64,000 bases of DNA. Source: Rhodothermus marinus. GTDB lineage: Bacteria; Bacteroidota; Rhodothermia; Rhodothermales; Rhodothermaceae. Where the stretch lies: positions 549,501 through 613,500 of the forward strand of contig NZ_AP019797.1 of NCBI RefSeq assembly GCF_009936275.1, read 5' to 3'. The translations under genes were made by a program, and so were the position numbers. Below the pieces are notes generated by a model. It was given only the letters and a program-made list of their open reading frames with translations, was not told the DNA's origin and ran no database searches. How positions within the stretch are numbered: position 1 is the first letter of the stretch; each line of letters begins with the position of its first letter. Positions 1 to 64,000 of this stretch are shown one piece after another.

Positions 1-1
1 T

Positions 2-127
2 CCGGACGTAACCCTCGAAGGGGTGCTGACCGTCACCGACAGTGCCGCGTTCATGCGAATGCTCCGCCGGGGCGTCGGACGCCACACCAGCTTCGGCTAC
101 GGCATGCTCAAGCTCCGCCGGGCCTGA
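2..127 (+). CDS. cas6e: Cas6e (CasE) crRNA endonuclease, C-terminal end only
   Basis: The window opens inside this gene; 41 codons and the TGA stop are visible. Cas6e cuts the type I-E pre-crRNA inside each repeat hairpin and stays bound to the crRNA in Cascade. The visible tail holds the glycine-rich GRHTSFGYGMLKLRR segment typical of the second RAMP-like fold of Cas6e. It lies 17 bp upstream of cas1, the usual cas6e-cas1-cas2 order. The catalytic residues are outside the window. The assignment rests on the motif plus position. Confidence 0.85.
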   Translation, partial: PDVTLEGVLTVTDSAAFMRMLRRGVGRHTSFGYGMLKLRRA

Positions 128-144
128 AGAGGAGAAATGCGCTC

Positions 145-1038
145 ATGGTTTTCAAAGGACGCCTCGGACTCGAATCGGCGCGGGTGCCGCAGGCCGACCG
201 GCACGGACTGCTGTGGCTGGAGCGGGGCCGCCTGAGCGCCGAAGACGGAACGCTGGTGTTCACCACGGCCGGTACCGATCGGCTGGCCGCCGGCACCTAC
301 GACATTCCGCTGCAGCAGGTCTCCAACATCCTGCTCGGACCGGGCACCGTCGTCAGCCACGATGCGCTGCGCCTGCTGGCCCGTCAGCAGACCGGGTTGC
401 TGGCGGTCGGCTCCGGTGGGGTACGGCTTTATGCCGTCAGCATGCCGTTTGGCCCCGACCGTTCGGAGCGAGCACGTCGGCATGCCCGTCTCTGGGCCGA
501 CGAAACGCGTCGGCTGGAGGTGGCCCGTGCCATGTACGCCATTCGGCTGGGCGGAGCGTTGCCACCGTACATTCAGGATCTGGACACGCTGCGCGGAATC
601 GAAGGGGCACGCGTCAAAGAAAGCTATCGGCAGCTTGCGCGGCAGTTCGGCATTGACTGGCGGGGCCGTCGGTACGATCGCCAGCATCCTGAACTCAACG
701 ATCTGGTCAACAACGCGATCAACCATGCAGCCGTTGCCGTTTACGCGGCCGCCCGGATTGCCGTGGCCGTAACCGGCACCATCCCACAGCTCGGCTTCAT
801 CCATGAGGCCTCCGGCCATGCCTTTGCGCTGGACATTGCCGATCTGTTTCGAACCACGGTCACCGTACCGGTGGCCTTTCGTGCGGTGCGGCAGTTCATC
901 ACGGAGGGCGGGCGCGACATCGAATCGGTGACCCGGACGCTGGCCGGGCGCACGCTGCGGGACGAGGAGGTCATTCCACGCATGATTGACTACATCAAGG
1001 AACTGATCGATGGCCATGACGATCGCCGTGACCCGTAA
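145..1038 (+). CDS. cas1: Cas1, type I-E adaptation integrase
   Basis: Cas1 (297 aa, normal for Cas1e) forms the Cas1-Cas2 integrase that inserts new spacers at the leader end. The expected metal-binding residues are in place: E153 in a GIEGARVKE segment, H220 in LGFIHEASGH, and D230 and D233 in ALDIADLF, matching E141, H208, D218 and D221 of E. coli Cas1. The ATG at 145 is preceded by a purine-rich GAAGAGGAGA ribosome binding site. cas2 overlaps its 3' end by 29 bp, so the two are translationally coupled. Nothing suggests inactivation. Confidence 0.97.
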   Translation: MVFKGRLGLESARVPQADRHGLLWLERGRLSAEDGTLVFTTAGTDRLAAGTYDIPLQQVSNILLGPGTVVSHDALRLLARQQTGLLAVGSGGVRLYAVSMPFGPDRSERARRHARLWADETRRLEVARAMYAIRLGGALPPYIQDLDTLRGIEGARVKESYRQLARQFGIDWRGRRYDRQHPELNDLVNNAINHAAVAVYAAARIAVAVTGTIPQLGFIHEASGHAFALDIADLFRTTVTVPVAFRAVRQFITEGGRDIESVTRTLAGRTLRDEEVIPRMIDYIKELIDGHDDRRDP

Positions 1039-1438
1039 CACGCCTGGCCGCTTTCGGGGCTTTCTGGCTTCCTGCATGCTGGAAATAGCACCGGGCGTGT
1101 ATGTGGCGCCCCGGATGCCCCGGGATGTGCGTGAGCGGGTCTGGCAGGTCCTGCTGTCCTGGGCCGAGTTGATTCCGCCAGATGGGGGTGTGGTGCTGCT
1201 CTGGCGCAATCGCAAAGCGCCTTCTGGTCTGGATATGCGGCTATTGGGCTGGCCCAAAAAGGAGCTGGTGGAGTACGAAGGATTGTGGCTGGCGTGGCGT
1301 GGGTTGACGGCGGCGCACGACGTGGAGGAGCTTGCTCGACTGGTGGAGGCCGAGGAGCCGCCGCTTGAGGCGGGAGATCCGATCCTGCGGCTGGTGGAAA
1401 GACCGGACCTGGACGAAGAGGAGGGATCGTCTCTCTAA
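1010..1438 (+). CDS. cas2: Cas2, type I-E, with a C-terminal extension
   Basis: This 142-aa protein is the partner of Cas1. The N-terminus (MAMTIAVTRNTPGRFRG) aligns with E. coli Cas2e (MSMLVVVTENVPPRLRG), supporting the ATG at 1010, which has AAGGAA seven bases upstream; an in-frame ATG at 1016 is the alternative. E. coli Cas2e is about 94 aa, so this one has roughly 45 extra residues, acidic and ending in DLDEEEGSSL. This is not the known DnaQ fusion, and its role is unknown. The gene ends 51 bp before the first CRISPR repeat, so part of a functional leader could overlap it. Confidence 0.93.
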   Translation: MAMTIAVTRNTPGRFRGFLASCMLEIAPGVYVAPRMPRDVRERVWQVLLSWAELIPPDGGVVLLWRNRKAPSGLDMRLLGWPKKELVEYEGLWLAWRGLTAAHDVEELARLVEAEEPPLEAGDPILRLVERPDLDEEEGSSL

Positions 1439-1489
1439 TCAATCCTTAATTGTCCTTTTTTTGCCGCGGTTATGCCATAATGGCATAGA
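1439..1489 (+). promoter_or_regulatory. CRISPR leader of array 1
   Basis: This AT-rich stretch lies between the cas2 stop and the first repeat, where type I-E leaders carry the array promoter and the Cas1-Cas2 docking site. It contains a T7 run and a perfect inverted repeat: TATGCCA at 1471-1477 and TGGCATA at 1481-1487, separated by TAA, ending two bases before the first repeat. The leader is short, so upstream cas2 sequence may contribute. Repeat orientation (as in E. coli) and the cas position both put the leader on this side. The function of the palindrome is not known. Confidence 0.7.
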
Positions 1490-3774
1490 GGTGTCCCCGC
1501 ACCCGCGGGGATAGTCCCCGCCTTCCTCCACCCCGTTGACGAGCGCCTCGGGTGTCCCCGCACCCGCGGGGATAGTCCTTCGGTTCGGCTATCACTTCAG
1601 CTGACAAGCGGGGTGTCCCCGCACCCGCGGGGATAGTCCCTCCCGGTAACCGCCGCGATAGTAACGCTTCCTGGTGTCCCCGCACCCGCGGGGATAGTCC
1701 CGTGAGCCGCCAGGGCGAAGTGCCCTGGCGCTTGGTGTCCCCGCACCCGCGGGGATAGTCCCTGCTCGGCCGGATGCGGAACGACAACGGGCGGGGTGTC
1801 CCCGCACCCGCGGGGATAGTCCCTTCTCACTTGTGATCACCGACGTTTTGCCGGGGGTGTCCCCGCACCCGCGGGGATAGTCCTATCCCCGCTGTCGGCG
1901 CGCAATTCATCTGAGTGGTGTCCCCGCACCCGCGGGGATAGTCCCTGCGCCGCCGGTGGTCGATCGGAGACGGCCAGGGTGTCCCCGCACCCGCGGGGAT
2001 AGTCCCTCATCTTTCACGGCCGGTTGCGGATCGGCCGGGGTGTCCCCGCACCCGCGGGGATAGTCCCGGCACGGAGATCACGCAGACGTCCACCAAGCTG
2101 GTGTCCCCGCACCCGCGGGGATAGTCCCAAAGCCACTGGCTCGCTCTGGGTGACGATCCAGGTGTCCCCGCACCCGCGGGGATAGTCCCTTAGTCCGAAT
2201 CTAAATAACCGTTGCGGAAATGGTGTCCCCGCACCCGCGGGGATAGTCCCTTGTCGAGCGGATCGGTCTCAACGTAGGTGGCGGTGTCCCCGCACCCGCG
2301 GGGATAGTCCCCGCCGTCTCACCGGCGACGATGCGCCGGGCCGGGTGTCCCCGCACCCGCGGGGATAGTCCCCGGCGGCGCGGGTGATCCACTGCTCCCC
2401 CGGAGGTGTCCCCGCACCCGCGGGGATAGTCCCTTGAGTTTCACCGCCGACTCTTTCCGTTCGGCGGTGTCCCCGCACCCGCGGGGATAGTCCCAACCCG
2501 GCCGCGTCACTCGGAAGGGCGCGGAAGGTGTCCCCGCACCCGCGGGGATAGTCCCCAAGTGCTTTCCGCCGGAAGTGTTGGGGCGGCGGTGTCCCCGCAC
2601 CCGCGGGGATAGTCCTTGTGATGTTGTTCCGCCCAAGCCGCTGCAGCCGGTGTCCCCGCACCCGCGGGGATAGTCCCAAACGGTGGCAAGAGTATTGCAC
2701 CGGAGAGGAGGTGTCCCCGCACCCGCGGGGATAGTCCCAAAACGGAGGCGGAACCGTGAAGGTCGTAGCAGGTGTCCCCGCACCCGCGGGGATAGTCCTC
2801 TCACCAGCACAAGGAGTGATGCCGTCTGAAAGGTGTCCCCGCACCCGCGGGGATAGTCCTTTTTGCGGGTGACGGCACCGCCTACGATATTGGGTGTCCC
2901 CGCACCCGCGGGGATAGTCCTTCACAAAATCTTTACACGTCCGTGCGGGTCCCGGTGTCCCCGCACCCGCGGGGATAGTCCCAACCCGGCCGCGTCACTC
3001 GGAAGGGCGCGGAAGGTGTCCCCGCACCCGCGGGGATAGTCCCCAAGTGCTTTCCGCCGGAAGTGTTGGGGCGGCGGTGTCCCCGCACCCGCGGGGATAG
3101 TCCTTGTGATGTTGTTCCGCCCAAGCCGCTGCAGCCGGTGTCCCCGCACCCGCGGGGATAGTCCCAAACGGTGGCAAGAGTATTGCACCGGAGAGGAGGT
3201 GTCCCCGCACCCGCGGGGATAGTCCCAAAACGGAGGCGGAACCGTGAAGGTCGTAGCAGGTGTCCCCGCACCCGCGGGGATAGTCCCCTGACCGTGCCCC
3301 TGGACCGAGAGGACTACGAGGTGTCCCCGCACCCGCGGGGATAGTCCCCGATCTGGCTCCGGCGCCCGAGCGGCTTCAAGGGTGTCCCCGCACCCGCGGG
3401 GATAGTCCCTTCCCGCGCTTCCTACCACAGGCTTCGTCACGGGTGTCCCCGCACCCGCGGGGATAGTCCTCAGAGCCATCTTCGCCTACTGTTTTGTTGG
3501 TGGGTGTCCCCGCACCCGCGGGGATAGTCCCAAGCAGGCTGTTTACAGGCAATACTTGAAGGCGGTGTCCCCGCACCCGCGGGGATAGTCCTCATTCAGG
3601 ATATCATAAAATCCACCTATGACTGGTGTCCCCGCACCCGCGGGGATAGTCCTTACCTTCAATCGGCACCCTTCTTTTGGACGCCGGTGTCCCCGCACCC
3701 GCGGGGATAGTCCCTTTCTGGAGCACGACGAGCTGCTCGGCGAGCGGGTGTCCCCGCACCCGCGGGGATAGTCC
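1490..3774 (+). CRISPR. CRISPR array 1, type I-E, 38 repeats and 37 spacers
   Basis: A 28-nt repeat beginning GGTGTCCCCGCACC and ending GCGGGGATAGTCC recurs at an exact 61-bp period, leaving 33-nt spacer slots. The repeat contains the stem CCCCGC/GCGGGG expected for Cas6e recognition. The first base of every spacer slot is C or T, so the true repeat is probably 29 nt with a PAM-derived last base. Five consecutive spacers occur twice (2494-2770 and 2982-3258), giving 32 different spacers. The last repeat (3747-3774) is not degenerate, unusual for an array end, and is followed at once by a SHOCT gene fragment. Confidence 0.99.
2466..3258 (+). repeat. Duplicated block of five spacers within array 1
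   Basis: The five repeat-spacer units at 2466-2770 reappear, identical by eye, at 2954-3258, an offset of 488 bp or eight units. Three different spacers (units starting 2771, 2832 and 2893) lie between the copies. The units just before the two blocks differ, so the duplicated segment is bounded at 2466 and 2954. An eight-unit tandem duplication followed by loss of three units would give this pattern. Confidence 0.95.
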
Positions 3775-3776
3775 CG

Positions 3777-3833
3777 ACGGAGGAGTATGAAGAGCGCCGA
3801 CGTGTGCTGGAGCGGGATCGTCAGGGATTCTGA
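3777..3833 (+). pseudogene. 3' fragment of a SHOCT-domain gene
   Basis: Eighteen codons followed by TGA read [18 protein letters not shown], the end of a SHOCT (short C-terminal) domain. They start two bases after the last repeat of array 1, with no start codon. The matching 5' part sits at the far end of the island next to array 2, where the protein reads STEEYEERRRI before running into a repeat. Joining the two ends would restore a SHOCT protein of about 90 aa. The fragment overlaps the end of the convergent membrane-protein gene by 13 bp, as natural neighbours often do. Confidence 0.85.
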
Positions 3834-4498
3834 CGTTGGGCGCGCCGTTCAACCAGCATGCCGACGAGCGGAGGCACCCAGCAGAGGTTGGCCGCAATGG
3901 TCTCCAGTGCGGTATACACCTGTGTTGTGGGACTGAAGCCCAGCAGGCGTGCGCCCAGCAGACCTACGGGCACCAGGAGAATCACCAGGAGACTGGAGAG
4001 CATGACAGGATGGGTAAAGTAGGTGCTCAGGGTCTCTCTGGTAGAACCCGTACGTCGCCGTAGATACACGAAGCCGGCAATGTTGGCACCAAGCTGATCG
4101 CTCATGGCATAGAAAAAAGGAATGTAAAACCCCTCAACGCCATATACATCTATCCCTGCCGCACGACTTCCCCAGTCAATGATCCAGGGTACGACCATGC
4201 CTATCGCTTTGCCCCATCCATAGGCCTGCGCCATGGAGAAGGCCTGCTGTTGCAGGCGTTTCTTCAGGGCAAAGAGGCCTTCAAAGATGCTTTCGCCCTC
4301 GCCGGCCAGCGTGCGCACAATCCACTGACCGACGGCGCTTCGCTCCATGCCCTGGACGTCAAAGAACCAGCCCACCACCAGGCTGAGGACATATCCCGGC
4401 ACGGTATAACGGAGGAGTTCATCAAACTCCTCGCCTTCCAGGAGTTCTTCAAGTTCTTCTTCCTGGATCTCTTTTTCGTGTTGCCGTTTATCGGACAT
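3821..4498 (-). CDS. Small integral membrane protein of unknown function
   Basis: The start was set at the ATG at 4498 ([10 protein letters not shown]), four bases after the upstream ATPase stop, giving 225 aa; a longer reading would overlap the ATPase gene. The first 25 residues are strongly acidic (runs of E and D). Hydrophobic segments follow near residues 30-45, 100-115, 135-150, 165-190 and 200-215. No family was recognised and no catalytic motif is evident. Its close coupling to the P-type ATPase suggests an accessory role in metal handling, which is inference only. Confidence 0.7.
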
Positions 4499-4502
4499 GG
4501 GA

Positions 4503-6935
<2,433 letters not shown>

Positions 6936-6949
6936 GCCACCTCCTTGGA

Positions 6950-7291
6950 TTATACGGCAGAAGGTCCACGTTCCCCCGTTGAGATACGTATGGCATCTTC
7001 TACGGGATAGATGTAGATCTTGCCATCGCCCCGTAAGCCGGTGTGGGCCTTTTCCTGAATAATCTGGACGACCTCTTCAACCAGCTCGTCCAGGCAAACA
7101 ATCTCTAATTTGACCCCGGGTACGTAGTCCACGAGATCTTCGACGATGCGATGGGGTTCATTCTCGGCCCTGCCGCGGCCGAATCCGCGGGTATCGATAA
7201 CCGTGACGCCGGTGAGGGTGTCCAGCTTGCGTAGTGCGAGGGTTACGGCACTGAGCTTGTGGCGTTTGATGTAGGCGTGTATGGCTTTCAT
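6950..7291 (-). CDS. PII-like signalling protein in a metal-efflux operon
   Basis: This 113-aa protein has the size and pattern of the GlnB/GlnK family: [21 protein letters not shown], then [17 protein letters not shown] and [20 protein letters not shown], which match the beta1-B-loop-C-loop layout. The central T-loop is short and lacks the uridylylated Tyr region of true GlnB. Divergent PII proteins encoded beside heavy-metal RND pumps are a known subgroup, so it more likely senses or regulates metal efflux than nitrogen. It lies 16 bp after the CusA-type gene and 14 bp before the ATPase gene, inside one operon. The ligand is unknown. Confidence 0.85.
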
Positions 7292-7306
7292 GGTGCTTGG
7301 GGTGGT

Positions 7307-10300
7307 TTAGAGAGCTTCGGGTTCAATGGCGAACCACTTGTAGAGTGCAGGGAGAACCAGCAGGGTCAGGATCGTGGACGTAACGAGTCCGCCGATGACG
7401 ACCGTAGCCAGCGGGCGCTGCACTTCGCTCCCGGTCCCGGTGGCCAGCAGCGGGATCAGGCCCAGGGAGGTGGTAAGGGCCGTCATAAGTACCGGACGCA
7501 GACGAAGCAGTGCGCCTTCAATGGAGGCCTCATCTATCGGGATGCCGTCGCGAACGAGCTTGTTCAGGTAGGTAACCAGTACCATACCATTTTCCAGGGC
7601 AATACCGAAAAGGGCAATGAACCCCACCGAGGCGGGCACGGAGAGGTTCTGCCCGGTCAGTGCCAGGGCCACAATGCCTCCCACGAGGGCCAGCGGAATA
7701 TTCAGCAGAATAAGAAGCGAGTTCTTGAGCGAATTAAAGCTGGAGTAGAGCAGGATAAAGATCAGCAGCAGCGTGATAGGTATGACGACCATCAGCCGCT
7801 TGTTGGCCTCCTGCTGCAGGCGGAACTGGCCGCCCCACGTTACATAGTACCCCGGCGGCAGATCAACCTGTGCGTCGATGGCCTGCTGGGCTTCCTGAAC
7901 GAAGGTGCCGATATCGCGGCCGACCACGTTTGCCTGAATGGTGATAAACCGCTGGTTGTTCTCACGGGTAATCTGCCGGGGGCCCACAATTTCCTCAATG
8001 AGGGCGACTTCTTCCAGGGGAATGCGCAGACGCTCGTTCTCGGGAGAGGGAATAAGCAGATTCCGCACGTCCTCCACCGTCGTGCGATGTTCGGGGGTAT
8101 ACCGCACGTAGATATCAAACCGCCGCACGCCTTCGAAGATCTGCCCGGCTTCTTCACCGCCAATGGCCGCACGTACCGTGCGCTGCACATCCTCTACGTT
8201 CAGCCCGTAGCGGGCGATGGCCTCACGGTCCACACGGATGCGGAGCTGAGGTTTTCCGGCAATCTGGTCCGGCTGTACGTCGGCCGCGCCTCGTACCCGC
8301 TGGACCACCGCGGCGATTTCGTCAGCTTTTTCTTTGAGGGTTTGAAGATCCTCGCCAAAGAGTTTGATGGCCAGTTCGGCGCGTACGCCTTCCAGGAGTT
8401 CATCCACCGTCATCTGGATGGGCTGGGTGAAGTTGGTCAGTACCCCCGGAATTTCTCCGAGCGATTGCCGTATGAGCACTTCCAGTTCTTCCTGCGTATC
8501 CACACGCCACTCGTCACGGGGTTTGAGCAAGATGTACATCTCGGCGCTGTTGATGGGGTCGGTATGGGCGCCCACTTCACCTCGCCCGATGCGTGTAACC
8601 GTACCGGTTACCTCAGGGATCTGCATCACCTTACGCTCTACCCGGAGGGCCATTTCTTTGGCCGCCTCCAGGGAAATGGAAGGCGCCATGGTGAGCCGGA
8701 GGACCATGGTCCCTTCCTGCAGGGTAGGGGTAAATTCCGAGCCCAGGAAGGGAAAAACGGAAGCTCCTACGACCAGCAATCCAGCGGCAAGCATCACGGC
8801 CTTTTTGCGGTGATGGACGAAGTAGGTTACCACGGGACGATAGGCCTCCATCATGCGCGTGAGGATACGCTCGGCAAGCGGAGGGCGCGTGCGCTCCTTT
8901 CGTGGACGTTTCATGAGCAAACTGGAGAGGGTGGGGGCCAGCAAGAGCGCAAAGAGGAGGGAGCCGAACATGGCCATGGCCGTCGTGTAGGCCAGCGGGC
9001 GAAACGTCTTACCCTCGACGCCCTGCAGGGTAAACAGCGGAAGAAATACGATCACGATGATGGAGATGGCAAAGACGATGGGCCGTGCCACTTCCATACA
9101 GGCCCGGGCAATCACGTGCAGACGGGGTTCATCGGGATCGGCGGTGCGGAGCAGACGGTCGACGTTTTCAATCATGACAATGGTGCCGTCGACCATCATA
9201 CCGATGGCAATGGCCAGGCCGCCCAGCGACATGAGGTTGGCCGATATACCGAAGTGTTTCATGCCCAGTGTGGCAAACAGGACAGAAAAGGGAATGGAGA
9301 GGGCAACCACCACACTGGGACGCCAGCTTCCCAGGAAGGCCACCAGTACCAGAATAACCAGCAGAATCCCCTGAATCAGCGCACTGGTTACCGTATGAAC
9401 GGCGGCCTGTACCAGGGTCTTCTGCTCGTAGTAGGGCACGATACGGACCCCCTCCGGAAGCATTTTGTTGATTTCTGCCAGTCGCTGTTCTACCCGCCCG
9501 ATAACCGTGGAAGCATTGCTCCCGTAGAGTTTAATCACCATGCCCGCAACCACTTCCCCGAGACCGTTGCGGGTCTGCACCCCGCGGCGAATGGCCCCTC
9601 CGATGCGTACATCGGCCACATCGTGGAGGTAGATGGGGGTGCCGTCAACCGTCTTGATGACGATGTTTCTGAGATCGTTCACCCCGGTGGCCAGCCCCAC
9701 CGACCGGACGATGAATTCTTCATCGTTCTTTTCAAGGAACTGGGCCCCAACGTTCAGATTGTTGGCTTCAATGCGCTCAATAATCTCGTTGATGGTCAGA
9801 TTGTATTTGAGAAGGGCTTCGGGATCCACGTTCACGTGGAACTGTTTCTCAAACCCCCCGATACCCAACACTTCGGTAACGCCCGGGACGGTCTGCAGGT
9901 GGTATTTGATCAGCCAGTCCTGAATGGTACGCAGCTCCGTAAGGGAGTACTTTCCCGTGGTGTCGTCCAGGTAGTAAAACAGGATGAGGCCCATGCCGGT
10001 GGAAATAGGACCGAGCTGGGGCGTACCAAAGCCCTCGGGAATCTCGGCACGCACTTCCTGCAGGCGTTCGTTGACCAGCTGCCGGGCAAAGTAGATATCC
10101 GTACCATCTTTGAAGTAAATGTTGACGACCGACAGGCCGAAGTTGGAGATGGAACGGATGCGTTCCACGTCTGGCAGGCCGTTCATGGCGGCCTCGATGG
10201 GATAGGTTACGTATTGCTCTACTTCCTGTGGGGCAAGCCCTTCCGTAACGGTAAATACCTGGACCAGGGAAGGAGAGACATCCGGAAAGGCATCGACGGG

Positions 10301-10399
10301 CAGCGTGGTATAGCTGTAGTAACCCGCCCCCATGATAAGGGCGCCCAGCACGAGCATGAGCAGGCGGTTACGGAGCGTAAATTGAATCAGCTTGTTCAT
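7307..10399 (-). CDS. cusA: CusA/CzcA-type heavy-metal RND efflux pump
   Basis: This 1030-aa inner-membrane RND transporter drives proton-coupled metal export across both membranes with the adaptor and outer-membrane genes upstream. The N-terminal signature is present (LIQFTLRNRLLML, then DAFPDVSPSLVQVFT), with large periplasmic loops and twelve expected helices. Helix 4 reads AIGMMVDGTIVMIEN (D404 is the VDG aspartate). The A-x-G-x3-D-x6-EN pattern is that given for the monovalent Cu/Ag (HME4) class, so copper or silver is the likely substrate. It ends in ALYKWFAIEPEAL. Order on the minus strand is cusC-cusB-cusA-PII-ATPase. Confidence 0.95.
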   Translation of the reverse strand: MNKLIQFTLRNRLLMLVLGALIMGAGYYSYTTLPVDAFPDVSPSLVQVFTVTEGLAPQEVEQYVTYPIEAAMNGLPDVERIRSISNFGLSVVNIYFKDGTDIYFARQLVNERLQEVRAEIPEGFGTPQLGPISTGMGLILFYYLDDTTGKYSLTELRTIQDWLIKYHLQTVPGVTEVLGIGGFEKQFHVNVDPEALLKYNLTINEIIERIEANNLNVGAQFLEKNDEEFIVRSVGLATGVNDLRNIVIKTVDGTPIYLHDVADVRIGGAIRRGVQTRNGLGEVVAGMVIKLYGSNASTVIGRVEQRLAEINKMLPEGVRIVPYYEQKTLVQAAVHTVTSALIQGILLVILVLVAFLGSWRPSVVVALSIPFSVLFATLGMKHFGISANLMSLGGLAIAIGMMVDGTIVMIENVDRLLRTADPDEPRLHVIARACMEVARPIVFAISIIVIVFLPLFTLQGVEGKTFRPLAYTTAMAMFGSLLFALLLAPTLSSLLMKRPRKERTRPPLAERILTRMMEAYRPVVTYFVHHRKKAVMLAAGLLVVGASVFPFLGSEFTPTLQEGTMVLRLTMAPSISLEAAKEMALRVERKVMQIPEVTGTVTRIGRGEVGAHTDPINSAEMYILLKPRDEWRVDTQEELEVLIRQSLGEIPGVLTNFTQPIQMTVDELLEGVRAELAIKLFGEDLQTLKEKADEIAAVVQRVRGAADVQPDQIAGKPQLRIRVDREAIARYGLNVEDVQRTVRAAIGGEEAGQIFEGVRRFDIYVRYTPEHRTTVEDVRNLLIPSPENERLRIPLEEVALIEEIVGPRQITRENNQRFITIQANVVGRDIGTFVQEAQQAIDAQVDLPPGYYVTWGGQFRLQQEANKRLMVVIPITLLLIFILLYSSFNSLKNSLLILLNIPLALVGGIVALALTGQNLSVPASVGFIALFGIALENGMVLVTYLNKLVRDGIPIDEASIEGALLRLRPVLMTALTTSLGLIPLLATGTGSEVQRPLATVVIGGLVTSTILTLLVLPALYKWFAIEPEAL

Positions 10400-10429
10400 G
10401 GCAGTTTCTCAGTCGTTTAGCGGGGACTC

Positions 10430-11602
10430 TTAATGACCGTGGCCTTCTTCCATCTCGCTTTTCTCCAGTTCGGCACGTAAGACAAACCCACCCTTTCGTA
10501 CATACACATCCCCGGGGCGCAGGCCACCCGTAAGCTGTACCAAGGTGTCGTTTTCCAGGCCTATGGTTACCGGTACGGGTTTGAATCCCTCGCCGGTATA
10601 CACGAACACGACCGGCTGCTCATTCATGTAGAGGATAGCCGTCTTGGGTACCACAATGTCCGCCTGAATGCTACCCACCTCGATCTGGCCCGTCACGAAC
10701 GTTCCGGGTTTGTACAGTCCCTCCGGATTACGTACGACGGCCCGGGCAATGGCTGTGCGGGTCTCCTCGCCCAGGATGGGACGCACAAAACGAATGCGCG
10801 TCTTGATAACGGGAAGCCCATGACCCAGTTGAATGGTTACGGGCTGACCGGCCTGTATCCTCGGGAGATCGCGGGGATACACACTCAGGTCAATCCACAC
10901 GGTCCGGAGATCGGCAATGGTGAAGGCCACATCGTTGGCCTCAAGCGCTTCCCCGAGGGCAAGATGCCGGTCGACGACAATGCCGGAGAGGGGGGCTCGC
11001 AGTTCGTACCTTGCCAGTTGTTCTTCCGGAAGCTGCGGAAGGCTATCGACATACGCCTGCGAAAAGCCCAGGGCCAGGAGTTTCTGCCGTGCAATCTGCA
11101 GTTCAATGGTGGCTTCGGCCAGTTGCTGCTGGGCTTCCAGGTATTCCTGCTCGGATGCGATATTCTGCCTGAAGAGCCGGGCTTCACGTTCGGCATTGGC
11201 GCGGGCAAGCTTGTAGCGTTCCAGTGCCGCAAGGTAGGCTCCCTGTAGTTCGGCCAGTTCCCTGCTTTCAAGCAGGGCCATGCGTGCCCCCTGCTGAACC
11301 CGGTCGCCCACCGTGTAAAAAGCCTGCTGCACGATACCGGGTACACGGGGGACTACATGCACGAGCCGGTCTTCGTTGACCTTGATCTCGCCGGGTAACG
11401 CCACCGTTACGGTGATCGTGCCGGCGCGGGCCGTATCCAGAACCACCCCGTAGTCCTGAAGGACTTCAAGGGGCAGCGTTACCATTTCTTCGGCATGTTC
11501 GGTCGCTGGGGTGGGGGAGGTTTCGGGTTCATCGCCACATCCGGTCAGGAAGGCGATGGTGAGTACGATGAGGAGTGCAGGGTACCGGTTCATGGCGTTC
11601 AT
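10430..11602 (-). CDS. cusB: RND periplasmic adaptor lipoprotein (CusB-like)
   Basis: This 390-aa membrane-fusion protein connects the RND pump to its outer-membrane channel. The N-terminus is a lipoprotein signal (ALLIVLTIAFLTGCGDEP, lipobox LTGC). A long helical hairpin rich in Ala, Glu and Gln follows at about residues 120-185, flanked by lipoyl-like halves (VVPRVPGIVQQAFYTVGDRV and RAPLSGIVVDRHLALGEA). It ends in EKSEMEEGHGH, a short acidic and His tail that could bind metal. An in-frame ATG three codons downstream is an alternative start. It lies 6 bp after cusC and 30 bp before cusA. Confidence 0.93.
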   Translation of the reverse strand: MNAMNRYPALLIVLTIAFLTGCGDEPETSPTPATEHAEEMVTLPLEVLQDYGVVLDTARAGTITVTVALPGEIKVNEDRLVHVVPRVPGIVQQAFYTVGDRVQQGARMALLESRELAELQGAYLAALERYKLARANAEREARLFRQNIASEQEYLEAQQQLAEATIELQIARQKLLALGFSQAYVDSLPQLPEEQLARYELRAPLSGIVVDRHLALGEALEANDVAFTIADLRTVWIDLSVYPRDLPRIQAGQPVTIQLGHGLPVIKTRIRFVRPILGEETRTAIARAVVRNPEGLYKPGTFVTGQIEVGSIQADIVVPKTAILYMNEQPVVFVYTGEGFKPVPVTIGLENDTLVQLTGGLRPGDVYVRKGGFVLRAELEKSEMEEGHGH

Positions 11603-11608
11603 AGGGTC

Positions 11609-12853
11609 TTAGTTGGAAGAGGAAAACGGCAGCAGTTGCCCGGTCAGGGCCTGGAGCTGGATGTAGGTGCGGTGATAGCGTGCCAGCACGTCCACGTACT
11701 GCATCTCGATCTCGAAGAACGTGCGCTGGCTATCCAGCACATCGAGCACGTTAAACTTGCCCTGTTGATAGCCCTCACGAATGGCCTCGTAGGCCTGCTC
11801 AGCCGCAGGTAGTGCCTCTTGCTTCAGAAGCTGGAGTTCGCGATACGTTGCAAGCAGGCGGCTATAGGTTGCCTGCAGGGAGGTTTCGAGGGCAATCCGG
11901 GCATTTTTCCACTCGGCCACGGTTGCCTGGTACGTGGCACGTGCCGCCTGAATGGCCCCCTGATTTCGATGAAACAGCGGAATGGGCAGGGTAAAACCAA
12001 CCGTCAGGAACCGTTTGGGGGTATCGGCAAGCTGTTGGGTGCCTACCGTGATGCCGATGTCGGGCCAGCGCCGGGCACGTTCAAGGCGCTCCCGGGCCTG
12101 TGCGGCTTGCTGCAATGCTTCCAGTTGCTGGAGCAGCGGATGGGCCCGCAGTTTTTCTGCCAAGCGATCGTAGGGGGGAGGCGTACGCAGGGTATCCAGT
12201 ACATCCTCTAACACCACATCAGGGAGGATGGGCTGACCGAGTGCGGCCGCCAACTGGCTCCGGGCGACATCATAGGACCGACGCGCTTCAAGGTACTGGG
12301 CCTCGGCCCGACTTTTCTCTACCCGAACACGTTGCTGCTCCACAGGCGATAGCTTGCCCGCTTCTACCATGGAGGTAATGGTGGCGTACAGGCGGGTGGC
12401 CAGGCCGGATAGCTGCTCGGCAAGTTGCATTCGCCGGCGGGCCACAAGCGCATTGAAGTAGGCCTCCGTGAGCTGTTGGGCCACGGTGAGCTGGACCACA
12501 AAGGCTTCGTACTGCGTGGCCTCGTACGTTCGGCGTGCAAACTGGACCTGACGGTGTAATTTGCGTCCGAGGAGTACGTCCTGGGACAGACGATAGAACA
12601 GGCCTCCAGGCGATTGGCCGGACGACCATTCTTCAGCTTCTACCTCTATGACAGGGTTGGGCCACAGGCCCGCCTGCCGGATCTGCCCCTTGGCTGCTTC
12701 TGTGCGCCACTGGGCGGTCTGTGCCGCAGGATGTTCCTGCAGTGCCTGCTGGAGGGCTTGCTCCAGTCTCAGGGTATCAGGGGGTGAGGACTGTGCAAAG
12801 GCTGGAAGTGCATAGCACGCTATCCAGATACACAGGTACACGACATACCGCAT
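11609..12853 (-). CDS. cusC: TolC-family outer-membrane efflux channel (CusC-like)
   Basis: This 414-aa protein has a cleavable signal peptide (CIWIACYALPAFAQSS) and two internally similar halves rich in Ala, Gln, Leu and Arg, as in outer-membrane factor proteins that form the trimeric exit duct. Motifs such as LWPNPVIEVEAEEW and FTLPIPLFHRNQGAI are typical of the CusC/CzcC branch. Its ATG follows GGAGAAAG six bases away, but that ribosome binding site lies inside a 13-bp hairpin arm (see 12855-12922), so its translation may be controlled. It is the first structural gene of the pump operon after the small secreted protein. Confidence 0.93.
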   Translation of the reverse strand: MRYVVYLCIWIACYALPAFAQSSPPDTLRLEQALQQALQEHPAAQTAQWRTEAAKGQIRQAGLWPNPVIEVEAEEWSSGQSPGGLFYRLSQDVLLGRKLHRQVQFARRTYEATQYEAFVVQLTVAQQLTEAYFNALVARRRMQLAEQLSGLATRLYATITSMVEAGKLSPVEQQRVRVEKSRAEAQYLEARRSYDVARSQLAAALGQPILPDVVLEDVLDTLRTPPPYDRLAEKLRAHPLLQQLEALQQAAQARERLERARRWPDIGITVGTQQLADTPKRFLTVGFTLPIPLFHRNQGAIQAARATYQATVAEWKNARIALETSLQATYSRLLATYRELQLLKQEALPAAEQAYEAIREGYQQGKFNVLDVLDSQRTFFEIEMQYVDVLARYHRTYIQLQALTGQLLPFSSSN

Positions 12854-12854
12854 C

Positions 12855-12922
12855 GCTTTCTCCGGTTTTGGGGACTGAAAACCGCCATCGTTGCCCCGTG
12901 AATAGGGCGAACCGGAGAAAGC
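12855..12922 (-). promoter_or_regulatory. Hairpin covering the cusC ribosome binding site
   Basis: A perfect 13-bp inverted repeat (12855-12867 with 12910-12922) fills the gap between the stop codon of the upstream gene and the cusC ATG. In the minus-strand RNA the 3' arm holds GGAGAAAG, the cusC Shine-Dalgarno site, and ends one base before the ATG. A competing shorter stem, GGTTTT (12864-12869) with AAAACC (12878-12883), uses part of the same arm. Two exclusive folds next to a start codon resemble a translational switch. A simple processing hairpin is the alternative. Confidence 0.6.
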
Positions 12923-13372
12923 CTAAATACGCAGCACGACGGTCTGCAGTGTGGTCAGCGCGGGAGAAGCGGGAACATGTCCGGAGACCTCGAAACGAGG
13001 AAGGGAAGGGGCAGGCTCCGGAAGGGATACATACGCGGTCTGGAAGACCACGGGAAGGGATACATAGGCAACGGGTACAGATACTCGGTGCTCAACAATG
13101 GAGAGTACCAGGGGGATGTCGAAACAGGGATCCTTCTGATCTACATGACCCTGAAACGCTGCGGGGCTATCCCGGTGGGCCATGTGCTGGGTAATCGGCA
13201 GCGCAGGGAGGCAGTCGGCATTCTCCAGGGTTTCTACGTGCGTCACACCATCAGACTCTATGCAGAGGAGCAGACCTCCCCACCCCATCTGGCTCAGGGG
13301 AAAGATCAGCAGGGTAAGCGTGAGCAACAGGCTCACGCTGGGAGAAGTTCTATGTTGGGAGGCGTATGCCAT
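12923..13372 (-). CDS. Small secreted Cys/His protein upstream of the RND operon
   Basis: This 149-aa protein has a hydrophobic segment near residues 13-38, then LCIESDGVTHVETLENADC and DPCFDIPLVLS. Small proteins with an LCI-x2-DG-x2-E core and a Cys-DIPL segment occur next to czc/cus operons in several phyla; I recall this pattern but could not search it. The paired Cys and His residues suggest periplasmic metal binding. It is the first gene of the minus-strand operon and divergent from the first multicopper oxidase. Function is unproven. Confidence 0.65.
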   Translation of the reverse strand: MAYASQHRTSPSVSLLLTLTLLIFPLSQMGWGGLLLCIESDGVTHVETLENADCLPALPITQHMAHRDSPAAFQGHVDQKDPCFDIPLVLSIVEHRVSVPVAYVSLPVVFQTAYVSLPEPAPSLPRFEVSGHVPASPALTTLQTVVLRI

Positions 13373-13391
13373 TGCCGCAGCATATTCCGGG

Positions 13392-13413
13392 GATACGGGG
13401 AAGTTCCCGTATC
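13392..13413. promoter_or_regulatory. Palindrome between divergent metal genes
   Basis: GATACGGG (13392-13399) and CCCGTATC (13406-13413) form an 8-bp inverted repeat with a 6-bp centre. It lies in the 97-bp gap between the minus-strand efflux operon and the plus-strand oxidase operon, just upstream of a TTAAG-type box. It could be a repressor or MerR-type operator acting on the minus-strand promoter; no regulator for it lies in the island. Confidence 0.4.
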
Positions 13414-13418
13414 TGCGG

Positions 13419-13434
13419 TTAAGCCTTTTTTAAG
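13419..13434 (+). promoter_or_regulatory. Putative copper-response box (TTAAG-N6-TTAAG), copy 1
   Basis: TTAAG at 13419-13423 and again at 13430-13434, an 11-bp offset, with CCTTTT between. Direct repeats one helical turn apart are the usual binding layout for OmpR-family regulators such as CusR and CopR. The same box lies upstream of the second oxidase (15562) and the second efflux operon (55595). A weak -10-like TATTAC follows at 13442. Confidence 0.55.
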
Positions 13435-13469
13435 GTCGTGATATTACATTGACCCAAAAGAGCAAAGCC

Positions 13470-14909
13470 ATGCGTTCCAGAAGATCTTTTCTGAAACAAT
13501 TTGCGCTCGGAAGCACCGTTCTGGGGCTGGGAGGTGGGGGATTGCTCCTGGAAGGGTGTTCCCGCCTGGCGCCGGCCGAGGGTGCTACGCTTCCCTCTTT
13601 TGTGCCCCTGTCCGGCAGGGGCGGAGCACAGAGGTACCGGCTTGTGGCCGAGGTGGGCGAGGTGGAGGTGGGGCCCGGCGAGGTCTACCGGACCTGGCTC
13701 TATAACGGTCAGTTTCCCGGTCCGGAGATCCGCGTGCGAGAGGGAGATGTCCTTGAGGTGGAGGTGGAGAACCGCCTTCCGGAGGGTACCACCGTGCACT
13801 GGCACGGCCTCCCCGTGCCCAACGCCATGGACGGCGTGCCGGGGCTGACGCAGGACCCCATTCCTCCGGGCGAGATCTTCCTTTACCGGTTTACGGCCGG
13901 ACCGGCCGGAAGCTACCTCTACCACAGCCATGTGGGGCTGCAACTGGACCGTGGCTTAATTGCCCCCCTCGTGGTGGAGGAGACAACCCCTCACGTGGCC
14001 TACGACCGGGAATACACCGTGGTACTCGACGACTATCTGCCCGGTGATCCGGAGCCGCTTACGGGCGTGATGATGGGGCCACGCATGATGCGACGTCGGG
14101 GTATGATGGGCGGGGTGGTAACGCCACCCTACCGGGGATTGCTCGTCAACGGGCGTCTGCCCTCCGCACCGGTGACCTTCGAGGTAAAGCAGGGCGAGCG
14201 CGTGCGGTTTCGGCTGATGAATCCCTCGGGGGCCACGACCTTCCGGGTGGCGCTGGCGGGCCACCGGATGTGGGTCACGCATACGGATGGGCGACCCGTG
14301 GAGCCCTACGAGGTGGACAGTCTGTACATCGCCATGGGCGAGCGCTACGATGTGGTCGTCGAGATGAACCACCCGGGCGCATGGAACCTGATGGCCCTAC
14401 CCGTGGAGGTGCAGGCCCCGCCGGCACGGGCTGTCGTGCGGTATGCCGGCGTTCAGGATGCCGATCCGCCGCTGCGTGCCCTGCCGGAGGGACTTCGTCG
14501 TGGGCGTGTGCTGAACCTCTCACGCCTGGTCTCCGTGGAGCTGGAGAACACGGCGCCCGTACGGCCCGATCGCGTGTTTCGCATGACGCTCTCCGGAGGC
14601 ATGATGGGAGGCCGCTGGACCATCAACGGCCAGGCCTACCCCGATGCCGACCCCTTGCTGATTGAAGAGGGGATGCATGTGGGCGTGCAGATGTTCAACA
14701 TGAGCATGATGCTCCATCCCATGCACCTGCACGGGCACTTCTTCCGTACGGGACGCATCCTGAAGGATACGCTGACCGTCCGGCCTCACATGGGGCGTGG
14801 CAGCTTTGTCTTCCGGGCGGATAATCCAGGCCGCTGGTTCTTCCACTGCCATAACGTGTATCATCTCGAGGCCGGCATGGCGCGGGAGTTTCGCTACACC
14901 TCTTCGTGA
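13470..14909 (+). CDS. Tat-exported multicopper oxidase
   Basis: The start is the ATG giving MRSRRSFLKQFALGS, a twin-arginine signal (SRRSFLK); an in-frame TTG 21 bp upstream is less likely. The 479-aa protein has all four copper-binding segments: HWHGLPVP, YHSHVG, HPMHLHGHFF and FHCHNVYHLEAGM. These build one type 1 and one trinuclear copper centre. It probably oxidises Cu(I) in the periplasm or cell envelope, like CueO and CopA. LLEGCSR after the Tat helix could be a lipobox. It has Met-rich stretches (MMGPRMMRRRGMMGG) that may bind Cu(I). The 3' end overlaps the convergent methyltransferase gene by 16 bp. Confidence 0.93.
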   Translation: MRSRRSFLKQFALGSTVLGLGGGGLLLEGCSRLAPAEGATLPSFVPLSGRGGAQRYRLVAEVGEVEVGPGEVYRTWLYNGQFPGPEIRVREGDVLEVEVENRLPEGTTVHWHGLPVPNAMDGVPGLTQDPIPPGEIFLYRFTAGPAGSYLYHSHVGLQLDRGLIAPLVVEETTPHVAYDREYTVVLDDYLPGDPEPLTGVMMGPRMMRRRGMMGGVVTPPYRGLLVNGRLPSAPVTFEVKQGERVRFRLMNPSGATTFRVALAGHRMWVTHTDGRPVEPYEVDSLYIAMGERYDVVVEMNHPGAWNLMALPVEVQAPPARAVVRYAGVQDADPPLRALPEGLRRGRVLNLSRLVSVELENTAPVRPDRVFRMTLSGGMMGGRWTINGQAYPDADPLLIEEGMHVGVQMFNMSMMLHPMHLHGHFFRTGRILKDTLTVRPHMGRGSFVFRADNPGRWFFHCHNVYHLEAGMAREFRYTSS

Positions 14910-15550
14910 TCCGGGGCCGGTTTCTGTGCGCGGAGGGCCACGAAGGCGCCCCGCCCGTAGCCCGGTTCCACGGGATCGGGACGGGTCATCCGGTCGGGGA
15001 ACGTGAAGATCGTTTGCACCATGGCCACGTGCCGGAAGCCCGCCTCGCAGAGGAGGTCCAGGACCTCGGAGGTGCTGTAAAAGGTGGCCTCCCGGTAGAA
15101 GGGATTACGGACCTTTTCCCGTTCATAGGTCTTCCCGAGGTGGCTCTCCCGGTCAATGAATCCCACCACAACGTATCCCCCGGGCTTCAGCACGCGGTGG
15201 ATTTCCCAGAAGGCCCTTGCCGGATCGTCCAGGAAGCAGAGCGTGGTGACCATGAGTACGGCATCGAACCGATGGTCCTCAAAGGGCAGGGCCTCGCCGG
15301 TGCCGGGCACGACGGTAAGCCCGCGTGCCTCGGCCACACGCCGCATGGTCTCCGAGGGCTCCACCCCCAGGCGGATGCCCAGCGGGAGGGCAAACCGTCC
15401 GGTTCCCACGCCCACCTCCAGCGTTTCCCGTGCCTCCGGAGGCCAGAGCTTCCGGAGGGCCTCCAGTTCGGACCGGTAGGCCATTTCGTGGCGGTCGAAC
15501 CAGGCATCGTAGCGCTCGGGGTATTGGTCAAAGGGTGCGGTGCGGGCCAT
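14894..15550 (-). CDS. Class I SAM-dependent methyltransferase
   Basis: This 218-aa protein has the Rossmann methyltransferase pattern: motif I LEVGVGTGRFALPLG, an acidic residue after beta2 (LGVEPSETM), motif II RFDAVLMVTTLCFL and a post-motif LKPGGYVVVGFI. The substrate is not evident; it resembles the broad methyltransferase 11 group, and nothing specific for arsenic (no conserved Cys triad) is visible. It is the only minus-strand gene within the plus-strand copper cluster and sits between two oxidases. A role in metal or metalloid methylation is possible but unproven. Confidence 0.85.
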   Translation of the reverse strand: MARTAPFDQYPERYDAWFDRHEMAYRSELEALRKLWPPEARETLEVGVGTGRFALPLGIRLGVEPSETMRRVAEARGLTVVPGTGEALPFEDHRFDAVLMVTTLCFLDDPARAFWEIHRVLKPGGYVVVGFIDRESHLGKTYEREKVRNPFYREATFYSTSEVLDLLCEAGFRHVAMVQTIFTFPDRMTRPDPVEPGYGRGAFVALRAQKPAPDHEEV

Positions 15551-15561
15551 TGCTTCGGGGT

Positions 15562-15577
15562 TTAAGCCTTCCTTAAG
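15562..15577 (+). promoter_or_regulatory. Putative copper-response box (TTAAG-N6-TTAAG), copy 2
   Basis: TTAAG at 15562-15566 and 15573-15577, an 11-bp offset, with CCTTCC between. A -10-like TATGCT lies at 15589. The box is upstream of the CopA-like oxidase and almost identical to the copy at 13419, including the CCTT that follows the first half-site. Confidence 0.55.
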
Positions 15578-15634
15578 TTACGACCTCGTATGCTTGAGCC
15601 TCAGCAGGCTGTACACCTGAAAACCACAAGCCGT

Positions 15635-17455
15635 ATGAAAAATATACCATCCTCACGGAACCGCAGAGAATTCCTCCAGGCGTTGCTGGCCCTGGGGGTT
15701 ACGGCCGGACTGGAGGCGCTGCTTCCACCCTATGCCCGGGCCATCCCCCGGGTCATGGGGCCTCCAGAGCCCGTAGAGGGTCCCCGTATCTTTGAACTAG
15801 AACTCCGGGAGGTCCCCTTTACCGTGGGCGGTAAGACGGGACACGCCACGGCCATTAACGGCACGGTGCCGGGGCCGCTGCTTCGCTTCCGGGAGGGGGA
15901 GGAGGTCATCCTCCGCGTGACCAACCGCCTGAAGGAGGACAGCTCCATTCACTGGCATGGCCTCCTCGTCCCCTTTGATATGGACGGCGTCCCGGGTGTG
16001 AGTTTTCCGGGCATCCGACCTGGTGAAACCTATGAATACCGCTACCGTGTGCGCCAGCACGGAACGTACTGGTACCACAGCCACAGCGGACTCCAGGAGC
16101 AGACGGGCATCTACGGCCCCATCATCATTGACCCCGAAGGTCCCGAGCCCTATCCCTACGACCGGGAGTATGTGGTCATGCTCAGCGACTGGACGTTCGA
16201 GAACCCCATGCGGGTGCTGAGCAATCTGCGCAAGTACCCGGGCTATTACAACTTCCAGCGGCGCACGCTGCTCGATCTACCCGAGGAAATCCGGGAAAAA
16301 GGCCTGAAGGCGGCCATTCAGGATCGCCTGGCCTGGGGACGCATGCGTATGGACGTGCGCGACCTCGTGGATATTACCGGAGCCACGTACACTTACCTCA
16401 TGAACGGCCGGGCACCGGGGGATAACTGGACGGCCCTCTTCAAGCCCGGCGAACGCGTACGGCTGCGCTTCATCAACGCCGCGGCGGATAGCTTCTTTGA
16501 CGTACGCATTCCGGGACTGCGCATGACGGTCATCCAGGCCGACGGGCAGTACGTGCAGCCCGTGGTGGTCGATGAGTTCCGCATTGGCATTGCCGAGACG
16601 TACGACGTCATCGTGGAGCCGAAGGAGGAGCAGGCCTATACCATTTTTGCCGAGTCGCTGGACCGCAGCGGCTATGCCCGCGGGACGCTGGCACCCCAGG
16701 AGGGGATGGAAGGCCCCATTCCGCCGCGCCGGAAGCCGCCCTACCGTTCGATGAAAGATATGGGAATGATGCACGGGGATATGGAGGGCATGTCCCATGG
16801 AAACATGCAGGGGATGTCCCACGGAGGCCACGGGATGATGATGGGCGGCATGGCCATGGCCGGCAAAGATAGCCAGCCCCCGGGAATGCCGCCGGCACCC
16901 AGGGCCCATCCAAAGGACCGGCACAGCCCGACCAATGCGGCCATTCCCATGATGACCTTCAGCCGGCTCCATGAACCGGGGATTGGACTGGGGCAGGATG
17001 GCTGGCGGGTGCTCGTCTATACGGATCTGAAGACGCTCTATCCCCGGGAAGATTTTCGTCCGCCCACGCGGGAGATTGAGATGCACCTGACGGGCAACAT
17101 GGAGCGCTTCCTCTGGTCCATTGATGGCAAGGCCTATTCCGAAGCGCCCGAGCCCATTGAAATCAAGTACGGCGAGCGTGTGCGCCTTACGCTGGTCAAC
17201 GATACCATGATGGAACACCCCATGCACCTCCACGGCATGTGGATGGAGCTGGAGAACGGGCATGGGCGCTGGATTCCCCGCAAGCACACGGTCATCGTCA
17301 AACCCGCCGAGCGTCTTTCCGTGCTCATTACCCCCGATGAGCCGGGGCCGTGGGTGTTCCATTGCCACATCCTCTATCACATGGAGATGGGGATGTTCCG
17401 TGTCTTCCAAGTCCTTGAACCCAAAGCCGAGACGTCCGATGAGAAGTATACGTAA
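15635..17455 (+). CDS. copA: CopA/PcoA-family multicopper oxidase, Tat-exported
   Basis: The ATG at 15635 (MKNIPSSRNRREFLQ) was chosen because it gives a compact Tat signal (NRREFLQ); an upstream in-frame ATG at 15590 would lie in the probable -10 element. The 606-aa protein has HWHGLLVPFDMDGVPG, YHSHSG, HPMHLHGMWME and FHCHILYHMEMGM copper sites. Between domains lies a Met/His/Gly-rich insert (MGMMHGDMEGMSHG and similar, about residues 375-415), the hallmark of CopA/PcoA proteins that carry extra copper ions. The copB reading frame overlaps its last 17 bp, the classic copAB arrangement. Confidence 0.95.
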   Translation: MKNIPSSRNRREFLQALLALGVTAGLEALLPPYARAIPRVMGPPEPVEGPRIFELELREVPFTVGGKTGHATAINGTVPGPLLRFREGEEVILRVTNRLKEDSSIHWHGLLVPFDMDGVPGVSFPGIRPGETYEYRYRVRQHGTYWYHSHSGLQEQTGIYGPIIIDPEGPEPYPYDREYVVMLSDWTFENPMRVLSNLRKYPGYYNFQRRTLLDLPEEIREKGLKAAIQDRLAWGRMRMDVRDLVDITGATYTYLMNGRAPGDNWTALFKPGERVRLRFINAAADSFFDVRIPGLRMTVIQADGQYVQPVVVDEFRIGIAETYDVIVEPKEEQAYTIFAESLDRSGYARGTLAPQEGMEGPIPPRRKPPYRSMKDMGMMHGDMEGMSHGNMQGMSHGGHGMMMGGMAMAGKDSQPPGMPPAPRAHPKDRHSPTNAAIPMMTFSRLHEPGIGLGQDGWRVLVYTDLKTLYPREDFRPPTREIEMHLTGNMERFLWSIDGKAYSEAPEPIEIKYGERVRLTLVNDTMMEHPMHLHGMWMELENGHGRWIPRKHTVIVKPAERLSVLITPDEPGPWVFHCHILYHMEMGMFRVFQVLEPKAETSDEKYT

Positions 17456-18181
17456 AGGATTACTGGTTGGCGTGCTGCTCCTGGTCGGAGGGCTTCCTGC
17501 CCTGGGACAGCAGCGCCCGCTCATCCGCTTTGCCAACGAGCACTGGCTTACGTTCATTCTGTTCGACCGGTTGGAGATGGAGCCCGCCTCGGCGGGGAAT
17601 CCCCTGGCCTGGGACATGGACGGCTGGGCCGGAAAGGTCTACGATCGCCTCTGGGTGCGCAGTGAAGGGGAATTAAGGACCGACCGCCGGGAGGGCGATG
17701 TGGAGTTTCAGGCCCTCTACAGCCGACTCATCGCGCCGTACTGGGATGCCCAGGTAGGGGCCCGGGTGGAGCTGGCCCTGGCCGAGGGCGAGGTGCGTCG
17801 CCGCGTGCACCTGGCCGTGGGACTGGAGGGACTGGCCCCCTACTGGTTTGAGCTGGAGCCCCAGCTCTCCGTCAGCCAGGACGGCGACATCTCGGCCTCC
17901 CTGCTGGCCTCACACGATGTGTTCATCACCCAGCGGCTCATTCTCCAGGGGCAACTGGAGACGCTGGCCGCCCTTCAGGAGGTGCCGGAATGGGGGTGGG
18001 AAGTGGCTTGAACTTCGTCGATGCAAGCCTTCGGCTTCGCTACGAGATCCGCCGGGAATTTGCCCCCTATGTGGGATTCCGATGGCAGCGATTCCTGGGG
18101 CCAACGGCCGATCTGGTCCGTGACGAAGGGGAGCCCGTGAGTCTCAGCCGGCTGGTCTTTGGCCTGCGGGTCTGGTACTGA
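17439..18181 (+). pseudogene. copB: copB, outer-membrane copper resistance protein, frameshifted
   Basis: The start overlaps copA (MRSIRKGLLVGVLLLVGG, a signal peptide). The first frame covers about 190 residues typical of CopB/PcoB: DRLEMEPASAGNPLAWDMDGW and FELEPQLSVSQDGDISASL. It then stops at 18011. The next frame continues the family sequence directly (GVGSGLNFVDASLRLRYEI to FGLRVWY, ending at 18181). The shift maps to a run of five G at 17992-17996; removing one G restores the frame through PEWGVGSGLN. It may be a real mutation, a sequencing error in a homopolymer, or slippage. The full protein would be about 247 aa. Confidence 0.88.
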
Positions 18182-18198
18182 AAAACGAGGAGGTTACC

Positions 18199-18453
18199 AT
18201 GGCAAACGTACGTATTCTGGCCACAAGGACCTGCCACCACCGGCCATACCTGGAAAAGGAGCTGAGTCGTCGCGGAATCCCCTACGAGGTGGTCTATACG
18301 GATGAACGCCCCGATCTCGTAGCACGGTACCACATTCGACATTCACCGGTACTGCTTGTCGATGACGAGGTCGTCTTCATGGGCATGCCGGAGGGGAAGG
18401 CGCTGGAAGCCTGGATAGCGCAATACCGTTCAGGTTCTTTTAAGCAAAGGTAG
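18199..18453 (+). CDS. Small thioredoxin/glutaredoxin-like protein with one cysteine
   Basis: This 84-aa protein has a thioredoxin-fold pattern: RILATRTCHHRPYLEKELSRRGI, then EVVYTDERPDLVARYHIRHSPVLLVDDEVVF (cis-Pro segment HSPVLL). The active-site region is CHHRP, so only one cysteine is present and normal disulfide exchange is unlikely; Cys with two His may bind copper. It has no signal peptide. An in-frame GAGGAGG ribosome binding site precedes the ATG. It follows copB by 17 bp in the copper operon. Confidence 0.8.
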   Translation: MANVRILATRTCHHRPYLEKELSRRGIPYEVVYTDERPDLVARYHIRHSPVLLVDDEVVFMGMPEGKALEAWIAQYRSGSFKQR

Positions 18454-18494
18454 GCTATATTCCCATACAGGAAAAAACCAAACCGGAGCACACC

Positions 18495-19223
18495 ATGAGA
18501 AAGCTACTGATTGCGGGCCTGTTGATGAGCATGCCTTTACTGGCCCTGGGCCAGCAGCACGGACATATGGGCGGCATGATGTCCCAGCCCGATACGACCA
18601 AAAAAATGATGCAGGGCGGGATGATGGGTATGATGGGTGGAGGTATGATGCAGGGTGGTATGATGGGTGGCGGCATGGGAATGATGGGCATGGTGCAGCA
18701 GATGGGAATGATGATGCAGCACCCCATGCATCGGGCCATGGCCATGGTCTTCGCGCTGCCCTACCTGGAGGAAGAGCTGGGGCTGACCGAGGAGCAGAAG
18801 AAGCAGCTCGAAGCGCTGAAGCAGGAGTTTCTCCAGCAGCATCAGGCCACCATGCAGGCCATGATGGGACTGCACCAGACCCTTATGGAAAAGATGCAGG
18901 ACCCCAATGCCTCGCTGGACGACATCCGGGCCACCATGCAGGTCATGATGAACATGGGGCTCAACATGCACATGCTGGCGCTGGAGACCACCCGGAAAAT
19001 GGAGCAGGTGCTGACCGAAGAGCAGCGTGAGAAGCTCCGCAGCTTTACGCCTCAGCAGTGGATGCAGGCCATGATGCGCCACATGCCCATGATGGAGATG
19101 ATGCACATGATGCAGATGCACGGCGGCATGATGGGGATGGGCATGATGATGGGCGGAGGCATGGGTGGCATGATGCAGGGCGGTATGAGGCATGGACAGA
19201 TGCCCATGCAACGGCAGCATTGA
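18495..19223 (+). CDS. Met-rich exported protein with a Spy/CpxP-like core
   Basis: The 242-aa protein starts with a signal peptide (KLLIAGLLMSMPLLALG). Two Met/Gly-rich arms, about residues 27-80 and 205-240, are built from GGMM, MQGGMM and MGGGM units, and they flank a helical core with LGLTEEQKKQLEALKQEF and LTEEQREKLRSFTPQQW, the LTxxQ motifs of Spy/CpxP proteins. Met clusters bind Cu(I). A periplasmic copper-buffering or chaperone role fits the context. A possible own promoter lies upstream (TATATT at 18456) because the gap to the previous gene is 41 bp. Low-complexity arms could expand or contract by slippage. Confidence 0.88.
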   Translation: MRKLLIAGLLMSMPLLALGQQHGHMGGMMSQPDTTKKMMQGGMMGMMGGGMMQGGMMGGGMGMMGMVQQMGMMMQHPMHRAMAMVFALPYLEEELGLTEEQKKQLEALKQEFLQQHQATMQAMMGLHQTLMEKMQDPNASLDDIRATMQVMMNMGLNMHMLALETTRKMEQVLTEEQREKLRSFTPQQWMQAMMRHMPMMEMMHMMQMHGGMMGMGMMMGGGMGGMMQGGMRHGQMPMQRQH

Positions 19224-19359
19224 TGTTACCGGGTGCCAGAAGCATACGCTACCTCCGACTGGCTGGCACAGGGAAGCATGCCAGGAGGTGATCCCCAGCA
19301 TGGGATCGCCTCCTCGGTGCTTCCTGGATTTCGGTGATGCACAAACATAGGAGGCAACC

Positions 19360-19600
19360 ATGTATAACGGATGCTGTGACTGGATGTGGGGATGGGGCGG
19401 TGGCTGGTGGATGATGATCTTCTGGGTCCTGTTCTGGATAGCCATCATTGTGCTGGTTATCTACCTCATCCGCCAGCTGGGCAGCCGGCCTTCTGCCCAT
19501 CCGCCAAAAAGCGCTCCACTTTCCCCGCTGGAGGTACTTCAGCTCCGGTATGCCCGCGGGGAGATCTCCACAGAGGAGTACGAAGAACGCAGGCGCATAC
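19360..19600 (+). pseudogene. SHOCT-domain membrane protein, 5' part, cut by CRISPR array 2
   Basis: GGAGGCAACC precedes the ATG. The first 80 codons encode a Trp/Met-rich start, one membrane helix (about residues 14-40) and a SHOCT domain beginning SPLEVLQLRYARGEISTEEYEERRRI. The frame then runs into the first repeat of array 2, giving a foreign tail that ends at 19686. SHOCT proteins normally end a few residues later. The missing end, [18 protein letters not shown] and a stop, is at 3777-3833. The last 33 nt before the repeat fill one spacer slot and match the 33 nt after array 1. Confidence 0.88.
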
Positions 19601-21397
19601 GGTGTCCCCGCACCCGCGGGGATAGTCCCGCAGTAGTCGGCTGGCGGGAGTGTCTTAAGGAGGTGTCCCCGCACCCGCGGGGATAGTCCCCTCCGGATGA
19701 GATTTTTCGCCTATGCGTAGCGGGTGTCCCCGCACCCGCGGGGATAGTCCCCGCTTCAAGCCCGACTTCGTGGGCGACGTGAAGGTGTCCCCGCACCCGC
19801 GGGGATAGTCCCGACCGTCTCCCCATCCTGCTGGGCCTTGTCGAGGTGTCCCCGCACCCGCGGGGATAGTCCTTCGATCTCCTGGTCGCCGATCCGGATG
19901 ACCTGGGTGTCCCCGCACCCGCGGGGATAGTCCTTGCGCTTTGACGGACTCGGCCACCTGCACCAGGGTGTCCCCGCACCCGCGGGGATAGTCCCGTCAC
20001 GAAGAAAGGCTCAGGAAGCAGGTCCTGGGTGCCCCCGCACCCGCGGGGATAGTCCTTCGAATGGTGTGGTGTATAGGTACTTAGACGCGGTGCCCCCGCA
20101 CCCGCGGGGATAGTCCCTATGATCGACTTATGAAAAAGTTGAACATTCGGGTGCCCCCGCACCCGCGGGGATAGTCCCTGTTGATTACGTCCGCTTCGTA
20201 AACATCGCGCGGTGCCCCCGCACCCGCGGGGATAGTCCCAGCACCCGCTCGGTCGATCCGTCCGGGCCGCCGGTGCCCCCGCACCCGCGGGGATAGTCCC
20301 GTGATCGTGCGCTCAGCCATTCTCTTGCCGCAGGTGCCCCCGCACCCGCGGGGATAGTCCCTTCCTGCGTTTCCTACTACAGGCTTCGTCACGGGTGTCC
20401 CCGCACCCGCGGGGATAGTCCTTCCTCGATCGGCACGGCCTCGACGCTGCGGTCGGTGTCCCCGCACCCGCGGGGATAGTCCCAACAGGTGCGTCGGGGC
20501 ATGTGCGCACAAAAAGGTGTCCCCGCACCCGCGGGGATAGTCCGCAAAGAGATATGTCAACTGGCGTATCGGGGGAGGTGTCCCCGCACCCGCGGGGATA
20601 GTCCCTGGATTGCACAATCGGTGCAAACTGGATTGCAGGTGTCCCCGCACCCGCGGGGATAGTCCCGATTCAGGATGCGTCATCAGGTAGAGGATGTCGG
20701 TGTCCCCGCACCCGCGGGGATAGTCCCTTGGTGAAGACGCGGCGCACCAGCCCAAAGCCGGTGTCCCCGCACCCGCGGGGATAGTCCCGTTTGAAGTTGT
20801 GATATCGGGGTAGTAGAGATGGTGTCCCCGCACCCGCGGGGATAGTCCTGCGCTGGACATAAAAAACGGAACGCTGGACGTGGTGTCCCCGCACCCGCGG
20901 GGATAGTCCCTGCTGGAGGTCTGATGCTGAGCGGCTACCGTCGGTGCCCCCGCACACGCGGGGATAGTCCTCTGCACCAGGTCGCGCATTTCATCGTCGA
21001 TGCGGTGCCCCCGCACACGCGGGGATAGTCCCACGAAGTCATCAGGCACCACCGGCACCCGGTTGGTGTCCCCGCACCCGCGGGGATAGTCCTCTTCCGG
21101 AAGGTTGAACAGCAGAACGCGCGCCGGTGTCCCCGCACCCGCGGGGATAGTCCCCTTTAAAGGTTGTGGCGTTTGGTTTCGTGTGCGGTGTCCCCGCACC
21201 CGCGGGGATAGTCCCGGTTTGAAAGGCTTGGGCGCGAAGTCGGCCAGGGTGTCCCCGCACCCGCGGGGATAGTCCTTCTATCGAGTCGGGATCGATGATG
21301 CCCCGCCAGGTGTCCCCGCACCCGCGGGGATAGTCCCCAAACCAACAGAGCCATGAGATCGTCTCTCACGGTGTCCCCGCACCCGCGGGGATAGTCC
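19601..21397 (+). CRISPR. CRISPR array 2, type I-E, 30 repeats and 29 spacers, no leader
   Basis: The same 28-nt repeat and 61-bp period as array 1, same strand. Its left end lies inside a SHOCT gene, so it has no leader. Repeats at 20028, 20089, 20150, 20211, 20272 and 20333 carry T5C; those at 20943 and 21004 carry T5C plus C14A. The base after each repeat is C or T in 29 of 30 cases (G after the repeat at 20516). One spacer (20361-20393) is 30/33 identical to a spacer in array 1 (3409-3441). The last repeat is canonical. It probably is the leader-distal half of the original array. Confidence 0.99.
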
Positions 21398-21455
21398 CGC
21401 GGTCGATGCGGAAAAACCTCGAGACTGGCGTCGCATCGGTCGCAAATACAGAAAA

Positions 21456-21482
21456 AGGCTGCTGCACATAAAGCAGCAGCCT
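21456..21482 (-). terminator. Intrinsic-type terminator of unit A
   Basis: A perfect 10-bp stem (21456-21465 with 21473-21482), 7-nt loop, then TTTTTC on the minus strand. It faces the end of array 2 and would stop leftward transcription before it enters the array. Confidence 0.75.
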
Positions 21483-21690
21483 AATAGGTGACCCGGGCCA
21501 AGCACCGCGCTGCCCTCCCGGGTACGCCGCGCGCTTCGACGGGCGCGACCTCCACGCGCGACGACATGGTCTTACAAGAAGTAGCTTGACAACGGTTCCA
21601 TGTCTGTACGGATCATCGCCCATCTGGACGACAAAGCCTTCCAGGCGTCGGTTCGAGAGCTGCACCGGCGCGTGCGTAACCTGCGTTCGC

Positions 21691-21718
21691 GGTGCCTCGC
21701 ATACGCGGGGATCGTTCC
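21691..21718 (+). repeat. Decayed CRISPR repeat-like sequence 1
   Basis: GGTGCCTCGCATACGCGGGG followed by ATCGTTCC resembles the array repeat, closest to the T5C/C14A variant, with one deletion and one insertion. The stem CCTCGC/GCGGGG is still possible. It lies 294 bp past the last array repeat and marks the 5' edge of unit A on the minus strand. Confidence 0.55.
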
Positions 21719-21756
21719 GTCGAAAGGATGCCGCCGGATCGGCCGCGACTTGCAGA

Positions 21757-22022
21757 GAAAAGGGCTGCTGCACGTAGGGCAGCAGCCCGGAGCGTAATCC
21801 AGACGAAGCGCCGCGCCGCTTCCGGATACCCCGCGGGTTCATCGGGCGCGGCCTCCCCCGCAGGGCTACACATTACAGGTGACTGCCCGCAGAAGGTTCC
21901 ATGCGGAGCGTCGCGCAGCGCGACGACAAGCCCCTCCAGGCCACAAGTGGGAAGCCGCATCGCATGAGGGCGGATAGCCTGCCCGAATCAATTCGGGCGT
22001 CCCCGCTCCCGTAAAGATCGCG
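21757..22022 (-). ncRNA. Candidate structured RNA, unit B
   Basis: A diverged tandem copy of unit A, about 305 bp upstream on the minus strand. It has the 8-bp stem (21830-21837 with 21857-21864), the conserved loop (16/19 identical to unit A), the 7-bp stem (21797-21803 with 21821-21827) with the identical GCGCGG inner loop, and a terminator. Paired changes relative to unit A preserve the stems. It lies between the DinB gene stop and unit A, so it could be a 3' untranslated element of that transcript or a separate RNA. Confidence 0.5.
21762..21788 (-). terminator. Intrinsic-type terminator of unit B
   Basis: GGGCTGCTGC (21762-21771) pairs with GCAGCAGCCC (21779-21788), 7-nt loop, followed by TTTTCTCT on the minus strand. 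Stem sequence and loop length match the terminator of unit A. Confidence 0.7.
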
Positions 22023-22023
22023 C
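21996..22023 (+). repeat. Decayed CRISPR repeat-like sequence 2
   Basis: GGCGTCCCCGCTCCCG then TAAAGATCG matches the first two thirds of the array repeat, but the 3' stem arm is lost (GTAAAG instead of GCGGGG). It lies 305 bp after the first decayed copy and marks the 5' edge of unit B on the minus strand. Confidence 0.45.
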
Positions 22024-22068
22024 TGCGGCCTTTTGCCTGGCCGAAGTGCGGCCTGAGACACATGGAGG

Positions 22069-22557
22069 TCATGCCGGGTTTTGCGTGGTGCGGGCCCAGA
22101 CGATGAAGTCCGTTTGTGTCGGCACTCCCTCCAGCTGGCGAACCAGCAGCATGATCTGGCCCCGATGATAGGCCCCGTGGGCAAAAAGATGGGCAAGGAT
22201 GTCCGCCAGGGTGTTCCTGTGGGCGACGCCGGAAGTCGTGCGATAGGACACCGTGCGCTCCAGTTCTTCGGCGTTCAGCCGCGAAAGCAGGTGTTCCCAG
22301 TGGTCAAGTGCCCGGTCGATGCGATGGGCCGCTTCCTCCACAGAAAGGTCGGTCGGAAACAACGCCACCGCCGACTGCGCCTCACCGTCCACCCGGGCAA
22401 GCCAGCATTCAAGCGCCACCGCCAGATGTCCCAGCAGGGTAACCGCTCGTTGATAGGAGGGCTCAAGCCGACGGGCTTCCGGCACGCTCCGAAGGGCTTC
22501 GACAACCGGTCGGATGCAGTAACGCTCGTAAGCGAGCCAGCGATGCCAGGGTGTCAT
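22069..22557 (-). CDS. DinB-family four-helix metalloprotein
   Basis: This 162-aa protein fits the DinB/YfiT fold: a start like RWLAYERYCIRPVVEALRSV, a central HLAVALECWL segment and the C-terminal signature ADILAHLFAHGAYHRGQI. Three His residues on these helices normally bind a divalent metal. Family members include bacillithiol- or mycothiol-dependent transferases and DNA-damage-induced proteins of unknown activity, so no specific reaction is assigned. It is a single minus-strand gene; downstream lie the two RNA-like units. Confidence 0.85.
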   Translation of the reverse strand: MTPWHRWLAYERYCIRPVVEALRSVPEARRLEPSYQRAVTLLGHLAVALECWLARVDGEAQSAVALFPTDLSVEEAAHRIDRALDHWEHLLSRLNAEELERTVSYRTTSGVAHRNTLADILAHLFAHGAYHRGQIMLLVRQLEGVPTQTDFIVWARTTQNPA

Positions 22558-22737
22558 GATGAATCCTCCTGCAAAAGCCCGGAGCTACCGGCGGGCTCGG
22601 GAGCACATTGCCGTCAGCTTGGCGTCTCCCTCGTCGTGGACAGGACCAGGCTTCGTGCGTAATGGCCGGGACTGATCCGCGTCAGTCGCTATACCCTGTT
22701 ACCACCCAGCGTTGACCGGGTTCTCGATCGGAAAGAC

Positions 22738-22776
22738 TTGACTTTTAAAACCGGTTTACTTTGTTTAAAGACCGGT
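22738..22776 (+). promoter_or_regulatory. Promoter region with paired ACCGGT sites upstream of the glycosidase
   Basis: ACCGGT occurs at 22750-22755 and 22771-22776. TTGACT at 22738 and TACTTTG at 22757 resemble -35 and Bacteroidetes-type -7 elements, so the sites would overlap the promoter. A similar pair lies upstream of galT (29271 and 29291). The first site sits in AAAACCGGTTTA, nearly palindromic. This suggests a shared sugar-responsive repressor or activator, which is not encoded in the window. The rest of the 244-bp gap holds nothing recognised. Confidence 0.5.
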
Positions 22777-22801
22777 AATCAGTTCATCATCGGCTACGCT
22801 C

Positions 22802-25351
22802 ATGAAGCGATCGCGATTCCTGAAAAAAGCGCCCTGGATGCTGATGCTGGTGGCGCTGGCCGTGCAGGCGCAGGCGCCCGAACCGGTCCGCACCTTCGTC
22901 GATGCGCAGGGCGTCTGGCGCCGGACCGACACCGGGGCCGAACTGGCCTTCTTCGGGGTGAACTACACGACGCCCTTCGCCCATGCCTACCGGGCCCATA
23001 GACTCCGACGCGTGGACCTGCGACGGGCCATCGAAGCCGACGTGGCCCATCTGGCGCGGCTGCGCCTGAATGCCTTCCGCATTCACGTCTGGGACCGCGA
23101 AATCTCCGATCACCGGGGCAACCTGATCGAAAACGAACACCTGGACCTGCTCGACTATCTCATCGCCCGCCTCAAGGACCACGGGATTGCCATCATTCTG
23201 ACGCCGATCGCCTGGTGGGGGACGGGCTACCCCGAACCGGATCCAAAAACCGACGGCTTTTCGGACCATTATTCCAAGTGTGAGCTGACCGCCGATACAA
23301 CCGCCTGGCGCATTCAGGCCAACTACCTCCGGCAATTCATCCGGCACGTCAATCCGTACACCGGCCTTTCCTACCGGGACGATCCCGACATCCTGGCCGT
23401 CGAACTCTTCAACGAGCCCTGTCACCGGACCACGCCCGATACCACCACGCGCTACATCAACACGCTGGTGGCGGCGCTTCGGGAGGCCGGGCTGCGCAAG
23501 CCGATCTTTTACAACATCAGCGAAGGCTACACCGACGCGCACGGGCGGGCCGTCTGCGCCGCCGATGTGCAGGGCATTACGTTCCAGTGGTATCCGACGG
23601 GGCTGGTGCGGGGGCGGATGCTGGAGGGCAACATGCTGCCCAACGTCGATCGCTACGCCATGCCGCCGGCCGCCTTTCCCGAATGCCGCAACAAAACCCG
23701 GATGGTGTACGAGTTCGACGCGGCCGATGTGGGCGGTGCCTACATGTATCCGGCCATGGCCCGGAGTTTCCGGGCGGCGGGCTTCCAGTGGGCCACGCAG
23801 TTCGCCTACGATCCGCTGTTCATTGCTGACGCGAACACGGAATACCCCACGCACTACGTGAATCTGGTCTACACGCCCGCCAAGGCGATCAGCCTGATGA
23901 TTGCAGCCGAGGCGTTTCGGCGGTTGCCGCGTGGCGTCGAGACGGGCACGTATCCGGAAAGCGCCCGTTTCGGACCGTTCCGGGTGGATGCTGCGCGGAA
24001 TCTGAGCGAAATGGTGACCGACACGGCCTTTTTCTACAGCAATACGACCGACACGCGTCCGCCGCGCCCGGAGCGGCTCCGGCACGTGGCCGGGGTGGGT
24101 AGCTCGCCGGTCGTGCAGTACGAAGGAACCGGCGCTTACTTTCTGGATCGGCTGGCGGACGGCGTGTGGCGGCTGGAGGTGTACCCCGATGCGTACTGGG
24201 TGCGTGATCCGTTCGGGCGTACCGGTCTGCACCGACCAGTGGCGCGGCTGGTGCGCCGCCAGCGTCGCATGACGATCCGATTGCCGGATCTGGGCTCCGA
24301 TTTTTCGGTGCAGCCGCTGAATCCGGGCAATGCGCACCGGCCGGCCGTCGTGGCGGGTGCTTTCGGCATTCGGCCCGGCGTGTATCTGCTGCGGGCGGCC
24401 GGAGCGGCCGCGGTCGATTCGAGCTGGCTCCGGCCTGTGCCGTTCTATCTGCCGCCGGTCGCCGAGGTCGGATTGCAGGTGCTGCACACGCCGCCCGTCG
24501 AGCTGACGGCCACCGATACGCTCCGGGTGCAGGTGGTGGCCGACGCAGCGCCCGATTCGGTGCGGCTCTACGTGCAGCGGCCTGGCTGGCGTGGCTTTGC
24601 GGCGGTGCGCATGGTACCGCTGGGTGGGGATCGCTACGGGGCCACGCTTCCGCCGTCGGTCGCGCAGCCCGGCGTGCTGACCTATGCTGTCACCGTGTAC
24701 ATCGGCGGACGGGCGCACACCTTCCCGGCCGACGAACCCCGGGACGTGCGCGACTGGGACTTTGCCGGTCGTACGTTCTGGCAGACCGCGCTGGTGACGC
24801 CGGAGGCGCCGATCGTGCTGCTGGACCCCCGCCGCGACGCCGACCGGCTGCTGCTTCCCCGCTTCGGGCGCGGCTTCCGGTTCGCGGTCGAGCCGGTTCC
24901 GACCGACGAGCCCGGCCGGTGGGCCCTCCGGGCGACGGCCTCGGGTCCGGATCCCGAAGCGCAGGGGTTCGTGTTCCGGACCGAATTGCCGGCGACGTTA
25001 CGTGATCGGCTGGCCCGGGGGAGCTGGACGCACCTGCGCGTGCGGGCCCGTGCGCGTCAGGGGGTGCGGCGGCTCGAGGTGGCGCTGGTCGATCTGGATG
25101 GGGTGGCCTGGGCAGCCACGGTCACGCTGCGCGAGGACTGGCGCGACGTGCGGATCCCGCTCCATGCGTTACGGCCCGTCGAACTGGCGCTGCTGCCCCG
25201 GCCCTATCCGCCGTTCCATCCCTATTTCTTCAGGACGACTCCGCGCGCGGACCGGATCGATCCGGCGCGGCTGGACGGATTGCAGTTTCGCGTGCGGGCA
25301 GCGGAGGGCGCGCTGGCGTTCGAAGTGGCCGAGGTGGCGCTTGTGCCGTAA
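22802..25351 (+). CDS. Secreted clan GH-A glycoside hydrolase
   Basis: The 849-aa protein has a signal peptide (APWMLMLVALAVQAQA) and an N-terminal TIM-barrel glycosidase domain of about 400 residues: FFGVNYTTPFAHAYR, RLNAFRIHVWDRE, VELFNEPCH with the acid/base E205, and MVYEFDAADVG with the nucleophile E304. This is the GH5/GH2-like clan GH-A layout. The C-terminal half is rich in beta-strand and has putative carbohydrate-binding or Ig-like modules. The substrate is not certain. Its location opposite the galactose genes, and the shared ACCGGT sites, suggest release of galactose-containing sugars. It converges on galK with 5 bp between stops. Confidence 0.8.
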   Translation: MKRSRFLKKAPWMLMLVALAVQAQAPEPVRTFVDAQGVWRRTDTGAELAFFGVNYTTPFAHAYRAHRLRRVDLRRAIEADVAHLARLRLNAFRIHVWDREISDHRGNLIENEHLDLLDYLIARLKDHGIAIILTPIAWWGTGYPEPDPKTDGFSDHYSKCELTADTTAWRIQANYLRQFIRHVNPYTGLSYRDDPDILAVELFNEPCHRTTPDTTTRYINTLVAALREAGLRKPIFYNISEGYTDAHGRAVCAADVQGITFQWYPTGLVRGRMLEGNMLPNVDRYAMPPAAFPECRNKTRMVYEFDAADVGGAYMYPAMARSFRAAGFQWATQFAYDPLFIADANTEYPTHYVNLVYTPAKAISLMIAAEAFRRLPRGVETGTYPESARFGPFRVDAARNLSEMVTDTAFFYSNTTDTRPPRPERLRHVAGVGSSPVVQYEGTGAYFLDRLADGVWRLEVYPDAYWVRDPFGRTGLHRPVARLVRRQRRMTIRLPDLGSDFSVQPLNPGNAHRPAVVAGAFGIRPGVYLLRAAGAAAVDSSWLRPVPFYLPPVAEVGLQVLHTPPVELTATDTLRVQVVADAAPDSVRLYVQRPGWRGFAAVRMVPLGGDRYGATLPPSVAQPGVLTYAVTVYIGGRAHTFPADEPRDVRDWDFAGRTFWQTALVTPEAPIVLLDPRRDADRLLLPRFGRGFRFAVEPVPTDEPGRWALRATASGPDPEAQGFVFRTELPATLRDRLARGSWTHLRVRARARQGVRRLEVALVDLDGVAWAATVTLREDWRDVRIPLHALRPVELALLPRPYPPFHPYFFRTTPRADRIDPARLDGLQFRVRAAEGALAFEVAEVALVP

Positions 25352-25356
25352 AACGG

Positions 25357-26601
25357 CTATTCCTCGGAAGCCCCCGCTTCGTCGCCTTCGGAGGTCGAAG
25401 AGACCGGCAGGGCGGCCGTTTCCGGCCAGATGGGGCCGGCCTCGACGTTGTGATCCAGCGGGTAGAAAGCCGGTTGTCGGCCAAAAGTCGCCTCGTAGGC
25501 CCGGGCGACGCGCTGCTCGAGTTCGGGCAGGGCGTCGCGGTGAACGAGCACCACGGTGCAGCCGCCGAAGCCGGCTCCGGTCAGGCGCGCGCCCAGCACG
25601 CCCTCGACCTGGCGCGCCGTATCGACGATCAGATCAAGCGCCGGGGAGCTGACCTCGTAGAGGTCGCGCAGGCTGTCGTGCGAGGCGTTCATCCGCTGGC
25701 CGAAGGCTTCCAGACGGTCCTGTTCCAGATCGACGACGGCTTCCTGCACGCGTCGGTTTTCTTCCACCACGTGGCGGCAGCGGCGCCAGATCGTCGGCGT
25801 GGGCTGGTCCGGATGGGCCCAGAGCAGCTCGGGCGAGACGTCGCGCAACGCCCGGATCTCCGGATCGAAGCGGCGGAAAAAGGCCACGCCGGCCTCGCAT
25901 TCGGCCCGGCGTTCGTTGTAGCGCGAGGCGGCCAGCTCGCGGGGCGCCCGGCTGTCGATGATCACGAACAGCCAGTCTTTCAGGTGCACGGGCACATGCC
26001 GGTAGGCCAGGCTCCGGCAGTCCAGAAACAGCGCATGGCCCCGGCGTCCCAGCCGTGCGGCGAACTGGTCCATGATGCCGCACTGCACGCCCACGTAGGT
26101 ATGCTCCACGTACTGGCACAGGCGGGCGGCTTCCTCGCCCGACATGGCAAAGCCGAACAGATGCTGGAGCGTCACGAGCGTGGCCACCTCCAGGGCGGCC
26201 GACGAGCTGAGGCCCGAGCCGAGCGGTACGTCGCCGTAGAGCACGCCCTCGAAGCCGGACGGCAGTAGCGCGCGGCGGTGCAGTTCGGTCACCACGCCCT
26301 GCACGTAGGCCGCCCAGCGGGGCGTATCGGCCGGTGGCGTGCCCATCTCGAAGCGAATCGCTTCGTCAAAGTTGAGCGACAGCAGTCGCACCTGTCGATC
26401 CGGACGGGGGCGCACGGCCAGATAGACCGCCCGGTCGAGCGTCATGGGCAGGACGAAACCGTCGTTGTAGTCCGTGTGGTCGCCGATCAGGTTGACCCGG
26501 CCGGGCGCCCGGGCCACGACGGCCGGCGCAGGGGCGCCGAAGTGCGCCGCAAAAGCTTCGAGCAGTCGTGTCACGATGGATTCCGTTGCAGCAGAAGGCA
26601 T
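25357..26601 (-). CDS. galK: Galactokinase
   Basis: GHMP-family kinase of 414 aa that phosphorylates galactose to galactose 1-phosphate in the Leloir pathway. Motifs are GRVNLIGDHTDYNDGFVLPM (substrate site), GSGLSSSAALEVA (phosphate loop) and LTGAGFGGCTVVLV (motif 3). The last 20 or so residues, rich in Ser, Glu and Ala, extend past the usual end (E. coli GalK is 382 aa). It is the last gene of the galT-symporter-galK operon, 13 bp after the symporter. Confidence 0.97.
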   Translation of the reverse strand: MPSAATESIVTRLLEAFAAHFGAPAPAVVARAPGRVNLIGDHTDYNDGFVLPMTLDRAVYLAVRPRPDRQVRLLSLNFDEAIRFEMGTPPADTPRWAAYVQGVVTELHRRALLPSGFEGVLYGDVPLGSGLSSSAALEVATLVTLQHLFGFAMSGEEAARLCQYVEHTYVGVQCGIMDQFAARLGRRGHALFLDCRSLAYRHVPVHLKDWLFVIIDSRAPRELAASRYNERRAECEAGVAFFRRFDPEIRALRDVSPELLWAHPDQPTPTIWRRCRHVVEENRRVQEAVVDLEQDRLEAFGQRMNASHDSLRDLYEVSSPALDLIVDTARQVEGVLGARLTGAGFGGCTVVLVHRDALPELEQRVARAYEATFGRQPAFYPLDHNVEAGPIWPETAALPVSSTSEGDEAGASEE

Positions 26602-26614
26602 GGTTTGACGCGCG

Positions 26615-28144
26615 TTACCAGAACAGCAGGTACAGCAAGGCGGTCAGTCCCACAATCCCGAGTCCCATCCAGCGCAGACGGGGAGACGTTTCCATGGGGA
26701 TAGGTGGGGCGTCGGGCATTTTCGGCGGCTCGGGAAGCGGGCGAAGCTTCGTCACGATCCACATGAACGCGGCCAGCACCAGGAACGTGATCATCATGTG
26801 GTGCAGGAAGGCCACGTGCGGCAGCTTCCAGAGCAGTAGGCCATAAACCGGAATGCCCAGGAGCATGGCGCCGATGGCCGCTTCGGGCGGCGTGCGCTTC
26901 GAAAACAGCCCGAACAGGAAGGCCGCCGTGATGCCCGGTGAGATGAAGCCCCAGAACATCTGAATGTACTGGAAGACGCTTCCCGTACGTCCCACGATGG
27001 GGGCCCACAGGCAGCCGAAGAGCACGAAGGCGGCCGTGGCCACGCGGCCGATGGTTACCAGCTCGCGCGGGGTGGCCTGGCCCTTCTTCCAGTGGCGCTG
27101 GTAGAGGTCGATCGTGAAGATCGTGGCGGCCGAGTTCAGCATGGAGTCGAGGCTGCTCATTACGGCGCCGAACAGCGCGGCTAGCATGATCCCGCGCAGT
27201 CCGACCGGCAGCAATTCGCGGATCAGGACCGGATAGGCCTGGTCGGCCTGCGTCACTTCCTGCGGGTAGAGGATGGCGGCCATGATGCCGGGGAAAACGA
27301 TGATGAACGGGATGAGCAGCTTGAGCAGGGCGGCCAGCATGATGCCCTTCTGGCCTTCTTCGAGGCTGCGGGCACCCAGCGTGCGCTGCGTGATGAACTG
27401 GTTCAGTCCCCAGTAGAACAGGTTGGGAATCCAGAGGCCACCGATGAACACGGCCACCCAGGGCATTTCCGGATGGTCCCAGGGCAGCACGGTGTGGAGT
27501 TTGTCGCCCGCCTGGGTGAAGAACACGTCCACGCCGCCGAGCGCCTGAAAGCCCAGCACCGTCACCAGCAGGCCGCCCAGCAGCAGAGCGGTGCCCTGCA
27601 ACAGGTCGGTCCACACCACCGCCTTCAACCCGCCGTACACCGTGTAGAAGCCGGCCAGCAGGCCGATGAGCCAGATGCCCAGCACCGTGTCGAGCCCGAA
27701 GATGGCTTCGAGCGCCAGTGCGCCGGAGTAGAGCACCGTGGCCAGCGCCACGAACACGTAGGCCAGCATCATGAAGGTGGCCATGATCGTGCGCGCCGTC
27801 GTGTTGTAGCGGTATTCGAGGTACTCGGGCATCGTGTAGATGCCGGCGCGAAGGAACTTGGGCAGAAAGAAAAAGGCCACGATGACCAGCGTAACGGCCG
27901 CCATCCATTCGTAGCTGGCGATGGCCAGGCCCAGCTCGAAGCCACGTCCGGCCATGCCCACGAAGTGCTCCGTCGAAATGTTGGAGGCAATGAGCGAAAA
28001 ACCGATCAGCCACCAGGTCAGGCCGCGCCCGGCCAGGAAGTAATCTTCGCCCGTCTCTTCCTTGCGGGAAGCATAGAGCGAGACGCCGATCACGATGGCG
28101 ATGAAGCCGACGAAAGCGATCAGGTCAACGATTCCGAACGTCAT
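26615..28144 (-). CDS. Sodium:solute symporter (SSS family), probable sugar uptake
   Basis: This 509-aa protein has the thirteen or so hydrophobic helices of the SSS/SglT family, with the signatures VGMAGRGFELGLAIASYEW near the N-terminus, GGLKAVVWTDLLQG and AALFGAVMSSLDSMLNSAAT. The family imports sugars, amino acids or inositol with sodium. Its place between galT and galK makes galactose or a related sugar the likely cargo. It starts 22 bp after galT. Confidence 0.92.
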   Translation of the reverse strand: MTFGIVDLIAFVGFIAIVIGVSLYASRKEETGEDYFLAGRGLTWWLIGFSLIASNISTEHFVGMAGRGFELGLAIASYEWMAAVTLVIVAFFFLPKFLRAGIYTMPEYLEYRYNTTARTIMATFMMLAYVFVALATVLYSGALALEAIFGLDTVLGIWLIGLLAGFYTVYGGLKAVVWTDLLQGTALLLGGLLVTVLGFQALGGVDVFFTQAGDKLHTVLPWDHPEMPWVAVFIGGLWIPNLFYWGLNQFITQRTLGARSLEEGQKGIMLAALLKLLIPFIIVFPGIMAAILYPQEVTQADQAYPVLIRELLPVGLRGIMLAALFGAVMSSLDSMLNSAATIFTIDLYQRHWKKGQATPRELVTIGRVATAAFVLFGCLWAPIVGRTGSVFQYIQMFWGFISPGITAAFLFGLFSKRTPPEAAIGAMLLGIPVYGLLLWKLPHVAFLHHMMITFLVLAAFMWIVTKLRPLPEPPKMPDAPPIPMETSPRLRWMGLGIVGLTALLYLLFW

Positions 28145-28166
28145 GCTTCGGTCGGGTTGATGAGTG

Positions 28167-29222
28167 TCAGAAAGCCGTTTGCATGCGGTAATGTACTTCG
28201 GAGAGGGCGCGCAAGCGCGCGGCGGCCATCTCGGGCGTCAGGTCGCGCTGCGGCATGCCCAGCATTTCGTAGCCCACCATGAACTTCCGGATCGTGGCCG
28301 AGCGCAGCAGCGGCGGATAAACGTGCAGGTGCAGGTGCCATTCAGGATGCGGCCGGCCGTCGGTGGGTGCCTGGTGAAAGCCGGCCGAGTACGGAAAGGA
28401 AATCTGGAACAGGTTGTCGTAGCGCACCAGCAGCCGCTTGAGGAGGTCGGCCAGGCCGTCGCGTTCGGCGTCGGTGAGTTCGAGCAGACTGGGCACCGGG
28501 CGTCGGCTTATCACCAGCGTTTCGAAGGGCCAGACGGCCCAGAACGGCACCAGCGCTACGAAGTGATCGTTGGCACAGACGATCCGCTGGTCCAGGCGCA
28601 GCTCGAGCGCCAGGTAGTCGGCCAGGAGCGTGCGGCCGGTACGCTCGAAGTACGCCTGCTGCTGGTGGCATTCCTTGCGTGGCTCGTTGGGGATCGTCTC
28701 CTGCGCCCAGATCTGGCCGTGCGGGTGCGGGTTGCTGCACCCCATCAGTTCGCCTTTGTTCTCGAAGATCTGCACGTAGCGGATTTCCGGACGCTCGCCC
28801 AGCTCCCGGTACTGTTCGGTCCAGACGTCCACCACGCGTCGGATGGCGGCCACGTCCATTTCGGCGAGCGTCAGGTCGTGGCGCGGCGAAAAGCACACGA
28901 CGCGACAGATGCCGCGCTCGGCGTGGGCTTCGAGCAGTTCGTCGGCCGTCCAGTGCGCTTCCGGCGCATCGGGTTGCAGCGCGGCGAAGTCGTTGTCGAA
29001 GACGAACGTCTCGGTGTAGGGGGGATTGCGCCGACCGCCGGCGCGCGCATTGCCCGGACAGAGATAGCAGGTGGGATCGTAGGCCGGGCGCGTTTCGGCC
29101 GGGATCGACTCGACCAGCCCCTGCCAGGGGCGGCATGCCCGGTGGGGGGAAACCAGCACCCACTCGCCGGTCAGCGCATTACGTCGCCGATGAGGGGTTT
29201 CCGCCAGCCAGCTTGCTTCCAT
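28167..29222 (-). CDS. galT: Galactose-1-phosphate uridylyltransferase
   Basis: This HIT-superfamily enzyme swaps UMP between UDP-glucose and galactose 1-phosphate. The active-site HPH is in [13 protein letters not shown]. Other landmarks are [20 protein letters not shown] at the start and [10 protein letters not shown], a Cys pair that helps bind zinc. The ATG at 29222 ([10 protein letters not shown]) was preferred; the frame is open for 21 codons further, but that would run into the ACCGGT sites of the probable promoter. Length is 351 aa, near E. coli GalT (348). It is first in the operon. Confidence 0.96.
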
Positions 29223-29270
29223 GAACGTCGGAGGCCGTCGCGTTTTTTCAAACGAATGATCGGTATTTAA

Positions 29271-29296
29271 ACCGGTACATATCACATCTGACCGGT
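29271..29296 (-). promoter_or_regulatory. Paired ACCGGT sites upstream of galT
   Basis: ACCGGT at 29271-29276 and 29291-29296, 20 bp apart, within a TTTAA-ACCGGT and G-ACCGGT-AA context very like the pair in front of the glycosidase gene (21 bp apart). The sites lie 49-74 bp upstream of the galT ATG. They suggest co-regulation of the two convergent transcription units. Confidence 0.5.
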
Positions 29297-29481
29297 AAGC
29301 TATGTTTCGGGTCGGTGCTTTTCAAAAAGCCCTGTGTTAAGTGTGAATGAAAAGTGAATGGCGAAAGGCCCGCCCTGCTCGTTACCGAAATTTCCCGGCC
29401 GCGGTTTTCGGGACTTCGAATCTCTGTGGCCTGTCCGACGTTGATCGGCCGCTTGAAGCCAGACCATCTTCGAACGAGCCT

Positions 29482-29823
29482 ATGCATCCGCTGTGGCAGA
29501 CCATCGGGTTGCTGATGCTGTCGAACCTGTTCATGACCTTCGCCTGGTACGGGCACCTGCGGCATCTGGGCGATCGCCCCTGGTACGTGGCCGTGCTCGT
29601 GAGCTGGAGTATCGCCCTGTTCGAATACATGCTGCAGGTGCCGGCCAACCGCATCGGGTTCACCGTGCTGAACCTGGCCCAGCTTAAAATCCTGCAGGAA
29701 GTGATCACGCTCAGTGTGTTCGTGCCCTTTGCCGTCTTCTACATGAATCAGCCGATCCGGCTGAACTACCTCTGGGCCGCCCTGTGCCTGCTGGGGGCCG
29801 TGTACTTCATCTTCAAAGGCTGA
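29482..29823 (+). CDS. DUF486-family small membrane protein
   Basis: The 113-aa protein (start MHPLWQTIGLLMLSN) has four hydrophobic segments and the DUF486 landmarks MTFAWYGHLRH, FEYMLQVPANRIG, LKILQEVITL and WAALCLLGAVYFIF. These resemble small multidrug-resistance/DMT transporters, but no function is established. The reading frame is open upstream, but the earlier region is Arg-rich and unlike the family. It is on its own between galT and the hydroxyproline genes. Confidence 0.85.
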   Translation: MHPLWQTIGLLMLSNLFMTFAWYGHLRHLGDRPWYVAVLVSWSIALFEYMLQVPANRIGFTVLNLAQLKILQEVITLSVFVPFAVFYMNQPIRLNYLWAALCLLGAVYFIFKG

Positions 29824-29919
29824 GCGGCTTTCCGCCAGCACAGGGCGGGTTGCTTTTCTCCATGGCTTCTGATATATTACTGATGTCTGAACTGGTACTT
29901 CGGAAAAACATAGGCTTAC

Positions 29920-30837
29920 ATGGAGACACCCGGATCGAACTGGCAGGGCGTTTTTCCCGCCGTAACGACGCCGTTTACCGAGGACGACCGCGTGGACGTG
30001 CCCGGTCTGCACCGGCTGGTGGATTTTCTCGTCGAAGGCGGCGTGGACGGACTGATCATGCTGGGGACGCTGGGTGAGGGCAGTGTGCTGACCCCGGAGG
30101 AAAAAGAGCTGGTGCTGCGGGAGGCGCTGGCGGCGGCCGACGGACGCGTGCCCGTGCTGGCCGGTGTGGCCGAGACGACCACGCGGGCGGCCTGTCGCTT
30201 CGCCGAGCGGGCAGCCGCGCTGGGCGTGCAGGGCTTCATGGCACTCCCGGCGCTGCTTTACAACGCGTTGCCGCACGAAACGCTGACCCACTTCCGGACG
30301 CTGGCGCGGGCGACCGAGCTTCCCCTGATGCTCTACAACAATCCGGTGCTCTACGGGGTGGACGTGACGCCCGAGATGCTGGACGAGCTGGCCGACGAGC
30401 CGCATATCGTGGCCGTCAAGGAATCGTCGGAAGACGTGCGGCGCATTACGGATATCCGCGTGCATACGGGCGACCGCTACCGTCTGTTTGTGGGCGTGGA
30501 CGATCTGGTGCTGGAAGGGGTGGCCGCGGGTGCCGACGGCTGGGTGGCCGGGCTCACCAACGCCTTCCCGCGTGAGAGCGTGGCGCTGTTTCGGCTGGCG
30601 CGGGAAGGACGGCTCGACGAAGCACGGCGGCTCTACCGCTGGTTCATGCCGCTGTTGCATCTGGACGCTTCGCCGCAACTGGTGCAGCACATCAAGCTGG
30701 CGCAGGCCTTGGTGGGCGTGGGCAGCGAGCACGTGCGACCGCCCCGCCAGCCGTTGCAGGGTGAGCGGCGTCGGGCGGTGGAAGCCCTCATCCGCAAGGC
30801 GCTGGATACCCACGCGGAGATCGAAGACCTGCTCTGA
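29920..30837 (+). CDS. DapA-family lyase, probable pyrroline-4-hydroxy-2-carboxylate deaminase
   Basis: TIM-barrel protein of 305 aa with the DHDPS/NAL motifs GVFPAVTTPF, MLGTLGEGSVLTPEEK and MLYNNPVLYGVDV, and the Schiff-base lysine K167 in HIVAVKESSEDV. True DapA is one possibility, but the neighbours (hydroxyproline epimerase, FAD amino-acid dehydrogenase, semialdehyde dehydrogenase, GntR regulator) point to the deaminase that turns delta-1-pyrroline-4-hydroxy-2-carboxylate into 2-oxoglutarate semialdehyde. It is first in the operon, 19 bp before the dehydrogenase. The 96-bp gap upstream holds the likely promoter (TATATTAC near 29873). Confidence 0.85.
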   Translation: METPGSNWQGVFPAVTTPFTEDDRVDVPGLHRLVDFLVEGGVDGLIMLGTLGEGSVLTPEEKELVLREALAAADGRVPVLAGVAETTTRAACRFAERAAALGVQGFMALPALLYNALPHETLTHFRTLARATELPLMLYNNPVLYGVDVTPEMLDELADEPHIVAVKESSEDVRRITDIRVHTGDRYRLFVGVDDLVLEGVAAGADGWVAGLTNAFPRESVALFRLAREGRLDEARRLYRWFMPLLHLDASPQLVQHIKLAQALVGVGSEHVRPPRQPLQGERRRAVEALIRKALDTHAEIEDLL

Positions 30838-30856
30838 AAACTCGAAAGACTGAGCC

Positions 30857-32305
30857 ATGCAGACAAAGATCTACGGGCACTTCATCAACGGCGAATGGGT
30901 GGTGGGAACGGAGACGTTCCCGAACGTCAACCCGTCCGACACGCGCGACGTCATCGGCCACTACGCGCAGGGCACGGAGGCCGACGTGCGGGCGGCCGTC
31001 GAGGCGGCCGCGGCGGCCTTTCCGCGCTGGGCGGCCTCGACGCCCCAGGAGCGCTTCGACGTGCTGGATCGGGTGGGCAGCGAGATTCTGGCCCGTGCCG
31101 AAGAGCTGGGCACGCTTCTGGCCCGCGAAGAGGGCAAGACGCTGAAGGAGGCCATCGGCGAGGTGAAGCGGGCCGGACAGATCTTCAAGTTTTTTGCAGG
31201 CGAGGCGCTTCGGATGAGCGGCGAGCACCTGCGCTCGGTGCGTCCCGGCGTGGAGATCGACCTGATCCGGGAGCCGGTCGGTGTGGTGGGGCTCATCACG
31301 CCCTGGAACTTTCCCATCGCCATTCCGGCCTGGAAGGTGGCGCCGGCGCTGGCCTACGGTAATACGGTGGTGCTGAAGCCGGCCGAGCAGGCGCCGGCCA
31401 GTGCCTGGGCGCTGGCCGAGATCCTGTCGCGATCCGGTTTGCCGCCGGGCGCCTTCAACCTGGTGCTGGGAGATGGTTCGGTGGGCGCCGCACTGGTGGC
31501 GCAGCCGGGCGTGTCGGCCATCAGCTTCACGGGCTCGCGCGAGGTCGGGCGTCAGGTGGCCGAGGCATGCGCCCGCCGCATGATCCGCGTCCAGGTGGAA
31601 ATGGGCGGCAAAAATCCGCTTGTGGTGCTGGACGATGCACCCTTAGAGGCGGCCGTCGAGGCGGCCGTGAACGGCGCGTACTTTTCGGCCGGGGAACGCT
31701 GCACGGCTTCCAGTCGGCTGATCGTCACCGAGGGCATTTACGAGCGCTTCCGCGCGGCGCTGCTGGAGCGTATTCGGCAGCTTCAGGTCGGGCCGGCGCT
31801 GGACCCGAACACCGACGTCGGGCCGGTCATTGACGAGGCGCAGATGCAGCGCATTCTGCATTACATTGAACTGGGAAAGCAGGAAGGTGCCGTACTGGCC
31901 TGCGGGGGGCAGCGACTGGAGCTGGAAACACCGGGGTTTTACCTGGCGCCCACGCTGTTCGATGAGACGGACAACCGCATGACGATCAACCGGGAGGAAA
32001 TCTTCGGACCGGTGGCCGCGCTCATTCGCGTCCGTAACTACGAGGAGGCGCTGGCAGTGGCGAACGACACGGAATACGGCCTGTCGGCCGGGATTTTCAC
32101 GCGCTCGCTCAGGTATGCCCATCACTTTCGGCGCCACGTGCAGGCCGGTACCGTGATGGTCAACCTGCCGACGGCCGGACTGGACTATCACATTCCATTC
32201 GGCGGGCACAAAGCGTCCGGCTACGGTCCGAAGGAGCAGGGGCGTTATGCCCAGGAATTCTACACGGTAGTCAAAACCTGTTATGTCGCACCGGAGATTG
32301 CCTGA
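30857..32305 (+). CDS. Aldehyde dehydrogenase, probable 2-oxoglutarate semialdehyde dehydrogenase
   Basis: The 482-aa enzyme has the full ALDH signature: GLITPWNFPIAIPAWK, FTGSREVGRQV, the general base E248 in VEMGGKNP, the nucleophile C282 in GERCTASS, and NREEIFGPVAAL. In this context it would oxidise 2-oxoglutarate semialdehyde to 2-oxoglutarate, the last step of hydroxyproline breakdown and the point where carbon enters the TCA cycle. Succinate semialdehyde and related dehydrogenases look similar, so the substrate comes from neighbours, not from the sequence. Confidence 0.9.
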   Translation: MQTKIYGHFINGEWVVGTETFPNVNPSDTRDVIGHYAQGTEADVRAAVEAAAAAFPRWAASTPQERFDVLDRVGSEILARAEELGTLLAREEGKTLKEAIGEVKRAGQIFKFFAGEALRMSGEHLRSVRPGVEIDLIREPVGVVGLITPWNFPIAIPAWKVAPALAYGNTVVLKPAEQAPASAWALAEILSRSGLPPGAFNLVLGDGSVGAALVAQPGVSAISFTGSREVGRQVAEACARRMIRVQVEMGGKNPLVVLDDAPLEAAVEAAVNGAYFSAGERCTASSRLIVTEGIYERFRAALLERIRQLQVGPALDPNTDVGPVIDEAQMQRILHYIELGKQEGAVLACGGQRLELETPGFYLAPTLFDETDNRMTINREEIFGPVAALIRVRNYEEALAVANDTEYGLSAGIFTRSLRYAHHFRRHVQAGTVMVNLPTAGLDYHIPFGGHKASGYGPKEQGRYAQEFYTVVKTCYVAPEIA

Positions 32306-32308
32306 ACC

Positions 32309-32965
32309 ATGAAAGTGCAACGCGCAAGTCTGGCCGATCGGGCCTACGAGGTGCTGGAGCACCGCCTCGTAACGCTTCAGCTGGTACCCGGGACGGTTGT
32401 CACCGAAAAGGAATTAATTCAGGAAGTCGGCGTAGGACGCACGCCGCTTCGGGAGGCAGTGCTCCGGCTGGCGCAGGAGCAGCTGGTTACCATACTGCCC
32501 CGCAAGGGCATCTACATCTCGGAAATCAACCTGACCGACCAGCTGGCCGCGTTGGAGGTGCGGCGGGAGCTGGACCGGCTGATGGCAAGGCGGGCGGCCC
32601 GACTGGCACGTCCACAGGAGCGGGTCCAGTTTGCGGAGCTGGCGCAATCCATGCGCAAGCTGGGGGAAGAAGATCTGGATCTGTTCATGCATCTGGACCG
32701 TCTGTTCGACCGGCTGGTCGAGAAGGCCTGTCACAACCGATTTGCCGTGCGGGCGGCGGCGCCGCTGCATACGCTGGGCCGGCGTTTTTGGTATGCCTAT
32801 CACCACGAAGGCGATCTGGAGGCGTCCATTCAGCTGCATGCGCATTTGATGGAACAGATCGCCGAAGGCGACGCGGAAGCAGCCGAGGCGGCGGCCGTCG
32901 AGCTGGTGGATGCCATGATAGGCTTTACGCAGCGTGTTCTACAACAAACGATTGAACCCCGATGA
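32309..32965 (+). CDS. GntR-family (FCD) transcriptional regulator
   Basis: This 218-aa protein has an N-terminal winged helix (residues 5-70; VTEKELIQEVGVGRTPLREAVLRL) and an FCD effector domain with the Asp/His metal-binding positions (DRLMARRAARLA, LFMHLDRLFDRLV, LHAHLMEQI). FCD regulators usually repress catabolic operons and release on binding a carboxylic-acid ligand. Here it probably controls the hydroxyproline genes around it. It starts 3 bp after the dehydrogenase and overlaps the next gene by 4 bp (ATGA). Confidence 0.93.
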   Translation: MKVQRASLADRAYEVLEHRLVTLQLVPGTVVTEKELIQEVGVGRTPLREAVLRLAQEQLVTILPRKGIYISEINLTDQLAALEVRRELDRLMARRAARLARPQERVQFAELAQSMRKLGEEDLDLFMHLDRLFDRLVEKACHNRFAVRAAAPLHTLGRRFWYAYHHEGDLEASIQLHAHLMEQIAEGDAEAAEAAAVELVDAMIGFTQRVLQQTIEPR

Positions 32966-34725
32966 AGACGCTTCGATGGAGCGGACTGGTGCTGCTGGTC
33001 GGTCTGCTGAGTGCCTGTCGGCCGGCGCCGGATCCGGCGGCACAATTTCGCGCACTGCTGGACGAAAGCTGGGCGTTTCTGCTGCGTGAGAACCCGCTTA
33101 TGGCCACCTACGTGGGCGTGCATACCTACGACGACCGGTTGCCGTCGGTGACGGCGGCCGATCTGGCCCGGCGCGACTCGTTCTGGGCGCAGGTCGAGCA
33201 ACGACTGGACGCCATCGATCCGGCGCAGCTTCCCAAAAACGATCGCATCACGTACGACATTTTCCGGCACTGGCTGACGCATCAGCGAGCCGTCTATCGC
33301 TATCGCGGATACCTGATTCCCATTACTTCGGACGAGGGCTTCCACATCGCACTGGGGCGGCTGCCCGAATGGCTGGTGCTGCGCACCGAGGCGGATTACC
33401 GTAACTACCTGGCCCGGCTGAAGGCCGTGCCGACCTATATGGCCCAGCACATCGCGCTGATGCGCGAAGGTCTGCGGCAGGGCATCACGCAGCCGAAAGT
33501 GGTGCTGCAGAACTACACGGCCACCATCACGGGCTATATTGTGGAAGATCCGGCGCAGAGTGTGTTTTTCCGGCCGTTTCGGGAGTTTCCGCCGGGCATC
33601 CCGGATTCGGTGCAGCAGCAGTTGCGGGCGGAGGCGCGCCGGGTGATCCGGGAACAGGTGATCCCGGCCTATCGGGACTTTCTGCAGTTCATGGAGACGG
33701 AATACATCCCCGGGGCGCGAACGACCACGGCGCTTTCAGATCTGCCCGACGGGCGGGCCTACTACGAACACCTGGTGCGCTACTACACCACGCTGGAGCT
33801 GACGCCCGAAGAAGTGCACGAGATCGGCCGGCGCGAGGTGGCCCGCATTCGCGCGGAGATGGATTCGGTCATGCGGCGCACCGGCTTCCGCGGAAGCTTT
33901 CAGGAGTTTCTGCAATTTCTCCGGACCGACCCGCGCTTTTATGCCCGCTCGGCCGACGAGCTGCTGCGCGAGGCGGCCTGGATTGCCAAGCAGATGGACG
34001 GACGCCTGCCCGCGCTGTTTCATGTGCGCACGCTGCCGCGCCAGCCTTACGGCGTGGCGCCGGTGCCGCCGCATCTGCAACCCCGCTATACCGGCGGCCG
34101 CTACATCCCGGCCCCACCGGAGTCGCGCACGGGGGCCTACTACTGGGTCAATCCCTATCCCCTGAACGGTCGGCCGCTCTACGTGCTGGAGGCGCTGACG
34201 CTGCACGAGGCCGTGCCCGGTCATCATCTGCAATATGCAATTCGGCAGGAACTCACCGATGTGCATCCCTTCCGGCGGTGGGTCTCTTTTTCGGCGTTCG
34301 GGGAAGGCTGGGCGCTCTACGCCGAGAAGCTGGGCAAAGAGGTGGGCTTCTATGCCGACCCCTATCGAGAGTTCGGCCGCCTGACCTACGAGATGTGGCG
34401 GGCCTGTCGCCTGGTGGTCGATACCGGGCTGCACGCGCTGGGGTGGACGCGCCGGCAGGCCATCGACTACATGGTCGCCAACACGGCGCTTTCGCTGCAC
34501 GAGATCACGACCGAGGTGGACCGCTACATCAGCTGGCCCGGACAGGCGCTGGCCTACAAGATGGGCGAGCTGACGATTCTGCGCCTGCGCCGGGAGGCCG
34601 AAACGCGACTGGGCGATCGCTTCGACCTTCGCGATTTCCATGAAGTCGTGCTACGCCAGGGCGACGTGCCGCTTGGCACGCTGGAGCGTCTGGTTCATAC
34701 TTACATTGAACAGAAGGTGGAGTGA
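32962..34725 (+). CDS. DUF885-family lipoprotein, putative metallopeptidase
   Basis: The 587-aa protein has a lipoprotein signal (VLLVGLLSACRPAPD, lipobox LSAC), so it faces the periplasm or cell surface. DUF885 proteins carry a gluzincin-like zinc motif; here it is TLHEAVPGHHLQYA, followed by an FGEGWALYAEKLGKEVGFY segment that supplies the downstream glutamate. It is translationally coupled to GntR and to the epimerase (TGATG). Peptidase activity fits a hydroxyproline operon, since it could free hydroxyproline from collagen-type or plant peptides. The substrate is inference. Confidence 0.85.
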   Translation: MKTLRWSGLVLLVGLLSACRPAPDPAAQFRALLDESWAFLLRENPLMATYVGVHTYDDRLPSVTAADLARRDSFWAQVEQRLDAIDPAQLPKNDRITYDIFRHWLTHQRAVYRYRGYLIPITSDEGFHIALGRLPEWLVLRTEADYRNYLARLKAVPTYMAQHIALMREGLRQGITQPKVVLQNYTATITGYIVEDPAQSVFFRPFREFPPGIPDSVQQQLRAEARRVIREQVIPAYRDFLQFMETEYIPGARTTTALSDLPDGRAYYEHLVRYYTTLELTPEEVHEIGRREVARIRAEMDSVMRRTGFRGSFQEFLQFLRTDPRFYARSADELLREAAWIAKQMDGRLPALFHVRTLPRQPYGVAPVPPHLQPRYTGGRYIPAPPESRTGAYYWVNPYPLNGRPLYVLEALTLHEAVPGHHLQYAIRQELTDVHPFRRWVSFSAFGEGWALYAEKLGKEVGFYADPYREFGRLTYEMWRACRLVVDTGLHALGWTRRQAIDYMVANTALSLHEITTEVDRYISWPGQALAYKMGELTILRLRREAETRLGDRFDLRDFHEVVLRQGDVPLGTLERLVHTYIEQKVE

Positions 34726-35726
34726 TGGCGCGCTACACGTTCTCCTGCATCGATGCACACACCTGCGGCAACCCGGTGCGTGTGGTGGTGGGCGGTGCGC
34801 CGCAATTGCAGGGCGATACCATGGCCGAAAAGCGGCTGGACTTCATGGCGCGCTACGACTGGATCCGCACCGGGCTGATGTTCGAGCCACGCGGGCACGA
34901 CATGATGTCGGGCAGCCTGCTCTATCCGAGCCGACGGCCCGACTGCGACATCGGGCTCGTCTTCATCGAGACGAGCGGCTGCCTGCCCATGTGCGGCCAC
35001 GGGACCATCGGGACGGTTACCGTGCTGCTGGAGCACGGGCTTGTACGTCCCCGCACGGAAGGCGTCGTGGCGCTGGAGGTGCCCGCCGGCCGCGTGGAAG
35101 CCTACTACAAAAAAGCGGGCGAGTACGTCGAGTCCGTTCGTATCGTCAACGTGCCCTCGTTTCTCTACGCCGAAGGGCTCCGGGTGGAGTGCCCGGACCT
35201 GGGCGAGCTAACGGTGGACGTGGCCTACGGCGGTAACTTCTACGCCATCATCGAGCCACAGGAAAACTATCCGGGACTGGATGCCATCTCGGCGCTGGAC
35301 ATCCTGCGCTGGAGTCCGGTGATCCGGGAGCGCCTGAATGCCGCCCATCGCTTCGTCCATCCCGAAGACCCGCGCATTGCGGGGCTCAGCCACGTGATGT
35401 GGACGGGACCGCCGCACCACTCGGAGGCTCATGCCCGCAATGCTGTCTTCTACGGCATGAAAGCCATCGACCGTTCGCCCTGCGGGACGGGCACTTCGGC
35501 CCGGATGGCCCAGCTCTATGCGAAAGGCAAGCTCCGCGTGGGCGACACCTTCGTGCATGAAAGCATTATCGGCAGCCTGTTTGTCGGACGTGTCGAAGCG
35601 GCCGCACAGGTAGGCGACTTCCCGGCCATCGTGCCCAGCATCGAAGGATGGGCACGGGTGACCGGATTCAACACGATTTTCATTGATGAGCGCGATCCCT
35701 ATTGTCACGGATTTCAGGTACTTTAA
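34725..35726 (+). CDS. 4-hydroxyproline 2-epimerase (proline racemase family)
   Basis: Cofactor-free two-base epimerase of 333 aa that converts trans-4-hydroxy-L-proline to cis-4-hydroxy-D-proline. Both catalytic cysteines are present: C90 in LPMCGHGTIG and C253 in SPCGTGTSARMA, the pair expected for hydroxyproline epimerase rather than the Cys/Thr dehydratase. An in-frame GTG one codon earlier is an alternative start. The TGATG overlap with DUF885 couples their translation. The next gene, an FAD dehydrogenase, would take the D-product. Confidence 0.93.
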   Translation: MARYTFSCIDAHTCGNPVRVVVGGAPQLQGDTMAEKRLDFMARYDWIRTGLMFEPRGHDMMSGSLLYPSRRPDCDIGLVFIETSGCLPMCGHGTIGTVTVLLEHGLVRPRTEGVVALEVPAGRVEAYYKKAGEYVESVRIVNVPSFLYAEGLRVECPDLGELTVDVAYGGNFYAIIEPQENYPGLDAISALDILRWSPVIRERLNAAHRFVHPEDPRIAGLSHVMWTGPPHHSEAHARNAVFYGMKAIDRSPCGTGTSARMAQLYAKGKLRVGDTFVHESIIGSLFVGRVEAAAQVGDFPAIVPSIEGWARVTGFNTIFIDERDPYCHGFQVL

Positions 35727-35769
35727 AAGCAACGTGGATCGCTTCAGGTAACCATCGGGCCGACAGGAC

Positions 35770-37017
35770 ATGCCATCGGTTGTCATCATAGGGGGCGGCG
35801 CCATCGGGCTGGCGTCCGCCTTTTTTCTTCGCCAGCGTGGCAACTTTTCGATCACCGTGATTGATCAGGGGCCGATCGGGGATGGCTGCTCCTACGGCAA
35901 TGCCGGCTTTATCAGTCCCAGTCATGTGGTGCCGCTGGCGGCGCCGGGCGTGATCGGCAAGGGCTTGCGCTGGCTGTTGAACCCGGAGAGCCCGTTCTAC
36001 ATCCGGCCCCGGTGGGATCCGGAGCTGTTCCGATGGCTCTGGCTTTTCCGGCGTTCGGCCACCGAGCTCCATGTGACCCGAAGCGCGCCGGTCCTGCAGG
36101 CATTGCTGGAGCGGAGTCGGGAGTTGACGGCCCGGCTTCAGGAGACGGTGGGCGATTTCGAGTTTCGGCGGGACGGATTGCTGATGCCGTTCCAGAGCGA
36201 GGAGGGACGGCACGAGTGTGAGCAGCTGGCGCGTGAAGCCGAACGACTCGGGATGGCGCACGAGTGGATCCCGGCCGAACGGCTGGCGGAGCTGACCGGC
36301 ACCGAGGTGCGGGCGGAGGGCGGCCTGTTCTTCCCCGGGGATGCGCATCTGCGGCCGGACCGCTTTACGGCGGCGCTGCATCGCTACCTGGAGCAGCAGG
36401 GCGTGCGGTTTCTGCCGGAGACGCCGGTGACCGAACTGGAACGTCGGGGAGGGCAGGTGACGGGCGTGCGCACGCCTGACGGTTTGCTCTCGGCTGATCA
36501 GGTGGTGGTGGCGGCCGGTGCCTGGTCGGCGCGTCTGGTGCGGGCCGTCGGGTACCGATTGCCGCTGCAGCCGGCCAAAGGCTACAGCCTGACCTTTGCG
36601 CCACCGCCGGAGGGCGTGCCCCTGCGCCCGCTGCTGCTGACCGAGACCAAGGTGGCCGTGACCCCGTTCCGGGAGGCGTTTCGCCTGGCCGGGACGCTGG
36701 AGCTGTCGGGGCTGGAGCTGTCCATCCGGGACCGAAGGGTGCAGGCCATTTACCGGGCGGCCGGCCGTTACCTACCTGCGCTTCGGTTGCCTGCCCGAGA
36801 ACAGGCCGAGCTCTGGGCGGGGCTGCGTCCCTGCACACCCGACGGCCTGCCGGTGATCGATCGTGTGCCGGGCACCGAAAATCTCTGGCTGGCGACCGGC
36901 CATGCCATGCTGGGCATCTCGCTGGCGGCCGTCACGGGCGAGCTGGTGGCGGCGCTGATCGGAGGCGTCGAACCGCCCGTCGATCCGGCGCCGCTGCGGG
37001 CCGACCGGTGGCGCTGA
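35770..37017 (+). CDS. FAD-dependent D-amino acid dehydrogenase, probable D-hydroxyproline dehydrogenase
   Basis: The 415-aa DAO-fold protein starts with the dinucleotide motif VVIIGGGAIGLASAFFL and has GDGCSYGNAGFISPS, VVVAAGAWSARLV and a C-terminal LWLATGHAMLGISLAAVTG segment. These are typical of DadA-like membrane-associated dehydrogenases. In this operon it would oxidise cis-4-hydroxy-D-proline to the pyrroline that the DapA-type enzyme deaminates. The gap from the epimerase is 43 bp. Confidence 0.9.
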   Translation: MPSVVIIGGGAIGLASAFFLRQRGNFSITVIDQGPIGDGCSYGNAGFISPSHVVPLAAPGVIGKGLRWLLNPESPFYIRPRWDPELFRWLWLFRRSATELHVTRSAPVLQALLERSRELTARLQETVGDFEFRRDGLLMPFQSEEGRHECEQLAREAERLGMAHEWIPAERLAELTGTEVRAEGGLFFPGDAHLRPDRFTAALHRYLEQQGVRFLPETPVTELERRGGQVTGVRTPDGLLSADQVVVAAGAWSARLVRAVGYRLPLQPAKGYSLTFAPPPEGVPLRPLLLTETKVAVTPFREAFRLAGTLELSGLELSIRDRRVQAIYRAAGRYLPALRLPAREQAELWAGLRPCTPDGLPVIDRVPGTENLWLATGHAMLGISLAAVTGELVAALIGGVEPPVDPAPLRADRWR

Positions 37018-37090
37018 CGGCGGTCGCATTTAAGAAAAAGTGCGTACCGGCCGATTCCAGAAACATCCTTTCGGGCAAAAATCGCCTGTC

Positions 37091-37912
37091 ATGGCACCGC
37101 GCATGTCCGGGACGCGACAGGTTGCCACAGACGAGCATTTTCGGTTCGACGTGCCGGGCTGCTATCGCACGCAGGCCTTCCAGGCGCTGCTGGCGCGCCA
37201 TCCGGAGGCGTTGCAGCTCTATGCCCGGCACGTGGAGGCGCAGGCGCATGAACCGGCTTACCTGCAGCGGGTGCGGCAGCTCGTTCCCCGGCTGGTTCGC
37301 TGGCTCGGGGAAGAGGTGGCCGCCGACGGGCGGCCGGGGCTCTGCGTGCAGACCAGTGCGCTGCTGAGTCGTCTGCTGGAGGAGCTGGGCATCTGGAATT
37401 ACGTGGTGGCCGGAGGCTGCGTACTCTCGTTTGTGCCGGCCGACGTGCGACCGCGCGTTTTCTATCTGTTCGACCTGCAGCCGGTGGAGGTCCCGCACGC
37501 CTGGGTGGTGGCGCCGCCTTACGACGTGATCGACCTGACGCTGCGTCAACAGCGCTATCCGGGACCGGAGGGACGGCGCATTCCGACGCAGGTGCTGAGT
37601 TGCCGGGCGCCGCAGGTAACCGTGCAGCCCGAAGACGTGTGCACCCCGGCCCTGTTGCAGGGGTTGTTGCTTCGCGGGTGGACCCGGGAGGTGTTGTTGC
37701 GCCGGGCATTTCCGGAGTTCTGGCATTTTCTGAAGCAGTTTCCGGCGCGTCGGGTGCAAACGCCAACCGTGTCCGTTACGTACATTCCGGCCCGGTTGCT
37801 GCTGCCGCCCTGGCATGAAGCCTGGGAGCGCATGCCGCTGATCAACGGCAAATCATTTGTACAGTTTAGAAGCGAGATGGCGCTGGTGCTGAGTGGCAAC
37901 GGCGCAGCCTAA
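37091..37912 (+). CDS. Transglutaminase-like protein of unknown function
   Basis: The start was put at the ATG giving MAPRMSGTRQ; an earlier in-frame ATG (37040) and a later one are possible. The 273-aa protein has an ordered Cys-His-Asp set like papain, transglutaminase or arylamine N-acetyltransferase folds: LCVQTSALLSRLLEELGIW, then VPHAWVVAPPYDVIDLTLRQ. No signal peptide is evident. It follows the D-amino acid dehydrogenase on the same strand by 73 bp and converges on the phosphatase gene with 4-bp overlap. Its target and its place in the operon are unknown. Confidence 0.65.
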   Translation: MAPRMSGTRQVATDEHFRFDVPGCYRTQAFQALLARHPEALQLYARHVEAQAHEPAYLQRVRQLVPRLVRWLGEEVAADGRPGLCVQTSALLSRLLEELGIWNYVVAGGCVLSFVPADVRPRVFYLFDLQPVEVPHAWVVAPPYDVIDLTLRQQRYPGPEGRRIPTQVLSCRAPQVTVQPEDVCTPALLQGLLLRGWTREVLLRRAFPEFWHFLKQFPARRVQTPTVSVTYIPARLLLPPWHEAWERMPLINGKSFVQFRSEMALVLSGNGAA

Positions 37913-38742
37913 AGGGCAAGCTGTGTCAGGAGCTGCTCCACGGCCATGCACCAGCCTTCGGGTCCGGGTGCCGGAATGGGCACCAGACCGGGCACATCGA
38001 CCGACTCCCAGGTGCCGTCCGGCCGCTGCACCAGAAACGGCCGATCGACGGCGCGGAGCATGGGCACGTCGTTGGGGCTGTCGCCCAGGCCGACGGTGAG
38101 GATGGCGCCATGTTGCTGGCGGTAGAGCTCGGCCAGCCGATGCACCGCCTGTCCCTTGTCGGTGCCAAGGCCCACCACCGTGTGGAAGCGACCGCCCGCG
38201 AAGCAGACCAGCCCATGCGCCACCAGCGCGGCGTTGAACCGTTGCCAGTCGGCCGGTCCGAAGTCCACGATGATCGTTTCGCTGTACTCGCGGGTCATGG
38301 CGCGGCGCGCCGCCTCGGGCGGCAGGCCGGTCAGTTCGGCCACCTCCTCCACCGTCATCTCGTGATAGCCCCGGAACGACAGGCCGGTCTCTTTGCGGAT
38401 TTCCCGGAGTGCCCGGCGGATTTCGGCGGCGGGCCGCCCCAGTTCGATCACCTCCAGGCCGTGCGAGGTGGGACGCGCCTCATGCGGTACGGTGAAATAC
38501 CCGCGGGGGATGAAAATGGCCGCGCCGTTTTCGACGATGAACGGATCCCGGATGCCCAGTTGCCGGCGGTAGGCGAGCTGCTCGGCCCGTGTCTTGGAAG
38601 AGCAGAATACGATCGGGATGCCGCGCTCCTGCAATCGGGCGACGGCTTCACGGGCTGGACCGGGATCGTACGTGTGCAGATCGAGCAGCGTCCCGTCCAG
38701 ATCCGTAAAAATGACCGGCAGGGGCGTAGGCGTCCGGTTCAT
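37909..38742 (-). CDS. mpgP: Mannosyl-3-phosphoglycerate phosphatase
   Basis: HAD-superfamily Cof-type phosphatase of 277 aa: FTDLDGTLLD (nucleophile Asp), VFCSSKTRAEQLAYR, VENGAAIFIP and a C-terminal VGLGDSPNDVPML, as in MpgP. It removes phosphate from mannosyl-3-phosphoglycerate to give mannosylglycerate, a compatible solute for heat and salt stress. It overlaps mpgS by 4 bp, so the two are coupled. This gene pair is a known R. marinus trait. Confidence 0.94.
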   Translation of the reverse strand: MNRTPTPLPVIFTDLDGTLLDLHTYDPGPAREAVARLQERGIPIVFCSSKTRAEQLAYRRQLGIRDPFIVENGAAIFIPRGYFTVPHEARPTSHGLEVIELGRPAAEIRRALREIRKETGLSFRGYHEMTVEEVAELTGLPPEAARRAMTREYSETIIVDFGPADWQRFNAALVAHGLVCFAGGRFHTVVGLGTDKGQAVHRLAELYRQQHGAILTVGLGDSPNDVPMLRAVDRPFLVQRPDGTWESVDVPGLVPIPAPGPEGWCMAVEQLLTQLAL

Positions 38743-40022
38743 GCGGGCGTGGCGACCTGTTCGGAGCCGTCACCTTCGGGCGGTGTGACCGTCGGTCGGG
38801 GCAGCCGGCGACGATAGCCCCGCGTCTGGGCAATCGTCTCCAGTTGTTCGCTGTAGGGGGCCCGCATCAACGCATCGCGGAACGCCTCCAGATCCACATG
38901 CAGCAGGGCCGGATAGATGCGGGGGGGCGCCGGCTCCTCGCCTTTCGACAGAATGCCCCGGCGATACAGCTCGCGCAACACCTCGCGCTTGATGGGCTCC
39001 GGACAGATTTTCGAGTGATAGATGACCTGCAACGAGGCAAGGATCATGTCGTCGATGTGCTCTTCGCCCTTCGATTCGTGCAGGTGCGGGTTACGCGATT
39101 CGATCTGAAAGACATTGACCTGATGCTGCATTACTTCCGGATGGGCGCTTTCGATCACGCCACCGTACTTTTCCAGCAGGTCGATGTAGTGATAGGGCTC
39201 GATGGCGTAGCCCGTTGCATAGTCCAGGAGCATCGCCAGCTCCATGGTCATGGCGTGCTCGCCCGCATTGCCCGTGCGAATCACCTCGGTTTCGAAGCCC
39301 GTGTAGTAGCTGATGAGCTGGTTCAGGAAGCGGTTGGTCACCACCGACGTGCGTCCATATTTGGCGAAGAAAAGCTGCGACTGGACCACCTTGGGTTTGC
39401 TGTGCCAGGCGATGCGGACCATCGTGTAGGGTGACTTGCTCAGCGCAAAACCGGCCGCGTACTCGTGCACGTACTCGTAGACCGCGCCCGGGAAGTAGTT
39501 GTCCGCGTCGATGAAGCCGATGTAGCGCTTGCCCAGAATGCGCGCCAGGAGCGTGGCGACGATCATGCCCTCGGCCTTGCCATCGGCCACCAGGTCGTTT
39601 TCGTCGAGGATGTACGGATAGCCAGCTTCGGCCAGCGCCCGGGCGATGAAAGGATCCTTCTGGTGGACGAGCAACAACTGCTTCTGGGTGAAACGCGACC
39701 AGGTCTCGACGGCGTCCTGTTCCATTTTGAAGCGATCGACCGGCGCGCGGCGGCTGTTCGACACGATGATTACCGTGCACTGATGGGGAATGCCGAACAG
39801 CACGCCTTCCAGCAGCTTGAGCCGTTCGTCCCGGATGGGGACGACGATGGCCATGTCGCGCTCGATTTCGTAAAGCGTCTCGTAGGGAAGATTCTGAATC
39901 ACGCTGTTTTCCGAAGCCGGTGCATCCTGGCGCAGGCCGGAGTCCAGTTCATAGACCTTCTGTACGCCATAGATGTGATTGGCGCCAAACCGTTCGGCTT
40001 CCCGTGGTATCTCGATACGCAT
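38739..40022 (-). CDS. mpgS: Mannosyl-3-phosphoglycerate synthase (GT55)
   Basis: This 427-aa glycosyltransferase transfers mannose from GDP-mannose to 3-phosphoglycerate. It starts RIEIPREAERFGANHIYGVQKVYELDSG-like (conserved N-terminal block split here as RIEIPREAERFGA and IYGVQKVYELD) and has the metal/nucleotide motif FIDADNYFPGAVYEY, plus VIVSNSRRAPVDRF. Length fits the two-gene pathway enzyme. It is divergent from the GH63 gene across a 247-bp regulatory gap. Confidence 0.93.
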   Translation of the reverse strand: MRIEIPREAERFGANHIYGVQKVYELDSGLRQDAPASENSVIQNLPYETLYEIERDMAIVVPIRDERLKLLEGVLFGIPHQCTVIIVSNSRRAPVDRFKMEQDAVETWSRFTQKQLLLVHQKDPFIARALAEAGYPYILDENDLVADGKAEGMIVATLLARILGKRYIGFIDADNYFPGAVYEYVHEYAAGFALSKSPYTMVRIAWHSKPKVVQSQLFFAKYGRTSVVTNRFLNQLISYYTGFETEVIRTGNAGEHAMTMELAMLLDYATGYAIEPYHYIDLLEKYGGVIESAHPEVMQHQVNVFQIESRNPHLHESKGEEHIDDMILASLQVIYHSKICPEPIKREVLRELYRRGILSKGEEPAPPRIYPALLHVDLEAFRDALMRAPYSEQLETIAQTRGYRRRLPRPTVTPPEGDGSEQVATPA

Positions 40023-40269
40023 GGTGATTTTCCCGTTTGGTGACCGCCTGAAAAGAACAGACGAATAGCGGCATGCTTCTTTAATCCAGAAACGGCGGAG
40101 CCTACCGCTCAGGTTCCAGAATCGGATGCGCCGGAGCCGTCAGAGGCCTTGCGCCAGAAATACCCCTTTTTTCGAACCAATGGTGAAGTTGTTTTGCGCC
40201 TTGTTAAGCTTTGGTGAAAACATCCGATAACCTATCCTGCACATACCGGAGCAGTTTACGTCGTAATCT
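40023..40269. promoter_or_regulatory. Divergent promoter region between mpgS and the GH63 gene
   Basis: No gene is seen in this 247-bp gap. It must hold the promoters for mannosylglycerate synthesis (leftward) and the GH63 enzyme (rightward). GCGGAGCC and CCGCTC around 40102-40117 form a short imperfect stem, and TTAAGCTTTGG near 40204 is a weak Bacteroidetes-like -7 candidate for the rightward gene. No firm operator can be called. Confidence 0.4.
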
Positions 40270-41628
40270 ATGGGTACAGCCACGGCCTTGGAGGAACAGG
40301 CGCGTCAGATTCTGGAAGCCAACTGGACAGGTCGTTTCACGAAACCGGCGCCGCGCCTGTATCCGCATCAGTGGTCCTGGGATGCCGCCTTCATCGCGCT
40401 GGGGTGGATGCACGAGGATCAGGAACGGGCGCAGCAGGAGTTGCGGCATCTGTTCCGGGCGCAATGGAAGAACGGGCTGGTGCCGCACATCGTGTTTCAC
40501 CGAGGGACACGCGGGTATTTCCCGGGGCCCGGTGTCTGGGAAACGCACCGTAGCCCGGACGCACCAGTCCGGATCGCCACCTCCGGAATCGTACAGCCGC
40601 CCGTGCATGCTACGGCCGCCTGGGCCATCTATCAGCAGGCACGTGACCGAAGCGCGGCGCGGGCTTTTCTGGAGGAGCTGTTTCCGAAGCTGGCGGCCTG
40701 GCATGACTACCTGTTCCGGGAGCGGGACTACTACGGCGAGGGGCTGGTCTACATCCGGCATCCGTGGGAATCAGGCATGGACAATGCGCCGCTGTGGGAT
40801 GGAATTGCCCAGCGGATGCATCTGAATCCGGGCGACCGTCCGCGCTACCGCCGTGTGGATACGACGCTGGTGGCCGAGGCCGATCGCCCGACAAGTGCCG
40901 AGTACGACCGCTATCTGTACCTGGTGCGACTGTTTGCCGAGGCCGGCTATGACGAGGCGCGTATCCGGGAGGCGTGTCCGTTTCTGGTGCAGGATGTGCT
41001 CTTCAACACGCTGCTCTGCCAGGCCGAGCAGGATCTGGCCGAAATCGCCGCGGAGCTGGGCGAAGATCCCGAGCCGTTCTGCCAACGAGCCCGTCGCGTA
41101 GCCGAGGCCGTCAACCGAAAGCTCTGGGACGATCGGCGGGCACTGTATTTCGACTACGATCTGGTGCTGGATCGACCGATCTGGGTGCGCATGGCCGCCT
41201 GTTTTACGCCGCTGTTTGCCGGCATCCCGGACGGGCTGCAGGCCGCCCGGCTGGTCAGCCACCTGGAAGCATCGGGCTTTTTCAACTGGGACGGATCCTA
41301 TTACTCCGTGCCGAGCTACGATCCCAACGGACTGGGTTTTTCGCCGGTGCAGTACTGGCGGGGACCGGTCTGGATCAACATCAACTGGTTGCTGATTGAA
41401 GGGCTGGCCCGCTACGGCTATACCGAGCACGCCGCGCATCTCTGTCGCACCGTCCGGCTGCTCGTCGAACGCAACGGCTTCTACGAGTACTACCATCCGT
41501 ACACGGGCGAAGGGCACGGCTCGGAGCAGTTTTCCTGGACGGCCGCGCTGGTGCTGGACCTGCTGGCACGCCGGCCCGAATGGATGCAGTGGGGCGTGCG
41601 CTCGACGCGTCGGCGCGCCGTGGCCTGA
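40270..41628 (+). CDS. GH63-like glycosidase, candidate mannosylglycerate hydrolase
   Basis: The 452-aa cytosolic protein has the (alpha/alpha)6 barrel pattern of GH63/trehalase-like enzymes: RLYPHQWSWDAAFIALGW, HPWESGMDNAPLWDG, YWRGPVWININWLLIEGL and YTGEGHGSEQFSWTAALVL. Single-domain bacterial GH63 enzymes of about this length include the mannosylglycerate hydrolases of Thermus and Rubrobacter. Being divergent from mpgS-mpgP, it would recover mannose and glycerate when osmotic stress ends. Other alpha-glucosidase activities remain possible. Confidence 0.8.
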   Translation: MGTATALEEQARQILEANWTGRFTKPAPRLYPHQWSWDAAFIALGWMHEDQERAQQELRHLFRAQWKNGLVPHIVFHRGTRGYFPGPGVWETHRSPDAPVRIATSGIVQPPVHATAAWAIYQQARDRSAARAFLEELFPKLAAWHDYLFRERDYYGEGLVYIRHPWESGMDNAPLWDGIAQRMHLNPGDRPRYRRVDTTLVAEADRPTSAEYDRYLYLVRLFAEAGYDEARIREACPFLVQDVLFNTLLCQAEQDLAEIAAELGEDPEPFCQRARRVAEAVNRKLWDDRRALYFDYDLVLDRPIWVRMAACFTPLFAGIPDGLQAARLVSHLEASGFFNWDGSYYSVPSYDPNGLGFSPVQYWRGPVWININWLLIEGLARYGYTEHAAHLCRTVRLLVERNGFYEYYHPYTGEGHGSEQFSWTAALVLDLLARRPEWMQWGVRSTRRRAVA

Positions 41629-41688
41629 ACGGAATCTCCGCCTGGCTGTTAAAAAAGGACGCATCAATCGTCCGAAGGGAAAACAGCC

Positions 41689-44655
41689 ATGGCGGAATTG
41701 CGCTTTGTCAAGATCCACGACTATCTCTGGGAGATTCCCAAGACGGGCGGCATGCGGGTGCCCGCCCGCATCTACGCCAGCGAGAAGATCCTGCGTGAAC
41801 TGAAGGAAGACCAGGCGCCTCAGCAGGCCGTCAACGTGGCGCACCTGCCGGGCATCGTCAAGTACTCGCTGGCCATGCCCGACATCCACTGGGGCTACGG
41901 CTTTCCCATCGGCGGCGTGGCCGCGTTCGATCTGGACGAAGGGGTGATTTCGCCCGGCGGTGTAGGCTACGATATCAACTGCCTTACCGGCGAGGCGCGG
42001 GTGCTTCATGCCCATGGCTACTATCGCACGATCGCCGAAATCGTTGAGGCCGACACGAACGATCCGCTCTGCAGCTATCGGTTTGCGGTGCGTCGGCCCG
42101 AGTCGGCCCGGATCATTTATCGTTTCGGGGAAACGCCGCGTACGCGCGTCTGGCGCGTCTGGACCCGGAGCGGCGACAGCGTGGAGGCTACCGAAGACCA
42201 TCCGTTCTGGACGCCACAGGGAATGGTGCCGCTGCGGGAGCTGCGTCCCGGCGATCGGGTGGCGTTCTGTCCCTTCGAAGGCGTGCCCTACGAGGCGCCG
42301 TCATCCGAGACCATTCTGAGTCCCGAGGCTTTCTGCGAAGCGCTGCGGCAGTGGGGCATTCCTGATCGCGGCCAGCGTTACCGGCAGCTCGTGCGCTATC
42401 TGACGCGTCGTGGTCTGCTGCCGCTGCGCTACGATTCGCCTGCGCTACCGCTACTCTGCAAGCTGCTGGGCTATCTTCTGGGCGATGGCACCTGCTACCG
42501 GGAGCGCAACGGCCGTATCCGACTGGTTGCCTACGGCCGCGCGGAAGATCTGGAAACGATGCGGCGCGATCTGGAGGCACTGGGAATCCGTGCGGCCCGA
42601 GTGTACCGGCGTCGCCGTCGGCATCGGGTGCAGACGGTTTACCGCACCTATGCCTTCGAGCGTGAAGAGGTCAGCCTGCATATCACCAGCCGGGCATTTG
42701 CCCTGCTGCTGGTCGCGCTGGGCATGCCAATCGGCGACCGAACCGCTCAGGACTTCGAGGCGCCGGCCTGGTTGGAGCGGGCGCCTCGCTGGCAGAAACG
42801 CCTGTTTCTGGCCGGACTGTTCGGGGCCGAGCTTTCGATGCCGCGGCTCATGAGCGGGCATGCGCGCACGTTTGCGGCTCCGGTGCTGACGCTGACCAAG
42901 CGGGCGCCGTTTGCCGAAAGCGGCCGCCGTTTTCTGGAGACGCTGGCGCGCTGGGCGGCCGCGCTGGGCGTGCGCACGCAGGCCATCGAAGCCCGCCGTG
43001 AGCTGCTTGCTACCGGCGAGCGCGTGCGCTGGCAGTGGCGGCTGGCATCCGATCCGGCCAGCCTGCGGGCACTCTGGGGCCGCATCGGCTACGAGTACAA
43101 TCTGCGGCGGCAGCACGAAGCCGCCTGCGCGCTGCAGTACGTCAAGTACAAAGAACAGGTGGTGCGGCAGCGCCAGGAGGCGGTGCGGCTGCTGCGTCGC
43201 TGGAAGACGGCCGGCGTGTCGGTCGGAGAAGCGACGGGGCGGCTGGCCGACCAGGGCATCAACCGGCGCTTTGTCGAACGCACCTATTACGAGCAGCGTA
43301 GCGGCGCGCCTCGCATCGGCGATGCGGTGTGCAGCTATGCGGCATTTCGTCGGGAGCGGCAGGACGGCCAGGAGCCCCTGGGCTGCGTCTGGGAAGAGAT
43401 TGTGCGCATCGAGCCGGTGGAGCGTCCCGACCTCCGGGTGTACGACCTGACCGTCGATCATCCCGATCACAACTTCGTTGCCAACGGCTTTGTGGTCTCC
43501 AACTGCGGGGTGCGGTTGCTGGCCAGCCGACTGACCTACGAGGAGGTCGAGCCGCATCTGGAACGTCTTGTTGAGATTCTCTTCCGGCGCGTGCCCACCG
43601 GCGTAGGGGCCTCGGGTGCGCTCAAAGTTTCGAAGCAGGAGCTGCGGCGCGTGGCCGTCGAAGGCGCGCACTGGGCCGTGCGCCATGGATTCGGTTCGGA
43701 AGTCGATCTGGAGTTCATCGAAGAAAACGGGCGCATCGAAGGGGCCGATCCGGCGGCCGTCTCGGAGCGTGCCTACGAGCGGGGCGCGGACCAGCTCGGC
43801 ACGCTGGGTTCGGGCAACCACTTCCTGGAGGTCGGCTACGTGGCGCAGATCTTCGACGACGAGGCGGCGCGGATCCTGGGGCTGTTTCCGGGGCAGGTGA
43901 CCGTCATCATCCACACCGGCTCGCGCGGCTTCGGCTACCAGATCTGCGACGATTATCTGGCCGTCATGGACCGCGCGCTGGCCAAGTACCATATCCGGTT
44001 GCCGGATCGCCAGCTCGCCTGCGCACCGCTGCGCTCGCCGGAAGGCCAGCAGTACCTGGCCGCCATGCGCTGCGGGATCAACTTCGCCTTCGCCAACCGC
44101 CAGATCATCGCGCACAACACGCGCGAGGCGTTCGCCGAGGCGCTGGGCATGCGCGAAGAGGACATCGGGCTGCGAACGGTCTACGAAGTGGCACACAACA
44201 TCGCCAAGATCGAAGAGCACACGATCGACGGCGAGCGGCGGCGCGTGTGCGTCCACCGCAAAGGCGCGACGCGGGCTTTCCCGTCGGGCCATCCCCAGAT
44301 TCCGGCGGCCTACCGGAGCATCGGCCAGCCCGTGCTGATTCCGGGCGACATGGGACGCTACTCCTACGTGCTGGTCGGCACCGAGCAGGCCATGCAGGAG
44401 ACGTTCGGCAGCACGTGCCATGGGGCCGGTCGCCAGCTCAGCCGGACGAAGGCCAAGAAAGTGGCCAGTGGCCGCCACGTGGCCGAGGAGTTGCGCGCCC
44501 GGGGCATCATCGTGCGGGGCGCCAGCATCCGCACGATCAACGAGGAAATTCCCGAGGCCTATAAAGACGTGGCCGAGGTGGTCGAGGTGTGCCATCGGGC
44601 GGGTATCTCCCGCAAGGTGGCGCAGCTCCGGCCGATCGGCTGCATCAAGGGATAA
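41689..44655 (+). CDS. rtcB: RtcB tRNA-splicing/RNA repair ligase with an intein
   Basis: The 988-aa precursor is an RtcB interrupted after residue 97. RtcB joins 2',3'-cyclic phosphate (or 3'-phosphate) and 5'-OH RNA ends using GTP and Mn. N-extein landmarks are MPDIHWGYGFPIGGVAAFD and GGVGYDIN; the C-extein begins CGVRLLASRL and has LGTLGSGNHFLEVGYV, HTGSRGFGYQI and HGAGRQLSRTKA, where the histidine is guanylated in the family. The mature ligase would be 480 aa. The +1 cysteine (residue 606) is the conserved metal-binding Cys of RtcB, so activity requires splicing. No archease gene is adjacent. Confidence 0.96.
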   Translation: MAELRFVKIHDYLWEIPKTGGMRVPARIYASEKILRELKEDQAPQQAVNVAHLPGIVKYSLAMPDIHWGYGFPIGGVAAFDLDEGVISPGGVGYDINCLTGEARVLHAHGYYRTIAEIVEADTNDPLCSYRFAVRRPESARIIYRFGETPRTRVWRVWTRSGDSVEATEDHPFWTPQGMVPLRELRPGDRVAFCPFEGVPYEAPSSETILSPEAFCEALRQWGIPDRGQRYRQLVRYLTRRGLLPLRYDSPALPLLCKLLGYLLGDGTCYRERNGRIRLVAYGRAEDLETMRRDLEALGIRAARVYRRRRRHRVQTVYRTYAFEREEVSLHITSRAFALLLVALGMPIGDRTAQDFEAPAWLERAPRWQKRLFLAGLFGAELSMPRLMSGHARTFAAPVLTLTKRAPFAESGRRFLETLARWAAALGVRTQAIEARRELLATGERVRWQWRLASDPASLRALWGRIGYEYNLRRQHEAACALQYVKYKEQVVRQRQEAVRLLRRWKTAGVSVGEATGRLADQGINRRFVERTYYEQRSGAPRIGDAVCSYAAFRRERQDGQEPLGCVWEEIVRIEPVERPDLRVYDLTVDHPDHNFVANGFVVSNCGVRLLASRLTYEEVEPHLERLVEILFRRVPTGVGASGALKVSKQELRRVAVEGAHWAVRHGFGSEVDLEFIEENGRIEGADPAAVSERAYERGADQLGTLGSGNHFLEVGYVAQIFDDEAARILGLFPGQVTVIIHTGSRGFGYQICDDYLAVMDRALAKYHIRLPDRQLACAPLRSPEGQQYLAAMRCGINFAFANRQIIAHNTREAFAEALGMREEDIGLRTVYEVAHNIAKIEEHTIDGERRRVCVHRKGATRAFPSGHPQIPAAYRSIGQPVLIPGDMGRYSYVLVGTEQAMQETFGSTCHGAGRQLSRTKAKKVASGRHVAEELRARGIIVRGASIRTINEEIPEAYKDVAEVVEVCHRAGISRKVAQLRPIGCIKG
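41980..43503 (+). other. Intein in RtcB with a LAGLIDADG-type endonuclease
   Basis: Residues 98-605 (508 aa) of the precursor. It starts with Cys (CLTGEARVLHAHG), has the block B histidine in VEATEDHPFW, two LAGLIDADG-like helices (LLGYLLGDGT and FLAGLFGAEL), and ends in VYDLTVDHPDHNFVANGF then VVSN before the +1 Cys. The penultimate residue is Ser, not the usual His, so C-terminal cleavage must use a variant mechanism. The insertion point, GYDIN|CG, is a known intein site in archaeal RtcB. Confidence 0.94.
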
Positions 44656-44667
44656 GGATAAAAATTC

Positions 44668-44698
44668 GAAAGGGGATCCCGGCGCGGGATCCCCTTTC
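44668..44698. terminator. Strong hairpin after rtcB
   Basis: A perfect 13-bp inverted repeat (44668-44680 with 44686-44698) and a 5-nt loop, 13 bp after the rtcB stop. No U-tract follows on the plus strand; on the minus strand TTTTT follows after four bases. It could end transcription from either side of this convergent gap. Confidence 0.65.
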
Positions 44699-44840
44699 GC
44701 GTGCTCCCTCATCCCGGCTTCCGGCGCGGGACGGGTCGATCACCCCCCTTGCGTTGCAGAGACACAAAGAACATGCCGGTCCGCACACAGGAAAAAATAC
44801 CCGGTAATATGGGATCGCTGATGTACCGGTGCATGAGGGG

Positions 44841-45014
44841 GCCACACCCCGTGTGGCGGACGTGATCCGGCGGGTACGACGGGGCGGACACAGGGGTTTG
44901 CCCCTACGGGATAGGGAAAACGTCAGGGATCTGGTAGGGGCACACCGCCGTGTGCGCCCGTGCTTTCTCGGGAGCGATGTGCATATCGCGGACCGCTCCC
45001 GTGCAAAACGTGCA
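44841..45014. repeat. Cluster of short palindromes in a convergent gap
   Basis: The 363-bp gap between rtcB and the next gene, which converge, has no coding signal. It holds five short perfect inverted repeats: 44841-44857 (7-bp arms), 44892-44905 (5 bp), 44940-44955 (6 bp), 44974-44989 (5 bp) and 45000-45014 (5 bp). GTAGGGGCACACC-type palindromes resemble dispersed REP/MITE-like repeats of many bacteria. Whether these recur in the genome cannot be seen here. Confidence 0.5.
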
Positions 45015-45018
45015 CGCC

Positions 45019-45828
45019 TCAGAAGTGCCAGCGCATTTCCAGCCCGGCTCCGGTGCCCGACACGTAGGGGCGCACGACCGGCGAGGCAGTCGGGGCAACG
45101 GGTTGCAGCAGGGCGTCCAGGTAGCTGTAGGCCCACACGGCCGCCAGACCCATGAGCAACCCGTTGCGGGCTTTGAACCAACGGTTGGCCGTGCGGTAGC
45201 GGCGCTCGATGCGGGCGGGGTCGGTTTCGCCACGGTAGCGGTCGTAGGCGCGTGTGTACTGCAGATGGGCGGTCAGGCTCGCGCCGAGCAACAGGCCCCA
45301 GCTTCCGGTCAGGATCCAGCCCTTCAGGTGCTGGCCTTTGTAATGCTGCCCCCAGCCGGGCAGCAGCAGCGAGCGCAGCGCCGCCTCCGGGCGCGGATCG
45401 GGCTGAATCACGTAGCGAATGGTGGCCTCCGAGGAGGCCGTGACCGGAAGCGCTGATTGCATTTCCTGACGAATCTGCTCGAAGAAGTCCCGGACTTTGG
45501 GCGAGGCCAGCACCGGGTCGAGCTGAAGCTCGGAATTCAGCGAAAGAGCGGCCTCGAAGTGGCGTCGGGCTTCGGTGGTTTCGTTGCGCGACATGGCCAC
45601 CAGCGCCAGCACCGTATGCAGTTCGACGAGCTGGTCCGGCGTGAAGTGTTGATAATCGTTCAGCGCATTCCGGGCCAGACTGTCGGCCTGCTCGTAATCC
45701 AGCGCCTGGTAGGCCCGCCAGACGGCCTGCAGGAGCTGCTCCGGCGTACGGACGGGCTGGGCCAGGGCGGTTATCCCGAGCAGGATCCCCGGCAGGATCG
45801 GCAGGCAGCGGCGTACGACCCGGCACAT
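45019..45828 (-). CDS. DUF5683-like envelope protein with a helical-repeat N-terminus
   Basis: The 269-aa protein begins with a signal-like segment (RCLPILPGILLGITALAQP), followed by TPR-like helices (about residues 30-110; LDYEQADSLARNALNDYQ, EARRHFEAALSLN). The C-terminal part has LLLPGWGQHYKGQHLKGWIL and WFKARNGLLMGLAAVWAYSYLDALL, the DUF5683 pattern of Bacteroidetes-type membrane proteins. No function is known. It lies 4 bp downstream of the Kelch gene, probably in one transcript. Confidence 0.75.
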   Translation of the reverse strand: MCRVVRRCLPILPGILLGITALAQPVRTPEQLLQAVWRAYQALDYEQADSLARNALNDYQHFTPDQLVELHTVLALVAMSRNETTEARRHFEAALSLNSELQLDPVLASPKVRDFFEQIRQEMQSALPVTASSEATIRYVIQPDPRPEAALRSLLLPGWGQHYKGQHLKGWILTGSWGLLLGASLTAHLQYTRAYDRYRGETDPARIERRYRTANRWFKARNGLLMGLAAVWAYSYLDALLQPVAPTASPVVRPYVSGTGAGLEMRWHF

Positions 45829-45832
45829 GCGC

Positions 45833-47125
45833 TCAGCGAATCCGAATCAACAGGTGTTCCCGGTGGTAGGGCCCCTGCGTGAGGCGTACCAGGTAAACGC
45901 CAGCCGGCACCGGATGTCCCGCCGCATCGGTGCCGTTCCAGGAAAGCACGTGGCGGCCGGGCGGTAGCGGCCGATCCAGCAGCCGCGCGATCGGGCGTCC
46001 CAGCAGATCGTACACGACCAGCTGCACCGGGGCGTCGGGCCGTCGGGCACTGACGCTCAGCGTGAAAGTGACCTGTTCGCGGAAAGGATGGGGCGTGGGC
46101 GGTGCCAGACCGAAGTCGGCGGGCAGTGTCGGAGATTCACGAGGCGTCAGGATGGAAGCGGAGGCCGCTTCGGCCGAGTCCAGCGGATGGCCTTCGGGTT
46201 GATCCAGCCCCCCGAAGACAAAAACTGTGTCGTTGTACGAGGCGGCCGCAAAGCTGAAACGTGCCTGTTGCAGGCCGGGCAGGTCGCGGAATTCCGGGCT
46301 TCCTGAGTTAAACTGCAGGGCATAGACGTTTGCCAGCGGCGTGCCCCGGGCGCCGCCCAGTCCTCCGAGCAGAAGAATCTGATCACGATAGGTCAGCGCA
46401 GCTCCGGCCCACCACTCCTGCGGCAGCGCGATCGTCAGGGGGACCACCTCGTTGGTGGCCGGGCGATAGCGCTGGATCAGCGTGACCGGAATGTTGCTGC
46501 TGAGCCCGCCGATCACATAGACGTCCTCGCCCAGAAGCGCGGCGGCCGTGAATGCAACGGCCTGCGGCAGCCGGGCCACCGTCTCCCACCGGTCCTGTTG
46601 CGGGTCATACACTTCGATCGTACTGAGCGGCGTCGGCTGTCGATTCAGTCGATCGTTGAAAAATTGCGCTTCGCGCGACAGCCCCCCGATCGCGTAAATC
46701 TGACCTTTGAACACGACGGCCGCCAGTCCGTAGCGGGCTTCTTCAAGAGAGGCCACTTCTTTCCAGCCACTTTCCGGATCAAAGACGAGCACGTCGTCGG
46801 TTGCCTCAGCATGGGCCAACGTGTCGCCTTCCAGCCCACCGATCAGGTAGAGGCGGTCTTCCAGCACGACGGCGGCAGCATACGCGCGGGGCTCGTCCAG
46901 CTGGGGCACCTCATAGATCCAGACGCCGCGTGCCGGGTCGTAGACTTCGACGGTAGTCAGGAGGGCATCGTTTTCACCGATGCCGCCGATGACGTAGAGG
47001 TAGCCGTCCAGCTCGGCAGCGGCGGCCGCATAACGTGGCGTGGGCATGGGGGGCAGTTCGTGCCAGACCTGCGCGTGCAGCGGCAGGGCAATCAGCAGCA
47101 GACTGCAGAGCGTTAGCAGACGCAT
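45833..47125 (-). CDS. Secreted Kelch-repeat protein with a C-terminal sorting-like domain
   Basis: The start was moved to MRLLTLCSLLLIALPLHAQ, a clear signal peptide; upstream codons look non-coding. The 430-aa product has about six Kelch blades (LDGYLYVIGGIGEN, LEDRLYLIGGLEGD, FKGQIYAIGGL, LGEDVYVIGGLSSN, YRDQILLLGGLGG, YNDTVFVFGGLD). The last 90 residues form a FlgD-like/type A sorting domain (VQLVVYDLLGRPIARLL, then PAGVYLVRL), consistent with type IX secretion. Binding partner is unknown. The 107-bp gap upstream separates it from the kinase gene. Confidence 0.88.
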   Translation of the reverse strand: MRLLTLCSLLLIALPLHAQVWHELPPMPTPRYAAAAAELDGYLYVIGGIGENDALLTTVEVYDPARGVWIYEVPQLDEPRAYAAAVVLEDRLYLIGGLEGDTLAHAEATDDVLVFDPESGWKEVASLEEARYGLAAVVFKGQIYAIGGLSREAQFFNDRLNRQPTPLSTIEVYDPQQDRWETVARLPQAVAFTAAALLGEDVYVIGGLSSNIPVTLIQRYRPATNEVVPLTIALPQEWWAGAALTYRDQILLLGGLGGARGTPLANVYALQFNSGSPEFRDLPGLQQARFSFAAASYNDTVFVFGGLDQPEGHPLDSAEAASASILTPRESPTLPADFGLAPPTPHPFREQVTFTLSVSARRPDAPVQLVVYDLLGRPIARLLDRPLPPGRHVLSWNGTDAAGHPVPAGVYLVRLTQGPYHREHLLIRIR

Positions 47126-47232
47126 GACGCAGAGGTTTCCTGTGCAGCCCGGTAACGGCGGCTGCGCAGGCTTTGCACGACGGTTGCGACAATTTTTTAG
47201 CAGATCCAGCATGTAAATGTTTGGTCAAACAA

Positions 47233-48945
47233 TTAGCGTTCCGGTTGTCGTCGCCGCAGCAGATCGATTCGGAGCGTCTGTTCTGTGCCGGCCTGAAGCT
47301 GGATCAGTGTGTCGCGGGTGCCCAGCTCCGGATGCACCAGCCGGAGGCGGTGCAGGCCCGGTGCCAGAATGAATGGTCGCTGCTGAGGCGGGACGACATC
47401 GTAGTAGCGGTTGTCGATGTACACATGGGCCCACGGATGAACCTCCAGCCACAGACGGGCTACTTGCATCCACAGCGAAACGGCCACCAGGGTGTCCTGG
47501 CCGGGGCGGAGCGTCAGCGTCAGCCGGTAGGGGGGGAATTCCGGATTGCGCACATGCAGCGTGTAGCTTCCGGGAAGCAGCGTCAGCGGAGCATCCAGCG
47601 GGGTGGTGCCCAGCGAGTCGAGGCCGTCCGGGCGTTCCAGCAACACATAGGCCCAGGGCGTGACTTCCAGCCGGAGCCGGGCCGGGCGAGGAGGCGTCCG
47701 GGACGGAGGAGCTGCGACCGAGGCCGAAGCGTGGGATGCACCTGCGGGCGTTTGGGTGAATTCAGATGATCGATCCGTGGTCGAGTTGAGAGCAGGCCGG
47801 GAGTGGGGGACGGTTGTGTCCGTCGCCGGGTGCGATTCGGCATCCGGTGTTGGTTGCTCCGGCGTTGTAGTCAGCGATTCGTCTTCCGGCGCAGTGCGGA
47901 CGGAAGCGGCCCGAGAGGAGGGCGCCGTACTTTCCCTTCTGACAGACAGGCGCTCCCAGAACAGAAACCCCAGCCCGAGCAGCAGGGCGACGGCAACGGC
48001 GGTGGCCGGCAACCACCGACGACGACGCCGCGCAGGAGGTGGAGCGGGCGGTTCGGGTTGCGCCGTCGGGACCGGAGTGCGCGGAAAGGCCGTTGGATCT
48101 TCCACATAGGCCGCCAGGTCTTCGGCCGTGGCGTGCAGTTCGGGCCGACGACGCAGTGCCGCCAGGTCCTGCAGCAGCGCGGCGGCATCGGGATAGCGCG
48201 TCTCCGGACGTTTGGCCAGCAGCCGGGCGCACAGGGCCACCACGTCGTCCGGCACGGCCGCCAGGTTGCGCAGGCGTGGAATGGGATCGTGATGCAGCAC
48301 CGCGTCGAAGATTTCACCGGGCGTCTCGCCTGGAAAAGCCGGGGTGCCCGTCAGCATTTCGAAGAGCGTGGCACCCAGGGCGAACAGGTCGGCGGCCGGC
48401 CCGGGCGCTTCGCCCAGCACCTGCTCGGGCGCCAGGTAGCCGGGCGTGCCGCGCACTTCGCCGTCGCCGCACGCAAGCAGCGAGGCCATGCCGAAGTCGG
48501 TCAATTTGACCTGGCCTTCGAGCGAGATCAGGATATTGGCAGGCTTGAGATCGCGGTGCAGCACGCCCTTCTCGTGGGCGGCCTTCAGGCCGCGGGCCAC
48601 CTCGGCCGCGATGTACAGTGCCAGCGCCGGGGGCAGCGGCCCATGCGCCAGCAGCTCGCGCAGCGAAACGCCCTCGACGAATTCCGTGGCGAAGTAGACG
48701 TGCGGCCCTTCGCGGCCGAAGGCATAGACGGCTACCACGTTCGGATGCTGAACGCGCGCCGCCAGCCGGGCTTCTTCCTCGAAGCGCTGCACGAAGGTCT
48801 CATCTTCGGCCAGTTCCGGTCGCAGAATTTTCAGCAGCACGAAGCGGTCCAGCGACGCCTGATAGGCTTTGTAGACGGTGGCCGTGGGGCCCGAGGCCAG
48901 CTCCGCAAAGGGCTGCAGGTCGCCTATGCGTTCTGGACGTCCCAT
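47233..48945 (-). CDS. Hanks-type Ser/Thr protein kinase with C-terminal PEGA-like repeats
   Basis: The 570-aa protein has a kinase domain (residues 10-270): LASGPTATVYKAY as an altered Gly loop, the VLLKILRP lysine, VLHRDLKPANIL with the catalytic D132, DFGMA, and GTPGYLAPEQ. A basic, Pro-rich linker and one membrane helix (about residues 312-332) lead to an extracytoplasmic tail with three repeats of the type RLRLEVTPWAYVLLERPD/ARLWLEVHPWAHVYID, which look like PEGA domains. It is thus a transmembrane receptor-type kinase. It overlaps the sigma-54 regulator gene by 22 bp, suggesting a joint signalling unit. Confidence 0.92.
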   Translation of the reverse strand: MGRPERIGDLQPFAELASGPTATVYKAYQASLDRFVLLKILRPELAEDETFVQRFEEEARLAARVQHPNVVAVYAFGREGPHVYFATEFVEGVSLRELLAHGPLPPALALYIAAEVARGLKAAHEKGVLHRDLKPANILISLEGQVKLTDFGMASLLACGDGEVRGTPGYLAPEQVLGEAPGPAADLFALGATLFEMLTGTPAFPGETPGEIFDAVLHHDPIPRLRNLAAVPDDVVALCARLLAKRPETRYPDAAALLQDLAALRRRPELHATAEDLAAYVEDPTAFPRTPVPTAQPEPPAPPPARRRRRWLPATAVAVALLLGLGFLFWERLSVRRESTAPSSRAASVRTAPEDESLTTTPEQPTPDAESHPATDTTVPHSRPALNSTTDRSSEFTQTPAGASHASASVAAPPSRTPPRPARLRLEVTPWAYVLLERPDGLDSLGTTPLDAPLTLLPGSYTLHVRNPEFPPYRLTLTLRPGQDTLVAVSLWMQVARLWLEVHPWAHVYIDNRYYDVVPPQQRPFILAPGLHRLRLVHPELGTRDTLIQLQAGTEQTLRIDLLRRRQPER

Positions 48946-50411
48946 TCCTTCAGCTTGTAGTGCAGCCAGCGACGCGATACGCCCAGCACGCGCGCCGTTT
49001 CCGAAATGTTGCCGCCGTGCCGTTTCAGCGTGTGCAGCACCACGCGACGCTCGACTTCCTTCAGCGGCAGGTCGGGCTCGAAGGGATCGGCCCCGTCCGT
49101 GTCGGGCAGGCGCAGGTCTTCCGGCGTGATCAGCTCGCCCCGCGCCAGCACGACGGCCCGCTCGATCGTGTTTTCCAGCTCGCGGACGTTGCCCGGCCAG
49201 TGATAGCGTTCCAGCAGCTCCAGCGCCTCCGGCGTGAAGCCCTTGATGTGCGCGCGTTTTTTGACAGCGTATTTGTCCAGAAAGTGATGGGCCAGCAGCG
49301 GGATGTCGCCGCGCCGATGCCGCAGCGGCGGTACCGTGATCTGAATCGTATTGAGGCGGTAGTAAAGGTCTTCGCGGAATTTGCCCTGCTGGACCAGTTC
49401 GCGCAGCGGCTTGTTCGTGGCCGAGATGACCCGGACGTCCACCTTGCGCACCTGGGTGTCGCCCACGCGTCGGATCTCGCCTTCCTGCAGCACGCGCAGC
49501 AGGGCCGTCTGCATGCGCGGGCTCAGGTCACCCACTTCATCCAGGAAGACCGTGCCGCCGTCGGCCACTTCGAAAAGGCCTTTTTTGTCGGACAGGGCTC
49601 CGGTGAAGGCGCCTTTTTTGTGGCCGAAGAGTTCGCTTTCCAGCAGCTCGTCGGGCAGCGAGCCGCAGAAGACCACCACGAACGGTTTATCCTTGCGCTC
49701 GCTGTTGTAGTGGATGGCGCGGGCAATGAGTTCTTTGCCGGTGCCGCTTTCGCCTTCGATGAGCACGGTGGCGTCGGTATCGAGCACGCGGGCCATGGTG
49801 TCGAATACCTCACGCATGGCCGGGCTCTGGCCGACGATTTCGTCGAAGCCGTGCAGGCGCTGGATTTCGCTGCGCAGCCGTCGGTTTTCTTCGCGCAGGG
49901 CCTGGTAGAGCTGAGCGTTTTCGATGGCGATGGCCGCCTGGTGGGCGAAGGCTTCCAGAAACGGCAGGTTGTCGCGGGTGAAGCGACCACGCTGGGAGAG
50001 GCTGTCGAGGTAGATGGCGCCGATCAGTCGCTCCTTGATGCGCAGCGGCACGCAGGCGATCGACTGAATGCGTTGCAGGACGATGCTTTCGGCCTTCCCG
50101 TAGCGTTCGTCCTGCTGCGCTTCATAGACGAGCACGGGCTCGCCCTGGCGCAGGACTTCGCGCACGACGCTGGTCGAAATCCGGACCAGTTCGCCCAGTT
50201 GCTGCTCGGTAAAATTGCGCTGGCTCCGGATGGCGAACCCTTCGGGGTGCTGGGGCGCCTTCAGCAGAATGAAGCCGCGCTCGGCTTCGAGTGTCTCCAT
50301 GGCGATCTCCAGCACCTTTTCCAGCACGGCCTCCGGATCCCGGAGCGTGTTGATCGTCTGGGCGATTTCTACCAGCGCATCCAGCGACGTCCGCGGGGGC
50401 GAAACACTCAT
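48924..50411 (-). CDS. Sigma-54-dependent transcriptional activator with a GAF domain
   Basis: The 495-aa regulator has a GAF sensor (about residues 20-170), an AAA+ domain with the Walker A GESGTGKE near residue 220, the sigma-54 loop GAFTGA, and VFLDEVGDLSP as Walker B, followed by a Fis-type helix-turn-helix (NISETARVLGVSRRWLHYKL). It activates RpoN-dependent promoters. There is no receiver domain; input may be a small ligand or phosphorylation by the overlapping kinase, which is inference. Confidence 0.95.
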   Translation of the reverse strand: MSVSPPRTSLDALVEIAQTINTLRDPEAVLEKVLEIAMETLEAERGFILLKAPQHPEGFAIRSQRNFTEQQLGELVRISTSVVREVLRQGEPVLVYEAQQDERYGKAESIVLQRIQSIACVPLRIKERLIGAIYLDSLSQRGRFTRDNLPFLEAFAHQAAIAIENAQLYQALREENRRLRSEIQRLHGFDEIVGQSPAMREVFDTMARVLDTDATVLIEGESGTGKELIARAIHYNSERKDKPFVVVFCGSLPDELLESELFGHKKGAFTGALSDKKGLFEVADGGTVFLDEVGDLSPRMQTALLRVLQEGEIRRVGDTQVRKVDVRVISATNKPLRELVQQGKFREDLYYRLNTIQITVPPLRHRRGDIPLLAHHFLDKYAVKKRAHIKGFTPEALELLERYHWPGNVRELENTIERAVVLARGELITPEDLRLPDTDGADPFEPDLPLKEVERRVVLHTLKRHGGNISETARVLGVSRRWLHYKLKEWDVQNA

Positions 50412-51427
50412 GGCACCTGAAATCCTGCTTCTTTGGAGCGACTGCGGTTACCGAAAATATCGACCACAGAAACCGTCCAGTAATATACGCCGGGCATCAG
50501 CGGTTGCGGCACGCGTACCGAATCGCGCGTCGAAGCCAGTCCTTCGAGCGTCAGGATCGGGATGTCCAGATCGGCTTCGCGCCGCACCAGGTCGATGCGG
50601 TAGGTGAAGGTGAAGGGCAGACTCATCGGCTCCCAGCGTAGCACGGGGCGAGTGGTGTCGACGGCGGCCAGTCCGCGCGGATCGAGCGCGACGGGCACGG
50701 CCTCGATCACACGGGCGAGCTGGAAGGCCGGGGTGTAGACCGTGTCGCCCGTGCGGTCGCGGGCGCCCAGGTACAGTGCGTAGCCCAGCAGGTTGTGCAG
50801 CGAGCCGCCTGGCAGCTCCTGCTGAAGCAATGCTTTGAAAAAGCGACCGGCCGGCTGCGTGGCCTCGAGCGTGTCGGCAAAGCCCAGCGCGGGAATCTTC
50901 AGCCACACGCGCACGACGTCGCGCACGTCGTCGGGGTCGGTGACGGTGGCTTCGACTTCGAGGCGGTACAGGTCGGTGGCCGGCCACCAGCGGCTGATAT
51001 GTACGGTGACGGCCGTGTAGTCGGTGAAGCGGGGCAGGGCGTTCATGCGGACGGTGACCGATTGGGTCTGGCCGGCCGCGATCGAGACGGCGAGCGTGTC
51101 CTGCAGCGCCCGGAAACCCGTGGCCTGTGCCACCAGGCGGTAGTCGCCGGATGGCAGTTCGTCGAAGGCGAAGCGTCCGTTCGGACCGGTGTAGGCCAGG
51201 CGCCCGCCCTGCAGCGAGTCGGCGGCGGGCAACAGGCGCACGGCTACGCCCGCCAGCGGCGGGTAGGGCGGATACAGCCGGGTAACCACCCCTTCCAGGC
51301 GTCCCAGCGGCTCGTAGCGATCCGACCGTGGATCCAGCGGATTGTCCCGGGGCAGATCACCCAGGCAGCCAGCCCACAGCAGCGGACCGAGCAGCACGAT
51401 CAGCCAGCGTTTCCAGAGCCCCGACAT
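50408..51427 (-). CDS. Lipoprotein with a carboxypeptidase-regulatory-like domain
   Basis: Start set at MSGLWKRWLIVLLG; the lipobox is LWAGC. The 339-aa protein has a short NPLDPRSD motif after the Cys, then a transthyretin-like CarboxypepD_reg fold (LEGVVTRLYPP, YTGPNGRFAFDELPSGDYRL), and a C-terminal fibronectin-like part ending VYYWTVSVVDIFGNRSRS. The NPLDP start is common in lipoproteins of this phylum. Its 3' end overlaps the sigma-54 regulator by 4 bp. No function is known. Confidence 0.75.
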   Translation of the reverse strand: MSGLWKRWLIVLLGPLLWAGCLGDLPRDNPLDPRSDRYEPLGRLEGVVTRLYPPYPPLAGVAVRLLPAADSLQGGRLAYTGPNGRFAFDELPSGDYRLVAQATGFRALQDTLAVSIAAGQTQSVTVRMNALPRFTDYTAVTVHISRWWPATDLYRLEVEATVTDPDDVRDVVRVWLKIPALGFADTLEATQPAGRFFKALLQQELPGGSLHNLLGYALYLGARDRTGDTVYTPAFQLARVIEAVPVALDPRGLAAVDTTRPVLRWEPMSLPFTFTYRIDLVRREADLDIPILTLEGLASTRDSVRVPQPLMPGVYYWTVSVVDIFGNRSRSKEAGFQVP

Positions 51428-51431
51428 CGCT

Positions 51432-52052
51432 TCAGGACGTGCGCCCGACTTCACGCGTCAGGATACGAATCGGGCGGGGATAGGACAAGGGACCCAGCGG
51501 CGTTTCGATGAACGGCCGCGCTTCGAGGCTGACGCGCTTCGTGACCCCTTCGGTGCCGGCCAGCGCCAGGGCCAGCTCGACAAGATCCTGCAGGTTCTTT
51601 TCGAAGAAGTCCAGCAGGTCCAGTTCGAAATCCAGCGGGATTTCCTGCGGTTCGCCGGGCGGCAGTCGGTAGGTCTGGTCCAGCGTGCCGCTGAGCGTGG
51701 GATGGTCGTCCAGCAGCAGCGTCCATTCCAGCCGCTCCAGGCGGGCGGTTACCGGGTTGTCGGCCGGATTTTCGGCGATGAGGTGTAGCCGGAAGCGTAG
51801 CGGCAGGGTGCCCCGGGCCAGCGCCTGGCTTATTCGGAGCGTCTGCTCCAGCGTCAGGTCTTCGTAGCTGCGCACATGGTCCAGCTCGACGCCGGCCAGG
51901 TTGACGTCCGAGACGCGGTCGATGTAGAAATCGACCTGGCGCAGCGCCTGCCACGCGCGCAGCGTGCGGCATTGCCAGTTCAACACGACGACGGCCGCCA
52001 GGAGCGCGATCTTCAGGACCGTTTTGTATATTGGAGCACGTCGAATGGACAT
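51432..52052 (-). CDS. Putative lipoprotein of LEA-2-like type
   Basis: The 206-aa protein (MSIRRAPIYKTVLKIALLA) has an N-terminal hydrophobic segment ending at Cys (VVVLNWQC, a loose lipobox). The rest is beta-rich, with FYIDRVSDVNLAGVEL and LRFRLHLIAENPADNPVTA, resembling LEA type 2/water-stress proteins that occur as outer-membrane lipoproteins. It is 4 bp before the downstream lipoprotein gene in the same operon and divergent from the dehydrogenase-like gene, 18 bp away, so the two promoters must overlap the coding starts or lie within them. Confidence 0.7.
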   Translation of the reverse strand: MSIRRAPIYKTVLKIALLAAVVVLNWQCRTLRAWQALRQVDFYIDRVSDVNLAGVELDHVRSYEDLTLEQTLRISQALARGTLPLRFRLHLIAENPADNPVTARLERLEWTLLLDDHPTLSGTLDQTYRLPPGEPQEIPLDFELDLLDFFEKNLQDLVELALALAGTEGVTKRVSLEARPFIETPLGPLSYPRPIRILTREVGRTS

Positions 52053-52070
52053 AAGCCGAACGGTTTGGAA

Positions 52071-53363
52071 ATGAAAAGCAGTCGAAAGATCGTTGCGCAA
52101 TGGCTCCTGGTATTGCTGCTGGCCGGATGTAACGGCATAAACAGCCGGCCGGTTCAGCAGAGTCTGGCCTGCGACCCGGATAACGGCGGCATCACGCTCC
52201 CTGAAGGCTTCTGTGCGCTGGTGGTGGCCGACAACGTCGGCCGCGCCCGCCACATCGTGGTGCGCGACAACGGCGACATCTACGTGGCGCTGATGCGCCT
52301 GCAGAACGGCCACGGCATTGCCGCGCTGCGCGACACGAGCGGCGACGGCCGGGCCGACATTGTGGCCTACTTCGGGGACGTGCCCGGTACCGGGATCGAC
52401 ATCCGGGACGGCTACCTGTACTTTGCGCCCGATACGGCCCTGTTGCGTTATCGGCTTGTCGAGGGCGAGCTGCTCCCGCAGGAGCCGCCTGAACTGGTGG
52501 TGGGAGGATTGCCCGAACGCGGCCAGCACGCGGCCAAGACGTTCGCCTTCGACGAGGCCGGCTACGTGTACATCAACATCGGGGCGCCCTCGAACGCCTG
52601 TCAGTCGCGCGACCGTCAGCGGGGCGTGCCGGGCATGGATCCGTGTCCGCTGCTGGAGCGCTACGGGGGTATCTGGCGCTTCCGGACCGACGTGCTCGGT
52701 CAACGTCAGGACGACGGCCTGCGCTACGCCACAGGTATCCGCAACGCAGTGGCCATCGCCTGGAATCCGTTCGCCGACGCGCTCTACGTCGTGCAGCACG
52801 GCCGCGACCAGCTCGATACGCTCTGGCCCGAGTACTTCGACGCCGAGGACAACGCCAACCTCCCGGCCGAGGAGTTCTTCCGCGTGGACGAAGGGGACGA
52901 CTTTGGCTGGCCTTACTGCTACTACGATCCGATTCAGAACAAAAAGGTGCTGGCGCCCGAGTATGGTGGCGACGGCCAGACCGTCGGGCGCTGCGATCAG
53001 TTTGAAGATCCGATCGTGGCCTATCCGGCCCACTGGGCGCCCAACGACCTGATCTTCTACGACGGCACGCAGTTTCCCGAGCGCTATCGGGGCGGCGCCT
53101 TCATTGCCTTCCACGGCTCCTGGAACCGCGCGCCGCTCCCGCAGGCCGGCTACAACGTGGTCTTCCAGCCCATGAATGCGGACGGCACGCCGGCCGGCGA
53201 CTGGGAAGTGTTTGCCGACGGTTTTGCTGGTACCGACCAGATCCGGAGCACGGGCGACGCGAAGCACCGGCCGATGGGGCTGGCCGTAGGGCCCGACGGC
53301 TCGCTTTACATCTCCGATTCGGTCCGCGGCCGCATCTGGCGGGTGATCTATCGGGGAAGCTGA
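52071..53363 (+). CDS. Soluble aldose/sorbosone dehydrogenase-like beta-propeller lipoprotein
   Basis: The ATG at 52071 gives a lipoprotein signal (QWLLVLLLAGCNGINS). The 430-aa product matches the PQQ-dependent glucose/sorbosone dehydrogenase fold: ALVVADNVGRARHIVVRDNG, DGLRYATGIRNAVAIAWNP, VVQHGRDQLDTLWPE and HRPMGLAVGPDGSLYISDS. The substrate and the cofactor (PQQ or none) cannot be told. It overlaps the convergent histidine kinase gene by 16 bp. Confidence 0.85.
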   Translation: MKSSRKIVAQWLLVLLLAGCNGINSRPVQQSLACDPDNGGITLPEGFCALVVADNVGRARHIVVRDNGDIYVALMRLQNGHGIAALRDTSGDGRADIVAYFGDVPGTGIDIRDGYLYFAPDTALLRYRLVEGELLPQEPPELVVGGLPERGQHAAKTFAFDEAGYVYINIGAPSNACQSRDRQRGVPGMDPCPLLERYGGIWRFRTDVLGQRQDDGLRYATGIRNAVAIAWNPFADALYVVQHGRDQLDTLWPEYFDAEDNANLPAEEFFRVDEGDDFGWPYCYYDPIQNKKVLAPEYGGDGQTVGRCDQFEDPIVAYPAHWAPNDLIFYDGTQFPERYRGGAFIAFHGSWNRAPLPQAGYNVVFQPMNADGTPAGDWEVFADGFAGTDQIRSTGDAKHRPMGLAVGPDGSLYISDSVRGRIWRVIYRGS

Positions 53364-54817
53364 GCCATTGGTGTGGGTTCGGAAGCCGTTACCGACAGCG
53401 CAGGTAGCGCAATGCGCACCGTGGTGCCCTGACCGGGTTCTGAGGTGATCTCCAGCGTGCCCTGGTGTAGGGCTACAATGCGGGCTACAAGGGCCAGGCC
53501 CAGACCGTGCCCTTCGATGCCGGGGGCGGTCTGGGGGGCGCGGTAGAAGCGTTCGGTGACGTGTGGCAACGCCTCGTGGGGAATACCGATGCCGGTGTCG
53601 CGGACTTCGAAAAGTATGTGGTTGCCCGTGGCGCGCACTACTACGTCAATCTGTCCTTGCGGGGTATACTTGACGGCGTTGTCCAGCACGTTTCGGACAA
53701 CCTCCTGCAGAAGGGTTTCGACGCCATAAAGCCGGGCGTCTGGTGCCAGCGATGCCGTCAGCGTAACACCGCGGGTGCGGGCGCGCGTTGCAAAAAGCTC
53801 CTGTTCGCGGGCGGCCAGCTCGGAGAAGTCCACCGGGGCAAATGGAAAGGCCGCCTCAGGCTGGTCCAGACGACTCAGCAGCAGCAGGTGCTGGACCAGT
53901 CTCGTCATCTGCTCGGTCTGATCGAGGATCTGGCGCAGGGTGGTGCGGTAGCTATCCGTCGAGCGTGGGCGTCGCAGGGCCAGCTCCGCCTGACCGTGGA
54001 GGATGGCCAGTGGCGTTTTCAGCTCGTGGGCTGCGTTGGCCGTAAAGCGCCGGAGTTCATCGAAAGCCCGGTGCAGACGATGGAGCAGCGCGTTCAGCGT
54101 GGCCAGCAGCTGGGCGGTCTCCCGGTCCAGCGGAGACGTCAGGCGGATGGGTTCGTGGAGGCTTTCAGGCGAAAGGGCGGCCGTCGCCCGGGTCAGTTCG
54201 TGCAAAGGCCGCAGCACGCGTCGGCCACTGACGGCCAGCAGCGTCAGAATCAATCCCGAAAGCAGCACCCAGCTTACAAAAAGGCCAAGGGCAAGCTGAC
54301 GATAAAGCGCCACAAAGCCGGGTTCGAAGCGGGCCAGTTGGATAGCGCCCAGATAGCGTCCGGCTGGATCGTGTAAGGGAAACACCAGATAATAGAGGCG
54401 ATATTCGCCCACCTGGAACGTCTGGAGTGGCTTCCAGAACGGTTCCTGCTGCACCGGGGCGTGCAGGAGCACTTCGGGATAGCGGTCCGAAAGGAGTCGT
54501 ATGTTGGTCGACTGGCGGATCAGGTGTCCTCTGGCATCGAAGACCTGCAGAAAATAAGGATCCACGTGCCGTTCCAGCAGCCGATGGTGCGGTTCGTCCC
54601 AGTAATAGGCGTCGACGTCCAGATGGTCGTCGCGGACAATGCGGCTGGCGACCAGTTGGATTTCGTTGCGTAGCGGGAGCCGTGCCAGTTCGTTGATCCA
54701 CCCGTAGGCCGCCAGCCAGGCCAGCAGACCCAGCAGGGCCAGAGCGGCGATCAGGGTACCACCGCTCTGCACAAGCAGCCTGTTCAGAAAGGATGGATGG
54801 CGGGAAGATGGAGGCAT
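53348..54817 (-). CDS. Sensor histidine kinase (CusS/CopS-like)
   Basis: The 489-aa sensor has two membrane helices (about residues 20-40 and 175-200) around a periplasmic loop of about 130 residues, a HAMP segment, the HisKA site H264 in NAAHELKTPLA, and the ATPase boxes VLDNAVKYTP, DTGIGIP and GHGLGLALV. The loop has several His (DEPHHRLLERHVDPYF) that could bind metal. It lies 3 bp after the response regulator. Divergent orientation to the second RND operon suggests metal sensing. Confidence 0.93.
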   Translation of the reverse strand: MPPSSRHPSFLNRLLVQSGGTLIAALALLGLLAWLAAYGWINELARLPLRNEIQLVASRIVRDDHLDVDAYYWDEPHHRLLERHVDPYFLQVFDARGHLIRQSTNIRLLSDRYPEVLLHAPVQQEPFWKPLQTFQVGEYRLYYLVFPLHDPAGRYLGAIQLARFEPGFVALYRQLALGLFVSWVLLSGLILTLLAVSGRRVLRPLHELTRATAALSPESLHEPIRLTSPLDRETAQLLATLNALLHRLHRAFDELRRFTANAAHELKTPLAILHGQAELALRRPRSTDSYRTTLRQILDQTEQMTRLVQHLLLLSRLDQPEAAFPFAPVDFSELAAREQELFATRARTRGVTLTASLAPDARLYGVETLLQEVVRNVLDNAVKYTPQGQIDVVVRATGNHILFEVRDTGIGIPHEALPHVTERFYRAPQTAPGIEGHGLGLALVARIVALHQGTLEITSEPGQGTTVRIALPALSVTASEPTPMAQLPR

Positions 54818-54820
54818 GGT

Positions 54821-55507
54821 TCACCCTTCGGCCGGTTCATAGCGGTAACCGACGCCCCGGACCGTTGCAATGTAGCCCGGGCAGCCTGCTTCCTGCAATT
54901 TGCGGCGCAGGTAGCTGATATACACTTCGAGCAGGCTGGTGCCGTGGTCGAAGTCGTGGCCCCACACTTCGCGGTAGATCTGCAGCCGCGAAATCGCCCG
55001 ACGGGGGTGTTGCATCAGGTAGGCCAGCAGATCGAATTCGCGCGGCGTAAGGGAAAGCGGGCGTTCGCCACAGGTAGCGGTGCGGGCGTTCAGGTCGAGC
55101 GTGAGCGGACCGTCGCGTAGCAGGTGGCGGGTGGGCTGGCGCTTGCTTCGGCGCAGCAGGGCTTCGATCCGGGCCAGCAGTTCTTCGAAGGCGAACGGTT
55201 TGGACAGATAGTCGTCGGCACCGGCCCGTAGCCCGCGCACGCGATTTTCGACATCGTCGAGGGCCGTCAGCATCAGAACAGGTAGATCCGGCCAGCGCTG
55301 GCGTACCTGGCGGCACACTTCTACGCCATCCATGCCCGGCAGCCGCACGTCCAGCACCAGCAAGGCCGGCTCCAGATGCTCCAGTCGCGCCAGCGCTTCT
55401 TCGCCGGTGAGTACCCACTCGACCGTGTACCCTTCTTCTTCCAGCCCCTGACGCAACAGGGCCGCCATGGCGATCTCGTCTTCCACCAGTAAAATCGGAC
55501 GAGGCAT
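54821..55507 (-). CDS. OmpR-family response regulator (CusR/CopR-like)
   Basis: Start chosen at MPRPILLVEDE. The 228-aa protein has a receiver domain with the phosphoacceptor D53 (LLVLDVRLPGMDG) and a winged-helix output domain (LTPREFDLLAYLMQHPRRAIS, VEVYISYLRRKL-like end). OmpR regulators bind direct repeats about 11 bp apart, and TTAAG-N6-TTAAG boxes of that layout lie just upstream of the divergent efflux operon and in front of both multicopper oxidases. It is therefore the best candidate to control these genes. Confidence 0.94.
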   Translation of the reverse strand: MPRPILLVEDEIAMAALLRQGLEEEGYTVEWVLTGEEALARLEHLEPALLVLDVRLPGMDGVEVCRQVRQRWPDLPVLMLTALDDVENRVRGLRAGADDYLSKPFAFEELLARIEALLRRSKRQPTRHLLRDGPLTLDLNARTATCGERPLSLTPREFDLLAYLMQHPRRAISRLQIYREVWGHDFDHGTSLLEVYISYLRRKLQEAGCPGYIATVRGVGYRYEPAEG

Positions 55508-55594
55508 TGCGTCCGGGTTTTTTGGGCATTTATACGCCAAGAGCTGACTCCGGACCTGTTCCGGCCAAACTTTTAAAGGAAGGCTCAGCAGGTT

Positions 55595-55610
55595 TTAAGC
55601 CTTTTCTAAG
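55595..55610 (+). promoter_or_regulatory. Putative copper-response box, copy 3
   Basis: TTAAG at 55595-55599 and CTAAG at 55606-55610, 11 bp apart, with CCTTTT between, exactly as in the copy at 13419. It lies in the 163-bp gap between the response regulator and the second efflux operon and could serve both. A further TTTTAAAGG lies at 55571. Confidence 0.55.
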
Positions 55611-55670
55611 AACTGCACCGGGTGTTTCGGCGATTGTGGAGCAAGAAACCCGGGGAGGACTTCGAAAGCA

Positions 55671-56852
55671 ATGAGCCGTATTACGCTGACGATCCTGGTG
55701 CTGCTGGGCCTGAGTGCCTGTCGCAGGGCGCCCATCGAGGCGCTGCTTCCGGAAGCGATCGGTGTGCCTCCTTCCCTTCAGGCGGATTCCGCTTCGGCAA
55801 AGTATCGGATGGTGCGTCTGGACTCGGCTCAGCAGCGCAGGTTGCAGGTGCAGGTGGTCCCGGTGCGCCATGAGCGCGCTACGTACACCGTCAGCATTCC
55901 CGGCGAAGTCTATCCGGCCCCAGGTCTGATGGCCCAGGTTTCCACGCCGATTGAGGGCCGGGTGGCCCATCTGAACGTTCATGAAGGCGAACCGGTACGA
56001 CGCGGGCAGGTGCTGCTGGAACTGGAAAGTCTGGCGTTTGCCGAGCTGATCTCGGACTTTTTGCAGGCGCAGGCCGAGGAGGCCTATCTGGCCCGGCAGG
56101 TAGCTCGCCTCCGGCAGCTGGTGACCGAGCAGCTTACGCCGCAGAGCACGCTTGATCAGACCGAGGCCGATTATCTGCGCGCCCAGGCGCGCCGTCAGGC
56201 GGCTGAAGTACGTCTGCGGGCGCTCGGAGTTACGCCCGAAGTTGCCCGGGCGCTGGGGCAACAGGAGCGCCCCCTGCTTCCCCTGCGGGCGCCCATCGAC
56301 GGGTACGTGGACCAGCATCAGGTAGAGCTGGGACAGGCCGTCAGCGCCAATCAGACGCTGATGACGATCGTCGATCCATCGCGGGTGCACATCCGAGGAT
56401 TTCTGGCCCCGGATGATGCGCTGGGCCTGCAACCAGGCGATTCCGTTCGGCTGGTGCTTCAGGTGCCCGATTCGCTAACGCTGGGGGCTCGGGTTCACAC
56501 GATTAATCCGGCGCTGGATCCCGAAAATCGGGCCGTGGTGGTCAACATTCTGGCCAGCACCCATCAGGGATGGCCGCGGCCCGGGCAGAACGTCCGGCTA
56601 TGGATCCGATTGCGTACGCCTCGTCCGGTTTACGTCGTACCCCTTGCAGCCCTGACCTACGACGGCCAGCAGGCCATCGTCTTTGTGCAACAGGCTCCCG
56701 ATACCTACGAGGTGCGTCCCGTGACCGTCTGGCGCACCGATGCCGCCCAGGCGCTGCTGCTCGATGGCGTCCGCGAAGGCGAACGCGTGGTCGTTCATCC
56801 GGTCTTCAGTCTGAAGGCGCTGATGCGTTACAGCGAATTTGCCGAAGAGTGA
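55671..56852 (+). CDS. RND periplasmic adaptor lipoprotein, second system
   Basis: The 393-aa membrane-fusion protein has the lipobox LSAC in LTILVLLGLSACRRAP, an N-terminal lipoyl half (VSTPIEGRVAHLNVHEGEPV), a helical hairpin (about residues 115-185) and RAPIDGYVDQHQVELGQAV. It carries no Met/His-rich terminal region. Gene order is adaptor-pump-channel, different from the island operon (channel-adaptor-pump). It is 3 bp before the pump gene. Confidence 0.92.
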   Translation: MSRITLTILVLLGLSACRRAPIEALLPEAIGVPPSLQADSASAKYRMVRLDSAQQRRLQVQVVPVRHERATYTVSIPGEVYPAPGLMAQVSTPIEGRVAHLNVHEGEPVRRGQVLLELESLAFAELISDFLQAQAEEAYLARQVARLRQLVTEQLTPQSTLDQTEADYLRAQARRQAAEVRLRALGVTPEVARALGQQERPLLPLRAPIDGYVDQHQVELGQAVSANQTLMTIVDPSRVHIRGFLAPDDALGLQPGDSVRLVLQVPDSLTLGARVHTINPALDPENRAVVVNILASTHQGWPRPGQNVRLWIRLRTPRPVYVVPLAALTYDGQQAIVFVQQAPDTYEVRPVTVWRTDAAQALLLDGVREGERVVVHPVFSLKALMRYSEFAEE

Positions 56853-56855
56853 GCC

Positions 56856-59800
56856 ATGCTGCATCGTCTGATTGATTTCAGCCTCCGGCAACGCTTTGTC
56901 GCGCTGAGCCTGGTGGCCCTGATGGCCTTCGGCGGGATCGTGGCCCTTGAGCGCATTCCGATCAACTCGCTTCCCGACGTTACGCCCGTTCAGGTGCTCA
57001 TCATCACCAAGGCCGGTCGCTATTCGCCGTACGACGTCGAACAGCTGGTCAGCTTCCCGATCGAAACGGCCATGACCGGCCTACCGCGGGTCAAAGAAGT
57101 GCGCTCGATCAGCCAGTTCGGTCTGTCGGCCGTCACGGTCGAATTCGAAGAAGGCACCGACATTTACTTTGCCCGACAGCTCGTGGCCCAGCGTCTGCAG
57201 GATGTACGGGACCAGCTCCCCCCCGACGTCTCGTCGCCTCAACTGGGACCCATCTCGACGGCGCTCGGCGAGATCTACCAGTATGTGGTGCGAGGCGATG
57301 GCTATTCGCTCACCGAGCTGCGCGAAATTCAGGACTGGATCATCGCGCCGCAGCTCCGTGCGGTACCCGGCGTGACCGAAGTCAACAGCTTTGGCGGTTT
57401 CGTCAAGCAGTACGAGGTGATTGTCGATCCGGAGCAACTCCGGGCGCTGCGGTTGAGCCTGCGCGACATCATCGATGCCATCGAACGCAACAACAGCGTC
57501 TCGGGCGGCAATTACCTGGAGCACAACCAGGAACAGTACATCATTCGCGGGTTCGGACAGATTCGCTCGACGGACGATCTGGAGCGCATCATCGTGGCAC
57601 GTCGGGGCGAGCGACCCATCTATCTACGCGACGTGGCCACCGTACGTCTGGGACGGCAGATCCGACAGGGGGCCGTCACGCAGGATGGGAAGGGCGAGGT
57701 CGTCACCGGTATCGTCATGATGCTTCGGGGCGAGAACGGCCGCGAAGTCATCCGTCGCGTCGAAGAAAAAATCAGGGAAATCAATCCACGCCTGCCCCCC
57801 GGCGTTCGCATCGAGAAATTCTATGACCAGTCGGATCTGATCGCGCGCACCACGGGCACGATCAAGGAAAACCTGCTGGAAGGGGGCTTTCTGGTGATCG
57901 CCGTGCTGCTGCTGTTGCTGGGCGAGATCAAAGGCGCGCTCATTGTGGCCTCGGTCATCCCACTTTCGATGCTGTTTGCTTTTATCGGCATGCGCGCCTT
58001 CGGGCTGGCGGCCAATCTGATGAGCCTGGGAGCCATCGACTTCGGGATGATTGTCGATGGCTCGGTCGTGATGGTCGAGCACATGGTACATCGGCTCGAG
58101 GCAGACCGAAGCGGCCGCAGCCGACTGGCGCTGTTGCGTCAGGCCGCGCACGAAGTCGCCCGCCCCATCTTTTTCGGCGTGCTCATCATCCTGATGGTGT
58201 ATGTGCCAATCGCCACGTTTCGGGGTATGGAGGGCATTCTCTATCGTCCGATGGCGATTACGGTGGCGTCGGCCGTGTTCGGCTCGCTCTTGCTGGCGCT
58301 GGTCTATGTGCCGGCCATCGCTACTCTGGTTTTTCGCCGGGGCGTTCGGGTACGTCGTAACTATCTGATGGACTGGTTGCGGCCGCGTTATCGGCGCTTC
58401 CTGGAAAAGAGCCTGGAACGGCGCAAGACGACCCTGGCCGTTGCCCTGCTGGTATTCGGCGCAGCGCTGGCGCTCCTGCCGTTTCTGGGCACGGAGTTTC
58501 TGCCGGAACTGGACGAGGGGTCGATCCTGATCGAAGAAGTACGGATGCCGAGCGTCACGCTGGAGACCTCGGTGGAAAATGCCAACTGGCTGGCCGGACA
58601 GCTCATCCGACACATCCCGGAAATTCAAACCGTCGTGCCCAAAACAGGCCGTAGCGATCTGGCCAACGACTGGATGGGCGTGCATCAGACGGACGTATGG
58701 ATCATACTCAAGCCACGCGAACAGTGGCGGCCGGGTATGACCAAAGAAAAGATCATCGAGCAGATCCGGCCATTTCTCGAAACCGAGCCCGGTCTGGCTT
58801 ACAACTTCACGCAGCCCATCGCAATGCGCGTCGACGAGCTGACCTCAGGGGTCAAAAGCGATATTGCAGTCAAACTCTACGGCGAAAACCTCGACACGCT
58901 GGCGGCGGTGGCGGCGCGCATCGCCCGACTGCTTCCGGACCTGCCCGGCACCGACAACTTCTACGTGGAAAAATTCGCCGGTCAGCCGTATGTGAACATC
59001 GAAATCGATCGCGAAGCCATTGCGGCCTTCGGCCTGAACGTCGAGGACGTGCAGCAGGTGATCGAGGCCGGATTGGGCGGTGCGCCGGCCGGACAGGTCT
59101 TCGAAGGGCAGCGGCGGTTCGATATCGTCGTGCGCTTTCCCGAAGCGTACCGAAATAACTTCGAGGCCATCATGGAGGCACCGGTGACGCTGCCGGGGGG
59201 CGGCACCATTCCGCTACGCCGGGTGGCGCACATCCGGGCCGAAGAGGGACCCCGGGAGATCGCTCGCGAAAACGGCTGGCGCCGGCTCGTGGTGGGCATC
59301 AATATCAAGGGCATAGACATCGGGACCTATGTGTCGAACCTGCAGCGGGCCATTGAGACGCAGGTCAAGCTGCCGCCCGGCGTCTTTCTGGAGTACGGCG
59401 GAACCTTCGAAAATCAGCAGCGCGCCATGCGTCACCTGTATGTGGCGGTTCCGCTGGCTTTGCTCATCATCATCGGGTTGCTCTATTTGATGTTCGGTGA
59501 GATGCGCTATCCGTTAATGATTCTCTCGGTGTTGCCGCTGGCGCTGGCCGGAGGAGTGTTTGCGCTGTGGTTGCGCGGCATGTACCTGTCGATCTCGGCG
59601 GCCGTCGGCTTCATTGCCCTCTTCGGGGTGGCGGTGCTCAACGGTGTGGTGATGATCGCGCACCTGAACGCGCTTCGGCGTCAGGGACTGTCGGTGCGTG
59701 AGGCGGTGTTGCAGGGGGCCACCGACCGGCTACGGCCGGTGTTGATGACCGCACTGGTGGCCAGCCTGGGCTTTGTGCCCATGGCCTTCAATACGGGGCC

Positions 59801-59999
59801 GGGCTCCGAAGTGCAGCGGCCGCTGGCCACCGTGGTGATCGGTGGGCTCATTACGGCCACACTGCTCACGCTACGCGTGCTGCCCACCATCTACGACTGG
59901 CTCGAGCGAGACGACCGGCCGCCTCGTGGTCCCGAACCGGAGTGGGAGGAAGATGGACAGATGGCGGCCTCTGTGTCGGCTGCAACTGCTCAGACGTAA
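56856..59999 (+). CDS. Heavy-metal RND efflux pump, second system (CzcA-like)
   Basis: The 1047-aa transporter has the usual start (LIDFSLRQRFVALSLVAL, PINSLPDVTPVQVLI). Helix 4 reads AIDFGMIVDGSVVMVEH, with D395 and D401. The DFG-x3-DG pattern is that of divalent (Co/Zn/Cd or Ni) HME pumps, in contrast to AIG in the island pump; the usual EN is EH here. Long periplasmic domains and twelve helices are as expected. The last residues (EWEEDGQMAA) are acidic. Substrate is inferred from one motif only. Confidence 0.94.
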   Translation: MLHRLIDFSLRQRFVALSLVALMAFGGIVALERIPINSLPDVTPVQVLIITKAGRYSPYDVEQLVSFPIETAMTGLPRVKEVRSISQFGLSAVTVEFEEGTDIYFARQLVAQRLQDVRDQLPPDVSSPQLGPISTALGEIYQYVVRGDGYSLTELREIQDWIIAPQLRAVPGVTEVNSFGGFVKQYEVIVDPEQLRALRLSLRDIIDAIERNNSVSGGNYLEHNQEQYIIRGFGQIRSTDDLERIIVARRGERPIYLRDVATVRLGRQIRQGAVTQDGKGEVVTGIVMMLRGENGREVIRRVEEKIREINPRLPPGVRIEKFYDQSDLIARTTGTIKENLLEGGFLVIAVLLLLLGEIKGALIVASVIPLSMLFAFIGMRAFGLAANLMSLGAIDFGMIVDGSVVMVEHMVHRLEADRSGRSRLALLRQAAHEVARPIFFGVLIILMVYVPIATFRGMEGILYRPMAITVASAVFGSLLLALVYVPAIATLVFRRGVRVRRNYLMDWLRPRYRRFLEKSLERRKTTLAVALLVFGAALALLPFLGTEFLPELDEGSILIEEVRMPSVTLETSVENANWLAGQLIRHIPEIQTVVPKTGRSDLANDWMGVHQTDVWIILKPREQWRPGMTKEKIIEQIRPFLETEPGLAYNFTQPIAMRVDELTSGVKSDIAVKLYGENLDTLAAVAARIARLLPDLPGTDNFYVEKFAGQPYVNIEIDREAIAAFGLNVEDVQQVIEAGLGGAPAGQVFEGQRRFDIVVRFPEAYRNNFEAIMEAPVTLPGGGTIPLRRVAHIRAEEGPREIARENGWRRLVVGINIKGIDIGTYVSNLQRAIETQVKLPPGVFLEYGGTFENQQRAMRHLYVAVPLALLIIIGLLYLMFGEMRYPLMILSVLPLALAGGVFALWLRGMYLSISAAVGFIALFGVAVLNGVVMIAHLNALRRQGLSVREAVLQGATDRLRPVLMTALVASLGFVPMAFNTGPGSEVQRPLATVVIGGLITATLLTLRVLPTIYDWLERDDRPPRGPEPEWEEDGQMAASVSAATAQT

Positions 60000-60011
60000 C
60001 CGGAACAAGTC

Positions 60012-61253
60012 ATGCTGGGTTTGCTGCTGGGACTGAGTCTGCTGCTGGGCAATCCCAACGTCGCGCCCGCCCCGGACACGCTAGGCATTCAGGAGGCCCT
60101 GGCCCTGGCCTTGCGCCACCATCCCCAATTGCAGGCGCTGCGCGCCCGGCAGGAGGCGCTACAGGGGCGAAGGCTTCAAGCCTATGGGATCGAAACGCCA
60201 CAGCTCTACTTTTTTCGCGAAGGCATCGGGAGCGGTCAGGCCTTCGCCGAGCAGCGCTGGACGCTGGTCGAGCGCATCGACTTCCCGCTGGTTACGTACT
60301 ATCGCCTGCAAGCCAACGGCCTGGAATCCCGGGCGCTGACGGCCGAACTGGAAGCCACGACCGCGCGCATCCGCGCCGACGTAAAACGCGCCTATACCGA
60401 CGTGCTCTACGCGCAGGAACTGGTGCATCTCCGACAGGAGGAGGTCGCCCTACTCGAGCAACTCCGAGAGGCGGTGCAGGCGCGTGTGGCGGCCGGACTG
60501 GCAACCGATCTGGAGGTGGCGCGCACCGAAATCCAGCTGGCCGACGCGCAGTCGCGGCTGGAAACCGCACGCCGCGACTTCCTGCAGGCTCGCTACGAAC
60601 TGTTTCGGGCCGTCGGACTCGATCCGGAAGCGCAGCGCTACGACATTGTCTTTCCGGACACCCTCGCCTATGTGACCGTCGAGATTCCCCAGGAGGCAGT
60701 GCTGGCACGCCTCGATCAGTTGCCCGAACTACACAGCCAGCAGGCGCAGCTCCAGGCGGCCCGAGTGAACATCCGACAGGCACGGGCCTCGCTACTGCCC
60801 CAGTTGCAACTGGACGTCTATCCCCAGGATTACGGAAGCGGGTATCGATTCGTAGGCTTTCAGATCGGAATCTCACTCCCTCTGGGTTTTTTGCCGGGAT
60901 ATCGGGGACGTGTACGCGAAGCCCGTGCCCTCTATGAAATGCGACGATGGGAGCTGGAAGACCTGCGTCTCCAGCTCAAAAAACAGGCCGAACAGGCCTG
61001 GCATGGCTACGAGACGGCCCGCATCGTCGTTGAACGCTACGCCCGTCAGATCCGCGACCGTTCGCGCACGCTCCTGCACCGTCTGCAACGCGGGTACCGT
61101 CTGGGTGAAGTCAGCCTGATCGAGTTGCTCGACGCGCAGCGGCTTGTTCTGGAAAGCGAGCAGCGTTATTATGAGGCGCTTCGGGACTATTATCACCAGC
61201 TGATCGAACTGGAGCGATTTCTGGGACATGAACTGACCTTCACCAACCCCTGA
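60012..61253 (+). CDS. TolC-family outer-membrane efflux channel, second system
   Basis: The 413-aa protein has a short signal segment (LGLLLGLSLLLGNPNVAP) and duplicated long helices with GIQEALALALRHHPQLQAL, GLATDLEVARTEIQLADAQ and GYRLGEVSLIELLDAQR. These are the outer-membrane factor landmarks. It is 12 bp after the pump gene and would complete a three-part efflux complex. Similarity to the island CusC is only at the family level. Confidence 0.92.
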   Translation: MLGLLLGLSLLLGNPNVAPAPDTLGIQEALALALRHHPQLQALRARQEALQGRRLQAYGIETPQLYFFREGIGSGQAFAEQRWTLVERIDFPLVTYYRLQANGLESRALTAELEATTARIRADVKRAYTDVLYAQELVHLRQEEVALLEQLREAVQARVAAGLATDLEVARTEIQLADAQSRLETARRDFLQARYELFRAVGLDPEAQRYDIVFPDTLAYVTVEIPQEAVLARLDQLPELHSQQAQLQAARVNIRQARASLLPQLQLDVYPQDYGSGYRFVGFQIGISLPLGFLPGYRGRVREARALYEMRRWELEDLRLQLKKQAEQAWHGYETARIVVERYARQIRDRSRTLLHRLQRGYRLGEVSLIELLDAQRLVLESEQRYYEALRDYYHQLIELERFLGHELTFTNP

Positions 61254-61259
61254 GATCAC

Positions 61260-61766
61260 ATGAACGCTGCACACCTGCACCTGCTGACGAATCATTTGCC
61301 GCTGTTTGCGGTGCTGCTGGGCCTGCTGGTCGGGCTCTACGGCGCCTGGCGGCGCGAGGAAAGCGTCGTGCGCGTGGCGCTGATGCTGTTCGTGCTGGGC
61401 GCGCTGGGTGCCGTGGCCGCTTACTTCAGCGGGCACGGCGCCGAAGAGATCGTTGAGGAACTGGGGCGCTCGCACGATGCCATCGAGGCGCACGAAGAGA
61501 CGGGCAACCTGGCCGCCTATCTGACGATCGCACTGGGCGTGCTGTCGCTGGGGACGCTGCTGCGACGGGGACCCGTTGCTCCGGCCTGGCGCACGGCGCT
61601 GTTCGTGCTGGCGCTGGTCGTGCTGGGTGTGGTGGGTTATGCGGCCAACCTGGGCGGCCGCATCAGCCACCCGGAAATCACCGGCGCTGCGCTGCAGGAA
61701 ACGACGCGCTCCCCGGTGCCCGGACCGGAAGCGGCCGAAGAAGCTGAAGAACCGCACGAAGACTGA
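61260..61766 (+). CDS. Four-helix membrane protein with conserved His, DUF2231-like
   Basis: The 168-aa protein has four membrane helices. His residues sit at helix ends: HLHLLTNHLP at the start, FSGHGAEEIVEELGRSHD, EAHEETG and GRISHPEI, an arrangement seen in small b-haem or metal-binding membrane proteins such as DUF2231. The tail is acidic. It is 6 bp after the outer-membrane channel gene, so it is probably cotranscribed with the efflux system. Its role is unknown. Confidence 0.7.
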   Translation: MNAAHLHLLTNHLPLFAVLLGLLVGLYGAWRREESVVRVALMLFVLGALGAVAAYFSGHGAEEIVEELGRSHDAIEAHEETGNLAAYLTIALGVLSLGTLLRRGPVAPAWRTALFVLALVVLGVVGYAANLGGRISHPEITGAALQETTRSPVPGPEAAEEAEEPHED

Positions 61767-61784
61767 TGTCCATACCGGCAAGAT

Positions 61785-62039
61785 TCAGCGGTAGATATCC
61801 CGCCGGTGGCCAATAGCCAGAATCGTGACGCGCCGTTGTGCGTCGTCTATTTCGTAGATGACGCGGTACGCTCCGATACGCAGGCGCCAGCCTTCGCGGC
61901 CGGTCAGTTTTTTGCTTCCGGGCGGCCGTGGATTGTCCCGCAGCGCGCGGATAGCCCGGCACACGCGTTGATAGTCGCGTTCGGGTAGGTCGGCTAACGC
62001 TTTCTGGGCGCTTCGAAGGATGAAGACTTCGTACGGCAC
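61785..62039 (-). CDS. RelE/ParE-family toxin
   Basis: The 84-aa protein has the RelE fold pattern: YEVFILRSAQKALADLP, LRDNPRPPGSKKLTGREG, WRLRIGAYRVIYEIDD and VTILAIGHRRDIYR. Family toxins cleave mRNA in the ribosome. The conserved Arg and Lys positions and the terminal HRRDIY are present, so it may be active. Its start overlaps the end of the upstream antitoxin gene by 46 bp. Confidence 0.93.
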   Translation of the reverse strand: MPYEVFILRSAQKALADLPERDYQRVCRAIRALRDNPRPPGSKKLTGREGWRLRIGAYRVIYEIDDAQRRVTILAIGHRRDIYR

Positions 62040-62245
62040 TGACGCTGCGCTTCTATTTCACGGAGCGCCTGCTCAAAAGGAATGGCTTCGTCTTCTGAAG
62101 CTCTGGCCTGGTCATAGGCGCGAATGGCTTCGAGCTCCTCTTCGGCTTCCAGAAGCTCTCGATACCGCTTAAGCGGCAAAACGGCTCGAATACGCCGTCC
62201 GCGTTGATCGGTAATGAACTGGATCCGTGCTTTTTCAGAGGGCAT
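61994..62245 (-). CDS. Antitoxin of a type II toxin-antitoxin pair
   Basis: Start set at MPSEKARIQFITDQRG. The 83-aa protein has a Phd/RelB-like N-terminus with RIRAVLPLKRYRELLE and an acidic helical tail (EEELEAIRAYDQARASEDE) expected to wrap the toxin. It precedes and overlaps the RelE-type toxin gene, the usual antitoxin-first order, and probably represses its own promoter upstream of 62245. Confidence 0.88.
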   Translation of the reverse strand: MPSEKARIQFITDQRGRRIRAVLPLKRYRELLEAEEELEAIRAYDQARASEDEAIPFEQALREIEAQRQCRTKSSSFEAPRKR

Positions 62246-62317
62246 AAGCACCTGGTGGAGATTTTGGGATACTGGGCTTTTACACATCAGTCCGACAACC
62301 TCGTTCCTTTCAGCAGC

Positions 62318-62873
62318 TCAATCACTCTCCCGAAGCCAGCGCAGATAGGCGGTCTCCAGGGTGGCGGCTTCGGGCAGGTGATCGCGGAAAGCGGCCATCG
62401 GTCCGGCGAAGCGCACGCGTCCCCGGTGTAGCACGACCAGGTGATCGCAGAGGCGTTCGAGCTTGTCGAGGCGGTGGGAGCTGATCAGGAGCGTGGCACC
62501 TTCGCGGTGGCGCGCCTGCAGTAATGCGATGGCCGCTTCGATCGCCTGCGCATCCATGGCTTCGAAGGGTTCGTCGAGCACGAGCAGCCGCGGCCGGTGC
62601 AGCAGCGCCAGCAGAAAAGCGAGCTGGCGGCGCATGCCGTGCGAATAGGTTTCGATCCAGCGATCGAGCGCCGTGGCGACCTCGAAAGGCGCCACCAGCG
62701 CTTCGATCGTGGCCGTCGCCTGTTCCGGTGACAGACCGTAGAGCCGGGCGGCCAGTTCGAGCTGCTCGCGACCGGTGAGCCGCTCCATCAACGCCAGGTC
62801 TTCGAGCATGAAACCCACCTGTCGCTTGTAAGCGTGCCGCCCCCATCGAAGCGGCTCGCCCAGACGGACATAC
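62318..62873 (-). pseudogene. ABC transporter ATP-binding protein, N-terminus lost
   Basis: From about LGEPLRWGRHAYKRQVGFML the sequence is a normal ABC ATPase: ERLTGREQLELAARLYGL, the signature YSHGMRRQLAFLLALLHRP, Walker B LLVLDEPFEAMD and the switch LLISSHRLDKLE. The first 40 or so residues with the Walker A loop are missing. Upstream, about 62874-63028, the frame stays open but encodes unrelated sequence (FHRRGFIFARNKLHNF), AT-richer than the flanks. ATP binding is not possible without Walker A, so it is a truncated gene. No permease gene is next to it. Confidence 0.82.
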
Positions 62874-63093
62874 AGAAAGTTATGCAGCTTATTCCTGGCA
62901 AAGATAAAACCCCGACGGTGGAAGCATGACAGGGCGAACTGAATTCGGATTGCTTCTAAATCTGGCATTTTCTGCATCCTGAAACGTTTCCCGGCGTTAG
63001 AGCATTCCAGAAGTCGTGGAGGATGCATTGGACGAGGCGCGTGGTGGAACTTGCAACACGGCGTCTGGAGTTTCTGCTGAAAAAAACAGGTCT

Positions 63094-63732
63094 ATGGCAA
63101 TCGTCACCGTTCCCAGGGTGTTGCGCGAGAAGCTCGGCGAGGAAGGGGCCGAGGCGCTCGTCGCGCTCCTTAACGAAGCGGCCCATCACGAACGCAATAA
63201 CCTGTTGGGCATCCTGGAAGAGCGCTTTGAGCGACGGGTGACAGACGAAGGCAAACGTCTGGACAATCGGATCACCGAAGTGGAGGCCCGTCTGAACGAA
63301 CGAATTACTGAGGTGGAGGCCCGCCTGAACGAACGGATCACTGAGGTGGAGGCTCGCCTGAACGAGCGGATCACCGAGGTAGAGGCGAAACTGGAAAAGC
63401 AGATCGCCGAGGTGGAGGGTCGGCTGAACGGACGGATCGCTGAGGTGGAGGCGCGTCTGAACGAACGGATCACCGAGGTGGAGGCGAAACTGGAAAAGCA
63501 GATTGCCGAGGTGGAGGGTCGGTTGAATGAACGGATCACCGAGGTGGAGAGTCGGCTGAATGAACGAATTACCTCGGTGGAAGCGAAGCTTGAAAAGCAA
63601 ATCGCTGAAGTCGAAGCGCGCCTCGGAGAGCGGTTGGCGGGTGTTCGGGCCGATCTGATCCGGTGGATGTTTCTGTTCTGGGTGGGTCAGATCGGCACGC
63701 TCGTCGCGCTATTGTTTGCGTTTCTCAGGTGA
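63094..63732 (+). CDS. Coiled-coil protein with 11-residue repeats and a C-terminal membrane anchor
   Basis: The ATG at 63094 (MAIVTVPRVLREKLG) starts a 212-aa protein. The first 50 residues (GEEGAEALVALLNEAAHHERNN) resemble DUF1640/CCDC90-like proteins. About twelve tandem 11-residue units of the type ERITEVEARLN or KQIAEVEGRLN follow (residues 57-190), predicting a long hendecad coiled coil, then one membrane helix (WMFLFWVGQIGTLVALLFAF). It probably stands out from the membrane as a rod. Role unknown. The repeats are near-identical at DNA level and prone to copy-number change. Confidence 0.85.
   Translation: MAIVTVPRVLREKLGEEGAEALVALLNEAAHHERNNLLGILEERFERRVTDEGKRLDNRITEVEARLNERITEVEARLNERITEVEARLNERITEVEAKLEKQIAEVEGRLNGRIAEVEARLNERITEVEAKLEKQIAEVEGRLNERITEVESRLNERITSVEAKLEKQIAEVEARLGERLAGVRADLIRWMFLFWVGQIGTLVALLFAFLR
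63265..63660 (+). repeat. 33-bp tandem coding repeat
   Basis: About twelve tandem 33-bp units, each encoding one 11-residue coiled-coil turn. Two unit types alternate in a higher-order pattern: ERITEVEARLN/ERITEVEAKLE followed by KQIAEVEGRLN. Adjacent units share most bases, consistent with expansion by slippage or unequal exchange. Confidence 0.9.
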
Positions 63733-63757
63733 AAACAGATAGTGGAGGTTATTCTTG

Positions 63758-64000
63758 ATGACCGACGAAGCTCAGGACAGGGCCTGTGCGGAGCTGGTCG
63801 AGCAATCGGCAGCCGAAGCGGACGGACTGGTGCAGGTGGAGGTGGACCCGACTTCGGGGCGCTTGACGCTTACCTACGACCGGGCGCGGCTCTCGCCGGC
63901 CGACGCCGAGCGGCTGGCGCGGCGTCTGGTGGCGGCCTTCGAGGAGCGTCCGGCCCACTGCACGCTGCACGTGCAGGGTCAGGGCGGCCGTAGTTGCGAG
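63758..64000 (+). CDS. Start of a probable heavy-metal P-type ATPase (partial)
   Basis: The ATG at 63758 follows GGAGG by 13 bases. Eighty-one codons are visible before the window ends: MTDEAQDRACAELVEQ, then GLVQVEVDPTSGRLTLTYD and CTLHVQGQGGRSCE. The beta-alpha-beta pattern resembles the ferredoxin-like metal-binding modules at the N-terminus of ZntA/CopA ATPases, and a metal efflux operon lies upstream. The catalytic part is outside the window, so the call rests on fold pattern and context. Confidence 0.45.
   Translation, partial: MTDEAQDRACAELVEQSAAEADGLVQVEVDPTSGRLTLTYDRARLSPADAERLARRLVAAFEERPAHCTLHVQGQGGRSCE

Follow-up and report, generated by a model that had tools for sequence, protein, structure and literature searches.

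Do the two similar units beside a CRISPR array in the Rhodothermus genome G000 (3.43 Mb) encode an RNA whose structure is under selection and, if so, does this RNA belong to the array or act on its own? The window, i.e., the whole 64,000-nucleotide stretch of DNA under analysis, is part of that genome, and an earlier note on it had described tandem RNA-like units, A and B, offset by about 305 bp. The spacing measures 306 bp, and both units are diverged copies of one structured RNA on the minus strand (74% identity across ~100 nt), comprising a P1 hairpin, a P2 hairpin and an intrinsic terminator (Table 1). P1 and P2 are GC-rich and directly adjacent, with a linker of 0 nt, and the terminator hairpin follows them.

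Table 1. Positions of the RNA units and neighboring features in the window
Feature	Position	Strand	Basis or remarks
Unit A RNA core (P1, P2, intrinsic terminator)	21456..21563	-	alignment and pair counts; R1 117 bits
Unit B RNA core (P1, P2, intrinsic terminator)	21762..21865	-	alignment and pair counts; R1 127.8 bits
A P1	21525..21563; stem 21554-21563 / 21525-21534; 19-nt loop 21535-21553	-	eight-copy alignment
B P1	21829..21865; stem 21857-21865 / 21829-21837; 19-nt loop 21838-21856	-	eight-copy alignment
A P2	21489..21524; outer stem 21517-21524 / 21489-21497, inner stem, loop GCGCGG 21505-21510	-	
B P2	21795..21828; outer stem 21821-21828 / 21795-21803, inner stem, loop GCGCGG 21811-21816	-	
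A terminator	21451..21482	-	10-bp stem, 7-nt loop, T run
B terminator	21757..21788	-	10-bp stem, 7-nt loop, T run
A loop-1 segment TCGCGC	21543..21548	-	complementary to loop 2 (21505-21510); proposed kissing pairing
B loop-1 segment CCGCGC	21846..21851	-	complementary to loop 2 (21811-21816)
Degenerate CRISPR repeat between A and B	21691..21717	+	alignment score 42, shuffle maximum 32, 0/500
A upstream block CATGGAACC-N17-TTGTAA, possible promoter	21566..21602	-	just before P1
B upstream block, same pattern as A, possible promoter	21867..21903	-	

The fold corrects the first description in several details. The stem of P1, originally given as 8 bp, is present but longer (10 pairs in A, 9 in B), and its two flipped pairs (G-C to C-G and C-G to G-C) hold when the minus strand is re-read. 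The 7-bp stem of P2 is likewise present, with the changes C-G to U-A, G-C to A-U and G-C to G-U, but the GCGCGG loop does not cap it directly: the outer stem, interrupted by one bulge, is built of 2 + 6 pairs, and between it and the loop lies an inner stem (A, 5 pairs; B, 4), which contributes an extra double change from A-U to G-C. Both terminators are located on the minus strand with the stem and loop lengths claimed for them, and their outermost pair also covaries between A and B (A-U to G-C). The loop of the A terminator (21466-21472) reads TTTATGT in G000 and G002 and its exact reverse complement, ACATAAA, in G004 (locus L010), as though it had been inverted between palindromic arms.

Six copies were found beyond A and B, giving eight in total, distributed over five of seven Rhodothermus genomes. 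A DNA search matched A in G002 (97%), both units in G004 (86% for A) and just one unit in G006 (71%); within G000 it returned two strong matches, A and B themselves, and no third good copy. The B copy of G002 adjoins its A copy, and a covariance model built from seven copies added one further copy, in G005. No copy was found in G001 or G003 with a second, terminator-less covariance model, and the RNA would thus be dispensable, since two of the seven species do without it. Farther afield, the seven-copy model found nothing convincing in the rest of the class (245 genomes searched), nor did the terminator-less model in a phylum-wide sample of 394 genomes, Rhodothermus itself apart, both being large runs with stricter filters that very distant relatives could escape. 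Weak matches in G102 (E 0.07) and G002 (E 0.42) were taken as chance. A DNA pattern, narrower than the covariance models, gave 49 matches in the GTDB species collection, two of which are the already known Rhodothermus contigs of G004 and G005; the other 47 loci reached a covariance-model E of 0.14 at best and were also attributed to chance. The plasmid and phage collections held no match, a pattern scan of viral contigs returned nothing, and no Rfam 15 family matched at the gathering threshold or at relaxed ones, the highest scores, 13-18 bits where 43-56 are required, being those of chance. As judged from these searches, the family is apparently restricted to the genus.

Selection on the structure is evident from how the copies differ. 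In the first, uncorrected alignment, 99.6% of the base-pair cells hold standard pairs, a figure that falls to 29-47% when the partners are slid by 1-3 columns, and shuffles never attain the covariation score. In the corrected eight-copy alignment, which leans towards the structure because the correction was made by hand with the structure in view, 298/302 cells are standard (98.7%) and eight pairs show changes on both sides, seven of them already in the uncorrected version. Compensations beyond the A/B comparison include a U-A at P1 pair 8 in the A copy of G004 and a U-A at P1 pair 6 in G005 and G006. Neutral evolution of a structured ancestor, simulated on the tree, left 72.7 +/- 4.2% of the cells paired, with none of 400 runs matching the observed 98.7% and six of 400 equalling the count of double changes; compensatory changes are therefore above the neutral expectation. 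RNAalifold scored against column shuffles gives z -5.7 for P1, P2 and the terminator together, of which the terminator supplies much, P1-P2 alone reaching z -1.9 in the uncorrected alignment. Folded singly, the sequences do not stand out (z -1.7 and -1.05), which is no surprise given their G+C content. Additionally, 29 cells are non-Watson-Crick, mostly G-U pairs that the opposite strand would read as A-C mismatches, and together with the minus-strand terminators they indicate that the RNA is read from the minus strand. The original proposal of RNA-like units with a selected structure, and its expectation that further covarying homologs exist, are thus borne out by the six additional copies, their fresh compensations and the simulation (0/400), and A and B very probably represent a real, selected RNA gene.

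Just upstream of P1 lies a conserved block, CATGGAACC-N17-YTGTAA, which may contain the promoter. CATGGAACC is identical in seven of the eight copies and TGTAA in all eight, their spacing is constant within 1 nt, and the exact pattern occurs in the genome at A and B only. The motif matches no standard sigma-70 site and, as it also occurs nowhere else in the genome, any start point assigned from it is a guess. An ECF-sigma promoter was considered and rejected, the motif being its sole support and having no other site in the genome. An extra stem in the block, GCAGG/CYUGU, proposed by alifold, was dropped after column shuffles (z -0.6 to +0.2).

Conservation is distributed differently in the two units. 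The B RNAs of G000 and G004 share 97.4% identity, compared with 76.6% for the upstream flank and block of B, whereas the A RNA (86%) is no better kept than its own flank and block (88%). The G006 unit is B-like in its RNA (83%) and A-like in its upstream block (79%). In these eight sequences, the pattern fits a duplication after which B would have retained the RNA sequence and A the upstream block, with the stems of A drifting under compensation.

The position of the units beside array 2 had implied a link between the two, and a CRISPR-linked RNA, i.e., a tracrRNA-like anti-repeat RNA or a CreA/CreR-like degenerate crRNA, would account for the degenerate repeat beside each unit. The repeat between A and B is significant (Table 1), and its minus strand reads as an anti-repeat. 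However, this repeat is located outside the folded RNA, >100 nt upstream of P1, and a tandem duplication that took in the last repeat of the array would also account for it. The CreR-like variant is further weakened by the pseudo-spacers, whose match to the cas region (seed 7) falls within the range obtained with real spacers as controls (5-12). Most directly, the RNA and the I-E system occur independently: G005 and G006 have the RNA but neither matching I-E repeats nor Cas1e above the cut-off (G005 shows one weak, sub-threshold Cas1 match), whereas in G003 Cas1e, an I-E array and its trailer are present and the RNA unit is absent. Proximity to the array is thus a matter of position; a CRISPR-linked RNA is largely refuted and we consider it extremely unlikely. 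An RNA can lie beside a CRISPR array without being part of it.

The wider genomic context bears on the other explanations. The units are found between the array trailer and dinB in G000 and G002 and between the array and the galactokinase side in G004; in G005 and G006 they are flanked by a propeller gene on one side and a TPR gene on the other, in a stretch not common to the other genomes tested. Aptamer-like paired hairpins followed by a terminator could form a cis-acting element, either a riboswitch or attenuator or, given that G000 and G002 have dinB on the same strand, upstream of the units, a 3'-UTR or terminator element of that gene. Yet dinB adjoins the units in these two genomes only and is absent from the other five, A is followed downstream by the CRISPR array, which runs antisense to it, the TPR gene of G006 lies ~330 bp downstream of its unit, and no gene is consistently upstream or downstream of the RNA across the copies, nor was a conserved same-strand downstream gene found. 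Inspection by eye reveals no alternative pairing that could serve as an antiterminator. As no gene is consistently adjacent, a role in trans is preferred and one in cis is unlikely. An antisense role against a small opposite-strand ORF, as in type I toxin-antitoxin systems or plasmid copy control, would find its target in an ORF-like block on the plus strand (21600-21797, MSVRIIAHLDDKAFQ...), which has its ATG inside the conserved upstream block and is in frame in the A copies of G000, G002 and G004. This ORF shows no coding constraint between G000 and G004 (14 nonsynonymous and 6 synonymous codons), and plus-strand coding was rejected on that ground; its product is hydrophilic and without a Pfam match, and with no plasmid or phage relatives either, the antisense explanation is very unlikely. 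Coding on the RNA strand was also rejected, by inspection, A and B differing by 1- and 2-nt indels in the core. Finally, the units could be the tandem remnant of a mobile element beside genomic islands, with an RNA that no longer functions; their sites differ by species, they adjoin an array split by an island and, in G006, a gene of 34-43% G+C, and G001 and G003 have none. Against this stand the compensation that maintains the structure, the conservation of the B RNA far above that of its flanks and the lack of a repeat family in the genome, with its two strong matches only, so that a defunct remnant is improbable.

The explanation that we favor, and consider moderately probable as a whole, is that A and B are sibling small RNA genes, transcribed independently and candidate regulators in trans. 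Transcription would proceed from a promoter in the upstream block, start just upstream of P1 and stop at the intrinsic terminator of each gene, yielding a structured non-coding RNA of ~105-120 nt. It is reasonably likely that this RNA works in trans, either as a regulator or by binding protein, in both cases independently of Hfq and probably through its GC-rich loops. A search for Hfq came up empty in all seven genomes, and the control genomes were positive. Tandem sibling small RNAs include PrrF1/PrrF2 and OmrA/OmrB. Similar to these, A and B would be two diverged, intergenic neighbors of ~100 nt with their own terminators; in contrast to them, A and B occur in a genus without detectable Hfq and form GC-rich, stable hairpins with mutually complementary loops. 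To our knowledge, PrrF1/PrrF2 and OmrA/OmrB have no sequence relation to A and B. Judging by sequence and predicted fold, the RNA is a previously unnamed structured family of a familiar kind, that of intergenic, terminator-ended small RNAs. No small RNAs described in this lineage were found in the literature, and the searchable literature holds no published transcript data for the genus. What emerges is a well-supported RNA family whose structure is modeled precisely, from a thermophilic lineage that branches deeply and apparently lacks Hfq.

The loops are conserved as the earlier note had claimed, although it had missed that they are complementary to each other. Loop 1 (YCGCGY) can pair with loop 2 (GYGCGG) in one register in all eight copies (48/48 cells paired), and because the variable loop columns are all C/T opposite G, every change preserves a pair. 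A fully paired register arises in 572 of 20000 loop-column shuffles (p ~0.03), and the support from complementarity is suggestive only. The loops of P1 and P2 may thus kiss, within one molecule or between two, including A with B. A kiss within one molecule would be strained by the zero-nucleotide linker, and since P1 and P2 abut, pairing between two molecules appears at least as plausible. We give even chances to such pairing being used at all. In a bolder version, quite improbable as it stands, the siblings would cooperate: as P1 and P2 abut, coaxially stacked molecules would be joined head to tail by two six-bp kissing loops (loop 1 of each with loop 2 of its partner), and the resulting heat-stable dimers (A-A, B-B or A-B) would bind a target common to both siblings, or silence it, in a thermophile that lacks Hfq. 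Kissing-loop RNAs include ColE1 RNAI/RNAII, TAR-TAR* and the loops of purine riboswitches. The likeness to these lies in a six-nt hairpin loop fully complementary to another; the difference is that here the pairing is proposed from complementarity and wobble-preserving changes only, in no plasmid or ligand context.

Several further observations concern the surroundings. A second degenerate repeat, which is weak, lies beyond B at ~21995-22020 on the plus strand. In the array trailer of G003 (L098), the repeats that close the I-E array degenerate progressively and run into a gene that, read from its translation, is SHOCT-domain-like. The G006 unit is located just downstream of a six-bladed propeller gene of low G+C content (34-43%; L014:3600-4400), probably acquired horizontally, in surroundings of mostly 55-66% G+C. 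In the window, a copper-resistance island of ~15.8 kb (3776-19600), encoding a P-type ATPase, efflux parts and multicopper oxidases, splits a formerly single CRISPR array and has SHOCT-like coding pieces (TEEYEERRR) at both ends. In G002 the array is undivided, with 74 repeats, and ten consecutive spacers of array 2 of G000 match its spacers 39-49 in order, G002 having one extra.
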